Shown here: piece by piece, positions 1-46,222 of the stretch
Position numbering within the stretch: the stretch's first letter is position 1
Layout: each line of letters begins with the position of its first letter
From: Candidatus Neomarinimicrobiota bacterium
GTDB lineage: Bacteria; Fidelibacterota; Marinisomatia; Marinisomatales; S15-B10
Reading direction: 5' to 3'
Length of the DNA: 46,222 nt
Assembly (NCBI GenBank): GCA_036476315.1
Contig: JAZGBI010000108.1
Location: 1-46,222 of the forward strand
The notes under the pieces: model-generated
Database searches by the model: none
What the model was told of the DNA's origin: nothing
What the model saw: the letters and a program-made list of their open reading frames with translations, nothing else
Translations under genes and position numbers: made by a program

Positions 1-622
1 CTAAGTCGATGCCGGGATACATGGCTCCCATAAATCCAAAGATGATGAAGAGATAGGGGAGATAGCCACCAGCCAGCTTCCCCAGTTTTTCCTTGATCGA
101 AGCAGCGTCTATTTTTTCGATGGCCACCGCGTCAAAAAGATCCTTGTCAAGTTTCAATTGTTCGATACGGCGCCCCACTATTTTCTGGTCCCATTCCTCG
201 ATCACTTCCGACAGCCTCTGCTCCGCAACACCAAAAGCCTCAGAAGACTTGAACATAATTTGAATTGTCCCCTGTTGGTGGGCCGAGATGTGACCGGGGA
301 ATTCGGGCGCCACGATAACACCACCGTCCAGCTCCTCCCTCGATATCATGGGAAGGATGCTGTCCGCATGAACCCCCCCAATCAGGTTGAAACGATCATC
401 GCCTTGAACCAGTTCGTATAATTCTTCGGCATACTCTTTTCCCACAAACGCAATGTTCAACTGTTTAGCCTCGGCTTTTTCCATCTGGGATTGCTGAATC
501 TTCACGACCACGGTGATAAGCAGGGGGACCAACACCAGAGGCACTACCACCATCATCAGGATCGTCCGCCGGTCCCTCAGCGTGTCTTTCATTTCCTTCA
601 GGAAGATTCTTAGCACTCTCAT
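1..622 (-). CDS. NatB-like ABC-2 type permease (5' part only)
   Basis: This is the N-terminal 207 residues of an ABC-2 type permease; the rest lies beyond base 1. It begins MRVLRIFLKEMKDTLRDRRT, a cytoplasmic amphipathic start followed by a hydrophobic segment at about residues 21-41. A long polar extracytoplasmic stretch comes next, and a second hydrophobic stretch (YLPYLFIIFGFMGAMYP) begins at the truncated end. This layout is that of NatB/YhaP-type permeases, in which a large soluble loop follows the first helix. The ATG lies 30 bases after the stop of the NatA-like ATPase on the same strand, so the two form an ABC exporter. NatAB in Bacillus exports sodium; the substrate here cannot be told from sequence. 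Confidence 0.85.
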   Translation of the reverse strand, partial: MRVLRIFLKEMKDTLRDRRTILMMVVVPLVLVPLLITVVVKIQQSQMEKAEAKQLNIAFVGKEYAEELYELVQGDDRFNLIGGVHADSILPMISREELDGGVIVAPEFPGHISAHQQGTIQIMFKSSEAFGVAEQRLSEVIEEWDQKIVGRRIEQLKLDKDLFDAVAIEKIDAASIKEKLGKLAGGYLPYLFIIFGFMGAMYPGIDL

Positions 623-652
623 TGCTTACATCTCATAACCGGAGAATTCACC

Positions 653-1423
653 TCATGCTTCTCCCACAAGGTGAATGAATTCGTCTTCGAAGGTGGGTTG
701 AGTCATGTCTGACTCGAATTTCTCCAGCGTGCCGCGGAAATAGAGCTTGCCGCGGTGTATGATGGCAACGTCGTCGCACAGGAGTTTTACTTCTCCCATG
801 CGGTGAGTGGAAAAAATGACTGTCTTCTTGTCCTCTCTACATGAGCGTATCAGGTCGATAATGGCCCGGGAGGTCATCACATCCAGTCCGGAGGTGGGCT
901 CATCGAATACCACAATGTCAGGATCGTGAATGATCGTCCTGGCAATCGACACTTTCTGTTTCATTCCGGAACTCAGCCGTGCGATACGCCGGTCTGCAAA
1001 ATCGTGTATGCCCAGTACGGTGAAGAGCTCTTCTTTTCGCTCAGCGAATCTCGACGAATCCATGCGGTGCAAAGATGCCATATAACGGACCATCTCCAAT
1101 GGAGTCAAACGGTCGTAGAGGGCCGTCTGGCCGGTCATGAACCCGATCCGACGCCTCACTTCTTCAGGGTGAGTCTGAGTGTCGAAGCCTGCCACGGAAA
1201 TGGTCCCTGAGGTGGGTTTCAGCATCGTCGCCAGCATTCTGAGAGTCGTGGTTTTTCCAGCGCCATTGGGCCCGATTAAACCGAAGACCCTTCCGGGCGT
1301 GCATTGAAAGCTGATGGAGTCCACCGCTTTGATGGTCTTGGTGTTTCGATACGCCTCGCCCATCTCCCGGCGCTGCCGCTTTCTCAACTTGAATTCCTTT
1401 GACAGGTTCGAGACTTCGATCAT
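653..1423 (-). CDS. NatA-like ABC transporter ATP-binding protein
   Basis: This 256-residue ATPase subunit of an ABC exporter has Walker A GPNGAGKT at residues 51-58, a Q-loop near Gln99, signature LSSGMKQK at 150-157, Walker B IVVFDEP at 170-176 and the switch His at about 207. The insertion of basic residues (KLRKRQRREMG, about 12-22) before the Walker A is typical of the NatA/CcmA-like group. It is the first gene of a two-gene minus-strand unit with the permease that follows. It would energise export by the membrane partner at the inner membrane. The fold is certain; the exported compound is unknown. Confidence 0.93.
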   Translation of the reverse strand: MIEVSNLSKEFKLRKRQRREMGEAYRNTKTIKAVDSISFQCTPGRVFGLIGPNGAGKTTTLRMLATMLKPTSGTISVAGFDTQTHPEEVRRRIGFMTGQTALYDRLTPLEMVRYMASLHRMDSSRFAERKEELFTVLGIHDFADRRIARLSSGMKQKVSIARTIIHDPDIVVFDEPTSGLDVMTSRAIIDLIRSCREDKKTVIFSTHRMGEVKLLCDDVAIIHRGKLYFRGTLEKFESDMTQPTFEDEFIHLVGEA

Positions 1424-1608
1424 TTCCGGGCCTTTGTTGTTTTTAGGACTCTGGTCTCCGGTCGGGTGGATTCGAGATGATATAATAAGTTAGGCGTTTT
1501 GACCTAGCATAGAAACCAGAACCTGGGAATTTTTCAGACTTCCAGGACAATGCTACCAGTGGCCTTAAACCATACGAAGCTAAAATACTTCTAATGCGAC
1601 CTCCTATG

Positions 1609-1817
1609 AAAAAGAATGGCCTAAAAATGGTTGCGACACGCAAGGGAGTGGACGTGCACGGGGAATAGGATGAATTACTGTCTGACCCCGATGACTATCG
1701 GGGGAGTTTAATTCATCCCCTCGGGCAGGACCAGACCCGGCGCAACTATTTTTCAGCCAGAGTTCTCCACAGGATCTTGAGATTTTGCAGTACTTTTCTT
1801 GCGATCAAGAAAAGTAC
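1609..1817 (+). repeat. Structured repeat element, copy A (of three)
   Basis: This copy starts with an A-run and TGGCCTAAAA. The outer stem pairs 1623-1635 with 1741-1753 (one mismatch and one G-T pair). The inner stem pairs 1668-1677 with 1709-1718 (perfect, GGATGAATTA with TAATTCATCC). Inside it the conserved ACTGTNTGA, a small GC hairpin and GAGTTTAA are seen. A separate 12-bp perfect hairpin (1790-1801 with 1806-1817, loop CGAT) ends the element. The two other copies keep the pairing with different bases. Here it precedes the dehydratase gene by 72 bases. I see nothing else between 1424 and 1608. Confidence 0.85.
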
Positions 1818-1889
1818 ACTTCGTCAAATCATTGTTCACCTAATCCATCCATTATTATTATCTTCTCTTTCAAATATACCCTAGCAAAA

Positions 1890-2840
1890 ATGAACTCCCG
1901 TCTCCCCACATTCGCCCATGTCAAAGCCGCTGCAAAGCGAATAAAACGCCATGTCCACCTGACGCCTGTTCTCACTTCCCAGACCCTGAACCGGATGACA
2001 GAAGCGAACCTTTTTTTCAAATGTGAAAACTTTCAGAAGGTGGGTGCCTTCAAATTTCGCGGCGCGTGTAACGCCGTCTTTTCACTGTCGAAAGACGAGG
2101 CAAAACACGGCGTCGCCACTCACTCTTCGGGAAACCACGGTGCTGCCGTAGCGATGGCAGCTAGACTTCACGGTATGGACTCCTACGTTGTAATGCCGCG
2201 GACTGCCTCCGAACTCAAGAAACAGGCCGTCTCAGGGTACGGTGCACAGATTACATTCTGCGAACCGACTCTTGCCTCGAGAGAAGAAACATGTGCTGGA
2301 ATCGTCAAGAAGACCGGTGCCACTGAGATTCATTCCTACAACGATCCAAGGATCATCGCGGGACAGGGAACCGCGGCCCTTGAGCTGCTCGAGGAGGTCC
2401 CGGATCTCGACGCTCTCCTTGCTCCCGTGGGCGGCGGGGGACTCCTGAGCGGGACGGCCCTGGCGGCCTCAGGTGTCAATAAACAGATTGAGGTGGTGGG
2501 AGTGGAACCCGAAGGGGCCAATGACGCCTACCAGTCATTTCGTACCGGGAGGATTGTCCCCTCGGTTAATCCAAAAACCGTCGCGGACGGTCTACTGACT
2601 TCCCTGGGTGACTTAACATTCGCCATTATCATGAAGCATGTCACAGACATCGTTACAGTGTCAGAATCTTCCATAGTGAACGCGATGCGAACGGTGTGGG
2701 AACGGATGAACATCATTATTGAACCTTCCTCGGCGGTACCCGTGGCGGCCCTGCTTGACGGAACCGTGGATATGGTAGGGAAAAGAGTGGGAGTGATTCT
2801 ATCGGGCGGAAACGTGGATCTTGACAGACTGCCGTGGTGA
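1890..2840 (+). CDS. PLP-dependent threonine/serine dehydratase (short, single-domain)
   Basis: This 316-residue fold-type II PLP enzyme belongs to the threonine dehydratase/serine racemase family. GAFKFRGA around residue 55 holds the Schiff-base lysine, the SSGNHGAAVA loop binds the substrate carboxylate, and PVGGGGLLSG is the glycine loop for the cofactor phosphate. There is no C-terminal ACT domain, so it resembles catabolic TdcB or serine racemase rather than biosynthetic IlvA. The reading frame stays open upstream to 1785, inside the terminal hairpin of repeat copy A, but those 35 residues are not family-like and ATG 1890 matches the family start. The gene ends directly against a heptamer array. 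It probably deaminates threonine and/or serine to the 2-oxoacid. Confidence 0.85.
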   Translation: MNSRLPTFAHVKAAAKRIKRHVHLTPVLTSQTLNRMTEANLFFKCENFQKVGAFKFRGACNAVFSLSKDEAKHGVATHSSGNHGAAVAMAARLHGMDSYVVMPRTASELKKQAVSGYGAQITFCEPTLASREETCAGIVKKTGATEIHSYNDPRIIAGQGTAALELLEEVPDLDALLAPVGGGGLLSGTALAASGVNKQIEVVGVEPEGANDAYQSFRTGRIVPSVNPKTVADGLLTSLGDLTFAIIMKHVTDIVTVSESSIVNAMRTVWERMNIIIEPSSAVPVAALLDGTVDMVGKRVGVILSGGNVDLDRLPW

Positions 2841-3116
2841 CGTTAGACGTTGGACGTTAAACGTTAGACGTTCGACGTTCCACGTTCGACGTTATGTGTG
2901 AGTTATGTGTCATGGGTTATTCGTTATGGGGTTATAACGTATTACGCATCACGAATTACGAATCAATTCTCCATCTCTCCGTTCCTCCAGTTCTCCATTT
3001 CTCCAGATTTCAATGGTCAATAGTCCATAGTCAATTGTCTCAATCTCTCCATTTCTCCACTTCTCCATTCCTCCAATTTTCCATATTTCTTTCACAATCA
3101 ACAAACAAGGAGGTGT
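2838..3116 (+). repeat. Composite heptamer-repeat array
   Basis: The 277 bases between the dehydratase stop and yjbQ contain no gene. They are filled with degenerate 7-mers in successive blocks: GTTNNAC (about eight units, 2842-2893), GTTATGG-like, ACGAATT, TTCTCCA, GTCAATA and TTCTCCA again. The first block starts at the stop codon of the upstream gene. The family order reappears, inverted, on the other side of the next two genes (4997-5285). The spacing is too short and too regular for CRISPR. Confidence 0.85.
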
Positions 3117-3117
3117 T

Positions 3118-3537
3118 ATGAAGAGTCACCAGAAAGAGCTCTGGATGGAAGTGCCGGAGCGAATGGATTTTGTGAACATTACCCCGGAGGTTCAAAGTAC
3201 TCTCAACGAAAGCGGAATAACCGAGGGACTCTGTCTGGTCAATGCCATGCACATTACGGCTTCCGTATTTATCAATGACGACGAACCCGGTCTTCATCGC
3301 GACTACAAACGGTGGCTGGAGGAGCTGGCTCCCCACGAACCGGTGAGTCGCTATGATCATAATCGCACCGGGGAGGATAATGGGGACGCGCATCACAAGC
3401 GCCAGATCATGGGTCGGGACGTGGTTGTAGCCGTCACCGACGGAAAGCTTCATTTTGGCCCCTGGGAGCAGATATTCTATGGAGAATTCGACGGACGCCG
3501 CCGGAAGAGAGTGCTCATCAAAATCATCGGAGAGTAA
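3118..3537 (+). CDS. yjbQ: YjbQ/UPF0047 family protein
   Basis: This 139-residue protein spans the whole length of the YjbQ (UPF0047) family. It has the conserved [15 protein letters not shown] segment, a downstream histidine cluster ([10 protein letters not shown]) and the late [13 protein letters not shown] motif that contributes to the active-site pocket. Members weakly complement thiamine-phosphate synthase mutants, hence the name secondary thiamine-phosphate synthase, but the natural reaction is uncertain. ATG 3118 is preceded by a strong AGGAGG at good spacing. The 3' end overlaps the next gene by 59 bases in another frame, indicating co-transcription. Confidence 0.92.
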
Positions 3538-4996
3538 CTCGACCGGAGCCGGGAACAGGGCAACCCTGGCGTTTCTTCTGGCCTGCGCGTGTCGTGAGCT
3601 GTTCCCGGAAAAAACCCTCTTCATTGAACACTCCATGTCCGACGGCTATTATTGTCACTTCGGCAAGGGTGTCAGGGCAACGGAAAGGGACGTTCGTCTC
3701 ATTGCCCAAACAATGATCCGGTATTTGGAAAGCGAAGTGAATATTGAACTAAGCAAGATATCCGGAGACGAGATGAGTGAGAGGTTTTCCCACGAGGGAC
3801 GGGAGGACAAGCTCGCGGTTCTCGACTCGTGGCGGCAGGATCCCGTTCCCTCTATCAGATTCGGCGGCTTTGTGGATTACCGATTTGAGCCCATGACGGA
3901 AGAGAAGTCCCCCCTTCTCTCTTTCGAACTCGAACCCTACGACGCCGGTTTTGTCCTTCGACTCACCCCAGTCGAGGAAACCGGCGCATTGAAACCGTTT
4001 GTGGACGCACCAAAACTGTATCAGATAATCAAGGAACATGAAAGGTGGGGTAGAATCCTGGGTGTATCGAATATAGGCGAATTGAATCGACTCTCCAGGA
4101 CGGGTGAAATCGGGGAAATGATCCGGGTCGCGGAAGGGCTCCATGAGAAAAAGATATCCCAGATTGCCGACGGTCTCTGCGAGGATTACCCCGCAAAAAG
4201 GGTTGTACTTATCGCGGGTCCGTCCGCTTCGGGAAAGACCACTTTCGCAAAAAGACTTGGCATTCAACTGAAAGTGACCGGTCTTTCCACCTTACCTGTC
4301 TCAATGGACAATTATTTCCTGGATCGAGATGAGATGCCGGTGGACGAGCAGGGACGCAGAGAGTATGAGAGTATCACCGTACTTGATGTCGACGCTCTAT
4401 GTGATCATATCCTCCGGCTTTTGAACAGCGAACCAATTCCTGAAAGAATATTCGATTTTTCCACCGGCAGGGGGTATGAGACAGGCCGGACAATCGAAAT
4501 ACCTGAGGAAACATTCATCATTCTCGAGGGGATTCACGGCCTTAATCCCCTTTTCGCCGAACGGGTGGGAAAAGAAAAACTTCAGCGAATCTACGTCAGC
4601 GCCCTTACACAGCTCAACGTGGACAACGAGCACCGGGTGTCCACAGCGGACAATCGCCTCCTGAGAAGACTTGTCCGGGACAATAGTTTCCGGGGTTATT
4701 CATCAGGGGAAACGCTTTCACAGTGGTCACGGGTCCGGAAAGGGGAGGAGCAAAACATCTTTCCTTACCAGGAGGAGGCGGAATTCATGTTCAATTCAAG
4801 TCTGATTTATGAGATTCCCGTTCTGGCAAATCTTGCCACTTCTCTTCTGGAAGGAATTCCAGAAGGGAGTGATTATTTCCAGGAAGCTCAGCGCTTAGTT
4901 ACGTTTCTTTCCTTCTTCACGAGAATCGCCCCGGAACGCATTCCCGAAACCTCCATCCTCCGGGAGTTTATTGGAGGAAGCGGGTTTGATGGATGA
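3479..4996 (+). CDS. Uridine kinase family nucleoside kinase with N-terminal ThrRS-like domain
   Basis: This protein of about 505 residues has two parts. Residues about 28-110 ([28 protein letters not shown]) match the editing-like domain of threonyl-tRNA synthetase that precedes the kinase in this family. Residues from about 240 form a P-loop kinase with Walker [10 protein letters not shown] (247-255) and the uridine-kinase features [13 protein letters not shown] and [13 protein letters not shown]. Such fused proteins are called uridine kinase-like or nucleoside kinases; phosphoryl transfer to a nucleoside is likely but the substrate is not proven. The start at 3479 was chosen for GGGAG ten bases upstream; 3455 is also possible. 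Either start overlaps yjbQ. Confidence 0.85.
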
Positions 4997-5285
4997 TGGA
5001 TCATGGTTGATCGGTGATGGATTAAGACAATTGTCTATGGATTATGGACAATTGACTATTGGAGGTTGAATATAATGGAGAGATGGAGAATTGATTCGTA
5101 ATTCGTAATGCGTGACGTTTGGTTAGTGGTGAGAGGTTACTGGTGACTTGTTACTTGATCCTTGATGCTTGGCTCTTGCCTGTCCCGTAAGAAGCTTGCT
5201 TCTGTTCAGGGGCTCTTGGAGCTTGGTTCTTGATTGGTGATCCGTCTAACGTCTAACGTCCAACGTCGAACGTCTAACCTCCAAC
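4997..5285 (-). repeat. Composite heptamer-repeat array with a palindromic unit
   Basis: There is no gene between the kinase stop and the amidohydrolase stop (convergent genes). Blocks in order are GATGGAT-like, CAATTGTC/TTGACTA-like, GGAGAGATGGAGAATT, CGTAATT, GGTTACT/CTTGATN, a hairpin-forming unit at 5175-5212 (repeated at 19943-19980), and GTCNAAC up to the amidohydrolase. This is the reverse-complement order of the array at 2838-3116. On the minus strand the first GTTAGAC-type unit supplies the TAG stop codon of the amidohydrolase. Confidence 0.85.
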
Positions 5286-6458
5286 GTTCAACAGATCTTC
5301 AACAAGTTGGACAAAGATGGAACTTCCGACAGCGAGAGCACGTTCGTCGAAGTTGAAATGGGAGCAGTGGTGGGGAACGCTCATCGGCTCACTATCTTCC
5401 GGGGCCGAGCCGACAAAGAAGAAACATCCCGGTACTTTCTGAAGGTAGTAGGAAAAATCTTCGCCCCCCATACTCATGTAGGGAAATTGAGCGCCTTCAC
5501 CCACGATTTTCCCTGCGGCGCTTGAAGCTACCTTTGTCTCTGCGGATGAATTGATCGTGGGAGGGTAGCCGTCCCCGTACTCCAGAGAAATATCTGCACC
5601 AAACGTGGCTTCCACACCGGAAATGATTTCATTCATGCGGCTGATGATGAGCTCACGAACGGTTTCCGTGTATGCCCTCGCCGTTCCCTGCAGGACAACC
5701 TTATCGGCTATCACATTGAAAGTGTGACCCCCTTCAATCTTTCCCACCGTTATCACGGCAGATTCGAGAGGATTGGTGTTTCGACTCACAATTGTCTGGA
5801 GAGACGTGACAAGATGGGCCGCCACGACAATGGCATCCACTGTCCCCTGCGGTGCTGCGCCGTGGCCCCCTCTCCCTTTCACTGTGATGGTAAAGGGAAC
5901 TGTGGCTGCTAGTATGGGACCTTCCTTGATACCTACCGTCCCGAAGTACTGGTAGTTCCACAGATGAAGGCCATAGATCTGGTCCACGTGAGGACTCTCA
6001 AGTACTCCGTCTTCAATCATCCCCACCGCGCCGCCTTCCCCTTCCTCCGCAGGTTGGAAGATGAATTTCACGGAACCCTTCAACTTCTCTTTCATTCCAG
6101 ACAGGACTTTGGCTGCTCCCAGCAGCATGGCCATGTGTCCATCATGACCGCAGGCGTGCATCACTCCCTCATTCACCGAGGCGAAAGGAACCTCCCCCGT
6201 CTCCTGAATGGGGAGGCCGTCCATATCGGCTCGAAGTCCGATACATGGTCCTTCTCTCTTTCCTTTCAGCAACCCGACCACCCCGGTTTTGCCAACACCG
6301 GTTGACACACGAATGTCAAAATCTTCAAGAACGTCCGCCACAAACCTGGCCGTTTCAACCTCCTCAAATCCCAGCTCAGGATGCTTGTGCAGATGCTGTC
6401 TCCACTCCACAAGTTCAGGTTGAATCGCTTTCACTTCTCTTCTTATGAGGATACTCAT
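5274..6458 (-). CDS. M20 family metal-dependent amidohydrolase
   Basis: This 394-residue peptidase M20D/amidohydrolase is of the IAA-amino-acid hydrolase/N-acyl-L-amino-acid hydrolase type. RADMDGLP (76-83) and MHACGHDGH (100-108) carry metal ligands Cys103 and His105. FQPAEEGEGG supplies the catalytic and metal-binding glutamates, GRGGHGAAP the dimerisation-domain histidine, and the C-terminal HCSHFNFDE the last ligand histidine. It would hydrolyse N-acyl amino acids or related amides in the cytoplasm; the exact substrate is unknown. ATG 6458 starts the family-like HLHKHPELGFEE region. The phosphorylase gene ends 17 bases upstream, so the two are probably one transcript. Confidence 0.9.
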   Translation of the reverse strand: MSILIRREVKAIQPELVEWRQHLHKHPELGFEEVETARFVADVLEDFDIRVSTGVGKTGVVGLLKGKREGPCIGLRADMDGLPIQETGEVPFASVNEGVMHACGHDGHMAMLLGAAKVLSGMKEKLKGSVKFIFQPAEEGEGGAVGMIEDGVLESPHVDQIYGLHLWNYQYFGTVGIKEGPILAATVPFTITVKGRGGHGAAPQGTVDAIVVAAHLVTSLQTIVSRNTNPLESAVITVGKIEGGHTFNVIADKVVLQGTARAYTETVRELIISRMNEIISGVEATFGADISLEYGDGYPPTINSSAETKVASSAAGKIVGEGAQFPYMSMGGEDFSYYLQKVPGCFFFVGSAPEDSEPMSVPHHCSHFNFDERALAVGSSIFVQLVEDLLNVGG

Positions 6459-6475
6459 TTTCTCTGCAGTCCGGA

Positions 6476-7291
6476 TCACGAATCCCCGATTTCCGAAACG
6501 ATCCCTCTCATGAGGCGGGTAAACGTCTCCGATACGTCGTTGGTGACTTCCATCACCTCCTCGTGAGTCAGCGGTTTGGACGTTATTCCCGCGGCGTAAT
6601 TGGTGAGACATGAAATCCCCAGAACTTCGAGACCCAGGTCTCCTGCCGCCCGGATTTCCGGTACCGTAGACATGCCGACGGCATCTCCCCCCAGTTTTCG
6701 GACCAGAACGACTTCGGCGGGCGTCTCGAAAGAAGGACCGAGTGTCCAGGCGTATACCCCGGTTCTCAGCTGAACACCTTCCCGCTTTGCGACAGCTCCG
6801 GCAAGTTTCAGAAGCCGCGGTGAATGATACCGGCTGTCCTCGTTGATGCCGGGGAGATCAGCACTCTCACGGAATGTGCAGTCAATATGGCCCTTCAATG
6901 CCATCAGGGACCCCGGCGGTACTTCCTTTCGCACGGATCCTGACGCGTTGGTGATGATCAGATCTGTTATCCCAAGGCGATGAAACAACCGGATGGGGAG
7001 TGTCACCGTATCCACATCGTACCCTTCATACATGTGGAACCGGCCGCTGGCAACAAGAACCGCCCGGTCTCCGATATTCCCCGCTACGAGCTCTCCCGAA
7101 TGTCCCTCCACGCTGGATTTCGGGTAGAAAGGAATCTCACCATATGGGATGGACACGGATCCGTTCAGGGTGCGCGCAAACCCACCAAGACCGGAACCAA
7201 GAATAACCGCCGTTCGAGGAGCGCCACGGATGAACGTACCAACATGGGACTCCATCTTTGAAAGAACGTCGTCCCCGGGTTTTTTCTTCAT
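6476..7291 (-). CDS. Purine nucleoside phosphorylase (trimeric, PNP family 2)
   Basis: This 271-residue protein has the size of PupG-type trimeric PNPs. GSGLGGF near residues 32-38 is the phosphate-binding loop, GRFHMYEGY follows, and NASGS, the GPSFETPAEV base-contacting glutamate and GDAVGMSTVPE are all recognisable. It would cleave inosine, guanosine and deoxy forms to base and (deoxy)ribose-1-phosphate. ATG 7291 gives the family length; a TTG further upstream, following GAGGAAGG, would add about twelve residues. The gene is divergent from the MoxR ATPase with 147 bases between the starts, which must hold both promoters. Confidence 0.9.
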   Translation of the reverse strand: MKKKPGDDVLSKMESHVGTFIRGAPRTAVILGSGLGGFARTLNGSVSIPYGEIPFYPKSSVEGHSGELVAGNIGDRAVLVASGRFHMYEGYDVDTVTLPIRLFHRLGITDLIITNASGSVRKEVPPGSLMALKGHIDCTFRESADLPGINEDSRYHSPRLLKLAGAVAKREGVQLRTGVYAWTLGPSFETPAEVVLVRKLGGDAVGMSTVPEIRAAGDLGLEVLGISCLTNYAAGITSKPLTHEEVMEVTNDVSETFTRLMRGIVSEIGDS

Positions 7292-7438
7292 GATGACTGG
7301 CAAGACGCTGAATTTCAAGTTACCTTCCTCGCCAAGCGATTTCAAGACAATTCCATTGATTCAAGGAGGGGGCCTGTGTAAGTTTTTCGCCGCTGGTCCA
7401 AGGAACTTATCATTCCGGAGCCGGTTTCAGGGAGAAGT

Positions 7439-8425
7439 ATGACAGACAAAAATGACATTGCGCTTGTGCAGGAACTGCACGTTTCAAGGGACAAGATTCT
7501 TACGGAGCTGCGAAAGGTTATCGTAGGCCAGACGCACATCATTGAACATATCCTGATAACGCTCCTCTGTCGTGGTCACGCCCTCATAATCGGCGTTCCG
7601 GGACTGGCAAAAACACTGCTCATCAAATCAGTTGCGCAGATTCTCGATCTGAAATTCAGCCGGATTCAATTCACCCCAGACCTCATGCCCAGTGATATTA
7701 CGGGAACGGAAATCCTTGAGGAAGATCACAAGACCGGCAAGCGCGATTTCAGGTATATCAAAGGACCAATCTTTGCCAACATCATTCTCGCCGATGAAAT
7801 CAACCGGACACCCCCCAAGACCCAGGCTGCCCTGCTCGAGGCGATGCAGGAATACCGGGTCACGGCCGCTGGCGTCTCATACACGGTGGAAGAGCCTTTC
7901 CTCGTCCTGGCTACCCAGAACCCCATCGAACAGGAGGGGACGTATCCCCTTCCCGAGGCACAGCTCGACCGATTCATGTTCAGCCTGGACATCACCTACC
8001 CTTCCACGGCTGAAGAGATCGACATTGTGAAGTCCACCACAAGCGCCAGGGAAGAAAGTCTGGAAACCATCATCTCCCGGGATCAGATCATGAGCTACCA
8101 GTCTCTCATCCGCCGCGTTCCGGTAGCGGATAACGTGGTGGAGTTTGCCGTTGATCTCGTGGCGAAAACCCGTCCGGGGGACCGTGGTCCCCAGTTCATA
8201 GACGATTGGCTTGATTGGGGCGCAGGACCCCGGGCATCTCAATACCTGATTCTCGGAGCAAAGGCGAAATCGGTTCTCGAAGGACGGCCCACCCCCGCTA
8301 TCGAAGATGTTTTGACCATGGCCAAGCCCGTTCTCCGGCATCGTGTTATCACGAATTTCAATGCCGAGGCCGACGGCGTCTCAACCGACGCTGTCCTGGA
8401 GAAGTTGATTGAGGAAATACGGTAG
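7439..8425 (+). CDS. MoxR family AAA+ ATPase
   Basis: This 328-residue AAA_3-type ATPase has Walker A GVPGLAKT at residues 52-59, Walker B IILADEINR near 114-122 (followed by TPPKTQAALLEAMQE), and sensor 1 in LATQNPIEQEGTYPLPEAQLDRF. MoxR proteins act as chaperone-like ATPases, usually with a DUF58 protein and a VWA protein. ATG 7439 is preceded by GGGAG at about six bases. Its usual DUF58 partner follows, but a four-helix-bundle gene and repeat arrays lie in between. The TAG stop is the first triplet of a GTTNNAC array. Confidence 0.95.
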   Translation: MTDKNDIALVQELHVSRDKILTELRKVIVGQTHIIEHILITLLCRGHALIIGVPGLAKTLLIKSVAQILDLKFSRIQFTPDLMPSDITGTEILEEDHKTGKRDFRYIKGPIFANIILADEINRTPPKTQAALLEAMQEYRVTAAGVSYTVEEPFLVLATQNPIEQEGTYPLPEAQLDRFMFSLDITYPSTAEEIDIVKSTTSAREESLETIISRDQIMSYQSLIRRVPVADNVVEFAVDLVAKTRPGDRGPQFIDDWLDWGAGPRASQYLILGAKAKSVLEGRPTPAIEDVLTMAKPVLRHRVITNFNAEADGVSTDAVLEKLIEEIR

Positions 8426-8474
8426 ACGTTCCACGTTAGACGTTAGATGTTAGAGGTTAGATGAAAAGAGTTAG
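8423..8474 (+). repeat. GTTNNAC heptamer array at the MoxR stop codon
   Basis: About five degenerate GTTNNAC/GTTAGAN units start at the MoxR stop (TAG ACGTTCC ACGTTAG) and fade out just before the next ATG. The array is in inverted orientation to the one at 8834-8866, so the four-helix-bundle gene sits between inverted arrays. Confidence 0.8.
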
Positions 8475-8476
8475 CA

Positions 8477-8851
8477 ATGGGAACGTTTAAGGATTTGGAA
8501 GTGTTTCAGCTTGCTTTGCAGTACGCAAAATCAGTCTACCAGATTACTCAGCCTTTCCCCAGTACAGAGCAATTTGGATTGACGAATCAAATGAGGAGAG
8601 CTGCCATAGCAATTCCATCAAGTATCGCAGAGGGTTCAGCCCGCAGAACCGCTACTGACCGGAAACATTTCGTAGATATCGCACTGGGATCGTTGAATGA
8701 ATCTCACGCACAATTAATACTGGCAGTGGAGCTAGGCTATATGAGTCAGGAAAAGCTTGGTGAGGCGGAGAGGTTTATTGAGAAACTGAAATCGAAGCTT
8801 TTCGCCTACCACAAATCCATCAAGTCACGACCAAAAACGTCTAACTTCTAA
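8477..8851 (+). CDS. Four-helix-bundle protein (S23/IVP family)
   Basis: This 124-residue protein contains the family signature: FKDLEVFQLALQYAKSVY, then GLTNQMRRAAIAIPSSIAEG, then FVDIALGSLNESHAQLILAVELGY. The family was first described from intervening sequences in 23S rRNA genes; most members stand alone and their function is not established. Here it interrupts a MoxR-DUF58 operon and is flanked by inverted heptamer arrays. The last residues and the stop codon (TCT AAC TTC TAA) are made of array units, so the C-terminus appears to have been set by the repeat. Confidence 0.9.
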   Translation: MGTFKDLEVFQLALQYAKSVYQITQPFPSTEQFGLTNQMRRAAIAIPSSIAEGSARRTATDRKHFVDIALGSLNESHAQLILAVELGYMSQEKLGEAERFIEKLKSKLFAYHKSIKSRPKTSNF

Positions 8852-8866
8852 CTTCTAACGTTTAAC
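8834..8866 (-). repeat. GTCTAAC heptamer array before the DUF58 gene
   Basis: Four units of GTCTAAC/TTCTAAC type run up to the ATG of the DUF58 gene and encode the last codons of the four-helix-bundle gene. Read outward from the DUF58 gene they are GTTAGAC/GTTAGAA. Confidence 0.8.
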
Positions 8867-9766
8867 ATGAGTACCATTGATAAACGTAAGTACCTCCAAC
8901 CCGAGATTGTGGCGAAATTGAACAACATGTCCCTCCGGGCGCGGTTGGTGGTGGAAGGATATATCATCGGACTGCACAAGAGTCCCTACCATGGATTTAG
9001 CGTGGAGTTTGCGGAACATCGGGCATACGGTCCCGGAGATGAAGTCCGTCATATAGATTGGAAATTATACGGAAAAACAGACCGGTACTATATCAAACAG
9101 TTTGAAGAAGAAACCAATCTCCGGTCTTACCTTCTGCTGGATACCAGTAGGTCAATGACCTATAAGAGCTCGAAAGTCAGCAAACTGGAGTACGGAAGCT
9201 ATCTGGCAGCGGCACTCACCTACCTCATGCTTGCCCAGCAGGACGGTGTTTCCATCACCCTGTTCGATGACGGCATAAGAGGATTCGTTCCCCCCCGTTC
9301 CACACCCGGCCATCTGAACACGATTCTTGCCGAACTGGAGAACATCGAAGTCGGAGAGGACACGAAAGTTGCCCCCACACTCCATCATCTGGCAGAAAAG
9401 GTCAAGAAACGGGGACTAATCATCCTGATCTCGGATCTCCTGGACGAACCCGAGGAGGTACTCACCGGACTGAAACACTTTCGTCACAAGAAGCACGAAG
9501 TGATCGTCTTTCACATCGTTGACAGAAGGGAGCGAGATTTCGATTTTTCCGTGAGAACTCGTTTCCGTGACATGGAAACGGGGGAAGAGATCACCACTGA
9601 GCCGTGGCAGATCCAATCGGCATACCGTCAGGTGATGCAGCGGTTCCACGACTTTTACAGGACGCAGTGCCGAAAACGGAACATTGACTACGTTTCGCTC
9701 CAGACCGATCAAAACCTGGATCTGGCCCTTACAAGTTACTTAATGAAACGGAAGGGTATAGGATAG
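8867..9766 (+). CDS. DUF58 domain-containing protein (MoxR partner)
   Basis: This 299-residue DUF58 protein has the family core GPGDEVRHIDWKLYGKTDRYYIKQFEEETN and a VWA-like MIDAS start (LLLDTSRSMTYKS). A Rossmann-type half follows (LIILISDLLDEPEEVLTGL). No membrane segment is seen, so it is the soluble form. DUF58 proteins pair with MoxR ATPases in putative chaperone or metal-insertion modules. No downstream VWA or BatA-like gene follows; the next gene is convergent. The ATG directly follows a heptamer array, leaving no clear ribosome-binding site, so expression may depend on readthrough from moxR. Confidence 0.93.
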   Translation: MSTIDKRKYLQPEIVAKLNNMSLRARLVVEGYIIGLHKSPYHGFSVEFAEHRAYGPGDEVRHIDWKLYGKTDRYYIKQFEEETNLRSYLLLDTSRSMTYKSSKVSKLEYGSYLAAALTYLMLAQQDGVSITLFDDGIRGFVPPRSTPGHLNTILAELENIEVGEDTKVAPTLHHLAEKVKKRGLIILISDLLDEPEEVLTGLKHFRHKKHEVIVFHIVDRRERDFDFSVRTRFRDMETGEEITTEPWQIQSAYRQVMQRFHDFYRTQCRKRNIDYVSLQTDQNLDLALTSYLMKRKGIG

Positions 9767-9894
9767 ATCCAAAGTATTTAAGTGTTAGAGTGTTAATGTG
9801 CTAAAGTATGAACGTGCTGAAGTGTCAAAGTGTTAACGTCAAAGTACGAAAACACTCGAACAAATAAGCACCTGAACACTTGAAAACTTGAACA
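9767..9894. repeat. Octamer array between convergent genes
   Basis: Sixteen consecutive 8-base units in one phase fill the space between the DUF58 and TPR stop codons. The left half follows AAGTGTTA; the right half is its inverse (ACACTTGA). The two halves could pair imperfectly, which would suit a bidirectional terminator, but no T-run is present. Confidence 0.8.
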
Positions 9895-10962
9895 CTATTC
9901 TATCGCCTTGGCGCGATTTAGATACTCCTCTGCTTCCTCAATGCGGCCCTGGCGGTAAATCACCCTGGCAATTCCCCGGAGGACCAGGGGGTCTTCCGGG
10001 TCCAGTCTTAATGCTTTCCCGTAATAGAATTCCGCATCTTCCCACTGTTCCATCCTCTCGTAAGCCTCACCAATGCCCACGGTGGCGTCCCTGTCCTCGG
10101 GATCGAGTCTCAGAACAGTCTGGAATTCCGTTCCAGCAAAATCGTAGTCTTCCACCTGAAGGTAGAGAACTCCCAGGTTAAAATGGAGGTCCACATTCTC
10201 GGGGTCTTCCCGGAGTGCCCTCTTGTAGGCAAGAATGGCTCCATCCTTGTCTCCCAGGTCGTAATAGGTGTCTGCGAGAGCCCGGGCGGACCGGCTGTCC
10301 CCAGGATCAACCCTTACGGCCTTCTCGAGCATTTCGACAGCACGTTCCAGATCGCCGCTTTCCCGGAACGTATTCCCTGCCGTCACCAGAAGGTCGGAAT
10401 CCTCGGGATTTCTCTCCAGAGCCTGCTCCAGGGTCGTTTCAACCCGGTCTGAATCGCCGACCTGAATGTACGCAAAAACCAGGCTCTTGTAGGTCCGGGG
10501 TTCTTCCGGATCGATTGTCTTCGCCGTCTCGAACAGATCAATGACATCTTCCAGCTGGTTGAGTCTGGTCTCCCCCGTATCCCTCATGGCCTTATTATAT
10601 CGATCCGCCGCCCTGTTGTAATGCTCACTCCAATACTTCAGCAAAGCGTCCTCCACGCCTTGGTTGACTGTCGCACCCGACGGCAGCTTCTTGTCTCCGC
10701 CCACGGTTCGCGCCTTTTGGAACATTTCGTGCATTTTGTCCCATTCACCTTTTCTAGCATAGATATCCAATCCCAGGGTATAATAGACCTCCGGGTTATC
10801 CGGCTCGAGTTCCATGGCCTCGAGTAACATCTCCTCCGCCTTGTCCCAATCCTCCTGCTGGATGTAAAGCCGGGCCGATGTAATCTGCTCACTGGCACAT
10901 CCCAGAAAAACGAGGAACAGGCCTGCGAGCACAGAAGCGACAACGGTGATTTTCGGGTACAT
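9895..10962 (-). CDS. TPR-repeat lipoprotein
   Basis: This 355-residue protein starts MYPKITVVASVLAGLFLVFL followed by GCASEQ, a lipoprotein signal with its cysteine at about residue 22. About eight or nine tetratricopeptide repeats follow (EEPRTYKSLVFAYIQVG, NPEDSDLLVTAGNTFRESG, DPGDSRSARALADTYYDLG and similar). ATG 10962 has AGGAGG at ideal spacing; the frame is open further upstream but not protein-like. It should be anchored in a membrane facing the periplasm and act as a protein-interaction scaffold. The clients are not evident; the neighbour (sugar kinase) is unrelated. Confidence 0.9.
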   Translation of the reverse strand: MYPKITVVASVLAGLFLVFLGCASEQITSARLYIQQEDWDKAEEMLLEAMELEPDNPEVYYTLGLDIYARKGEWDKMHEMFQKARTVGGDKKLPSGATVNQGVEDALLKYWSEHYNRAADRYNKAMRDTGETRLNQLEDVIDLFETAKTIDPEEPRTYKSLVFAYIQVGDSDRVETTLEQALERNPEDSDLLVTAGNTFRESGDLERAVEMLEKAVRVDPGDSRSARALADTYYDLGDKDGAILAYKRALREDPENVDLHFNLGVLYLQVEDYDFAGTEFQTVLRLDPEDRDATVGIGEAYERMEQWEDAEFYYGKALRLDPEDPLVLRGIARVIYRQGRIEEAEEYLNRAKAIE

Positions 10963-11039
10963 GGGAAATCCTCCTGGAAAGTTTGAATTCAGCGTGAACG
11001 ATGGAATATACCAAGTCCCCTGTGGGGATTCAAGCCAGA

Positions 11040-11176
11040 TCTGGAGACCCGATGCGTAATTCGTGTTTCGTAATGCGTAATCTGACAGCTGAGTGCTGAC
11101 TGTGTACTCCCAACTGCTGCTCCTCATTTTTATCTTTTATCCTTTCTCTTTTATCTTGATAATCGGTTTAATCCGT
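11040..11176. repeat. Mixed heptamer array (CGTAATT and TTTTATC families)
   Basis: Between the kinase stop and the TPR lipoprotein start there are CGTAATT-like units (11052-11090), GTGCTGACTG-like units and TTTTATC units (11128-11160). No gene or clear promoter was recognised. Confidence 0.65.
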
Positions 11177-11178
11177 GG

Positions 11179-12081
11179 TTACAACGATTTCTCACGAATA
11201 GCATTTATCCGGTGAGTTAACTCATCCTCCTCTATTTTGATAAGACCTTCCACACCGAATCCTTCCACACAAAATGAAGCCACCGCCGAGCCTGCCATGA
11301 GGGCCTCTACGATCGATTCCCCCCTCGCCAGATCTCCCACGAAACCGCCGGCAAATGAGTCTCCTGCCCCCGTGGGATCGCTAACGGTTTTAACGGGAAA
11401 TGCTCCTATATGAGTCTTTTCCGATCCCGTTACCAGAAAAGAGCCCATGGAACCCCGCTTTACGACAACCTGCGAGGGGCCCAATTCCTGGATAGCAGAA
11501 ACAGCCTCTTCCAGATCGGAAACACCTGTAAGAAGGGATGCTTCCTGTTCATTCAACAGCAGAATGTCCGTGAGTTGAAGCACCTTCAAAAGATCATCCT
11601 TGGTAGTCTCGATCCAGAGATTCATGGTGTCGCAGACAACGACTCTCCCATGGTTCTCCGACTGATCCAGCACGTCGAGTTGGAGAGACGGCTGAATGTT
11701 TCCCAGGAAAATGACGTCACATTTCCGGTTGACAGGGCTTAATGCGGGCCTGAACGTTTCAAATACGCCCAATTCCGTAAACAGGGTCGTGCGACTCTCC
11801 CAGTCCCCGTGGTACCTTCCGCCCCATCGGAACGTTTTGCCATGCGTGACCTGCAGGTCATCCAGGTTTGCGGCGTGCTTTTTGAAAAGGTGCATTCCCG
11901 CCTCGGGAAAATCCGAGCCCACGATGCCGACTACGTGAACGGGGGCAAAACGGCTGGCGGCCAACAGGAAATAGGTGGCAGAACCGCCCAACGTCTCTCT
12001 CTCGCGCCCATCGGGCAGCTCGAGCCAGTCGATGGCAATGGAACCTACGGCAAGAATGGTGCGGGCGGACATAGAGGACAA
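11179..12081 (-). CDS. PfkB family carbohydrate/nucleoside kinase
   Basis: This 300-residue ribokinase-fold enzyme starts with ILAVGSIAIDWLELP and GGSATYFLLAASRFAPVHVVG (sugar-side motif). It ends with the PfkB signature DPTGAGDSFAGGF, which holds the catalytic aspartate and the anion hole. The lid region GGRYHGDWESRTTLFTELG is of the type seen in adenosine/inosine-like kinases of this superfamily. It phosphorylates a sugar or nucleoside with ATP; the substrate cannot be decided. ATG 12081 or the in-frame ATG nine bases later may be used. It is divergent from the phosphoesterase, with repeat copy B in between. Confidence 0.9.
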   Translation of the reverse strand: MSSMSARTILAVGSIAIDWLELPDGRERETLGGSATYFLLAASRFAPVHVVGIVGSDFPEAGMHLFKKHAANLDDLQVTHGKTFRWGGRYHGDWESRTTLFTELGVFETFRPALSPVNRKCDVIFLGNIQPSLQLDVLDQSENHGRVVVCDTMNLWIETTKDDLLKVLQLTDILLLNEQEASLLTGVSDLEEAVSAIQELGPSQVVVKRGSMGSFLVTGSEKTHIGAFPVKTVSDPTGAGDSFAGGFVGDLARGESIVEALMAGSAVASFCVEGFGVEGLIKIEEDELTHRINAIREKSL

Positions 12082-12149
12082 AAGAGTTTAATCCTTCCCT
12101 TTCTCCATTGGCAAGCAAATGTTCCTTCGATGATTCCTCGGCACCAAAA

Positions 12150-12347
12150 ATGAAAAAATCGGCCTTAAAATCGTCCCGCTGGAATTCGTGGAGATGGAGA
12201 CGCGGATGAGAATCCATGACTGTGTGAGGCCGTCAACAGGCGGGCGAGTTTCATGGATTCCCGTGGCTTCAGCCGACACGGGCGGGAGGATTTTTCAGCC
12301 GGAGGTTCTCTTGGTACTTCTCTTTCGACAAAGAGAAGTACAGAAAA
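12150..12347 (+). repeat. Structured repeat element, copy B (of three)
   Basis: It begins with an A-run and TCGGCCTTAAAAT. The outer stem pairs 12167-12179 with 12282-12294 (one mismatch). The inner stem pairs 12210-12219 with 12251-12260 (perfect, GAATCCATGA with TCATGGATTC), enclosing ACTGTGTGA and GAGTTTCA. The terminal hairpin is a perfect 12-bp stem (12314-12325 with 12330-12341, loop CGAC). Stem sequences differ from copies A and C while pairing is kept. It lies between divergent genes. Nothing else was recognised in 12348-12497. Confidence 0.85.
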
Positions 12348-12497
12348 AACCACGGTCTAGTTGATCCCACAATGATAACTTGGCCCACCATCACCACAAG
12401 ATTTTACATGCCTCTTCCCGTCGCGAAAAGGCGAAGAAAAGACGAAGATGGGGTTGATACAATAACAAATGGATGGTATATTGAAAAAAAGGAAATC

Positions 12498-13274
12498 ATG
12501 TCGAGCAAGACTTTTGGAATTATCTCGGACGTTCATGGGAATATAGCCGCCCTCAAGACGGCAATTTCCATACTCGAGGAGCGGGACAATATCGATCAGC
12601 TACTCTGGCTGGGGGATTACTTTTCCCTCGGTCCCGCGCCCAGGGAAGTGCTCGATGTCATGTTGAAGTACAAGGACTCCATTATTCTTCGGGGCAATCA
12701 TGAAAGGTATCTGAAAGAACGAATCTGGGAACATGAGGCTCCGACTATCGAAGGGATGAGTCCAGACGACCCGGTATGTCAGGGAATTGTTCAGCATCAA
12801 CAGTGGACCTACGAACAGATCGGCAAGGAAGGAATCGATTTTATCGATGAGATGCGCATTTCACACCGCGATAGTTTCGAGACATTCCTACTGGAATTCA
12901 CCCACGCCTGGTATGAACGTGACGAACAGCCTCCATCGCTGGCGGAGGCCATTACCTGGCGGAATCATGTGAAGCAGCAGTATCCCGCCATCAAGCAGTT
13001 TCTTTTCATTCATGGCCACATTCATATCCCCCGTGCGGAAGAGAATGGGAATATCAAGGTTCTCTGCCCGGTGAGTACGGGACTTCCTTTCGACGGCCTT
13101 ACGAAAGGAGCCGTGGCGTTTCTTACCCTGGGAAGCGAACTCCAATGGGAAGTCCACCGGTTTGATTATGACCTAGATGCGACGCTCGATCTTCTGGAAG
13201 AGCGAAAACCCCCCTTCTATCGGAATTTACAGAACACCGTCCGTTACGCAGAAATCCGAAACGAATTCGTGTAG
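12498..13274 (+). CDS. Calcineurin-like metallophosphoesterase
   Basis: This 258-residue phosphoesterase carries the full metal-binding set: IISDVHGNIAA (Asp and His), WLGDYFSLGP (Asp), ILRGNHERYL (Asn and His), a middle THAWYE and C-terminal FIHGHIHIP. It resembles the YfcE/serine-threonine phosphatase-like group (DUF2436-free, short). The substrate could be a phosphodiester or phosphoprotein. ATG 12498 follows AAGGAAATC and begins the conserved domain directly. The TAG stop sits at the edge of a GTTNNAC array. Confidence 0.88.
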   Translation: MSSKTFGIISDVHGNIAALKTAISILEERDNIDQLLWLGDYFSLGPAPREVLDVMLKYKDSIILRGNHERYLKERIWEHEAPTIEGMSPDDPVCQGIVQHQQWTYEQIGKEGIDFIDEMRISHRDSFETFLLEFTHAWYERDEQPPSLAEAITWRNHVKQQYPAIKQFLFIHGHIHIPRAEENGNIKVLCPVSTGLPFDGLTKGAVAFLTLGSELQWEVHRFDYDLDATLDLLEERKPPFYRNLQNTVRYAEIRNEFV

Positions 13275-13540
13275 TTGGACGTTAGACGTTCTACGTTATG
13301 GGTTATGAGTTGCAGTGGCAGTTCCAGCGGCAGTTGGCAGTTGGCAGTCGGCAGGTACATATCAGTTCTCCAATTCTCCATTCCTCCACTTCTCCATTTC
13401 TCCAGTTTTCAATAGTCAATTGTCCATAATCCATAGTCAATTGTCTTCACGCATTACGCGTTACGAATTACGAATCAATTCTCCATTTCTCCAGGTCTCC
13501 GTTAAGGCTTAAGTTACCCGCCTTACTTTAAGGGTTAGAC
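13272..13540 (+). repeat. Composite heptamer-repeat array
   Basis: There is no gene in the 268 bases between the phosphoesterase and cysteine desulfurase. Blocks in order are GTTNNAC, GTTATGG-like, GGCAGTT-like (13319-13353), TTCTCCA, CAATAGTCAATTGTC-type with CCATAATCCATAG units, ACGCATTACG/ACGAATT, and TTCTCCA. The array at 17916-18086, beyond the operon, carries several of these blocks in inverse order. Confidence 0.85.
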
Positions 13541-13542
13541 AG

Positions 13543-14694
13543 ATGCTCTACTTCGACTACTGCGCCACAACACCCCTGGATGAAAGGGTGGCCAAACTCA
13601 TGGTCGACCTCAACGGTCGGGTCTTTGGCAATCCATCGAGTGTCCACCGGTTCGGCCAGGAAGCCCGAGCTTATGTTGAGAACGCAAGACGACAACTGGC
13701 CAAATCCATACACTGTGAACCGTCAGAAATTATTTTCACGGGAAGTGGCTCGGAAGCCAATAATCTTGCCCTGTGGAACATTCTTCAGGGTGAGAAAAAA
13801 CACATGGTTACGTCGCCGGTGGAGCATCCATCTGTGGCGGATACCGTTGCCAGGCTCAAGGAGTTCGGTATCTCGGGTACGATGGTCGACGTGGATTCCC
13901 ACGGTCTCGTCAACCCCGCCGACATTTCGAAAGCCATCCGCAAGGATGAAACGGGCTTGGTGACGGTGATGATGGCGAACAATGAAACCGGTACCCTGGA
14001 GCCCGTCCGGGAGATTGCAGAGATCTGTACCGAAGCGGGAATCTGGTTCCATTCCGACGCCGTGCAGGCCCTGGGAAAGATCCCCGTGGACGCCAAAGAA
14101 CCAGACATCACCAGCATGAGCTTTTCCGCTCACAAGCTGTACGGTCCCAAGGGTGTGGGTGCCCTGTATCTGAAAAAGGGGGTACGACTTCATCCCCATA
14201 TTGTCGGAGGAGGTCAGGAACAGCGAATGAGGGGCGGTACGGAAAACGTGGCCGGCATTTGCGGATTTGCCCTGGCGGCGGAGCTCGCCACGGGAACGCT
14301 CCGGGAAGAGGGCGTCCGGCTGGACATGCTGAGAGATCTTTTCGTGAACAGCCTTAGAGCAGAATTCCCTCAAGTGGTCATAAACGGCCATCCCGGCGAA
14401 CATCTTCCCGGTGTGGTGAATATCACGGTTCCAGGAATATCGGGCGACGCTCTCCTCATGAATCTCGATCTTGACGGTCTCGCGGTTTCCACTGGATCGG
14501 CATGCTCCTCGGGTTCCGCCAGGCCATCCCGCGTACTCAAAGTCATGGGCATTCCCGACGACCTGAACCTTCAGTCGCTGCGAATATCCTTCGGGCGATA
14601 TACGCAAGAGGAAGATGTGGCCACCCTGGTGGACGTCCTGTGCCGGCATATGAGGAATCTGTCGAACGTGGCGCAGGAGGTGACGGCGGCATGA
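13543..14694 (+). CDS. Cysteine desulfurase (NifS/IscS type)
   Basis: This 383-residue class V aminotransferase-fold enzyme starts MLYFDYCATTPLDERV. It has HSDAVQALGKIPVD (PLP ring contact), the PLP lysine in SFSAHKLYGPKG, and the catalytic cysteine loop STGSACSSGSARPS. It takes sulfur from cysteine as a persulfide. The ATGA overlap with mnmA indicates that its main client here is tRNA 2-thiolation, as for YrvO-MnmA pairs, though Fe-S assembly is also possible. It is the first gene of a six-gene operon. No IscU or regulator is adjacent. Confidence 0.95.
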   Translation: MLYFDYCATTPLDERVAKLMVDLNGRVFGNPSSVHRFGQEARAYVENARRQLAKSIHCEPSEIIFTGSGSEANNLALWNILQGEKKHMVTSPVEHPSVADTVARLKEFGISGTMVDVDSHGLVNPADISKAIRKDETGLVTVMMANNETGTLEPVREIAEICTEAGIWFHSDAVQALGKIPVDAKEPDITSMSFSAHKLYGPKGVGALYLKKGVRLHPHIVGGGQEQRMRGGTENVAGICGFALAAELATGTLREEGVRLDMLRDLFVNSLRAEFPQVVINGHPGEHLPGVVNITVPGISGDALLMNLDLDGLAVSTGSACSSGSARPSRVLKVMGIPDDLNLQSLRISFGRYTQEEDVATLVDVLCRHMRNLSNVAQEVTAA

Positions 14695-15782
14695 CACCAA
14701 TCAAAAACCGCGTGGTGGTTGCCATGTCGGGTGGCGTGGACAGTTCCGTCGCCCTGCTTCGACTCGTGGAAGAGGGATACGAAGCCATTGGTGTTACGCT
14801 GAAACTGTGGGAATACGACGGTCGAAACGGTTCCTATTGCTGCTCGGTGGAGGCCATCAACAATGCGAAAATCGTCTGCCAGAGCCTTGGCGTTCCCCAC
14901 TACACCCTTGATTATCGAAACGTCTTCAGGGAAAATGTGGTTAATTATCTTGTTGGCGAATATTTTTCCGGTCGAACGCCCAATCCATGCATCCGGTGTA
15001 ACAGTCGCGTCAGGTGGGGAGAACTCTTTCGCCATGCCGACCTGTTGAGGGCACATTGGATGGCTACAGGACACTACGCACAAATGGACTGCAGCGACGC
15101 CGGGCGGCCGGTGGTAAAAAAGGGAATCGACGACAGGAAGGATCAGTCGTACGTTCTCTGGGGAATACCGACTGAGGCTCTGAAGCGCACCCTTTTTCCC
15201 GTGGGAGCATTGACTAAAGAACAGGTTCGCAGGCTGGCAAAAGAGGCGGGGTTTGTCACGGCAGAGATAGCGGAAAGTCAGGAGATCTGCTTCATCCCAA
15301 ATGACGACTACCGGGAATTCCTGACTGAGTTCGATCCTGAGAGATCCTCCCGGGAGGAATCCGGAGAATTCGTTTTGCTGGGTGGTGAGACCCTGGGAAG
15401 TCACCATGGGATTTCTAAATACACGATCGGCCAGCGGCGGGGTTTGGGAGTTACCGGTCCAGAAGCCGTGTACGTCCAGAGCATCGATTCTGTCACGAAG
15501 AAGATCGTCTTGGCTCCCCGGAAGGAGATGTTTTTTGACGGCTGTTCCGTCGGGGAATTGAACTGGCTTCAGGATCCATGGGAGCGGAGGGAAATCCATG
15601 TTCAGATTCGCTATAACCATTCGGGAGTTTCCTGCCGCGTGCAACGCAGTGACAACGGCACCGTCACGGCCGAATTTGAGTCCCCACAATTTGCGGTTAC
15701 CCCCGGTCAATCTGCTGTCTTCTACTCCCATGACGAACTTTTGGGAGGCGGCATAATTCAGGAGGGTCATATTCATGGCTGA
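14691..15782 (+). CDS. mnmA: tRNA-specific 2-thiouridylase MnmA
   Basis: This 363-residue enzyme has the PP-loop VVVAMSGGVDSSVALLRL at the N-terminus, the first catalytic cysteine in NPCIRCNSRVRWG and the second in ESQEICFIPNDDYREF. GQRRGLGVTG marks the central domain and a beta-barrel domain closes the C-terminus. It adenylates U34 of Lys/Glu/Gln tRNAs and thiolates it with sulfur relayed from the desulfurase. ATG 14691 overlaps the desulfurase stop (ATGA) and has AGGAGG ten bases upstream. It overlaps the next gene by 8 bases. Confidence 0.96.
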   Translation: MTPIKNRVVVAMSGGVDSSVALLRLVEEGYEAIGVTLKLWEYDGRNGSYCCSVEAINNAKIVCQSLGVPHYTLDYRNVFRENVVNYLVGEYFSGRTPNPCIRCNSRVRWGELFRHADLLRAHWMATGHYAQMDCSDAGRPVVKKGIDDRKDQSYVLWGIPTEALKRTLFPVGALTKEQVRRLAKEAGFVTAEIAESQEICFIPNDDYREFLTEFDPERSSREESGEFVLLGGETLGSHHGISKYTIGQRRGLGVTGPEAVYVQSIDSVTKKIVLAPRKEMFFDGCSVGELNWLQDPWERREIHVQIRYNHSGVSCRVQRSDNGTVTAEFESPQFAVTPGQSAVFYSHDELLGGGIIQEGHIHG

Positions 15783-16530
15783 AAGGCCACCTCTGGGCGT
15801 CATCATTCTCGCTGCCGGAAAAGGCAAACGGATGAAATCGCCTGATCAAAAAGTGCTCCATTCCATTGGGAACAAGCCCATGATTCGCCGTGTAGTCGCC
15901 ACGGCCAGGGCTCTGAATCCTGAGAAGATCGTAGTCATCGTCGGGTCTCACAAGGAACGGATGAACGATATACTGGATGGCGAACAGTTGACTCTTGTGG
16001 AGCAGGAAGAACGGCTGGGAACAGGAGACGCGGTTTTGAGGGCAGAAAAGGAATTTGAGAGCTTCGACGGCTGCATTCTGGTGCTTTCCGGGGACGTCCC
16101 GCTGCTATCCCAAATGACCCTTGACAAACTTCTTGCAAAGCATTATGTTTCCCATGCAAGCGCCACTGTTCTGGCTGCGATCTTTGACGATCCAACGGGA
16201 TACGGAAGAATCGTGAGAAATGGCGTGGAGAATCTCCACAGAATTGTGGAAGAAAAAGACTGCACCGATGACCTGAGAACGATCCGGGAAGTGAATGCCG
16301 GTGTCTATGCCTTCGATGCGAGACTCCTTTTCCGGTACCTTCCGGAAGTGGGAAACAACAACGTTCAGAAGGAGTATTATCTTCCCGATGTTCTGACCGT
16401 CTTGAGATCCTCAGGACATCTCGTAGCTGTGGAGAGTGTGACCGATAGCCGGGAAGTGGCCGGGGTAAATACCCAGGAACAACTTATCGAGGCCAACCGT
16501 ATCTACAGGGAGTTATATGAAAACAACTGA
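15775..16530 (+). CDS. GlmU-like nucleotidyltransferase without acetyltransferase domain
   Basis: This 251-residue protein matches the N-terminal uridylyltransferase domain of GlmU: ILAAGKGKRMKSPDQKVLH, LGTGDAVLRA, LSGDVPLLS, GYGRIVRNG, EEKDCTDD, EVNAGVYAF and the final NTQEQLIEANRIY. GlmU is normally about 450 residues with a left-handed beta-helix acetyltransferase. Here the chain stops at the hinge and the next gene begins, so only UDP-sugar formation (probably UDP-GlcNAc from GlcNAc-1-P) is expected. A separate acetyltransferase would have to exist elsewhere. The 8-base overlap with mnmA and 14-base overlap with the next gene show translational coupling. Confidence 0.88.
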   Translation: MAERPPLGVIILAAGKGKRMKSPDQKVLHSIGNKPMIRRVVATARALNPEKIVVIVGSHKERMNDILDGEQLTLVEQEERLGTGDAVLRAEKEFESFDGCILVLSGDVPLLSQMTLDKLLAKHYVSHASATVLAAIFDDPTGYGRIVRNGVENLHRIVEEKDCTDDLRTIREVNAGVYAFDARLLFRYLPEVGNNNVQKEYYLPDVLTVLRSSGHLVAVESVTDSREVAGVNTQEQLIEANRIYRELYENN

Positions 16531-16963
16531 CAAGCTGATCATAGCGGCGTGTTCCATTTTCCTGTTAATGCCGGTATCTGCTCAATTCAAATCTCAGCTT
16601 CCAGAGAACCGTGCAGAGAAGCAACCATCCGTCTCTCTGGAGGACCTGGAGCGTTTCTCCATCAATCATGGATTCTCATTGAATATGGCCGTCATGGGGG
16701 GACAGTCGGTCAGTTACGGCGTCTATTCAAACAGGCTCCGATACCTCATCTCCGACAAGTGGACCTTGCACGGCTCCTTCGATCTTCTTCAGCCCACCAA
16801 TTCTCGTAACCCCTATGGGGTGAATTCCTTCAATGGACAGGTCTTCTATGGTGCCAATCTTCTTTACCGGCCAACAGAAAACCTTCAGTTAAGTATCGGC
16901 GTGGATAACTATCCAAGGTATCGTTATTACAGCTATTCCCCGTTCGCTCGATATCATGAATAG
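16517..16963 (+). CDS. Small secreted protein of unknown function
   Basis: This 148-residue protein has a clear signal peptide (MKTTDKLIIAACSIFLLMPVSAQ, cleavage probably after SAQ or VSA). The mature part is rich in beta-prone and aromatic residues (LRYLISDKWTLHGSFDL, QVFYGANLLYRPTENLQLSIGVDNYPRY), as in outer-membrane or periplasmic beta proteins. I do not recognise a family. It overlaps the GlmU-like gene by 14 bases and is followed closely by the LytR_C gene, so it belongs to the operon. Its position suggests a cell-envelope role, but this is inference. Confidence 0.8.
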   Translation: MKTTDKLIIAACSIFLLMPVSAQFKSQLPENRAEKQPSVSLEDLERFSINHGFSLNMAVMGGQSVSYGVYSNRLRYLISDKWTLHGSFDLLQPTNSRNPYGVNSFNGQVFYGANLLYRPTENLQLSIGVDNYPRYRYYSYSPFARYHE

Positions 16964-16971
16964 ACCTTTTG

Positions 16972-17538
16972 ATGGCCGTCAAAAGAGGACGTAAGAAAAA
17001 GCCATCCTCGCGCAAGAAGTCCCGGCGAACCCCTGCACAGTCTATATTTTCATTCCAGAATACAGCCATCCTTCTCCTTTCCCTGGCCTGCGTGGCATTC
17101 GTCACCTCCATTCTGCATCGTTACTTCAGAGGGGGAACGCCCGTAGGGAGCGAACTCTTTTCATCTTCTCCCCCAGGCTTAAGTGTCAATTATGAAGAAG
17201 CCCCCCCACTCTCTGCCATCGAGGTGGAAGTACTCAATGGATGCGGTGTTCAGGGTCTCGGTCAGCAATTCACCGATTTTCTCCGGTCCCATCAGGTCGA
17301 CGTTGTCAAAACGGAAAACGCGGGTGGATTTGATTACGAAAAAACGCTCATCATCCAGCGAAACGAGATTATGGGAAATTCCTATAGAATCGCGGAACTT
17401 CTGAACATTCCCAAGAGCGACACCACACGACTCCTCATCCAACCCGATCTCTCACTGGAGACGGATGTCACGTTGATCATCGGAAAAGACTACACCACGA
17501 TTGAGCCTCTTCAGGAGTTTCTTTCGACCCCTCCCTGA
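16972..17538 (+). CDS. LytR_C domain membrane-anchored protein
   Basis: This protein of about 188 residues starts with a very basic N-terminus (AVKRGRKKKPSSRKKSRRTP), then one membrane segment (NTAILLLSLACVAFVTSIL) and a periplasmic part. The domain VEVLNGCGVQGLGQQFTDFL to DVTLIIGKDY is the LytR_cpsA_psr C-terminal (LytR_C) domain, without the enzymatic LCP domain. Stand-alone LytR_C proteins next to rsfS are common in several phyla; their role is not settled but is thought to be at the cell wall. ATG 16972 is preceded by a possible TTG at 16969. It ends two bases before the rsfS start. Confidence 0.88.
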   Translation: MAVKRGRKKKPSSRKKSRRTPAQSIFSFQNTAILLLSLACVAFVTSILHRYFRGGTPVGSELFSSSPPGLSVNYEEAPPLSAIEVEVLNGCGVQGLGQQFTDFLRSHQVDVVKTENAGGFDYEKTLIIQRNEIMGNSYRIAELLNIPKSDTTRLLIQPDLSLETDVTLIIGKDYTTIEPLQEFLSTPP

Positions 17539-17540
17539 CA

Positions 17541-17915
17541 TTGACTCCCCGAAAGCGACGACCTGGAACCATATCCTCTGAAGAGCTGGCATACAAAGTT
17601 TCCGAACTCGCTCTCTCGAAGAAGGCAGAGAACATCCACATTCTCGATGTTCGGAAGCAAACAAATATCACCGATTTTTTTCTCATCTGTTCGGGATCCA
17701 CAGACGTACATGTAAACGCTATTCTCGATGGGATTCTCGAGGGTACAGATCACGTCGTCAGGCCGTGGCATGTTGAGGGAAGGGAAGCCCTCCGGTGGGT
17801 ATTGATCGATTACGTGGATGTCGTTGTTCACATATTCCAGCAGGAGGCCAGGGACTATTATGAGTTGGAGCGCCTCTGGGCCGATGCTGATCTAGAGGTG
17901 GTCGGAGATGGTTGA
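17541..17915 (+). CDS. rsfS: Ribosome silencing factor RsfS
   Basis: This 124-residue protein has the family core ENIHILDVRKQTNITDFFLICSG, then HVVRPWHVEGREALRWVLIDYVDVVVHIF and the end RDYYELERLWADA. RsfS binds uL14 on the large ribosomal subunit and blocks subunit joining when nutrients are scarce. The only usable start near the family N-terminus is TTG 17541, two bases after the preceding stop, so translation is probably coupled. It is the last gene of the operon; a mixed repeat array follows. Confidence 0.95.
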   Translation: MTPRKRRPGTISSEELAYKVSELALSKKAENIHILDVRKQTNITDFFLICSGSTDVHVNAILDGILEGTDHVVRPWHVEGREALRWVLIDYVDVVVHIFQQEARDYYELERLWADADLEVVGDG

Positions 17916-18086
17916 TGGATGACGGGTGACGGATGAGGATAATTGACTATTGAAAACTGGAGAAGTGTTCCGTAGGAACTCCTTCGGAGGAGTAATGGAG
18001 AGATGGAGAATTGGACGCACATTCTCTTGCGTGGAACGTCGAACATTGAACGTTAAACGTCTAACTTCTAACGTCTAACGTAGCAT
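17916..18086 (-). repeat. Composite heptamer-repeat array ending at argS
   Basis: Blocks in order are GATGGATGACGG-like, a TAATTGACTATTG / ACTGGAGAAG segment, a small hairpin (TCCGTAGGAACTCCTTCGGA), TGGAGAGATGGAGAATT, and GTCNAAC units (18029-18082) reaching argS. This mirrors in inverse order parts of the array at 13272-13540. Confidence 0.82.
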
Positions 18087-18087
18087 A

Positions 18088-19743
18088 ATGCTCACTCTGA
18101 AAACCTATCTACGACAACAAATAGGCCAGACTCTCAAGACTCTGGAGTTACCTCAGGTCGAAGTAAAACTCGAACCGACTTCATCCGCCGACTTCGGTGA
18201 TCTTTCCACTAACCTCGCTCTTGCCCTGGCCAGAGACGCCGGGCGTCCCGCCATGGAGCTCGCGGACGAGATCAAAGACGAACTCCGGATTTCTTCGGAC
18301 TACTGTGATACGGTATCCGTCACAGAACCCGGGTTCATCAATTTCACAATAAGTCCGGACTACTTAAGGAACCAGATTTCTGGGATTTTGGAAGGAGCGG
18401 AGGACTGGGCCAGAACGGATGTGGGAAAAGGAAAGCGGTCGCTGGTGGAATTCGTCAGCGCCAATCCCACGGGCCCGTTAACGGTGGGTCACGGAAGGCA
18501 GGCGGTGCTGGGTGACATTGTTTCAAACATCCTGGAGTGGCACGGATTTGACGTCACCCGGGAATATTATTACAACGATGCCGGCCGGCAGATGCGCCTG
18601 CTCGGTGAATCCGTACGCGCAAGATATCTCGACCTCATGGGAAAAGCGGTGAAATTCCCCAAAGGCGGATATGAAGGAGACTACATTCGGGACATCGCGA
18701 GAAGTATACATGAAAAACACGGGGATCGATTGGAGAATGAGTCTGAATCACCCATTTTCAAAGAAACCGCAGAGGAATTGATTTTTGATGATATCAAGTC
18801 GACGCTAGAGAAAATCAACGTGCGATTTGATGAATTCGTAAACGAGAAAACTTTCTATGAAAACGGGTCCATTGACCGCGTTGTTGAGACTCTCCGCAAA
18901 AGGGATATCATTTATGACAAAGATGGAGCGGTATGGTTCAAAACCACTGAATTGGGTAAATCCCAGGATACTGTCTTGATCAAGGGAACGGGGGAACCGA
19001 CCTACCGGCTGCCGGATATCGCGTATCACCGGGAGAAAATTGAGCGGGACTTTGATCTTATCGTGGATCTCTTTGGAGCGGACCACAAGGATGCTTATCC
19101 CGATGTTATTTCAGCGGTGCGAGCACTGGGTTATTCCACTGACCATATCCGTGTTCTTCTTCACCAGTTCGTAACGTTGAAATCCACAGGATCCTTCGGA
19201 GAGCGTGGTGAGAAGACTAGGATGTCCACCCGAAAGGCCACATTTGTTACGCTGGAGGATTTGATCGACCGGGTTGGACCTGATGTGGTTCGGTATTTTT
19301 TCATCATGCGCGGTATGCAGAGTCACCTCAATTTTGACCTTGAGCTGGCGGAAAGGGAATCGGAGGAAAATCCCGTCTATTATCTTCAGTACGCCCATGC
19401 CCGCATATGCAACATTATCAAGTTCGGTGAAGACACTGGGATAAAGCTGGATAGCGATACTGATCTTTCCCTCGTGGGCGAACCGTCGGAGAGGGATCTT
19501 CTGAAAGAACTGATCCGGTTTCCCGAAGTGACAGAGATCGCTTTAGAGACACTGGAACCTCAGGGGATCGCAAACTATCTTCAGGCTGTCGCTGCGCATT
19601 TTCACAAGTTTTATGTAGAGTGCCGGGTTATTACGGATGACATTCCCCTTTCCAAGGCAAGACTCGCTCTCGTCTCGGCAACCCGGTTAGTTCTTGCCAG
19701 CGGACTCAAGATTCTCGGCATCACCCGTCCTGAGAGGATGTGA
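18088..19743 (+). CDS. argS: Arginyl-tRNA synthetase
   Basis: This 551-residue class I synthetase has the arginine-specific N-terminal additive domain (DFGDLSTNLALALARDAG). The HIGH-type motif is SANPTGPLTVGHGRQAVLGD, the equivalent of the KMSKS loop is GEKTRMSTRKATFVTLEDL, and an alpha-helical DALR anticodon-binding domain ends the chain (YAHARICNIIKF, VTEIALETLEPQGIANYL). It charges tRNA-Arg. The start ATG 18088 directly follows a repeat array and lacks a good ribosome-binding site. The stop is near the start of another array. Confidence 0.97.
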   Translation: MLTLKTYLRQQIGQTLKTLELPQVEVKLEPTSSADFGDLSTNLALALARDAGRPAMELADEIKDELRISSDYCDTVSVTEPGFINFTISPDYLRNQISGILEGAEDWARTDVGKGKRSLVEFVSANPTGPLTVGHGRQAVLGDIVSNILEWHGFDVTREYYYNDAGRQMRLLGESVRARYLDLMGKAVKFPKGGYEGDYIRDIARSIHEKHGDRLENESESPIFKETAEELIFDDIKSTLEKINVRFDEFVNEKTFYENGSIDRVVETLRKRDIIYDKDGAVWFKTTELGKSQDTVLIKGTGEPTYRLPDIAYHREKIERDFDLIVDLFGADHKDAYPDVISAVRALGYSTDHIRVLLHQFVTLKSTGSFGERGEKTRMSTRKATFVTLEDLIDRVGPDVVRYFFIMRGMQSHLNFDLELAERESEENPVYYLQYAHARICNIIKFGEDTGIKLDSDTDLSLVGEPSERDLLKELIRFPEVTEIALETLEPQGIANYLQAVAAHFHKFYVECRVITDDIPLSKARLALVSATRLVLASGLKILGITRPERM

Positions 19744-20003
19744 CCGAACGATTGACGTTAGACGTTCGACGTTAGACGTTAAACGTGATGCGTAATTCGT
19801 GATACGTGATAATTGGACAGTGGTAATTGGTTAATGTTAGTCGTGACTGCTAACTGCCTCCTGCGAACTGCCAATCGGAGCGGAGCGGAGATCCCGCCTG
19901 TCCCGATCCTTTCGGGGATCCTTCGGGACTGGTTACTTGGTTCTTGCCTGTCCCGTAAGAAGCTTACTTCTGTTCGGGGGATCTTGGGTCTTGGGTCTTG
20001 GCT
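19744..20003 (+). repeat. Composite repeat array running into a signal-peptide coding region
   Basis: The array contains GTTNNAC units (19754-19785), CGTAATT/CGTGATA units, TAACTGCC-like units and a TCCCGA...TCGGGA hairpin (19902-19928). A palindromic unit at 19943-19980 is nearly identical to 5175-5212, and three TCTTGGG/C heptamers follow (19982-20002). The last two parts are in frame with the DUF5020 gene and encode its basic and hydrophobic signal-peptide regions. Confidence 0.8.
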
Positions 20004-20673
20004 GGTGCTGGCCCCCAGCACCCTGCTCTCTCAATTCAACCTTCAACATCATTACGACCTTGGCCGGGAAATCTTCACTTCCACGGCGGAATTTCTGTCT
20101 CATGATGCTTTCGGCACCACATTTGGATTCACCGACATCAATTATGACTCCCATCACTACGACAAGACTGGTGCCACGGACATGTACTTTGAGATCATGC
20201 GGTATTTTGAAATCCCACGGATCAACAGGAATCTTAGTGCCACCGTCCAGTACAATGACGGCGTCATTTTCTTTCCTGAGTCGGATACCACGATATTCTC
20301 AGCGGTCAATCGGGTTTGGCTGGGGGGTCTCAGCTATCTGTTTCCTTTTGAAGAGTTAAGTTTATCCGGCGATTTACTGGTAAGGGGCGAACATGGAGAT
20401 GAAGGATTGACGTATCAGATTACACTTGTATGGTTTTATCCCATGGCTGGGCGTTTTGCATTTATGGGATTTATGGACGTGTGGAACTCGGAAAAGGATG
20501 CGACAATTGTTTTAATGAGCGAACCTCAGCTCGCTTATCAGATTGGAAAGTTCAGTACAGGTATGGAAGTGGAGGTCTCATGGAACTTCCCAGCCGCATG
20601 GACCCGGAAGAAGGATTACGAGAAGAACAAATTCTTCGCCATCCCCACCGTATTCTTCAAGTATACATTCTAA
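19813..20673 (+). CDS. DUF5020 family outer-membrane protein
   Basis: The mature part (FNLQHHYDLGREIFTSTAEF, GTTFGFTDINYDS, MYFEIMRYFEIP, NLSATVQYNDG, VWLGGLSYLFPF, GFMDVWNSE, MSEPQLAYQIGKFSTGMEVE) follows the DUF5020 barrel family to its terminal beta strand ending KYTF. The function is unknown; the architecture resembles nucleoside-specific channel (Tsx-like) barrels. The start is unclear: ATG 19813 gives an 81-residue lead before the mature part. The best signal peptide (basic SRKKLTSVRG, hydrophobic ILGLGSWLVLA, then STLLS) begins near 19948, where only a CTG is available. All of that peptide is encoded by repeats. A strong hairpin terminator follows. Confidence 0.82.
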   Translation: MDSGNWLMLVVTANCLLRTANRSGAEIPPVPILSGILRDWLLGSCLSRKKLTSVRGILGLGSWLVLAPSTLLSQFNLQHHYDLGREIFTSTAEFLSHDAFGTTFGFTDINYDSHHYDKTGATDMYFEIMRYFEIPRINRNLSATVQYNDGVIFFPESDTTIFSAVNRVWLGGLSYLFPFEELSLSGDLLVRGEHGDEGLTYQITLVWFYPMAGRFAFMGFMDVWNSEKDATIVLMSEPQLAYQIGKFSTGMEVEVSWNFPAAWTRKKDYEKNKFFAIPTVFFKYTF

Positions 20674-20689
20674 CGGTTCTGCTCGGGAT

Positions 20690-20727
20690 AAAAGATGCCA
20701 TCCCGACTGGTCGGGATGGCATCTTTT
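20690..20727 (+). terminator. Hairpin terminator after the DUF5020 gene
   Basis: A perfect 18-bp stem (20690-20707 with 20710-20727) beginning AAAAGATGCC and ending GGCATCTTTT lies 17 bases after the stop codon. The A- and T-rich stem base would act in both directions. Confidence 0.85.
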
Positions 20728-20805
20728 AGGTTCAAGCTCCTTTCAGCCACACAGAACTGAATATTTCTCTTGTCCGACCACTGACGGAAATCCGACACCC
20801 CACAA

Positions 20806-21000
20806 AGAAAAAAATCGGCCTTAAAATAATCTAGCTGGAAGTGGGACCAACGTGGACGAGGGTAACAATCAATTACTGTTTGATCCCGACCCGTCGGGAG
20901 AGTTTAATTGATTGCCTCGGACACGGTGGGCCCGGCTAGATTATTTTTCCGCCGGAGTTCTTTTGCAGTACTTTTCTTGCGACCAAGAAAAGTACGAAAA
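20806..21000 (+). repeat. Structured repeat element, copy C (of three)
   Basis: It begins with an A-run and TCGGCCTTAAAAT. The outer stem pairs 20823-20835 with 20935-20947 (13 bp perfect, AAAATAATCTAGC). The inner stem pairs 20866-20875 with 20905-20914 (perfect, CAATCAATTA) and encloses ACTGTTTGA, a TCCCGA-TCGGGA hairpin and GAGTTTAA. The terminal hairpin pairs 20968-20979 with 20984-20995 (12 bp perfect, loop CGAC). It lies between two convergent genes, so it is not a leader of a gene. With the terminator it explains the 400-base gap; 21001-21074 holds nothing recognisable. Confidence 0.87.
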
Positions 21001-21074
21001 GAAAAACAATAACACCGCGAAGCAAGTATCAACCAGCAGAGAGCTAAGAAGAAACTTGTATTTTGAATCGCAAC

Positions 21075-21878
21075 TCAACAAAGCAATGACCGGAGATTCT
21101 CCCGGGTCATGAGGGCCAAATCCGCTTCGGATTCCAAAAAGGATTCCACGTCCTTTTTAACCCCATCAAAATCGGTTTTTTCTAGCAGGCGAATTACCTC
21201 CTCACGCCAGTCTTGGCCAGTGATCTTTTCTCCATCGTACCCTGTCTGAACCAATGCGTTGTCAAGGTACTCGAGATTCGGTTCGAGTTCAGGCCAGCGA
21301 CTGAGGTAAAACATAAGATCATATACATCCCGGCCTTTTGTGTATCGCCGATGGAGAATGGCATGCAGTTTTCCCGCCAGGAAGGAGCCCAGGTCATGAT
21401 GTTTGATAGCAAAAGGAAAGTATTTGTTAATGAAGGCGGTCTCCGTAACGAACCCCTGTGGCGGATTTGTGTCAATTTCCACTTTGATGCTAAGGTTCTC
21501 CCTCCGCTGGAGAGCAATACCGGCCTCCTGGAGCACCTCATGAAAGCGGATAGATACAGGGATCACGGTCTTTCCATAATTCTCTTTTACCGAAATCTGA
21601 TACCCTCCCAAGGCAAGTCCACTCTTAATCTTTTGCATCTTCGCCCTAAAATCGATGTCTGGACCGGGCCATTCCAGATGAAAATCCAAATCCTCGGAGA
21701 AACGGTGTAGATCGTGGAAGATGCGTAACGCCGTGCCACCATGAAAGATCAGGAATCGGAGGAGGTCCTTTTCAAATAGTTGACGCAGGATGACATGTTG
21801 CAGATACTCTCGCAGAAGATTTCTAGCCTCCAGATTGTTCTTGCCCCTTCTGGCAATTGTGATGGCTTGCTCTTTCAT
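21075..21878 (-). CDS. AbiEii-type nucleotidyltransferase toxin
   Basis: This 267-residue member of the AbiEii/AbiGii family has the polymerase-beta-like active site IFHGGTALRIFHDLHRFSEDLDFHL (near residues 43-67), followed by KVEIDTNPP and HAILHRRYTKGRDVYDLMFYL, typical of the family. AbiEii toxins of type IV systems transfer nucleotides (GTP, or CTP to tRNA acceptor ends) and stop growth; several give phage resistance. The gene follows its antitoxin by 13 bases. Start ATG 21878 gives the usual lead-in KEQAITIARRGKNN. It appears intact. Confidence 0.92.
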   Translation of the reverse strand: MKEQAITIARRGKNNLEARNLLREYLQHVILRQLFEKDLLRFLIFHGGTALRIFHDLHRFSEDLDFHLEWPGPDIDFRAKMQKIKSGLALGGYQISVKENYGKTVIPVSIRFHEVLQEAGIALQRRENLSIKVEIDTNPPQGFVTETAFINKYFPFAIKHHDLGSFLAGKLHAILHRRYTKGRDVYDLMFYLSRWPELEPNLEYLDNALVQTGYDGEKITGQDWREEVIRLLEKTDFDGVKKDVESFLESEADLALMTRENLRSLLC

Positions 21879-21891
21879 GACTGTAACTGAT

Positions 21892-22533
21892 TTATGTTAA
21901 CCGGGCCACCTGGAGAAAGTTGCGGGTTGCCCTTTCAATCCTGGGGGAGTGAAACCATTGGGCAGCCTCCAGTAATTCTCTTCTCTGTATCCGTTCCGTC
22001 TGCTGAAAACGCATTTCCAGGATCCGCTCCTCTGTCCATTCCCCGGCATGGAAATAGAACAGATCCAGGAGGGCTTTTTCTGGCGTAGCGACAAAAAATC
22101 CCGGTCGGTCCTTGAAGTCAGTTTCGCTTTCCAGATACTGGTAACCTCGAAAGGAATCGGTCTTAATCGAAAAATACCGAAATTGACCCACAGGAGTATC
22201 CCAGCCGGCCGTCTGCTTTGGGGATATTGCCTCGACCCGGGTCACCTGTTCGAGAATCATAGTATAATATTCCAAGGCGGAATGCAAGCTGACGTAGGAC
22301 GGGCTGTAAAGGGTGTTGGAGATTGCGTAGAGTGAGGGGTCAGCGGCTCGTTCTTCAGGTGGTAAAAGGTAATATCCCCGCCGGATTTGGATCAGTTTAC
22401 TCTGGCTGACCCATCGCGAGAGGCGGAAACGGATCTGAGCGTACGGTTCATCATAGACGACATCTAATTCACGGGCCTCAAAAAACGGACGAGAACGAAA
22501 TCTCGATGTTAGATCATTGTATTTCATATTCAT
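21892..22533 (-). CDS. AbiEi-type antitoxin/transcriptional regulator
   Basis: This 213-residue protein has an N-terminal winged-helix region (FFEARELDVVY, RFRLSRWVSQSKLIQIRRGYYLL) and the AbiEi C-terminal antitoxin fold (YVSLHSALEYYTMI, GYQYLESETDF, FVATPEKALLDLFYFH). AbiEi proteins repress their own operon and neutralise AbiEii by a type IV mechanism, without direct toxin contact. A 16-base palindrome lies immediately upstream of the start. ATG 22533 and the in-frame ATG six bases later are both possible. Confidence 0.9.
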   Translation of the reverse strand: MNMKYNDLTSRFRSRPFFEARELDVVYDEPYAQIRFRLSRWVSQSKLIQIRRGYYLLPPEERAADPSLYAISNTLYSPSYVSLHSALEYYTMILEQVTRVEAISPKQTAGWDTPVGQFRYFSIKTDSFRGYQYLESETDFKDRPGFFVATPEKALLDLFYFHAGEWTEERILEMRFQQTERIQRRELLEAAQWFHSPRIERATRNFLQVARLT

Positions 22534-22536
22534 AAT

Positions 22537-22552
22537 ATACCATAATTGGTAT
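22537..22552. promoter_or_regulatory. Candidate AbiEi operator
   Basis: The inverted repeat ATACCA-TAAT-TGGTAT sits 4 bases upstream of the antitoxin ATG. On the minus strand it lies between a TTGTTT (-35-like) and a TATTAT (-10-like) at 16-base spacing. AbiEi regulators of this family bind inverted repeats in their own promoters, so autoregulation here is a reasonable inference. Confidence 0.5.
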
Positions 22553-22649
22553 AAAACAAATACGACAGTCTAATCTGGGCATTCATCAAGATCCTTGCCC
22601 TTAAATTCTCTGGCCTTATCCCCCCAAAGTCGCTGGTCCCGTAGGAACG

Positions 22650-22746
22650 AATGACCGAATCGGGATCACTTGATACTTGTAACTTGATACTTATTACTGG
22701 TTCTTGAGTCTCTTTTAGCTTTGTGTAGTTAGTGCAATCCGTGGTT
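22650..22746. repeat. Heptamer array (ACTTGAT family)
   Basis: Units such as ACTTGAT ACTTGTA ACTTGAT ACTTATT ACTGGTT CTTGAGT continue in phase up to the stop of the glycosyltransferase gene. A short GTCCCGTAGGAAC segment just before (22630-22644) resembles pieces of the palindromic units elsewhere. Confidence 0.65.
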
Positions 22747-23658
22747 TCATAGCGCAGTTCGCCTGAATGCCTTGCGTTTGCGAAAAACCACAGTCCATAC
22801 AACCCTGAACCCCATGGCAATATACAGCGCCACTGCGATAACAATGTTCATCACTCGGTTTGCAGGTCCGGCATGCCATTTACGAAAGTATCGGATAAAG
22901 GACCGGTGGGAATTGACTATCATGGATGGCTTCCGTGGATTAATGCTGGCACCGCCATGGTGCATTACGACAGCGCCGGGATAGAAGAGAATCTTCCTGG
23001 TTTTCCAGATCCGTCGACACAAGTCTACATCGCTAAAAAACATGGGGAACGCCGGATCGAATCCCTTAAGGGATCGGAGCAGCTCTGTCCTTATCATAAG
23101 TGCGGCAGCCGCGGGTTGATCCACTTCCCTTGAACTGGTGTGATCAAAGTCTCCCATTTTCCATCCGTTGAAGAATCTGGATCGAGGAAAGGTTTTGCTA
23201 AGACCGAACATTTCAAAAAGAACAGATCCGTAGGTGGGAAACCGCCGGCAGGAGGTCTGGATGCGTCCGTCGGGAAGACGCAGCTGCGGGGCTACCGCTC
23301 CGAGCTCGTCATTGGTGGATAATAGAAAGGAGAGCTTTTCAATCGTCTCGGCCCTTAGCTCCGTGTCTGGATTCAATAGCAAAATTGATTCGCCCCTTGC
23401 CATTTCAAATGCCTGGTTATTCGCTCTGGAAAACCCAACGTTTTCGGTATTTGTGATAATCTGGATGTTTTTGTTTTGATTCCGCAAAGATTCAATTCTT
23501 TCTACCGTCCGGTCAGCGGAGGCATTGTCCACTACGATGATCTCTCCCCCCACTGAACTCACCTGAGGAACAACCGATCGTATACACGGCCCAATTTCCT
23601 CCTCGGAATTGTACGTGACGATGATAACCGACACCCTCACATTCGAACTTGAACTCAT
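22747..23658 (-). CDS. Glycosyltransferase family 2 (rhamnosyltransferase-like)
   Basis: This 303-residue GT2 enzyme has the nucleotide-binding start VSVIIVTYNSEEEIGPCIRS, EIIVVDNASADRTVERI, NVGFSRANNQAFEMARGE, the metal-binding NPDTELRAE and the acceptor-side MFFSDVDLCRRIWK. A single hydrophobic segment near the C-terminus (MNIVIAVALYIAMGFRVVWTVVF) would tether it to the inner membrane. The NPDTE form is typical of WbbL/RfbF-like dTDP-rhamnosyl transferases. The neighbouring Wzi-like barrel suggests a capsule or O-chain role, but it stands alone between a repeat array and an empty stretch (23659-23889, nothing recognised). Confidence 0.9.
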   Translation of the reverse strand: MSSSSNVRVSVIIVTYNSEEEIGPCIRSVVPQVSSVGGEIIVVDNASADRTVERIESLRNQNKNIQIITNTENVGFSRANNQAFEMARGESILLLNPDTELRAETIEKLSFLLSTNDELGAVAPQLRLPDGRIQTSCRRFPTYGSVLFEMFGLSKTFPRSRFFNGWKMGDFDHTSSREVDQPAAAALMIRTELLRSLKGFDPAFPMFFSDVDLCRRIWKTRKILFYPGAVVMHHGGASINPRKPSMIVNSHRSFIRYFRKWHAGPANRVMNIVIAVALYIAMGFRVVWTVVFRKRKAFRRTAL

Positions 23659-23889
23659 ATTCTTGGCACGAATCTAGTGCATAGCTTTTTCATTCCCTCG
23701 CGCTCCTTTCCCCAGCAATCAACACCATTATCTCTCACGAGACGTTGTTCAGGCGAATCAACACCAAAAAAAGGAAGGAAGAAATGACCTGGGATTAGTT
23801 CCTTAGGTGATCAGGTTGGAAAGAACACGGATGAGGATCCTGTGGAGGGTATTCCCGATAGAATCGAGAAAAAGTACGTGAAAATGGAG

Positions 23890-25509
23890 CTAAAATATGT
23901 CAAGAAGCCTGGGAAGCCTGAGATTCTCAAACACCTTTTCAACCCCCAGCCAGAGAACGTTTCCACTCCTCCGTTGGTTCCTGTACTCGAGGTTATCGAC
24001 AAATTCCCGCTCATAATATAGATTAAACCGTAAGTGTTCAAATGCAAAACGTATATCAAGCCGGAATTCAAACTTCACTTCCGGGTATATGTTAACATGC
24101 ATTTCCCTCAATTCCTCCCTTACCGCAACACTGACCTCCCCTGTCTCCGGGTTCTTCAGAATATAAGGTCTCAACACCCATACCAGCGCGTCATTATTGA
24201 TCACGCCGTGTCTCTCGTAGTTAAAGGTGGGAACGATGGAGAATCTATCACCAATGTACCCGAGGTATATCGTGAAATCGTCGGAATCGGGTCCGCTGTG
24301 AGCCCCCCAGTGTCTACCGTCATAACTGCTGTAATCATAGGGCCATTTTTCGTACCAATTACCAGCTAAGCGCTTTCTTCCTGTTATGCCCCCTATGCCA
24401 TAACGTGTTTGGATAAGATTTGCGTATTCAAATCCAAACGTCAGGTTTCTATTTCCGAATATGCCGTACTTCCTAAGCCCAATCACACTGGCAACCGTAT
24501 GATCAGGCTGCCGGCGAAGGTCCGCACCACCCCACGCATGATCATCGCGCCCATACTCGAGAAACAATTTAAGGCCCGACTCAGGAAAACTGGCACACAG
24601 GTACCCTGACATTGTTTGATCCCAGATGTCCACAGCACTTTCAGGATCATCAGGATCGGTCTGTTTCTGTTTCAGGAATGGGGGATCTTTAAAGGGTATG
24701 AGCATGGCTTCTTTCCGACTGAGCGTGTCCTTTCCGGCGAAGTTTCCGCCCGAAAGGTATGTCCTGGAAAGTCCCACCGTCACAACCGGATCGGAATGAA
24801 TGGTGGCCGCAAACACGAAGGCCGTATAGTAAGGTTCTGCCGCGTTTAGGCTATCCATCTCTGAGAAAATGTACCGGACGTCAAGTCCGACGTTTCTTAT
24901 CCTCTGCTCCCTGAGCGTTCCGATCATAAGGTGTTTGAATCCCCGGGTATTGTTGGTCATGTTCAGGGTGCTATGAATGCCCGGCCCCCACCACATGCTG
25001 GCGTTCGAGATGCCAAATCCAATGCCATTATAGTGAAGATAGAATTGGGTTTCCCTCAGGCCGGACACTTTGTAAGTCGCCTCGCCATGAGGCTGATTGT
25101 CGTTAAGTTTCGAGTACCTTTCCAATCTGAGAGGGACTGTATAGTCTTCATTTTGATTCCGGAAATTGAACGGTTCGACACTGAACAGAATATATTTGCC
25201 GGAATAAGAAACGTTGAGCGAACTGAAAAAACTCTCCCCTTTGCCAATCCATCTGTCTGACGTGTTCTCGAGGTTCGGGGCACCTGTGTTATTGAAAAAC
25301 TCGCTCCTGAGGGTCACGTTCCAGTTATTCCCCCGATTGTGGTATTTCTTGAAATACGGTCGAAGAATCAGCGACCCGTTATCTTCGCCATTGTGGAAGT
25401 AGGATTTCTCATAGAACATCAAATCAAACGGATCCGCCGGAATGTATCTCTGAGCGCTCGCCGAATAAAGCAAAGCAGCAGATGAAATACAGAGTAATAG
25501 ACGCTTCAT
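23890..25509 (-). CDS. Wzi-like capsule assembly outer-membrane protein
   Basis: This 539-residue protein has a signal peptide (MKRLLLCISSAALLYSASAQ) and then a long beta-barrel-type sequence. Segments such as NRGNNWNVTLRSEFFNNTGAP, ISNASMWWGPGIHSTLNMTN, FSEMDSLN and the late FAFEHLRFNLYYEREFVDN fit the capsule assembly protein Wzi family found widely in the FCB group. Wzi in Klebsiella helps attach capsule to the cell surface; FCB homologues are larger and not characterised. It lies downstream of ssrA on the same strand, separated from it by a terminator. Confidence 0.85.
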   Translation of the reverse strand: MKRLLLCISSAALLYSASAQRYIPADPFDLMFYEKSYFHNGEDNGSLILRPYFKKYHNRGNNWNVTLRSEFFNNTGAPNLENTSDRWIGKGESFFSSLNVSYSGKYILFSVEPFNFRNQNEDYTVPLRLERYSKLNDNQPHGEATYKVSGLRETQFYLHYNGIGFGISNASMWWGPGIHSTLNMTNNTRGFKHLMIGTLREQRIRNVGLDVRYIFSEMDSLNAAEPYYTAFVFAATIHSDPVVTVGLSRTYLSGGNFAGKDTLSRKEAMLIPFKDPPFLKQKQTDPDDPESAVDIWDQTMSGYLCASFPESGLKLFLEYGRDDHAWGGADLRRQPDHTVASVIGLRKYGIFGNRNLTFGFEYANLIQTRYGIGGITGRKRLAGNWYEKWPYDYSSYDGRHWGAHSGPDSDDFTIYLGYIGDRFSIVPTFNYERHGVINNDALVWVLRPYILKNPETGEVSVAVREELREMHVNIYPEVKFEFRLDIRFAFEHLRFNLYYEREFVDNLEYRNQRRSGNVLWLGVEKVFENLRLPRLLDIF

Positions 25510-25616
25510 GTTGTCGTTTATCCCCGCCGTTGTGAAATCTCTTTTATCTTTTTCCTTTTATCCTGGTATTCGTCTCTGCGCGGGGTAGTTTAATTGATTC
25601 TAAGGAGTTATCTCAT

Positions 25617-25648
25617 AAAAAAATGCCGTCCAGAAGATCTAGACGGCA
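25617..25648 (-). terminator. Rho-independent terminator downstream of ssrA
   Basis: On the minus strand the stem TGCCGTC (pairs 25642-25648 with 25624-25630) is followed by seven T. It is 126 bases past the mature tmRNA 3' end and before the Wzi-like gene, so it separates the two transcripts. Confidence 0.85.
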
Positions 25649-25654
25649 CCACTT

Positions 25655-25774
25655 GACTCCCAACGTCTAACGCTTAACTCTCTTAGTCTTTTATTCTTCT
25701 ACTTTTATCTTGCCTGCCCCGTAGCGACAGCGTACGGGGGAACTTGGAACTTTTATCTTGGCCCTTCGGGCCAG
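25655..25774. repeat. Mixed repeat array between terminator and tmRNA
   Basis: Contains GTCTAAC-like and TTTTATC units, a GCCCCGTAGCGACAGCGTACGG hairpin unit related to the palindromic units at 5175 and 19943, AACTTGG units and a GGCCC-TTC-GGGCC hairpin directly after the tmRNA end. Confidence 0.65.
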
Positions 25775-26161
25775 TGGAGGCGGGGAGATTCGAACTCCCG
25801 TCCGGAACGGCGATACGGCCAGTCTCTACATGTTTAGCTCGCTAGTTTTTTCTCATCCCGGAGGAGCTTAACGAACACCCTCCTTCCAGAACCAGTCTGC
25901 TTTGTTCTTGTCCCGATTACACAGACGAAAGCCGGGACCAGCCCTTATTTGCGACGTTCTGTCCGGACGCCAAAGGCGGGCTTCCGGGAGAACGGCTGTC
26001 GTCAATTAAGCGACAGCGAAGTTGCCAGTGTTGGCACTTCTTTTTCTTCCAGGGTGATTAATCCCGACGAATCGGGATCCCGGTACTTCGGGAAGAGGTG
26101 ACCTGGAATCCTCTACATGCAACCGAACGTCTCTTCCGCCCCGTCGAAGCCAGTCGCCCCC
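25775..26161 (-). ncRNA. ssrA: Transfer-messenger RNA (tmRNA)
   Basis: The 5' end GGGGGCGACTGGCTTCGACG and the 3' end GAGTTCGAATCTCCCCGCCT fold into the tRNA-Ala-like half, with a 7-bp acceptor stem (GGGGGCG with CGCCTCC). The T-loop and the invariant 5' sequence are standard. The 3' CCA is not encoded (ACTGG follows). The tag reading frame is 26006-26035: GCC AAC ACT GGC AAC TTC GCT GTC GCT TAA, giving ANTGNFAVA after the first alanine carried by the RNA itself. AGAAGT before the GCC resembles the usual A-rich resume context. The length of 387 bases is normal. It rescues stalled ribosomes with SmpB. Confidence 0.96.
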
Positions 26162-26310
26162 ATTGGAAACGGTTAAGAGTCAAGGGTTAAGAGTTAGGCT
26201 ACGAATTACAATTTACGCATCCCGCCTTCATTGTACTCCGGTGGGCAGGCACGTCTCATTTCTCCATTTATCCAATACTCCATTACTCCATGATGAATCG
26301 TGGTTCAAGA
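26162..26310. repeat. Heptamer units upstream of ssrA
   Basis: TTAAGAG TCAAGGG TTAAGAG TTAGGCT units start ten bases from the tmRNA 5' end, then ACGAATTAC-like and TTCTCCA units. A usual -10 element for ssrA is not obvious here. Confidence 0.55.
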
Positions 26311-26394
26311 TTAGGCCACGAACGTCCGTAAGAATTTGTCAAAAAGCCTTCGTAACAATTTACCCTAACTACGCTCTACAACTCAAAGTGTTTC

Positions 26395-26829
26395 TTATGG
26401 GTACCTTCCTTTCCCGATAGTCTTCAGCACATCTCTTGGGGTAAGAATCGTCGGCGGTGATTCGTGGGGAAAATAATCCTTAGTATTGAAAGTCACCAAT
26501 ACATCAGCCTGTGCTTGTAAGGCGGCTGCCAAGATTGGAACATCCTTATCATCGGCTTGGTCTCTTGCCCTCATCAGATATTCATCAGCCGGAATGACAA
26601 CTGTCAAAAAAGAAGCATCCAGAATAGACTGAAAGAGAGGTAGGGCTGCCGGAAGTTGCTTCCGGATGTTCCGGGTACACTCCTCAACAACTTGATCAGA
26701 AATATGTCCATGGACAATACCGATTTCCGCCAGCTGGAGAACAATATGGCTTGCGCCAGTCTTGGAGAATGTCCCAGCAATAATCACATCAGAATCGAAG
26801 AATACTTTCCGGGCTGATGATCTCTTCAC
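26395..26829 (-). CDS. PIN-domain toxin (VapC-like)
   Basis: This 144-residue PIN-domain protein shows the expected acidic residues: FFDSDVIIAG (first Asp pair), DQVVEECTRN (Glu), QADDKDVPILAAAL (Asp pair) and VTFNTKDYF (last Asp). It matches the group annotated as putative toxin component, PIN family. Such proteins are Mg-dependent RNases. It follows an AbrB-type antitoxin gene by 41 bases on the same strand, giving a type II toxin-antitoxin pair. Residues look complete, so it is probably active. Confidence 0.88.
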   Translation of the reverse strand: MKRSSARKVFFDSDVIIAGTFSKTGASHIVLQLAEIGIVHGHISDQVVEECTRNIRKQLPAALPLFQSILDASFLTVVIPADEYLMRARDQADDKDVPILAAALQAQADVLVTFNTKDYFPHESPPTILTPRDVLKTIGKGRYP

Positions 26830-26870
26830 CCTTCTTCGTGAACAAGCCTTCTCTTGTCACGCGTTACGAG

Positions 26871-27128
26871 TCACGCGTCACTTCTTACACGGGCCCTCTC
26901 TTCAGCCAACCCCTTAACCAAGTCCTCAAGTAAGAGGCCTTGTTCCTCCATCAGAGATTCTATCTGAGATACTAGTTTCGGAAGCGTGGTAGGCTTGGGG
27001 CTGATCAGGATGCCTTCGCCCAGATCTACAAGGGTAATGGCATCTCCTTCATCCAGGTTATATTTCTCCCGAATTTTCTTGGGTAAGGTCAGTGTTCCTC
27101 GTTTTCTTATTTGTACGATTTTGTTCAT
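26871..27128 (-). CDS. AbrB/MazE-type antitoxin
   Basis: This 85-residue protein has an N-terminal swapped-hairpin SpoVT-AbrB DNA-binding domain (NKIVQIRKRGTLTLPKKIREKYNLDEGDAITLVDLGEGILISP) and a C-terminal tail that should cover the toxin. It is the first gene of the pair with the PIN protein. The stop codon falls in CGCGTCAC-type heptamer units that fill the gap between the two genes. Confidence 0.9.
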   Translation of the reverse strand: MNKIVQIRKRGTLTLPKKIREKYNLDEGDAITLVDLGEGILISPKPTTLPKLVSQIESLMEEQGLLLEDLVKGLAEERARVRSDA

Positions 27129-27210
27129 TTCCGTTTATCAGTATTTCTGATAATCTGCATCTTTTATCATAAAGAAACAAGAAAAACGTCACAAAAAAAA
27201 CCCTAACCGT

Positions 27211-27375
27211 GGCTTCCACTCTCATCACTCGATTTTCATTACACGTTTATCGCTAAACAAACCCGTATTGAAGTTCGTCTAACGAAAGCCGGGCATCGAA
27301 TACCGATACGGACTTCGCCTGCCCCATCGTAAGGAGCAGAGGGACGGTAGCAGGATCACCGAAAACCGGGCTTTG
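27211..27375 (+). repeat. Left flank repeat of the hicAB module
   Basis: Starts GGCTTCCACTCTCATCA and contains GGGCATCGAATACCGATACG (27291-27310) and ACCGAAAACCGGGC (27358-27371). The first two blocks recur at 27980-28080 with exactly the same 64-base separation but a diverged middle. An extra 38-base CCTGCCCC...GGGACGG piece is inserted here before the last block. This accounts for most of the gene-free stretch 27129-27448. Confidence 0.75.
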
Positions 27376-27448
27376 ATGGATGGCCCCTCGAATTAATCGT
27401 AGCTCTAACTGTTTTGTCATCAGGGTCAATGCTTCTTAGATTTAACTT

Positions 27449-27709
27449 GTGGTCAGGTATGAAAAACTGTTGCTTCGAATCCTGGGTGGTACTTCTGACC
27501 AAAACATTCGTTTTCAAAGCCTCTGCAACCTGTTGAAGCATCTTGAGTTCCAGGAATGAATCAAAGGAGATCACCATATCTTTACAAAAAACAAGGTCGA
27601 AGAAATCATAAACATCCAGCCGAGAGGAAACAGAGCTAAGCCCTATCAGGTCAAGCAGATCAGAAACATTATGCTCAAATACAAGTTAGGGGACCTTGAA
27701 AATGAGTAA
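27449..27709 (+). pseudogene. hicA-like toxin gene with an in-frame TGA
   Basis: Translation from GTG 27449 gives VVRYEKLLLRILGGTSDQNI then RFQSLCNLLKHLEFQE, a TGA at 27557-27559 (codon 37), and in the same frame IKGDHHIFTKNKVEEIINIQ and PRGNRAKPYQVKQIRNIMLK ending LGDLENE. This matches HicA-family toxins along the whole length; the family usually has Arg or Lys before the (I/V)KG(S/D)HH motif, so one CGA-to-TGA change would explain the stop. The catalytic histidine lies after the stop, so a truncated product would be inactive. The 3' end overlaps hicB by 8 bases, as in working hicAB operons. Confidence 0.82.
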
Positions 27710-27911
27710 GTATGAAATAATCATCTATTGGAGCGAAGACGACCAAGCCTTCATCGCTGAAGTACCGGAATTGCCTGGTTGTATGGCCGACGGCGCAACC
27801 TATGAGGATGCGCTGTCCAATGCCAAGGTGATTATACGGGAATGGATCGAAACAGCTAGAGAGCTAGGACGTCCAATCCCCAAACCTAGAGGTCGATTGA
27901 TGTACGCATAA
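27702..27911 (+). CDS. hicB: HicB-type antitoxin
   Basis: This 69-residue HicB protein (MSKYEIIIYWSEDDQAFIAE, VPELPGCMADGATYEDALSN, AKVIIREWIETARELGRPIP) has the partial RNase-H-like fold of HicB antitoxins. There is no C-terminal DNA-binding domain, as in other short HicBs. ATG 27702 follows GGGGA at good spacing; TTG 27696 is an alternative. The antitoxin is intact while its toxin gene is interrupted. Confidence 0.92.
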   Translation: MSKYEIIIYWSEDDQAFIAEVPELPGCMADGATYEDALSNAKVIIREWIETARELGRPIPKPRGRLMYA

Positions 27912-27963
27912 TTCCCGACATTTGCTACTTTCAACGGGAAAAAACGATCTCAATATTATCCTG

Positions 27964-27984
27964 AAAAAGCCCCAACTGGGGCTT
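27964..27984 (-). terminator. Hairpin terminator (minus-strand T-run)
   Basis: AGCCCC-AACT-GGGGCT hairpin with AAAAA on the plus-strand 5' side. It would terminate minus-strand transcription; for hicAB on the plus strand it has no T-run and would be weak. Confidence 0.55.
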
Positions 27985-28106
27985 CCACTCTCATCAATCA
28001 ATTTTCGTTTACGAAACCCTAATCGAGGTTCCAAATTGACTAGCCGAATACCGAAAGACGGGCGTCGAATACCGATACGGGCTTCCTCACCGAAAACCGG
28101 GCATCG
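27980..28106 (+). repeat. Right flank repeat of the hicAB module
   Basis: Repeats blocks of 27211-27375 at an offset of 769 bases: GGCTTCCACTCTCATCA (27980), CGTCGAATACCGATACGG (28063) and CACCGAAAACCGGGC (28088). A short motif near ACCGAAANCCGGGCATCG occurs twice here (28050, 28089) and twice in the left flank (27283, 27358). Confidence 0.75.
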
Positions 28107-28109
28107 CGC

Positions 28110-28195
28110 TCATCTATCCATTTCTCCATCTCCCTAGTTCCCCATTGTCAATAATCAATTGTCAATAATAAATAATCAATTCTCCTCACACTAGT
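28110..28195. repeat. Heptamer array (TTCTCCA and GTCAATA families)
   Basis: ATCCATT TCTCCAT CTCCCTA-type units followed by TTGTCAATAATCAATTGTC-type units. It is part of the 575-base gene-free stretch after hicB. Apart from a promoter at 28294-28322 and hairpin-rich DNA at 28390-28485, nothing else is seen there. Confidence 0.7.
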
Positions 28196-28293
28196 CTCTG
28201 ATTTTCGGGTCACAAATTCTAACAATAATGGGTTTTTTCGCACATGCAACTCAATTTTTCCCAACCTGTCCATGAAAATCTAACCAGTCCCTT

Positions 28294-28322
28294 TTGATTC
28301 CACTCTTCCCTTTTAGTATATT
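28294..28322 (+). promoter_or_regulatory. Candidate sigma-70-type promoter
   Basis: TTGATT (28294-28299), a 17-base spacer and TATATT (28317-28322) match a housekeeping promoter. A transcript from about 28330 would lead into the following secreted-protein gene. Confidence 0.5.
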
Positions 28323-28486
28323 CCATCAATCCTCACTAAGACGCAATGACCAAGGCCGTTCCACCGCTTTCACTTCATGCAATCCGCGGTTCTGGTTCCT
28401 GCCCGCCCCGCCAGCCTGCTGCTAGAGGGCCGGCAGGCAGGGAGCCTGACCGGCCCGTAGCGAAATATCAGCGTAACGGGGCGACC

Positions 28487-29119
28487 GTGCGGGGGTTCTT
28501 GAGACTCTTCTATCTTTTATCTTTTATCTTTTATCTTGGCCCTCTCTGGGCCTCCGGCGCCTACGACCACGGCACCGCCACTGGCAAAGGTAAGCTCGAA
28601 CTCGACTTCACCTGGAACCCGTTCAATATCTTCAAATTTGGTCAATCTTATGTAGTTCTGGGCTATGGTATTACTCAAAGGTTAGATGTGCATGGATATT
28701 ATTCTGTTCATCCGGAAGGTTTTCATACTTATTACTATGGATTATTCTACCAGTTTCTTGATTCGAAACGCGTAGACCTTGCCACCGCTGTTGGTTTGAG
28801 GACCAAACTGAAGACGGGGTCAATAGACATTTTCTTCCCCCAGGTGCTGTACAACATTAAGCTCGGGAAGAGTTACACAATTGGGGGAAGTATTGTTTCC
28901 GTTCAAGATCCAAGGAATTTGGAGAATATAGTATTACGCAGCACAATTGACATTGCCCTTTTTATTCCCATCTCCAGATACGTTTCGCCACCGAGTTTCA
29001 TTGATGAACTAAGACTTGGCCTGGGGGTCTTTAACCCCGTAACAAACCTGGACGTCAAATCGGGCCAATTTGTCCCCACTTACAGCGTGGACGTGAAGTT
29101 TGATTGGAAGAAGGAGTAG
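28487..29119 (+). CDS. Secreted beta-rich (outer-membrane-like) protein
   Basis: The protein is about 210 residues from GTG 28487. The signal peptide VRGFLRLFYLLSFIFYLG followed by PLWASGAYDHG is encoded largely by TATCTTT heptamers. The mature part alternates polar and aromatic residues (VVLGYGITQRLDVHGYYS, HTYYYGLFYQFLDSKRVDLATA, VDVKFDWKKE at the end) like a small outer-membrane barrel. I do not recognise a family. An ATG at 28346 is in frame, but its 47 extra residues come from a GC-rich palindromic repeat and are unlike a protein. TTG 28499 is another option. The gene is convergent with the WecA-like gene. Confidence 0.75.
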   Translation: MRGFLRLFYLLSFIFYLGPLWASGAYDHGTATGKGKLELDFTWNPFNIFKFGQSYVVLGYGITQRLDVHGYYSVHPEGFHTYYYGLFYQFLDSKRVDLATAVGLRTKLKTGSIDIFFPQVLYNIKLGKSYTIGGSIVSVQDPRNLENIVLRSTIDIALFIPISRYVSPPSFIDELRLGLGVFNPVTNLDVKSGQFVPTYSVDVKFDWKKE

Positions 29120-29126
29120 CTTCCTG

Positions 29127-30707
29127 CTACAGATTAGTGTGGACTAATCTTCCTTTCATCCTCCTCTGGGCGTACAACCCGCTGGCATAGTAAACAATAA
29201 TCACTTCTGTCCAGCTCAACAATGAGACATCTATTCCGTTCAGACTCATAAGGGCCAGGCCAGCAAATATCAACAAAACCAGTAAGTCAATGACAGACCA
29301 GAACTCCAGACCGAAATCACTACTGTTCTCGATATAGTTGCCAATAGTAATGATACCTAACATGGCCAGACTCCCAAATCTCACAAAAACCAAGCTCTTA
29401 TAGGGAGCCAGAACCTCACCACTGATTAACAACAAACCTTGAAGCAAAACAATAGCCATGATAAGAACCTGAAAGGAGACGTGCCGTTTGGGCCGCAGAA
29501 GAGAGAAAATAATCAAAGAGGCCAGACCCACAAGAAGGTAAACGTTAGGGTTGCCTATTGACAGGGTATCTAGGCGTTCTGCCATGAGTGAGATGAAGTA
29601 GATCAATCCCAGGAAAGGCACAAATCTGATTCGAAGCCAGTGCCTGTGATCCGAGCGGCGTACACGATTATCTGAGAGACGTTGAATAAATCGTGAAACA
29701 ATCGGAACATAAAACGGAACCGGAGGAAGAAAGACAAAGAGAATGAGCACCAGAAGAAATACCTGCACGGCAAGAAAATCATAGGAGTATCGATAATAGA
29801 ATATGGAACCCACACCAGTGAGCCATGTAATCAAGAAAATCGGGACCAGCGTACCCATATAGGAGTTTGTGGCCCGAAACATGAGATGATGAAGATGGAT
29901 TGTGTCCGCGGTCATTGGATTCTGTTTCTTCAGGATTCGACTGAAGAAGACGCGTGTCGTATCCATAATCAGAAAGGAGGCAAGAATCAAGAAGGGGGTG
30001 ATGGTCAAAACAGAGCCCGCTTCTATGGATTGGTGAAAAAGAAGCGGTAGACAGGCCACGTGAAATCCCAGCAGCAGACTGCCTGAGTCGCCCATGAAAA
30101 ACCTGGCTGGCTTCTGATTAAAATGCAGGAATCCGGCCAAAGCACCCAATACCGCAGCATTTATCATAATGAAATCAGGGGCATTATTCAGAATACCAAT
30201 AATCACCGCAAAGAAGCTAATCAGAACCATAGACCCCCCTGCAAGTCCGTCCATACCGTCGATGAGGTTGACCGCATTTAGTATTCCGACGAACCAGATG
30301 AGGAAGATGAGAATGAGCAGCGGAGTGGAGAACGCCAGGGGGAAATTGAAGAATGACAGTGTCATGATTTCACCGACAAAGCGATAGATAATCAGGGTAG
30401 CGACCGATAGTTGAACGACCAACTTCACATGCCATGAGATGCGCCGGTAGTCATCGATGGCTCCCAAAGCATAGATCGTTATCCCACCAATGAGGTACCA
30501 CCAGTATTCCGTCAGGCCACTAAACAAAGCGGTGCCTAGAAGAATGGCCAAACCAAAAGCAATCCCCCCCGTCATCGGGATGGCCTTGTTATGGGTCTTT
30601 CTTCCCGTGGGGATATCTATTAACCAGTTGGGAGCATATTTGAGCAATAGGAAGGAAAACCACAAAGTGATGACGAACGCCGAGATGAATGGGATGTAAA
30701 AGCTCAT
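29127..30707 (-). CDS. WecA/MraY-like undecaprenyl-phosphate sugar-1-phosphate transferase with C-terminal membrane extension
   Basis: This 526-residue integral membrane enzyme has a core (about 1-345) with the family motifs AIDDYRR (83-89), NAVNLIDGMDG (144-154), FMGDSGS (204-210) and the cytoplasmic HLHHLMFR (271-278), plus TGGIAFGLAI near the start. It transfers a HexNAc-1-phosphate (probably GlcNAc or GalNAc) to undecaprenyl phosphate, starting polysaccharide synthesis. WecA proteins are usually about 350 residues; here about 170 residues with several more membrane segments follow (FVPFLGLIYFISLM, VYLLVGLASLIIFSLL). It is the last gene of the locus in transcription order and lies 7 bases after the preceding GT4 gene. 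Confidence 0.9.
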   Translation of the reverse strand: MSFYIPFISAFVITLWFSFLLLKYAPNWLIDIPTGRKTHNKAIPMTGGIAFGLAILLGTALFSGLTEYWWYLIGGITIYALGAIDDYRRISWHVKLVVQLSVATLIIYRFVGEIMTLSFFNFPLAFSTPLLILIFLIWFVGILNAVNLIDGMDGLAGGSMVLISFFAVIIGILNNAPDFIMINAAVLGALAGFLHFNQKPARFFMGDSGSLLLGFHVACLPLLFHQSIEAGSVLTITPFLILASFLIMDTTRVFFSRILKKQNPMTADTIHLHHLMFRATNSYMGTLVPIFLITWLTGVGSIFYYRYSYDFLAVQVFLLVLILFVFLPPVPFYVPIVSRFIQRLSDNRVRRSDHRHWLRIRFVPFLGLIYFISLMAERLDTLSIGNPNVYLLVGLASLIIFSLLRPKRHVSFQVLIMAIVLLQGLLLISGEVLAPYKSLVFVRFGSLAMLGIITIGNYIENSSDFGLEFWSVIDLLVLLIFAGLALMSLNGIDVSLLSWTEVIIVYYASGLYAQRRMKGRLVHTNL

Positions 30708-30714
30708 GAAGAAA

Positions 30715-31839
30715 TCAACTCCGAGCCAAGATTTGATTCACCGTTGACACTAAGCGCCTGACGATAACCTTTTCGTCAAACTCTTCTTCTATTTTTTTTC
30801 GCCCTCGCAGCCCCATGGCTCTTCGTTGATCTACCGACAGTCTGATCATCTTCTCCATTTTTTCAGCCAGGTCTTCTGCATTCCTTGGCTGGCAAAGATA
30901 TCCATTAATACCATCATTGACAACCTCACGGCATCCTTCCGTGTCGGTGGCAATGACAGGCCGCGCCATAGCCGCCGCTTCCAACAGAGCACGAGGGAGG
31001 CCTTCCCGGTATGAGGGGAGTACCAGGCAATCCGCATTGCTGATATAGGGTCGCACATCATCTGTCTCCCCAAGGTACTCAATGATACCTTGTTCTGCCC
31101 AAATCTGCATCTGCTCGCGCGAAATAGCTGTGCGGTTACTCACATCTAGAAAACCAAGCAACTGAAAGCGAACTTCGCTGAACTCCGACTTGATCCGTCT
31201 CGCAGCTTCCACGAATTCGCCGATGCCTTTGTCCCAGATCATCCTGGACATGAGCAAAAACACCACATCGTCGTTTTGGGAATACGGTTGTGGCATAAAT
31301 AGTGATGTATCAATGCCAGTACCGGGTATTAATTCCGCTACTGGTTCCGGAATCAGACGTTGCTCGACAAAGAAAGCTTGATCGTCACAATTCTGAAAGA
31401 CTACCCGTGAAGCCCTTTTCTGGCTTACGCGGTATAGCCGCTTCACCACTGCAGCAACCCACTTCCGGTTGAGAAATGCCGTACCGAATCCTGTAATATT
31501 ATTTATCGTTGGGAGGTCCAGCAGTCGAGCAGCTAGCGATCCATAAAGAACAGGTTTCACTGTGTAGTGTATTACCAAGTCAGGGGATGATTGACGGTAG
31601 ATTCGGAACAGTTGCACAAGAGTTACCAAATCGCTTATAGGGTTCAGACCTTTATTGTCCATAAATACGTCGACAAAGGCACATCCTTCTTTGCGTAGGA
31701 GCGAAGAATAAGAATCTTTCGGAGCAACGACTGTTATGTCAATACCTTGTCGCAGCAACGCCTTCAATAATCCAAAACGGAAGTTGTATATGTACCAGGA
31801 TGTGTTGGCAATTACGAGAATTCGTTTGGGCATGCGCAC
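30715..31839 (-). CDS. Glycosyltransferase family 4 (GT-B)
   Basis: This 374-residue GT-B enzyme starts with PKRILVIANTSWYIYNFRFG and the N-terminal Rossmann half. The linker INNITGFGTAFLNRKW and GTGIDTSLFMP follow, and the donor-binding site is YREGLPRALLEAAAMARPVIATD (EX7E motif). The type is close to N,N-diacetylbacillosaminyl/UDP-sugar transferases of capsule loci. It probably adds the second sugar after the WecA-like step, since the two genes are adjacent. Start ATG 31839 or the ATG six bases later. The 180 bases upstream hold nothing recognised. Confidence 0.9.
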   Translation of the reverse strand: MRMPKRILVIANTSWYIYNFRFGLLKALLRQGIDITVVAPKDSYSSLLRKEGCAFVDVFMDNKGLNPISDLVTLVQLFRIYRQSSPDLVIHYTVKPVLYGSLAARLLDLPTINNITGFGTAFLNRKWVAAVVKRLYRVSQKRASRVVFQNCDDQAFFVEQRLIPEPVAELIPGTGIDTSLFMPQPYSQNDDVVFLLMSRMIWDKGIGEFVEAARRIKSEFSEVRFQLLGFLDVSNRTAISREQMQIWAEQGIIEYLGETDDVRPYISNADCLVLPSYREGLPRALLEAAAMARPVIATDTEGCREVVNDGINGYLCQPRNAEDLAEKMEKMIRLSVDQRRAMGLRGRKKIEEEFDEKVIVRRLVSTVNQILARS

Positions 31840-32019
31840 ATTCCAGTCAATGTCTAGACAAGAACTTGCTTGGCCAGTCAGAAATATGATGAGGAATTCA
31901 GTTTCATATTCGCTCTGAAGTGGACGGTCGAGATATGACTGCGATGGTAACTTCTGACATCCTCGACACTCGAATTGTAGATGCTTCCGTTAACCTCATT
32001 GACTATTCAGTATGTCAGG

Positions 32020-32877
32020 TTATCGAGAACTATCAAACAAATGATTCGATTCCCTGGGGTGAAAGATATAATCACACAATCTTAGATTAGAATGAATGCC
32101 AATCTGTTCAATAGTCTGCAATCTGTTTAAGGACCCGTCCGCATTTTTCAGCACTCTAACTACAACGTAATCGAGATCTGACATTATACTTTCAAACCTA
32201 TCCTGCCGTTCTTTTCGCATTTTGTTCTCTAATGAATAGACAGGCAGGATTTCTATAAGTATTGTTGGCCTTGACTCGAGAATGATAGTTCTTAGACTTT
32301 CTATGATTTCCAACTCTGCTCCTTCCACATCAATCTTTATTACAGAGATTTGGTCAGTCTTGATAAGTCCTCTCAGACTCTCGAGACTAAACACAGGTAC
32401 CAGATGTCTCTGTGTAATTTCCATGTTCGGCCTAAGATTTTCGACTATAGTGGCACAAGTATCGACAACATTAGCTTGAAAGAATTTCAATTCAACTACT
32501 TGATCATGATTAGATACTCCTACAGAAACAATGTTACAGTTTTTGAAATTGTTTTTCTTTGCCAATTCCATTGAATAGAACACACAAATTGGATTGGGTT
32601 CAAAACCAATGTAATCAAGATTAGGTTGTACGCACTCAGCCTTAATAAGAGTCTGTCCAATATTGACCCCTATGTCGACAAATGTGCCGCCCTTTTTCGC
32701 CAACAAGTTTTCCAGAACTGGCATCATCCACATCTCCGACATTGACAGATTCTCGTAACCTATGCCGTTGATAATAGGAACTTGAATCTTTCGGGAATTG
32801 AGCATAATTGGCACTACGAAATTGACTTTGTCCAGTATCCTTAGCCTCTTTAGCAATCTTGCCATTCGATACTTCAC
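32020..32877 (-). CDS. FkbM family methyltransferase
   Basis: This 285-residue class I SAM-dependent methyltransferase has motif I TFVDIGVNIGQTLIKAE, acidic YIGFEPNP, and the family signature ISVIKIDVEGAELEIIESL followed by PTILIEILP. FkbM enzymes O-methylate sugars or polyketides; in this locus methylation of the glycan is the likely role. About 240 bases with no recognised feature separate it from the polymerase gene upstream. Confidence 0.9.
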   Translation of the reverse strand: MKYRMARLLKRLRILDKVNFVVPIMLNSRKIQVPIINGIGYENLSMSEMWMMPVLENLLAKKGGTFVDIGVNIGQTLIKAECVQPNLDYIGFEPNPICVFYSMELAKKNNFKNCNIVSVGVSNHDQVVELKFFQANVVDTCATIVENLRPNMEITQRHLVPVFSLESLRGLIKTDQISVIKIDVEGAELEIIESLRTIILESRPTILIEILPVYSLENKMRKERQDRFESIMSDLDYVVVRVLKNADGSLNRLQTIEQIGIHSNLRLCDYIFHPRESNHLFDSSR

Positions 32878-33118
32878 GACTTTAGAGAGTTTCTATTCTG
32901 TTCCCTTCACAAGGTTTCTATCGCACGTAGAGTTGACTTCAGGATTGAGAGATTTGATCTATCGAGGCTCGTCGTCCAATCTCATGGCTAGGTCCTCACA
33001 GCCCATTGGTTGTTCCCGTCAAACCTCACCGTTTGCACCGTTTAAGCATGACAAAACTGGGTGAAGTTTTTGCCACCCGTTGCCTTGATGTAAGCCTGTC
33101 TTGAACACAGGAATAGAC

Positions 33119-34300
33119 CTACAGGCTAGCTGCACCGACAGACAGGGCACCCATATTGTTTCTCACTCGCAACACAGTATTCCTGTACAGAAGTTTATCA
33201 TACCCAAGAAGATAGAAATTGAAAACGAAGTATACAGCTAACAACACAAATCTATATCTTGCAGCTGCCCCATAATTAAATACCATAAGCCCGTAAACGG
33301 TCATTGAAACCAACAGAAAGATATTTAGAAACAATCTCTTCCGCTTTACAGACTTACTGTAGGTTTTTTTCAAATTGACCAAGACAAGTAATGCCACCAT
33401 GAATAGATTCTCCAGGGATTGAACCAGTTGAAGTATGTTCGTTGCTTGCCATGGTAATGGACGGAGCAAAAAGTAGAAAAGACTCTTGACTGAAATGAAG
33501 GGGAGGTTTGCCCATCCCCCTATGGGTTCATACCCCAGTCTGTAATCACCCGTATTTTCATAATACATGTAGTTGCGGTACATCTCCATTTTTTCGAGAG
33601 AGAAATATTGGCCGAGTGTAAAGTACGATATTCGAAGATCCTGAAGATACATATAGGCCATGGGAATCAAGGCAATTATTATCAATTTTCTTAGATTCAA
33701 TCTTCCTGACAATACCTTGAATATGGATAGCGCCAAGAGAATCATCAGGAAATTTTGAATCTTCAGGAAGGCCAGCGGTACCGCAATAATTAGTCCCACG
33801 ACTGTTCTATCCTTGACAATAATTGTGTATAACGAAATCATCATAAAGAACAGGACCAGTGTCTCCCTCAGAGCGAGGGACGTATAAAGCATAAGACTGG
33901 GGTATAGCAAAAAGAAGAAGTCCACCGCATTATTTGAAACCTTCTTTTTTCTCAAGAAAACAAAAACTGATAGATAAAGTACGAAGTTGATCATCGCGAT
34001 CGACTGGACAGAATTAATGAATGGCAATGGAATTAATGCAAAAAGCGCGCCTGAAAGATTCTCAATCCGACCTATAGAAGCTAGTTCGAATGTATTCCTG
34101 AAATGTTGAGTAGCCGCCAAGTATCGAAATTGATCTGGCATGTAGCTTGGGTGGAATAGAACATCGTTTAGCAGAAAAATAGTGACGAGATGAAGAAGTA
34201 TGATGGTGGATCTCAGTAGGTCGAGCCGCAGGTATATCAGCACAAATAGAAATACCAGTAATACAAACTCAAGGTTGATCAAATCGTATATGAACGTCAT
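33119..34300 (-). CDS. Wzy/EpsG-like polysaccharide polymerase
   Basis: This 393-residue polytopic membrane protein has about ten hydrophobic segments. The early SYMPDQFRYLAATQHF, the LALRETLVLFFMMISLYTI helix and the late NYGAAARYRFVLLAVYFVFN (arginine-containing loop before a helix) are typical of EpsG/O-antigen polymerase proteins. These vary strongly in sequence, so the call rests on topology, motifs and locus. It would join lipid-linked repeat units at the periplasmic face. No Wzx flippase is seen in the window; it would have to lie outside. Confidence 0.72.
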   Translation of the reverse strand: MTFIYDLINLEFVLLVFLFVLIYLRLDLLRSTIILLHLVTIFLLNDVLFHPSYMPDQFRYLAATQHFRNTFELASIGRIENLSGALFALIPLPFINSVQSIAMINFVLYLSVFVFLRKKKVSNNAVDFFFLLYPSLMLYTSLALRETLVLFFMMISLYTIIVKDRTVVGLIIAVPLAFLKIQNFLMILLALSIFKVLSGRLNLRKLIIIALIPMAYMYLQDLRISYFTLGQYFSLEKMEMYRNYMYYENTGDYRLGYEPIGGWANLPFISVKSLFYFLLRPLPWQATNILQLVQSLENLFMVALLVLVNLKKTYSKSVKRKRLFLNIFLLVSMTVYGLMVFNYGAAARYRFVLLAVYFVFNFYLLGYDKLLYRNTVLRVRNNMGALSVGAASL

Positions 34301-34396
34301 TACTCTATGTCTCTACTAGGGCGGGCGTCGCTTCTGATCCCTCTACCTTGACACAGATAAGTCAGAAACAACAGTGGAGCAAAGGAACACTGAAAC

Positions 34397-35632
34397 TCAA
34401 AGTCTAAAGCCTCTAGACATGGTCACAATGGCCCCATACACATAGCCCGGGGCCTTGGCCAGGTCCAAAGATAGTCCCAGAATCCCAACTTGAACCCATT
34501 TAACAGGAAACAAGAACGAGGGAGATACGGCTCTTTTCAACGGCAGAAGGATACCCCTGTAGAAGATCGAGAGGGATACAAGGGTGCCGACGTATATTTT
34601 TGTTATATGGGGTACATACCACACGGCATCCTCCACCCAACCCGCGAAGATTTCGTTCCACCTGTAGATCAGTCCTGAAAACAAGACGAAAATGATGAAC
34701 TTCATGGTTATGGTCAGCGTTTTGTCAAGATTGCCAAAACTGTAGAAAAACCTGATCAGCCGATAGAGCAAAAACAGTAGCAGGATTGAAAGTAAGTACA
34801 GCTTCGTGATGTGAGGCAGGTAAAGCACGCTATCTTCGTCCCATCCTATAAGAGCATTCCATTTTGCAGCCAATATGGTGAGAAATATTAGAAATAAGCT
34901 CAGATATACATTCTTGAGATTTACCAATATGTTGGCTCTCGCCGTATGGCGCGCTGAAATGAAGTACTTCTTGATGGTAAGCAGAAAAGTCTTAGGGAGC
35001 CCCAGGTATTTGATTACCGGTTCGTCGAGAAAATGAATCTTCAGGCCTTGATCTATGATTCTGTCCCGCCACTCAATATCTTCACCAGCCCGAAGATGTC
35101 CTTGGAAGCCGCCCGATTGTCCAAAAGCGATCTTCTTTACCAAGGTACCCGGTACAGTATGATGCCCCACCAACCCGTAGGTAGCCGCTCTGAGCGATTT
35201 CTGAAAGGGTGTCCGAGCTTCAAACTTTCCCATACCGAAAACTAAATCAGAATGATAGGCTGATGCCAGACGTGAGCATTTGTCCAGCCAATCATCTTCT
35301 GGAAGTGTCTTACAATCCAAAAACCCGATCCAATCACCATTGGCTATCTCGACGCCAATATTCCTCGCCTCGCCTGGATAAGCCTTCTTTACCTTCTTAT
35401 AGATAATTCTTGAAGTTGATTGATAATCTGAAATAATTGCTTCAGCAGAATCTGAATCGCTCGAGTCAACAATGACAACTTCGTTGGGTCGAAGTGTCTG
35501 ATGTTTGAGTGCTTCCAAGACCCTCTCCAGGTGATCTCCGCAATCACGAGCAGGTATTATGACACTTATGTTTGTGTTCTCTGTGTCGTCCAAACCTATT
35601 TCCCTTGTGTCAGCCAGGAGACTACGTGTCAT
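34397..35632 (-). CDS. Glycosyltransferase family 2 with C-terminal membrane domain
   Basis: This 411-residue protein has an N-terminal GT-A domain (ISVIIPARDCGDHLERVLEALKHQ, VVIVDSSDSDSAEAI, YPGEARNIGVEIANGDWIGFLD, then AGEDIEWRDRI) and four or more membrane segments after about residue 235. In place of the usual DXD triplet it shows DCK (FLDCKTLPEDDW), so metal binding may differ or the fold may use another acidic pair. Its ATG overlaps the stop of the asparagine-synthetase-like gene (ATGA), indicating coupling. Confidence 0.87.
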   Translation of the reverse strand: MTRSLLADTREIGLDDTENTNISVIIPARDCGDHLERVLEALKHQTLRPNEVVIVDSSDSDSAEAIISDYQSTSRIIYKKVKKAYPGEARNIGVEIANGDWIGFLDCKTLPEDDWLDKCSRLASAYHSDLVFGMGKFEARTPFQKSLRAATYGLVGHHTVPGTLVKKIAFGQSGGFQGHLRAGEDIEWRDRIIDQGLKIHFLDEPVIKYLGLPKTFLLTIKKYFISARHTARANILVNLKNVYLSLFLIFLTILAAKWNALIGWDEDSVLYLPHITKLYLLSILLLFLLYRLIRFFYSFGNLDKTLTITMKFIIFVLFSGLIYRWNEIFAGWVEDAVWYVPHITKIYVGTLVSLSIFYRGILLPLKRAVSPSFLFPVKWVQVGILGLSLDLAKAPGYVYGAIVTMSRGFRL

Positions 35633-37560
35633 GGAACGTTTTGATCAATGAATCTGTCAAACCAGATTTCAAGCACAATCAACGCCCAAAGTTTGTGAGC
35701 ATGATCTTCTGTTCCGGCCAGATGGGAGTCTACGAGATCTTGAACACGATGAGACCTGAATACCCCACGATTCGTTGCTTGTGAAGAGCTTAATATATCT
35801 GTCATCCAATCCTTCAAGGAACCACGAAGCCACGCCGCTAAAGGCACAGTAAAACCTTGTTTGGTCCTGTTGAGATGCTCCCTCGGGAAATAACGTCTTA
35901 GGATGTCTTTAAGGAGTACCTTGGATTTCATCCCTCGGACTTTCATTTGACCCGGGAGCCCAGCCACGAATTCGACCAAATGATGGTCCAGAAACGGTGA
36001 ACGGGCCTCAAGCCCATGAGCCATCGTCGCGATATCCATTTTAACCAGCAAATCGCTCGGTAGATTCAGCATTGTATCTACAGCTATGCCAGCATCTGCC
36101 CCATCCACACTTTCTAAGCTGGCAAATAGATTTCGTAACTGATCGACAGAATTGACTCCCCTTGTATTCTGATTCATGTCTTGTGTATAGAGAAAACGTT
36201 TACTTGCCTCAGAGAAGAGCCTGGTCCACCTTTCCCAACGTTTAGCCCTAGGCAAATCCGCCATTCTCAGAAATCGTTTTGGATTAATATTTAGACCGAG
36301 ATATTTCACGCTTAGTTGTTCGGGCCAAATCTGGCTTGCCGGCTTAATAAGAACTTGACGAATCCATGATGGAATACCGTGATAAATCTCAACAAGCTGC
36401 ATGGCGGCGTGTCGATAATAGCCGCCAAAGATCTCATCACCACCATCGCCATTCAACGCCACTGTAACATGCTGTCTTGCCATCTGTGCCAGATAATAAG
36501 TGGGTAGCGCCGAAGAATCAGCGAAAGGTTCTCCATAATACTCGATGAGTCGTGGAAGCACAGCCGCAGCATCCGGCTTCACAAGCCGTTCGAAATGCTT
36601 TGTATTGAATTGTTCGGCAACTCTTCGTGCGTGAGGTAGTTCATTGAATTCAGATTCATCGAAGCCGATAGAAAACGTCTTGATCGGCAGCTTGCCCTGC
36701 TCACTCGCAATGGCCACAATGGCACTTGAATCTACGCCACCACTGAGAAAAATACCTAGAGGGACATCACTGTTTAGCCGCAACTTTACCGACTCATCCA
36801 ACAAACTTGTGATTTCTTCAATCGCCTCTTCCCTAGTAATACGCAGTTTGTTCACTACATCAAGCTGCCAATACTGATTTAGAACACATCCAGAAGCATC
36901 GTATAAAAGGTAGTTGGCCGGCGGCAGTTTCCTGACCCCTCTGAAAGCTGTCCAAGGTGCCGGTATACTCCAAAATGTCAAGTAATGATGGATAGCCTCA
37001 TAGTCCGGAACTCGTTCGATGGCCGGGTGCTGAAGAATTGCTCGGAGTTCAGAAGCAAAGATCAACTGTCTATCCGTCAGAGCATAGACAAGAGGCTTCT
37101 TACCCAACCGATCGCGTGCAAGCATTAGTCTTTGCTGGCGTTCATCCCAAAGTGCAAACGCAAACATACCGCGGAACTTATGGACGCAATCGGGTCCATA
37201 TTCCTCGTATGCATACACGATTACTTCGGTATCGGACTTTGTTCGAAAACGGTATCCTCGACTAATTAGTTCTTCACGAAGTTCTCGGTAATTATATATC
37301 TCTCCGTTGAATGTGATCCAGATTGTTTCCTGTTCATTACATAACGGCTGCCCCCCTCCCTCCAGATCGATCACTTTCAACCGCCTGTTGCCCAGAGCAA
37401 CCGAACACCCATTCGTACTGGAGGTTGATTGACACGCTTCATTGCGATAGATACCTTCCTCGTCCGGTCCCCGGTGCTTCAAGAGCGCGGTCATTTGACG
37501 GACTAGCTCTTCGTTTATAGGCCTGCCTTGAATGTCAACAATACCTGTGATTCCACACAT
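35629..37560 (-). CDS. Asparagine synthase (glutamine-hydrolysing) type amidotransferase, first copy
   Basis: This 643-residue protein has an N-terminal glutaminase starting MCGITGIVD (Cys2 is the nucleophile, which fixes the start at 37560 although the frame is open upstream). LKHRGPDEEG and NGEIYNYRELR follow. The C-terminal synthase has the PP-loop LSGGVDSSAIVA, then YYGEPFADSSALPTYYLAQ and NGDGGDEIFGGYYRH. In polysaccharide loci such proteins often amidate a uronic acid or another sugar carboxylate rather than free aspartate. It is tightly packed between a GT4 gene (4 bases) and a GT2 gene (4-base overlap). Confidence 0.93.
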   Translation of the reverse strand: MCGITGIVDIQGRPINEELVRQMTALLKHRGPDEEGIYRNEACQSTSSTNGCSVALGNRRLKVIDLEGGGQPLCNEQETIWITFNGEIYNYRELREELISRGYRFRTKSDTEVIVYAYEEYGPDCVHKFRGMFAFALWDERQQRLMLARDRLGKKPLVYALTDRQLIFASELRAILQHPAIERVPDYEAIHHYLTFWSIPAPWTAFRGVRKLPPANYLLYDASGCVLNQYWQLDVVNKLRITREEAIEEITSLLDESVKLRLNSDVPLGIFLSGGVDSSAIVAIASEQGKLPIKTFSIGFDESEFNELPHARRVAEQFNTKHFERLVKPDAAAVLPRLIEYYGEPFADSSALPTYYLAQMARQHVTVALNGDGGDEIFGGYYRHAAMQLVEIYHGIPSWIRQVLIKPASQIWPEQLSVKYLGLNINPKRFLRMADLPRAKRWERWTRLFSEASKRFLYTQDMNQNTRGVNSVDQLRNLFASLESVDGADAGIAVDTMLNLPSDLLVKMDIATMAHGLEARSPFLDHHLVEFVAGLPGQMKVRGMKSKVLLKDILRRYFPREHLNRTKQGFTVPLAAWLRGSLKDWMTDILSSSQATNRGVFRSHRVQDLVDSHLAGTEDHAHKLWALIVLEIWFDRFIDQNVP

Positions 37561-37564
37561 TGAT

Positions 37565-38761
37565 CTAGGTAGCCAGCATGCTATTATAGACTTCAAGATA
37601 TTCGGACGCAACCTGTTCGATTGAATACCTATCCTCGATTGTTTTTCTTGCCTCACTTCCGAGTCTTCGGGCGAGGGATGAATCCTTTAAGACTCTTGCC
37701 AGATTCTCTTCAAGCGCAGCTACATCTCCCGGTGGAAAAAGTAGACCGTTCACACCGTGCACTAGCAATCCTTCCGTAATTCCCTCAAGCCTGGAAGCTA
37801 TGCATGGAAGTCCGGTTGCCATAGCCTCCAATAGGGCGTTGGGTAAACCTTCACGAATAGTAGGAAGAACAAATATGTCAGCAGATTGATAATACTTTTC
37901 AATCTCATACGTCCTCTCTACGAAGACTATACGCTGTCGCAATTTGTGATATTGCACTTCCCTTTGGATCTGCTCTACTAGCTCCTGATCCACCTCGTAA
38001 TGATCGGAGCGTGTCGCACCCACGAAAACAAGTCCTGTAACAGGAAGTTCTTCGGCTATTCTTTCTTTCCAAGCGTCAAACAAGGAATTCGGAGATTTCT
38101 CAGCAGAAAAATGACCTACGAACAGAATAAGCAATAGTCCAGTGGGTAATTTGAGTTCCTGTTTCAGCTCCTGTTGCTGTTTCTTTTCGGTTGGCTGGAA
38201 TTTCTCAAGATTAACACCATTGGGAATCAGCCGAAATCGTTCGTGCTGGAGACTGGAAGAATTATACAACTTCTCAAATCGAGGACTTGGTCCGACGAAA
38301 CAATCGGCCAGTGAATAGAACCAATAGATAATACGGCTCCTTCCCTGCATTGCAAGGGGATCGTCGTGTCCAGCTGATGAAAGCTTTATAATTGACTTCT
38401 TCCCAAAAAGCTTTGCCAAAGCCATAAACAACATCGATTTACGCGAGAATCCATGAAAATGTACTATGTCAAATCCCCTTTGTAGCCTTAGGAATAGTAA
38501 GATTAGACGAAAAGTGGCGTTCAACAAAGACCAGATTTTTCCTATCTCGACATAGAAACGATAAACAGATACACCATCGACTTGGTCCCTTTTGGTTATT
38601 TGAGGATTGTTGGTTGTTGTCACAACAGAGAATTTCACCCTGTCTGCCAGCAAATTAATGAGTTGACGGCACTGGAAACTTCCTCCACTGACCTCTGGAT
38701 AGTAAACACCCGTGACCATCAGTACACCTAGATGCTTGGTGGGGAAAGTCTTAAGGATCAC
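37565..38761 (-). CDS. Glycosyltransferase family 4 (GT-B)
   Basis: This 398-residue GT-B enzyme has an N-terminal half with VLMVTGVYYPEVSGGSFQCR and FDIVHFHGFSRKSMLF. IPNGVNLEKFQP is the inter-domain segment, ILFVGHFSAEKSPNSLFDAW starts the donor domain, and TIREGLPNALLEAMATGLPCIAS carries the EX7E motif. It uses a nucleotide-sugar donor to extend the lipid-linked glycan in the cytoplasm. A heavily decayed relative of this same gene lies about 2 kb upstream (40556-41100), pointing to duplication or exchange in the locus. Confidence 0.92.
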   Translation of the reverse strand: MILKTFPTKHLGVLMVTGVYYPEVSGGSFQCRQLINLLADRVKFSVVTTTNNPQITKRDQVDGVSVYRFYVEIGKIWSLLNATFRLILLFLRLQRGFDIVHFHGFSRKSMLFMALAKLFGKKSIIKLSSAGHDDPLAMQGRSRIIYWFYSLADCFVGPSPRFEKLYNSSSLQHERFRLIPNGVNLEKFQPTEKKQQQELKQELKLPTGLLLILFVGHFSAEKSPNSLFDAWKERIAEELPVTGLVFVGATRSDHYEVDQELVEQIQREVQYHKLRQRIVFVERTYEIEKYYQSADIFVLPTIREGLPNALLEAMATGLPCIASRLEGITEGLLVHGVNGLLFPPGDVAALEENLARVLKDSSLARRLGSEARKTIEDRYSIEQVASEYLEVYNSMLAT

Positions 38762-38845
38762 TGAATGACTAGGTATGAAGGGTGGGATTGAAATCCTTAC
38801 AACTAGGACAAAGCGGACTTCTGGTTTCTAGCAAATCGTCAAAGC

Positions 38846-40522
38846 CTACAAGAAACCCGCCTTCATTACTTTCTTTTTTAGTCCCATTCTGATTCTTTCT
38901 CTCAGAATAATTGGATGATAATTAATTCTATATTCCCTGATTCTCTGAAATTGGGCTTCCAGATTCTGTTTATCTATGATTCTTTCAAGTCTGGACCTAT
39001 TCTTGTCTTGATCAAACTCATAGTACCAAATATTCCCATTTACAGGAAATTTGGAGAAACGATAGTTGATATACTTGTCACCAATGACTACACGGTCATC
39101 ATCACCCAATGAACGCCAACTGATTGGGAAAGCAGATACAGGTCTTGCACCGAACATTTCTAGTCCACTCTTAAAGTCCCAGCTTAGCCAAAAGACGTGC
39201 TCATTGTTGTAGTTATCTTGAGTAAAGAATGGTACGCACGCAATAAGGTAGGGATTTTCACCTAGGTCGGTTTTGTTTAACTGCAAGACACAGTCAGAGA
39301 GCACTTCTTTCCGAGTTCGCCAAGACTCAACAAAATTATCTAATTGGATTACCATCGAAGATGGCCATAAAATGAAAAGTAAAAGAGCAAGCACCATCCA
39401 TACCGACGTCAATACTTTTTTCACTCCCCAAGCTAAGAATATCGAAAGCAGAATGAGACTGGGAACCATCATTTTATTATAATGACCAAAGGTTTCAGCG
39501 GGATAGCCCGAAAGAAGAAAGATGGTTGCACATGAGATAAGAGAAATTACGACCAGGCCAACGAAGAGTCTTTCCCTTGGTTTTTCACTTACTTTTAGTT
39601 TTGTTCTCTGGTTAGCACCAGCCGACTTGCGTAACAGAATGAAAAATCCAATCATTAGAACAGCAATAATCAGAACTTGCCATCTAAACAATAACGGTAG
39701 GGTGTCGATCAGCAGCAAGGGTACTTCACACACCAGAACGAAAAAATAATAGGTTGCTTGCATAAATGATTTCAAGCTGATGGGAGAAAGTCCATAAGTC
39801 CCGTCGCCCACTTGGTACAGTTTTGAAACGTATACTTTGAAAATAAAGAAGAACAACGCTATTAAGACAATGGGCAAGATATAGTAAATGCTAGCCTTAA
39901 GAAACTCATCCTTGGATAGCGACTTTCGTCCCTCCATCTCGAAAATAACTGGCAGAAGAGCACTCATAATCAATAACGGCAATATGATTTCTGAGGTAAG
40001 TAAACCCAACACTAAGCACGTATACCCTGCAATGTAATTGTAGGGCTTCCCTTGTGATATGTATTTTCCCAAGAGCATTAGATGTAAAGCCCAAAAAAGT
40101 ATGGGTAGGGTGAAGTTCACCATGTATGCTGAAGCTATGAATGAGGACGAAAAGATTGGAAATGAACAGAACAAACAAAATGACCAGGCCACAGTTTCTC
40201 CAGATGATAGTTTAACTATATGAAACAAGAGAGCTACTGCTGTGAACCAGATCACCAGTTGCAAAACGATATATAGAGTTGGATTGTTGTTGAACAGAAT
40301 AAGGATACTAGTAAGGGAAAAGACGTAAATAGGTCGAGCAGCAAAATTCACGAGAGAAATATTCGCCCTGAATTCCTGCAGGATATTTCCACCTCTATTG
40401 CCGATGTTAGCAAGATCGTCAGCCGGACCAAAACCACCTTTAAGAACATATGGTAGGTATACTGTCAATAGTAGGAGAACCAATAGCAGGAGTAACAGAA
40501 GAGATATCTGATTTCTCTTCAT
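38846..40522 (-). CDS. Polytopic membrane protein, possibly a GT-C type glycosyltransferase
   Basis: This 558-residue protein starts with a long leucine-rich helix (NQISLLLLLLLVLLLLTVYL) and has about ten further hydrophobic segments, then a soluble C-terminal part from about residue 415 (QLDNFVESWRTRKEVLSDCV). The first loop contains GGFGPADDLANI, where the ADD may be the acidic motif of GT-C enzymes, which transfer sugars from polyprenyl carriers in the periplasm. GtrII-type or protein-mannosyltransferase-like roles are possible, but I do not recognise a specific family. Locus context supports side-chain glycosylation. Confidence 0.6.
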   Translation of the reverse strand: MKRNQISLLLLLLLVLLLLTVYLPYVLKGGFGPADDLANIGNRGGNILQEFRANISLVNFAARPIYVFSLTSILILFNNNPTLYIVLQLVIWFTAVALLFHIVKLSSGETVAWSFCLFCSFPIFSSSFIASAYMVNFTLPILFWALHLMLLGKYISQGKPYNYIAGYTCLVLGLLTSEIILPLLIMSALLPVIFEMEGRKSLSKDEFLKASIYYILPIVLIALFFFIFKVYVSKLYQVGDGTYGLSPISLKSFMQATYYFFVLVCEVPLLLIDTLPLLFRWQVLIIAVLMIGFFILLRKSAGANQRTKLKVSEKPRERLFVGLVVISLISCATIFLLSGYPAETFGHYNKMMVPSLILLSIFLAWGVKKVLTSVWMVLALLLFILWPSSMVIQLDNFVESWRTRKEVLSDCVLQLNKTDLGENPYLIACVPFFTQDNYNNEHVFWLSWDFKSGLEMFGARPVSAFPISWRSLGDDDRVVIGDKYINYRFSKFPVNGNIWYYEFDQDKNRSRLERIIDKQNLEAQFQRIREYRINYHPIILRERIRMGLKKKVMKAGFL

Positions 40523-40555
40523 ATTAAGATCTATAAGCTATGCTCAAAAAGATGA

Positions 40556-41100
40556 CCGTCAAGATCTCATGACATTTCTCTGAAAGAAATGTCCCACAAA
40601 GAGAATTAGCGACAGTTCCTGTGGCAAAGCAAATCTTGTCTTCATTGCCATTTTATCATCTCTACTGACCGATCTGACCTTGCTTACGTTGTTCCATCAG
40701 AAACGAAGCGAAATCGATCCTACGGAAGTTCTGAAGTCTTACAAAGTTTCATGAAGCGGGACCTGGGCCAACAAAACAATCAGCCTTGACCAAAGCCACT
40801 GACTTACGCACAAAGCCATGAAAATAGACTATGTCAAATCCTTTACGCAGCCACATGAACTAGAAAACGAATTGCTAATCCGCATTCAACATAGAGCACA
40901 TTTCGCCATTCTTTACATGAATACGATAGACCGGTGTGTCTTCAACAATATTATGTCTGAACAGCTGAGAATCGGTAGTGGTTGTGAAAATGGTAAGTAC
41001 CAGGTTATCCCTGAATGAACTAATCAGCCGGCGGCACTGCAAACTCTATTCGCCCATTTCAAGACAGCACGCTCCTTAGACTATCATGGAGTACTTTATC
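40556..41100 (-). pseudogene. Decayed GT4 glycosyltransferase (relative of the gene at 37565)
   Basis: Minus-strand translation recovers, in order, pieces parallel to the intact GT4: SLQCRRLISSFRDNLVLTIF with TTTTDSQLF, VEDTPVYRIHVKNGE, FMWLRKGFDIVYFHGFVRKS, ADCFVGPGP, then after a frameshift RFMKLCKTSELP and DRFRFVSDG, and finally LPQELSLILFVGHFF. The intact counterparts are FQCRQLINLLADRVKFSVVT, VDGVSVYRFYV, LRLQRGFDIVHFHGFSRKS, ADCFVGPSPRF, RFEKLYNSSSLQ and LPTGLLLILFVGHFS. Several in-frame stops, at least one frameshift, and a loss of about 35 codons between FVRKS and ADCFVG make it non-functional. The C-terminal half is missing. It fills the largest gap of the locus. Confidence 0.85.
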
Positions 41101-41249
41101 ATATGCCAGCTGTGGGCACTTGAAAAGGTACCACTCTGCCCAGTATAATCTATTGACTTTCCCTTTCATTTTCAGTTTAGCACACCATGGAGTGCCACTT
41201 ATGATTTCATATTAATTCTAGTATTCCAGGTACCACAAGGATGGCAATC

Positions 41250-42986
41250 CTAGCAGATATTTGGGAACTGAAAACTTGAGTCAGGATACAATTTTCCCTC
41301 AATCTTATTAAGAAATCTCTTGAATACATAAACCCATATTGTAAGAAGAATTAGTGGATTGATGCTCAAGCATCTGGAAATGCAGAGTGCTGCCTCCTTA
41401 AATGATTTTATCCTAAGTGAGACAAGAAATCCAATGAAAAGCTCAGTGCTAATTTCAAACCTATTCAGGTTTGGTATCTCAGTATTAAGACGACGTTGGT
41501 ATGCATCGTATTTAGCAAGGATATGACACAAATGACCTACTTTTTTTTTGGAAGGATCATTTGAGTGCGACTTTGGTAAGATTCTGTGCTTGTACAATAC
41601 CCTGTCGACAAACATAATATCAGTTACCTCCTCCATTTTGAAAATGATATCACGATCTTGGCCGTATAGGAATCTTTCATTAAAACCATCAGTCCTGGAG
41701 TAGACCGGTTTTTTGAATGTTCTGAACGCACTAGAAAAATATCCTTTAAGATTTGTTGATTGGGGAGGAATATCGCGGCAAAATCCTTCTTGTACAGGGT
41801 TCAGTTGCTGATCGCAGTAAAGAAATTGAGAGTATAGGAATCCACAGTTCGGATTTTCAATGTGAGCTCTGTACATAACCTCCAGAGCATCAACAGTCAA
41901 CACATCATCACTGTCAAATATTCCAAAAACAGGGGCCCTAGATTTAGAGACTAATTTATTCAACGTTTTAGTATAGCCAATATTTGATGAATTTTCTAGT
42001 AGTCGAATTCGTTTATCAGTCGAAAAACGTTTTATAACTTGAATAGAATTATCTGTTGAACAATCATCCATGATGATCAACTCCCAGTTCCTAAATGTCT
42101 GGTCAACAATGGACCTGATTGCTTCACTCATAAATTCTGCATTATTGTAATTTGCCATTAGAACGGAGAATCTAGGATTGGAACTGACTTCCATCATGTC
42201 TTTGTTATGTAAATCCATCCTACCTTCGTTCAATCTTGAATGTTGTCTGCTCCAGGCTCTGTCCTGAATAATCTTATTATAGAGTCTCTGTAATTGTCTG
42301 CGTTCATTTGAAATGTTTCCCTTTCGATTTCTCCATCCGTATAAAATATCAGGAAGATTAGCCAGTTTGAATTTTTCCGATAACCTTATGAAAAGATCAT
42401 AATCCTGAGCAACATCTATGGATTCATCGTATAGACCAACTTCTAATAAACCATTTTTTCTCATCAAAACAGATCCATGAGCAATACAATTGTTTTTTTG
42501 AAGAGTTTCACTGATTAAATCACTTTCTAGAGGTTTCCTCAACGTTCCTTTGATTTTTGATTTCTTATTTATTATGTGAATACAAGAGCCAACTGCCGCG
42601 TGATCCCGATTTCTTTCGAGAAATCTGACTTGCTTTTCGAGACGTTTGGGGTACGAAACGTCGTCAGCATCCTGCCTTGCAATATATTCACCAGCGGCAT
42701 GCCTTATTCCCTTATTGAGTGACTTCGTCAACCCCATATTCTCATCATTATCAACAAGTCTTATGCGCAGATCGTCACTGGAAAGAATAATGTCCCTGCT
42801 TGAGTCGGTGGAGCCGTCGTTGATTATTAGGAACTCAAAATCCGTGTAGGTCTGATTTATTATGCTGTCGATGGCTTCACGCAGGTATTTCTCACCATTA
42901 TGAACTGGCATCAAGACAGTTATCTGGGGCAAGGTAACCATCTCCCTAAGCATTTGACAAATCCAAATGTTGTATGCATATGACAA
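41250..42986 (-). CDS. Two-domain glycosyltransferase (tandem GT2)
   Basis: This 578-residue protein contains two complete GT-A domains. Domain 1 (about 21-235) has QITVLMPVHNGEKYLREAID, IINDGSTDSS and DADD at 106-109. Domain 2 (about 271-480) has RFSVLMANYNNAEFMSEAIR, IMDDCSTDNS and DSDD at 358-361. Both keep nucleotide- and metal-binding residues, so both could be active, as in bifunctional synthases such as chondroitin or K4 polymerases. No membrane segment is evident. The start may be the ATG at 42941 (MVTLPQITVL), closer to the domain, rather than 42986. The decayed GT4 copy lies just downstream. Confidence 0.88.
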   Translation of the reverse strand: MSYAYNIWICQMLREMVTLPQITVLMPVHNGEKYLREAIDSIINQTYTDFEFLIINDGSTDSSRDIILSSDDLRIRLVDNDENMGLTKSLNKGIRHAAGEYIARQDADDVSYPKRLEKQVRFLERNRDHAAVGSCIHIINKKSKIKGTLRKPLESDLISETLQKNNCIAHGSVLMRKNGLLEVGLYDESIDVAQDYDLFIRLSEKFKLANLPDILYGWRNRKGNISNERRQLQRLYNKIIQDRAWSRQHSRLNEGRMDLHNKDMMEVSSNPRFSVLMANYNNAEFMSEAIRSIVDQTFRNWELIIMDDCSTDNSIQVIKRFSTDKRIRLLENSSNIGYTKTLNKLVSKSRAPVFGIFDSDDVLTVDALEVMYRAHIENPNCGFLYSQFLYCDQQLNPVQEGFCRDIPPQSTNLKGYFSSAFRTFKKPVYSRTDGFNERFLYGQDRDIIFKMEEVTDIMFVDRVLYKHRILPKSHSNDPSKKKVGHLCHILAKYDAYQRRLNTEIPNLNRFEISTELFIGFLVSLRIKSFKEAALCISRCLSINPLILLTIWVYVFKRFLNKIEGKLYPDSSFQFPNIC

Positions 42987-43025
42987 GTTTGATTACCATA
43001 GAGAATAAGCGAAATTCTCAGATAG

Positions 43026-44978
43026 CTATTGCTTTTCACTTTCCAACCATGATTGAAACATCAAGATGTTCCACAGCTGGTATTGCCAGTTCCGTTTTCC
43101 GTCAAGATGTTCCCGCCACTTCTGGTGGATGGGATTGGGGTTAAAGTACCCTTGTTGCTTCAGACAAGCTCTGTCCAGCAAAGATTCGGCCCAATCCCGC
43201 AAAGGATTACGTAGCCATTTGTCTATGGGTACTTCAAACCCTGTTTTGGGTCTTTCAATTGCGTCTGGAGGAACATATTGATATAAGACATGTCGCAACA
43301 ACCACTTCCCCTGACCTTCTCGAATCTTCAAAGAAAGAGGCACCCGCCAGGCAAATTCTACCACTCTATGATCTAGATAGGGTTCGCGTGCTTCCAGACT
43401 TACACCCATGCTGGCCCTATCTAGCTTAACCAAGATATCATCCGGGTGATATGTCACTAAATCCAGATACATCATGGTTTGCACGACATCGGGGAAATCT
43501 TGCCATAGTTGGTCATCATTTATTATTGTAGAAGGTTCTTTCGCACCTGCTACCACGGCTTTGGGATATGCCCAATTTGAAACGAGGCGCCTGTATTGAC
43601 CTGCGGGTTCACTTATGTCTAAGACATCAGACAATTTGCGTATTTTCTCAGCAGGATGAGATAGTTTTAGGCTTTCCGGCAATAAAAACTCCAAGTTTTC
43701 GTAAATACTATCCACACTTCCAACAGATAAGCGCTTCATGATAGAAGCAATTCTCCTTCGCAAAAATTGTGGGATCCAGTTAAGTCTTTTCCAGGAACTA
43801 TTTCCCCACAAGTGGCGACTGTATCCCGCAAAAAGCTCATCCCCACCATCTCCTGACAGAGCGACTTTTACTCGTTGTCTTGCAAGCTGTGATATCAAGA
43901 AAGTGGGAATTTGGGATGAATCCGAAAACGGCTCATCGTATAGACTAGGCAGTCTAGGAATTACATCCATCGTTTCCTTCGGAGTAAGATAAAATTCAGT
44001 GTGATCGGTTCCCAGATGTTCAGCCACAGTTTTTGCATATTGGGCCTCGTTGTAGCTGTCCTCGTGAAATCCAATTGTAAAGGTCTTCACGGGTTGATTA
44101 CTCTGAGCTTGCATGAGAGCTACTATGGTGGAAGAATCCACTCCTCCTGAAAGAAATGCTCCCAAGGGTACATCAGATATCATGCGTAATTTTATACTGT
44201 CTCTTAAGAGGGAATCGAGTTCAGAAATTGCGTCAGAATCTGTACCTTTGAAAGGATGGTTCAAACCAGACTCAACAAGAGTCCTAGCAGACCAGTATGA
44301 CAATGGTTCAGGTTCACTAGAAGATGAAGAAATTGTCAAGAGATGACCTGGAAGTAATTTATGTATGTTTTGATAGATGGAATATGGCGCTGGAATATAG
44401 TTGTACCGAAGGTATAGAGTGAGAGCATTCCTGTCAGTTTCAGCCCGGAATCCCGGTTTGGCCTTAAGTGCCTTGAGTTCTGAACCAAACAAAAAGGTAC
44501 CATTCTGCCAACCATAATAGAGCGGTTTTTCTCCAATCCTGTCCCGGCCTAAATGCAAGATTCTCTCCACCCGATCCCACAATGCAAACGCGAACATACC
44601 ATTGAATCTCTTAGCGGATTCTTGAACTCCCCATTCGCAGAATGAGGCAAGCATTACTTCGGTATCAGAATGACCTCGACAATGATGGCCTAGCTTTTCC
44701 AAATCTTTTCGAAGATCTCTAAAGTTGTATATTTCACCATTGTAAGCAATGACGTATCGACCATCTGCCGACAGCATCGGTTGGTGACCTTCAGATGAAA
44801 GGTCAATAATTGACAACCGTCGATTCCCTAAAGCAATGCCTACTTCCTCATCAACCCATATTCCCTCATCGTCCGGGCCTCGATGAATTAGACTATTCGA
44901 CATCTTGCGGACATTAGTCGAAAGTTCCTCAGCACCCAATGATTTCGAACTATCCCAATATCCGCAGATACCACACAT
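43026..44978 (-). CDS. Asparagine synthase (glutamine-hydrolysing) type amidotransferase, second copy
   Basis: This 650-residue protein starts MCGICGYWD with the Cys2 nucleophile, then LIHRGPDDEGIW and YNGEIYNFRDLRKD. The synthase domain has LSGGVDSSTIVALMQ, LYDEPFSDSSQIPTFLIS and LSGDGGDELFAGYSRHLW. It is clearly diverged from the copy at 35629, with different linkers and C-terminus (WREHLDGKRNWQYQLWNILM), so it is not a recent duplicate. It probably amidates another acceptor in the same glycan. The upstream 145 bases are AT-rich without a clear element. Confidence 0.93.
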   Translation of the reverse strand: MCGICGYWDSSKSLGAEELSTNVRKMSNSLIHRGPDDEGIWVDEEVGIALGNRRLSIIDLSSEGHQPMLSADGRYVIAYNGEIYNFRDLRKDLEKLGHHCRGHSDTEVMLASFCEWGVQESAKRFNGMFAFALWDRVERILHLGRDRIGEKPLYYGWQNGTFLFGSELKALKAKPGFRAETDRNALTLYLRYNYIPAPYSIYQNIHKLLPGHLLTISSSSSEPEPLSYWSARTLVESGLNHPFKGTDSDAISELDSLLRDSIKLRMISDVPLGAFLSGGVDSSTIVALMQAQSNQPVKTFTIGFHEDSYNEAQYAKTVAEHLGTDHTEFYLTPKETMDVIPRLPSLYDEPFSDSSQIPTFLISQLARQRVKVALSGDGGDELFAGYSRHLWGNSSWKRLNWIPQFLRRRIASIMKRLSVGSVDSIYENLEFLLPESLKLSHPAEKIRKLSDVLDISEPAGQYRRLVSNWAYPKAVVAGAKEPSTIINDDQLWQDFPDVVQTMMYLDLVTYHPDDILVKLDRASMGVSLEAREPYLDHRVVEFAWRVPLSLKIREGQGKWLLRHVLYQYVPPDAIERPKTGFEVPIDKWLRNPLRDWAESLLDRACLKQQGYFNPNPIHQKWREHLDGKRNWQYQLWNILMFQSWLESEKQ

Positions 44979-45123
44979 CTAAGATTGATCCTTAACAATT
45001 GATACGCAAAATAATTTCAAGGTCGAGTACGAGATTGTATACTTTCAGAAAGGAAACATCTAGAATTATCTGTTATTATTAATGTTATAAATAGCTTGGA
45101 AAGGCCTTTAGTATTCGGGAAAG

Positions 45124-45987
45124 CTATCTAAAGCCTACCGTAGACAACAATTTCTTTGTCAGTTTGATGAACGGACCTTGTTCATAGAGACTCCATTTCG
45201 TCATACTTAAATACTCTAAAAACAAATTCTTGTAATTGCCATCGTACATCCAGTCGATTGGCTTCTTACCGACAAAATGCATTATGTAGGGATTAACGTC
45301 CAAGGTCTCAGGAAATTGATTCCAGCGTGGATCGAGTTCCCTCCACCTGTCTTTCAGGACGACATTAAGTCCATACTGGTCCCAATATTTTACATGTTTT
45401 CTATTCTCCTCATCACACCTGATCACTTTTTCACTTATGTCTTCTTCTCTCCATTTCTTGAGATCTATCAAAAGAACGCCAGTATTAAAGAATTTAGTCT
45501 TGCCGTCCATCCCAAGTTCTCTATAGTTATTAATTCCTCCCCAAGAACAGGATACAAACTTGATTCTAGAATCTTGGATCGCAAGAATAACATTGTCGTC
45601 AAAGGTTTGTCGCCAAAGTTTACCGATATCTTCCAGCACTAATAAGTCACAATCCAAGTAAATCACCTTAGATACTGTGTCGGGAACTAGGTAAGGAATT
45701 AATAATCTATAATAATGTGTGGTTAGCGATTCATAGTATTCACCCAAGCCCAATTGGATAATGTATTCTTCATTTACATTTAGCCAATCTATTGTAATCT
45801 TTGGTGAGTGAATTGAACTTACGAGCTTCCTTTGACTCCTTTTTGTCAGACCGTTGTTGATAATACAAATCTGAATTCCTTCGTGACTTTGATGGTTGTG
45901 CTCCAAGGACTTAATCATAGTGGTGGCCATCATTGCATAAGGATTATCAACAGCGCAAACAATGAATATTTCGTTTTCAGCAGACAT
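45124..45987 (-). CDS. Glycosyltransferase family 8
   Basis: This 287-residue GT8 enzyme has EIFIVCAVDNPYAMMATTMI at the N-terminus, KVIYLDCDLLVLEDIGKLW with the DXD metal motif, FNTGVLLIDLKKWRE, and the C-terminal HFVGKKPIDW, the histidine- and lysine-containing donor-phosphate motif. GT8 members of this type (LgtC/RfaJ-like) are retaining galactosyl- or glucosyltransferases of lipopolysaccharide or capsule. It is the most upstream gene of the locus inside the window. Confidence 0.92.
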   Translation of the reverse strand: MSAENEIFIVCAVDNPYAMMATTMIKSLEHNHQSHEGIQICIINNGLTKRSQRKLVSSIHSPKITIDWLNVNEEYIIQLGLGEYYESLTTHYYRLLIPYLVPDTVSKVIYLDCDLLVLEDIGKLWRQTFDDNVILAIQDSRIKFVSCSWGGINNYRELGMDGKTKFFNTGVLLIDLKKWREEDISEKVIRCDEENRKHVKYWDQYGLNVVLKDRWRELDPRWNQFPETLDVNPYIMHFVGKKPIDWMYDGNYKNLFLEYLSMTKWSLYEQGPFIKLTKKLLSTVGFR

Positions 45988-46222
45988 TGTATCCTGAGTA
46001 TAGCAGCTAATCAGTAATCGTAAATCTAGAAATGCTAAACTACTGTTCCGACTGTCAAGGAAATATATTGACTCAAATCCTGTGGAATAAGGAAAGAATC
46101 GTTCTGTCTACGCTTGAAAGAATGTGAATTTCGGTTCAATTGCAGACATTAAAACATCTGCCAGACTGTGCAGAAACTTATTCAGAGCATTCCTAACATT
46201 TCCGCTATTCCCGTTTTCCTGA
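45988..46222. other. Window end, no feature recognised
   Basis: AT-rich 235 bases upstream of the GT8 gene. I see no reading frame of substance, no repeat units of the kind present before 28.2 kb and no convincing promoter. Confidence 0.5.

Follow-up and report, generated by a model that had tools for sequence, protein, structure and literature searches.

The described systems closest to the elements analysed here are the bacterial miniature transposons (MITEs), gene-less derivatives of DDE insertion sequences that are short, carry terminal inverted repeats, are bordered by target-site duplications and reach high copy numbers, and the REP/REPIN sequences of RAYT transposases, which are dispersed intergenic hairpins with conserved unpaired letters, compensated stems and divergent doublets. 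HEARO and omega RNAs are likewise structured sequences tied to transposons. REPs that bear a CGTC tag and have no dedicated transposase have also been reported in Bacteroidetes and Chlorobi (PMC3733652), and in Bacteroidetes the genes of RAYT subclass 2.6 are reported to be flanked by genome-dispersed "atypical secondary structures" (PMC6006769). Here we show that three look-alike elements in a 46,222-nt stretch of a Candidatus Neomarinimicrobiota genome (contig JAZGBI010000108.1; "the window") belong to a large family of hairpin modules, and we consider it likely that this portable structured module is the cargo of gene-less MITEs, its fold perhaps being kept for recognition through the internal loop.

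Results

An earlier note on the window had described three elements of common layout, at 1609-1817 (copy A), 12150-12347 (copy B) and 20806-21000 (copy C); all three were found there with the shared layout, and the outer and inner stems read as it had quoted them. Its statement that every stem remains paired holds nearly, with one mismatch in the outer stem of copy B and one G-U pair in copy A. The predicted folds far exceed those of dinucleotide shuffles (z-scores of -7.7 for C, -6.5 for A and -6.1 for B), none of the 200 shuffles of each copy being as good.

The copy C module, a core plus a terminal hairpin, occupies 20815..20995 on the + strand and has kept no transposon ends. Within its core (20817..20953, +; covariance-model match of 126.5 bits), the internal loop has an invariant 5' side, CTGTTTGA (20876..20883, +), and an invariant 3' side, GAGTTT (20900..20905, +), and is closed by a nested 16-bp palindrome, TCCCGACCCGTCGGGA (20884..20899, +), that is swapped among copies; the 12-bp terminal hairpin lies at 20968..20995 (+). 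The copy B module (12159..12341, +) comprises a core at 12161..12300 (+; 140.4 bits) and a terminal hairpin, GTACTTCTCTT..AAGAGAAGTAC, at 12314..12341 (+) that is compensated relative to A and C, and is followed at 12381..12415 (+) by the remnant of a right transposon end (..CACCACAAGATTTTACATGC.., 25/35 identical to the end consensus). In copy A (module 1616..1817, +; core 1618..1758, +, 131.4 bits) an insertion of 20-odd bp (CCACAGGATCTTGAGATTTTGCA) precedes the 12-bp terminal hairpin (1790..1817, +), and transposon ends are again not kept. Copy B represents a MITE insertion that has decayed, and A and C are modules without preserved ends. Copies A and B are located between divergent genes and copy C, as had been pointed out, between convergent gene ends (20673 on the + strand and 21075 on the - strand).

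Two further palindromic features of the window are of note. Directly past the gene ending at 20673 there is a perfect 19-bp hairpin (TAAAAGATGCCATCCCGAC..GTCGGGATGGCATCTTTTA, tip TCCCGACTGGTCGGGA; 20689-20728), probably the terminator of that gene. Adjacent palindromes, TCCCGACGAATCGGGA and TCCCGGTACTTCGGGA, are found at 26062-26093 within the tmRNA gene (25772-26161, - strand); the first is of the same type as the nested palindrome of the elements, and both may be ordinary tmRNA helices.

Three copies proved far too low a count. BLAST with copy C gave 34 matches within this 2.6-Mb genome, and a covariance model (R1) that was trained on 23 of its copies raised the number of distinct copies to 41, located on both strands (the search returned 44 rows, but three are opposite-strand echoes), so that the genome-wide search proposed in the earlier note bore out its view of a dispersed repeat and excluded the outcome of no further copies. 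The module measures about 190 nt and consists of two hairpin domains. Its core of about 140 nt is composed of an outer stem, an inner stem, the internal loop TGTnTGA / GAGTT and a small closing hairpin; along the + strand of the element, a basal stem (TCGGC/GCCGG in the most frequent type, and GTCGC/GCGAC both in a second type and in the sister genomes described below) is followed by TTA, which is unpaired, an outer stem rich in A and T, a variable stem and a roughly 10-bp inner stem, inside which the asymmetric internal loop leads to a G+C-rich closing palindrome. On the 3' side of the core, a T-rich linker (..GTTCTTTTG..) precedes the second hairpin of 9-12 bp, which varies by compensated pairs (GTACTTTTCTT, GTACTTCTCTT, GCGGTTTTCTT); there, 27/30 own-genome and 24/29 other copies have a perfect hairpin with 9 bp or more, and none was detected when a control stretch further downstream was used. 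We rejected the terminal hairpin as an intrinsic terminator, since by eye no T-run follows it on either strand, and the internal loop as a K-turn, whose canonical C-stem the strands, again by eye, do not form. All ten pairs of copies no more than 200 bp apart are divergent, with the terminal hairpins outside (chance about 1e-6), and the ancestral unit of this genome was therefore probably two-armed. One 353-bp unit of the same genome (L090, G000:C58:9255-9350) with an exact 9-bp duplication, TAAGTGACA, and a different terminal hairpin (TTCTTTTTGTATCTAGACAAAAAGAA) is absent from the R1 match list and is a further subtype of the family.

The compensatory stem changes seen earlier in three copies are borne out by covariation far above controls. 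Among the 23 own-genome copies, 25 of the 42 pairs have changed on both sides, and 94.3% of cells are paired compared to 78.9% in shuffled alignments (as high in 0/500 shuffles) and no more than 54% with the strands slid against each other. When 23 rows from mostly distinct lineages were fitted to the fold of the model, 37/42 pairs had changed on both sides and 92.4% were paired, versus 62% after shuffling. Between types the stems change blockwise and the loop letters hardly vary: TGT.TGA and GAGTT are kept in 21-23 of the 23 rows, nearly all of which come from different genomes. The earlier note had taken such changes to imply selection on a folded RNA or on single-stranded DNA, which is not compulsory because correction by template switching, a known mechanism for quasi-palindromes, can keep inverted repeats complementary. 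If template switching between the arms introduced paired changes in one event, the fold itself need not be selected, and the exchange of whole stem blocks among copies and the replacement of stem parts by small palindromes speak for such correction. We nevertheless regard an unselected fold as unlikely, since the unpaired loop letters are near-invariant across lineages while the stems vary, and since bulges and loop asymmetry are kept that correction alone would not preserve. The invariant unpaired TGTnTGA and GAGTT thus argue for a selected recognition structure.

A selected fold could also act as a transcribed RNA, either a small RNA or an mRNA-end element, that transposons spread incidentally. 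The very stable + strand fold and the strong covariation would suit this explanation, as would the excess of G-U over A-C mismatches in a strand-neutral alignment (24:12 in own stems, 18:9 in those of relatives), but the diverse set of non-own copies lacks this excess (11:8, p = 0.65), copies occupy every gene context, convergent ends included, and the Rfam check that had been suggested yielded no match to a known family for any copy, even at E up to 1 (elsewhere than the copies, two sub-threshold chance matches were the only ones). Overall, we judge an RNA function of this kind to be somewhat improbable. As a test of the strand, the ratio of G-U to A-C mismatches, 42:21 overall and lost in the diverse set, is unusable. 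Between an RNA and a REP-like hairpin recognised as single-stranded DNA, the sequences slightly favour the latter, because an invariant unpaired loop combined with stems that are free to vary is the signature of a recognition structure.

Frames that carry the core were characterised in G011 and G024 (records TS1B10-2 and B71T3L11), sister genomes that belong to the same order but to another family. Here, units of 339-405 bp enclose the core and end in CTCA(A/T)GTTTCGCAC / GTGCGAAACTTGAG (CTCAAGTTTCGCAC ends), a motif counted 35 times in G011 and 60 times in G024, with the reversed control occurring once in each. Exact target-site duplications border ten of the G011/G024 copies and are either 7 bp (TAATGTA, TAATTTA, TAAGTAA, TCATTTA, TAAATAA, CAGATAA and TCTCTTA) or 6 bp long (AGGTTA, TTATCA and TAGTCA). 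For the TAATTTA insertion of G011 (L072) the orthologous site in G024 is empty and has a single TAATTTA, which proves recent movement. Ends of this type also bound a 519-bp unit of G024 that codes for the N-terminal part of a transposase of the IS4 family. The G011 homologue of this fragment adjoins one such end; the G024 and G011 fragments match NCBIfam NF049925 at E = 1e-5 and 2e-8.

The frames of the window's own genome look unrelated to these. They have terminal inverted repeats GGAAGCATGTA..., with ends GGAAGCATRTA..TTGTGG / CCACAAGATTTTACATGCTTCC, and duplications of 9 bp that are exact (9/9) in two units, GGTAATCCC (665 bp) and TAAGTGACA (353 bp), and match at 8/9, 8/9 and 7/9 positions in three more; recognisable ends are present on part of the copies only, and most duplications are imperfect. 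The same core is thus carried by two unrelated-looking MITE frames, with 9-bp and 6-7-bp duplications, respectively. Frames of 228-259 bp without the core also exist in the own genome, and G024 frames in which a small palindrome takes the place of most of the core keep a perfect duplication. The core is dispensable for the movement of this kind of frame, since frames without a complete core have also moved. No homologue of the IS4-like fragment of G024 was found in the own genome, and its single DDE_Tnp_1 locus was rejected as the cognate transposase, because the gene is split and lacks such ends.

One MITE insertion is orthologous in the sister genomes (L076 in G011:C49 and L138 in G024:C7), and its two units are almost identical except that four palindromes of about 16-22 bp (TCCCGATGCATCGGGA, CCTGTCCGCCGACAGGCGGG, CCTGCCTGTCGGCAGACAGG and TCCCGACATAATTATGTCGGGA) have been acquired or exchanged: two were inserted cleanly and two took the place of stem DNA (compare L118, L120, L124, L125, L127 and L152). 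Across 24 units, insertions that reach 15 nt or more are mostly palindromic, and these palindromes of about 16-22 bp look like very short mobile palindromes.

Since RAYT genes of subclass 2.6 are reported beside dispersed "atypical secondary structures" (PMC6006769), we also considered that the module is an atypical REP of this Bacteroidetes subclass of RAYT (TnpA-REP) that has been orphaned here. The divergent doublets resemble REPINs, and a Y1 gene is present in 8/11 element-bearing genomes versus 17/50 others (p = 0.04), but searches with PF01797 (Y1 HUH transposase) gave no match in the own genome or in the nine other family members searched, R1 matches lie near none of the 30 RAYT loci of the order within the flanks examined, and terminal inverted repeats and duplications account for mobility without a RAYT. 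This origin is decidedly improbable in our estimate for the module as it now stands, and possible historically; mobilisation by RAYT/IS200 in the own genome was rejected because the Y1 gene is absent there and RAYT loci elsewhere have no flanking elements. A single MITE of G011 (L083, G011:C3:62688-63408), bordered by its own duplication, TTATCA, lies roughly 100 bp away from a RAYT-like gene that contains a stop codon; we take this proximity as coincidence.

Outside the own genome, R1 matches are present in 11 of 61 close relatives and, patchily, in at least 21/245 genomes and at least 15/84 genera of the phylum, the 245-genome count being a lower bound because stricter filters were applied. 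The earlier note had mentioned similar palindromic elements in other phyla, and scanning viral contigs with the loop motif indeed revealed the same layout beyond the phylum, in the viral-database contigs L183 and L240, the latter with three copies. R1, although trained on own-genome copies only, detects the L183 copy at E = 9e-8 and the L240 copies at 2e-4 to 9e-4. The L183 copy adjoins a sodium:alanine symporter gene, which we take to be of the type associated with gut Bacteroidales, and one short faecal phage record resembles this Bacteroidales-like copy; a search of a plasmid collection found no similar DNA. In L240, two divergent copies enclose small ORFs (7568-7993 and 7996-8649) at 7326-8917, a possible cassette bounded by module arms, and the third copy is at 3812-3911.

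Discussion

Taken together, the high copy number, the terminal inverted repeats with their duplications, the two frames and the empty site point to a structured module that MITEs carry as cargo. The frame would be moved in trans by a DDE transposase, which for the frame with 6-7-bp duplications would be of the IS4 type, and the hairpin, less certainly, may be read by way of its loop, either as RNA or as single-stranded DNA, in the way that REP hairpins are. A broader proposal is that transposon frames unrelated to each other have carried one and the same module, its loop invariant and its stems free, across bacterial phyla, and that a factor reads the folded DNA or RNA; we advance this only tentatively and hold it to be doubtful.

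R1 makes a family that Rfam lacks searchable by covariance model, and the literature that we found contains no description of it in Marinimicrobia: neither the motifs themselves nor MITEs of Marinimicrobia led to any paper relevant to the module. The module is cargo common to two MITE frames, and the empty site demonstrates recent movement. Whether recognition, RNA function or palindrome correction maintains the pairing of large hairpins dispersed in bacterial genomes is now directly testable, and the sister genomes show stem and nested-palindrome replacement at one orthologous site.

Compared to HEARO and omega RNAs, the module differs in having no Rfam match. CGTC-tagged REPs are palindromic repeats that likewise lack a dedicated transposase, but they are single hairpins of 20-40 bp with a CGTC tag (PMC3733652), whereas the module here is about 190 nt long with two hairpin domains. 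REP/REPIN sequences of RAYTs are several times shorter and possess a GTAG foot that is missing here, and the own genome has no RAYT, nor do the 30 RAYT loci in related genomes have an adjoining match; with the atypical structures of RAYT subclass 2.6 (PMC6006769) the module is compared by description only. The likeness to bacterial MITEs extends to the relic transposase unit with matching ends in a sister genome and to insertion polymorphism, as at L072, but here one structured core resides in two frames with different ends, and this core has an invariant internal-loop motif and also occurs outside both frames. MITEs and palindromic repeats are known kinds of elements, and what is new is a large two-domain hairpin module housed in two MITE frames.
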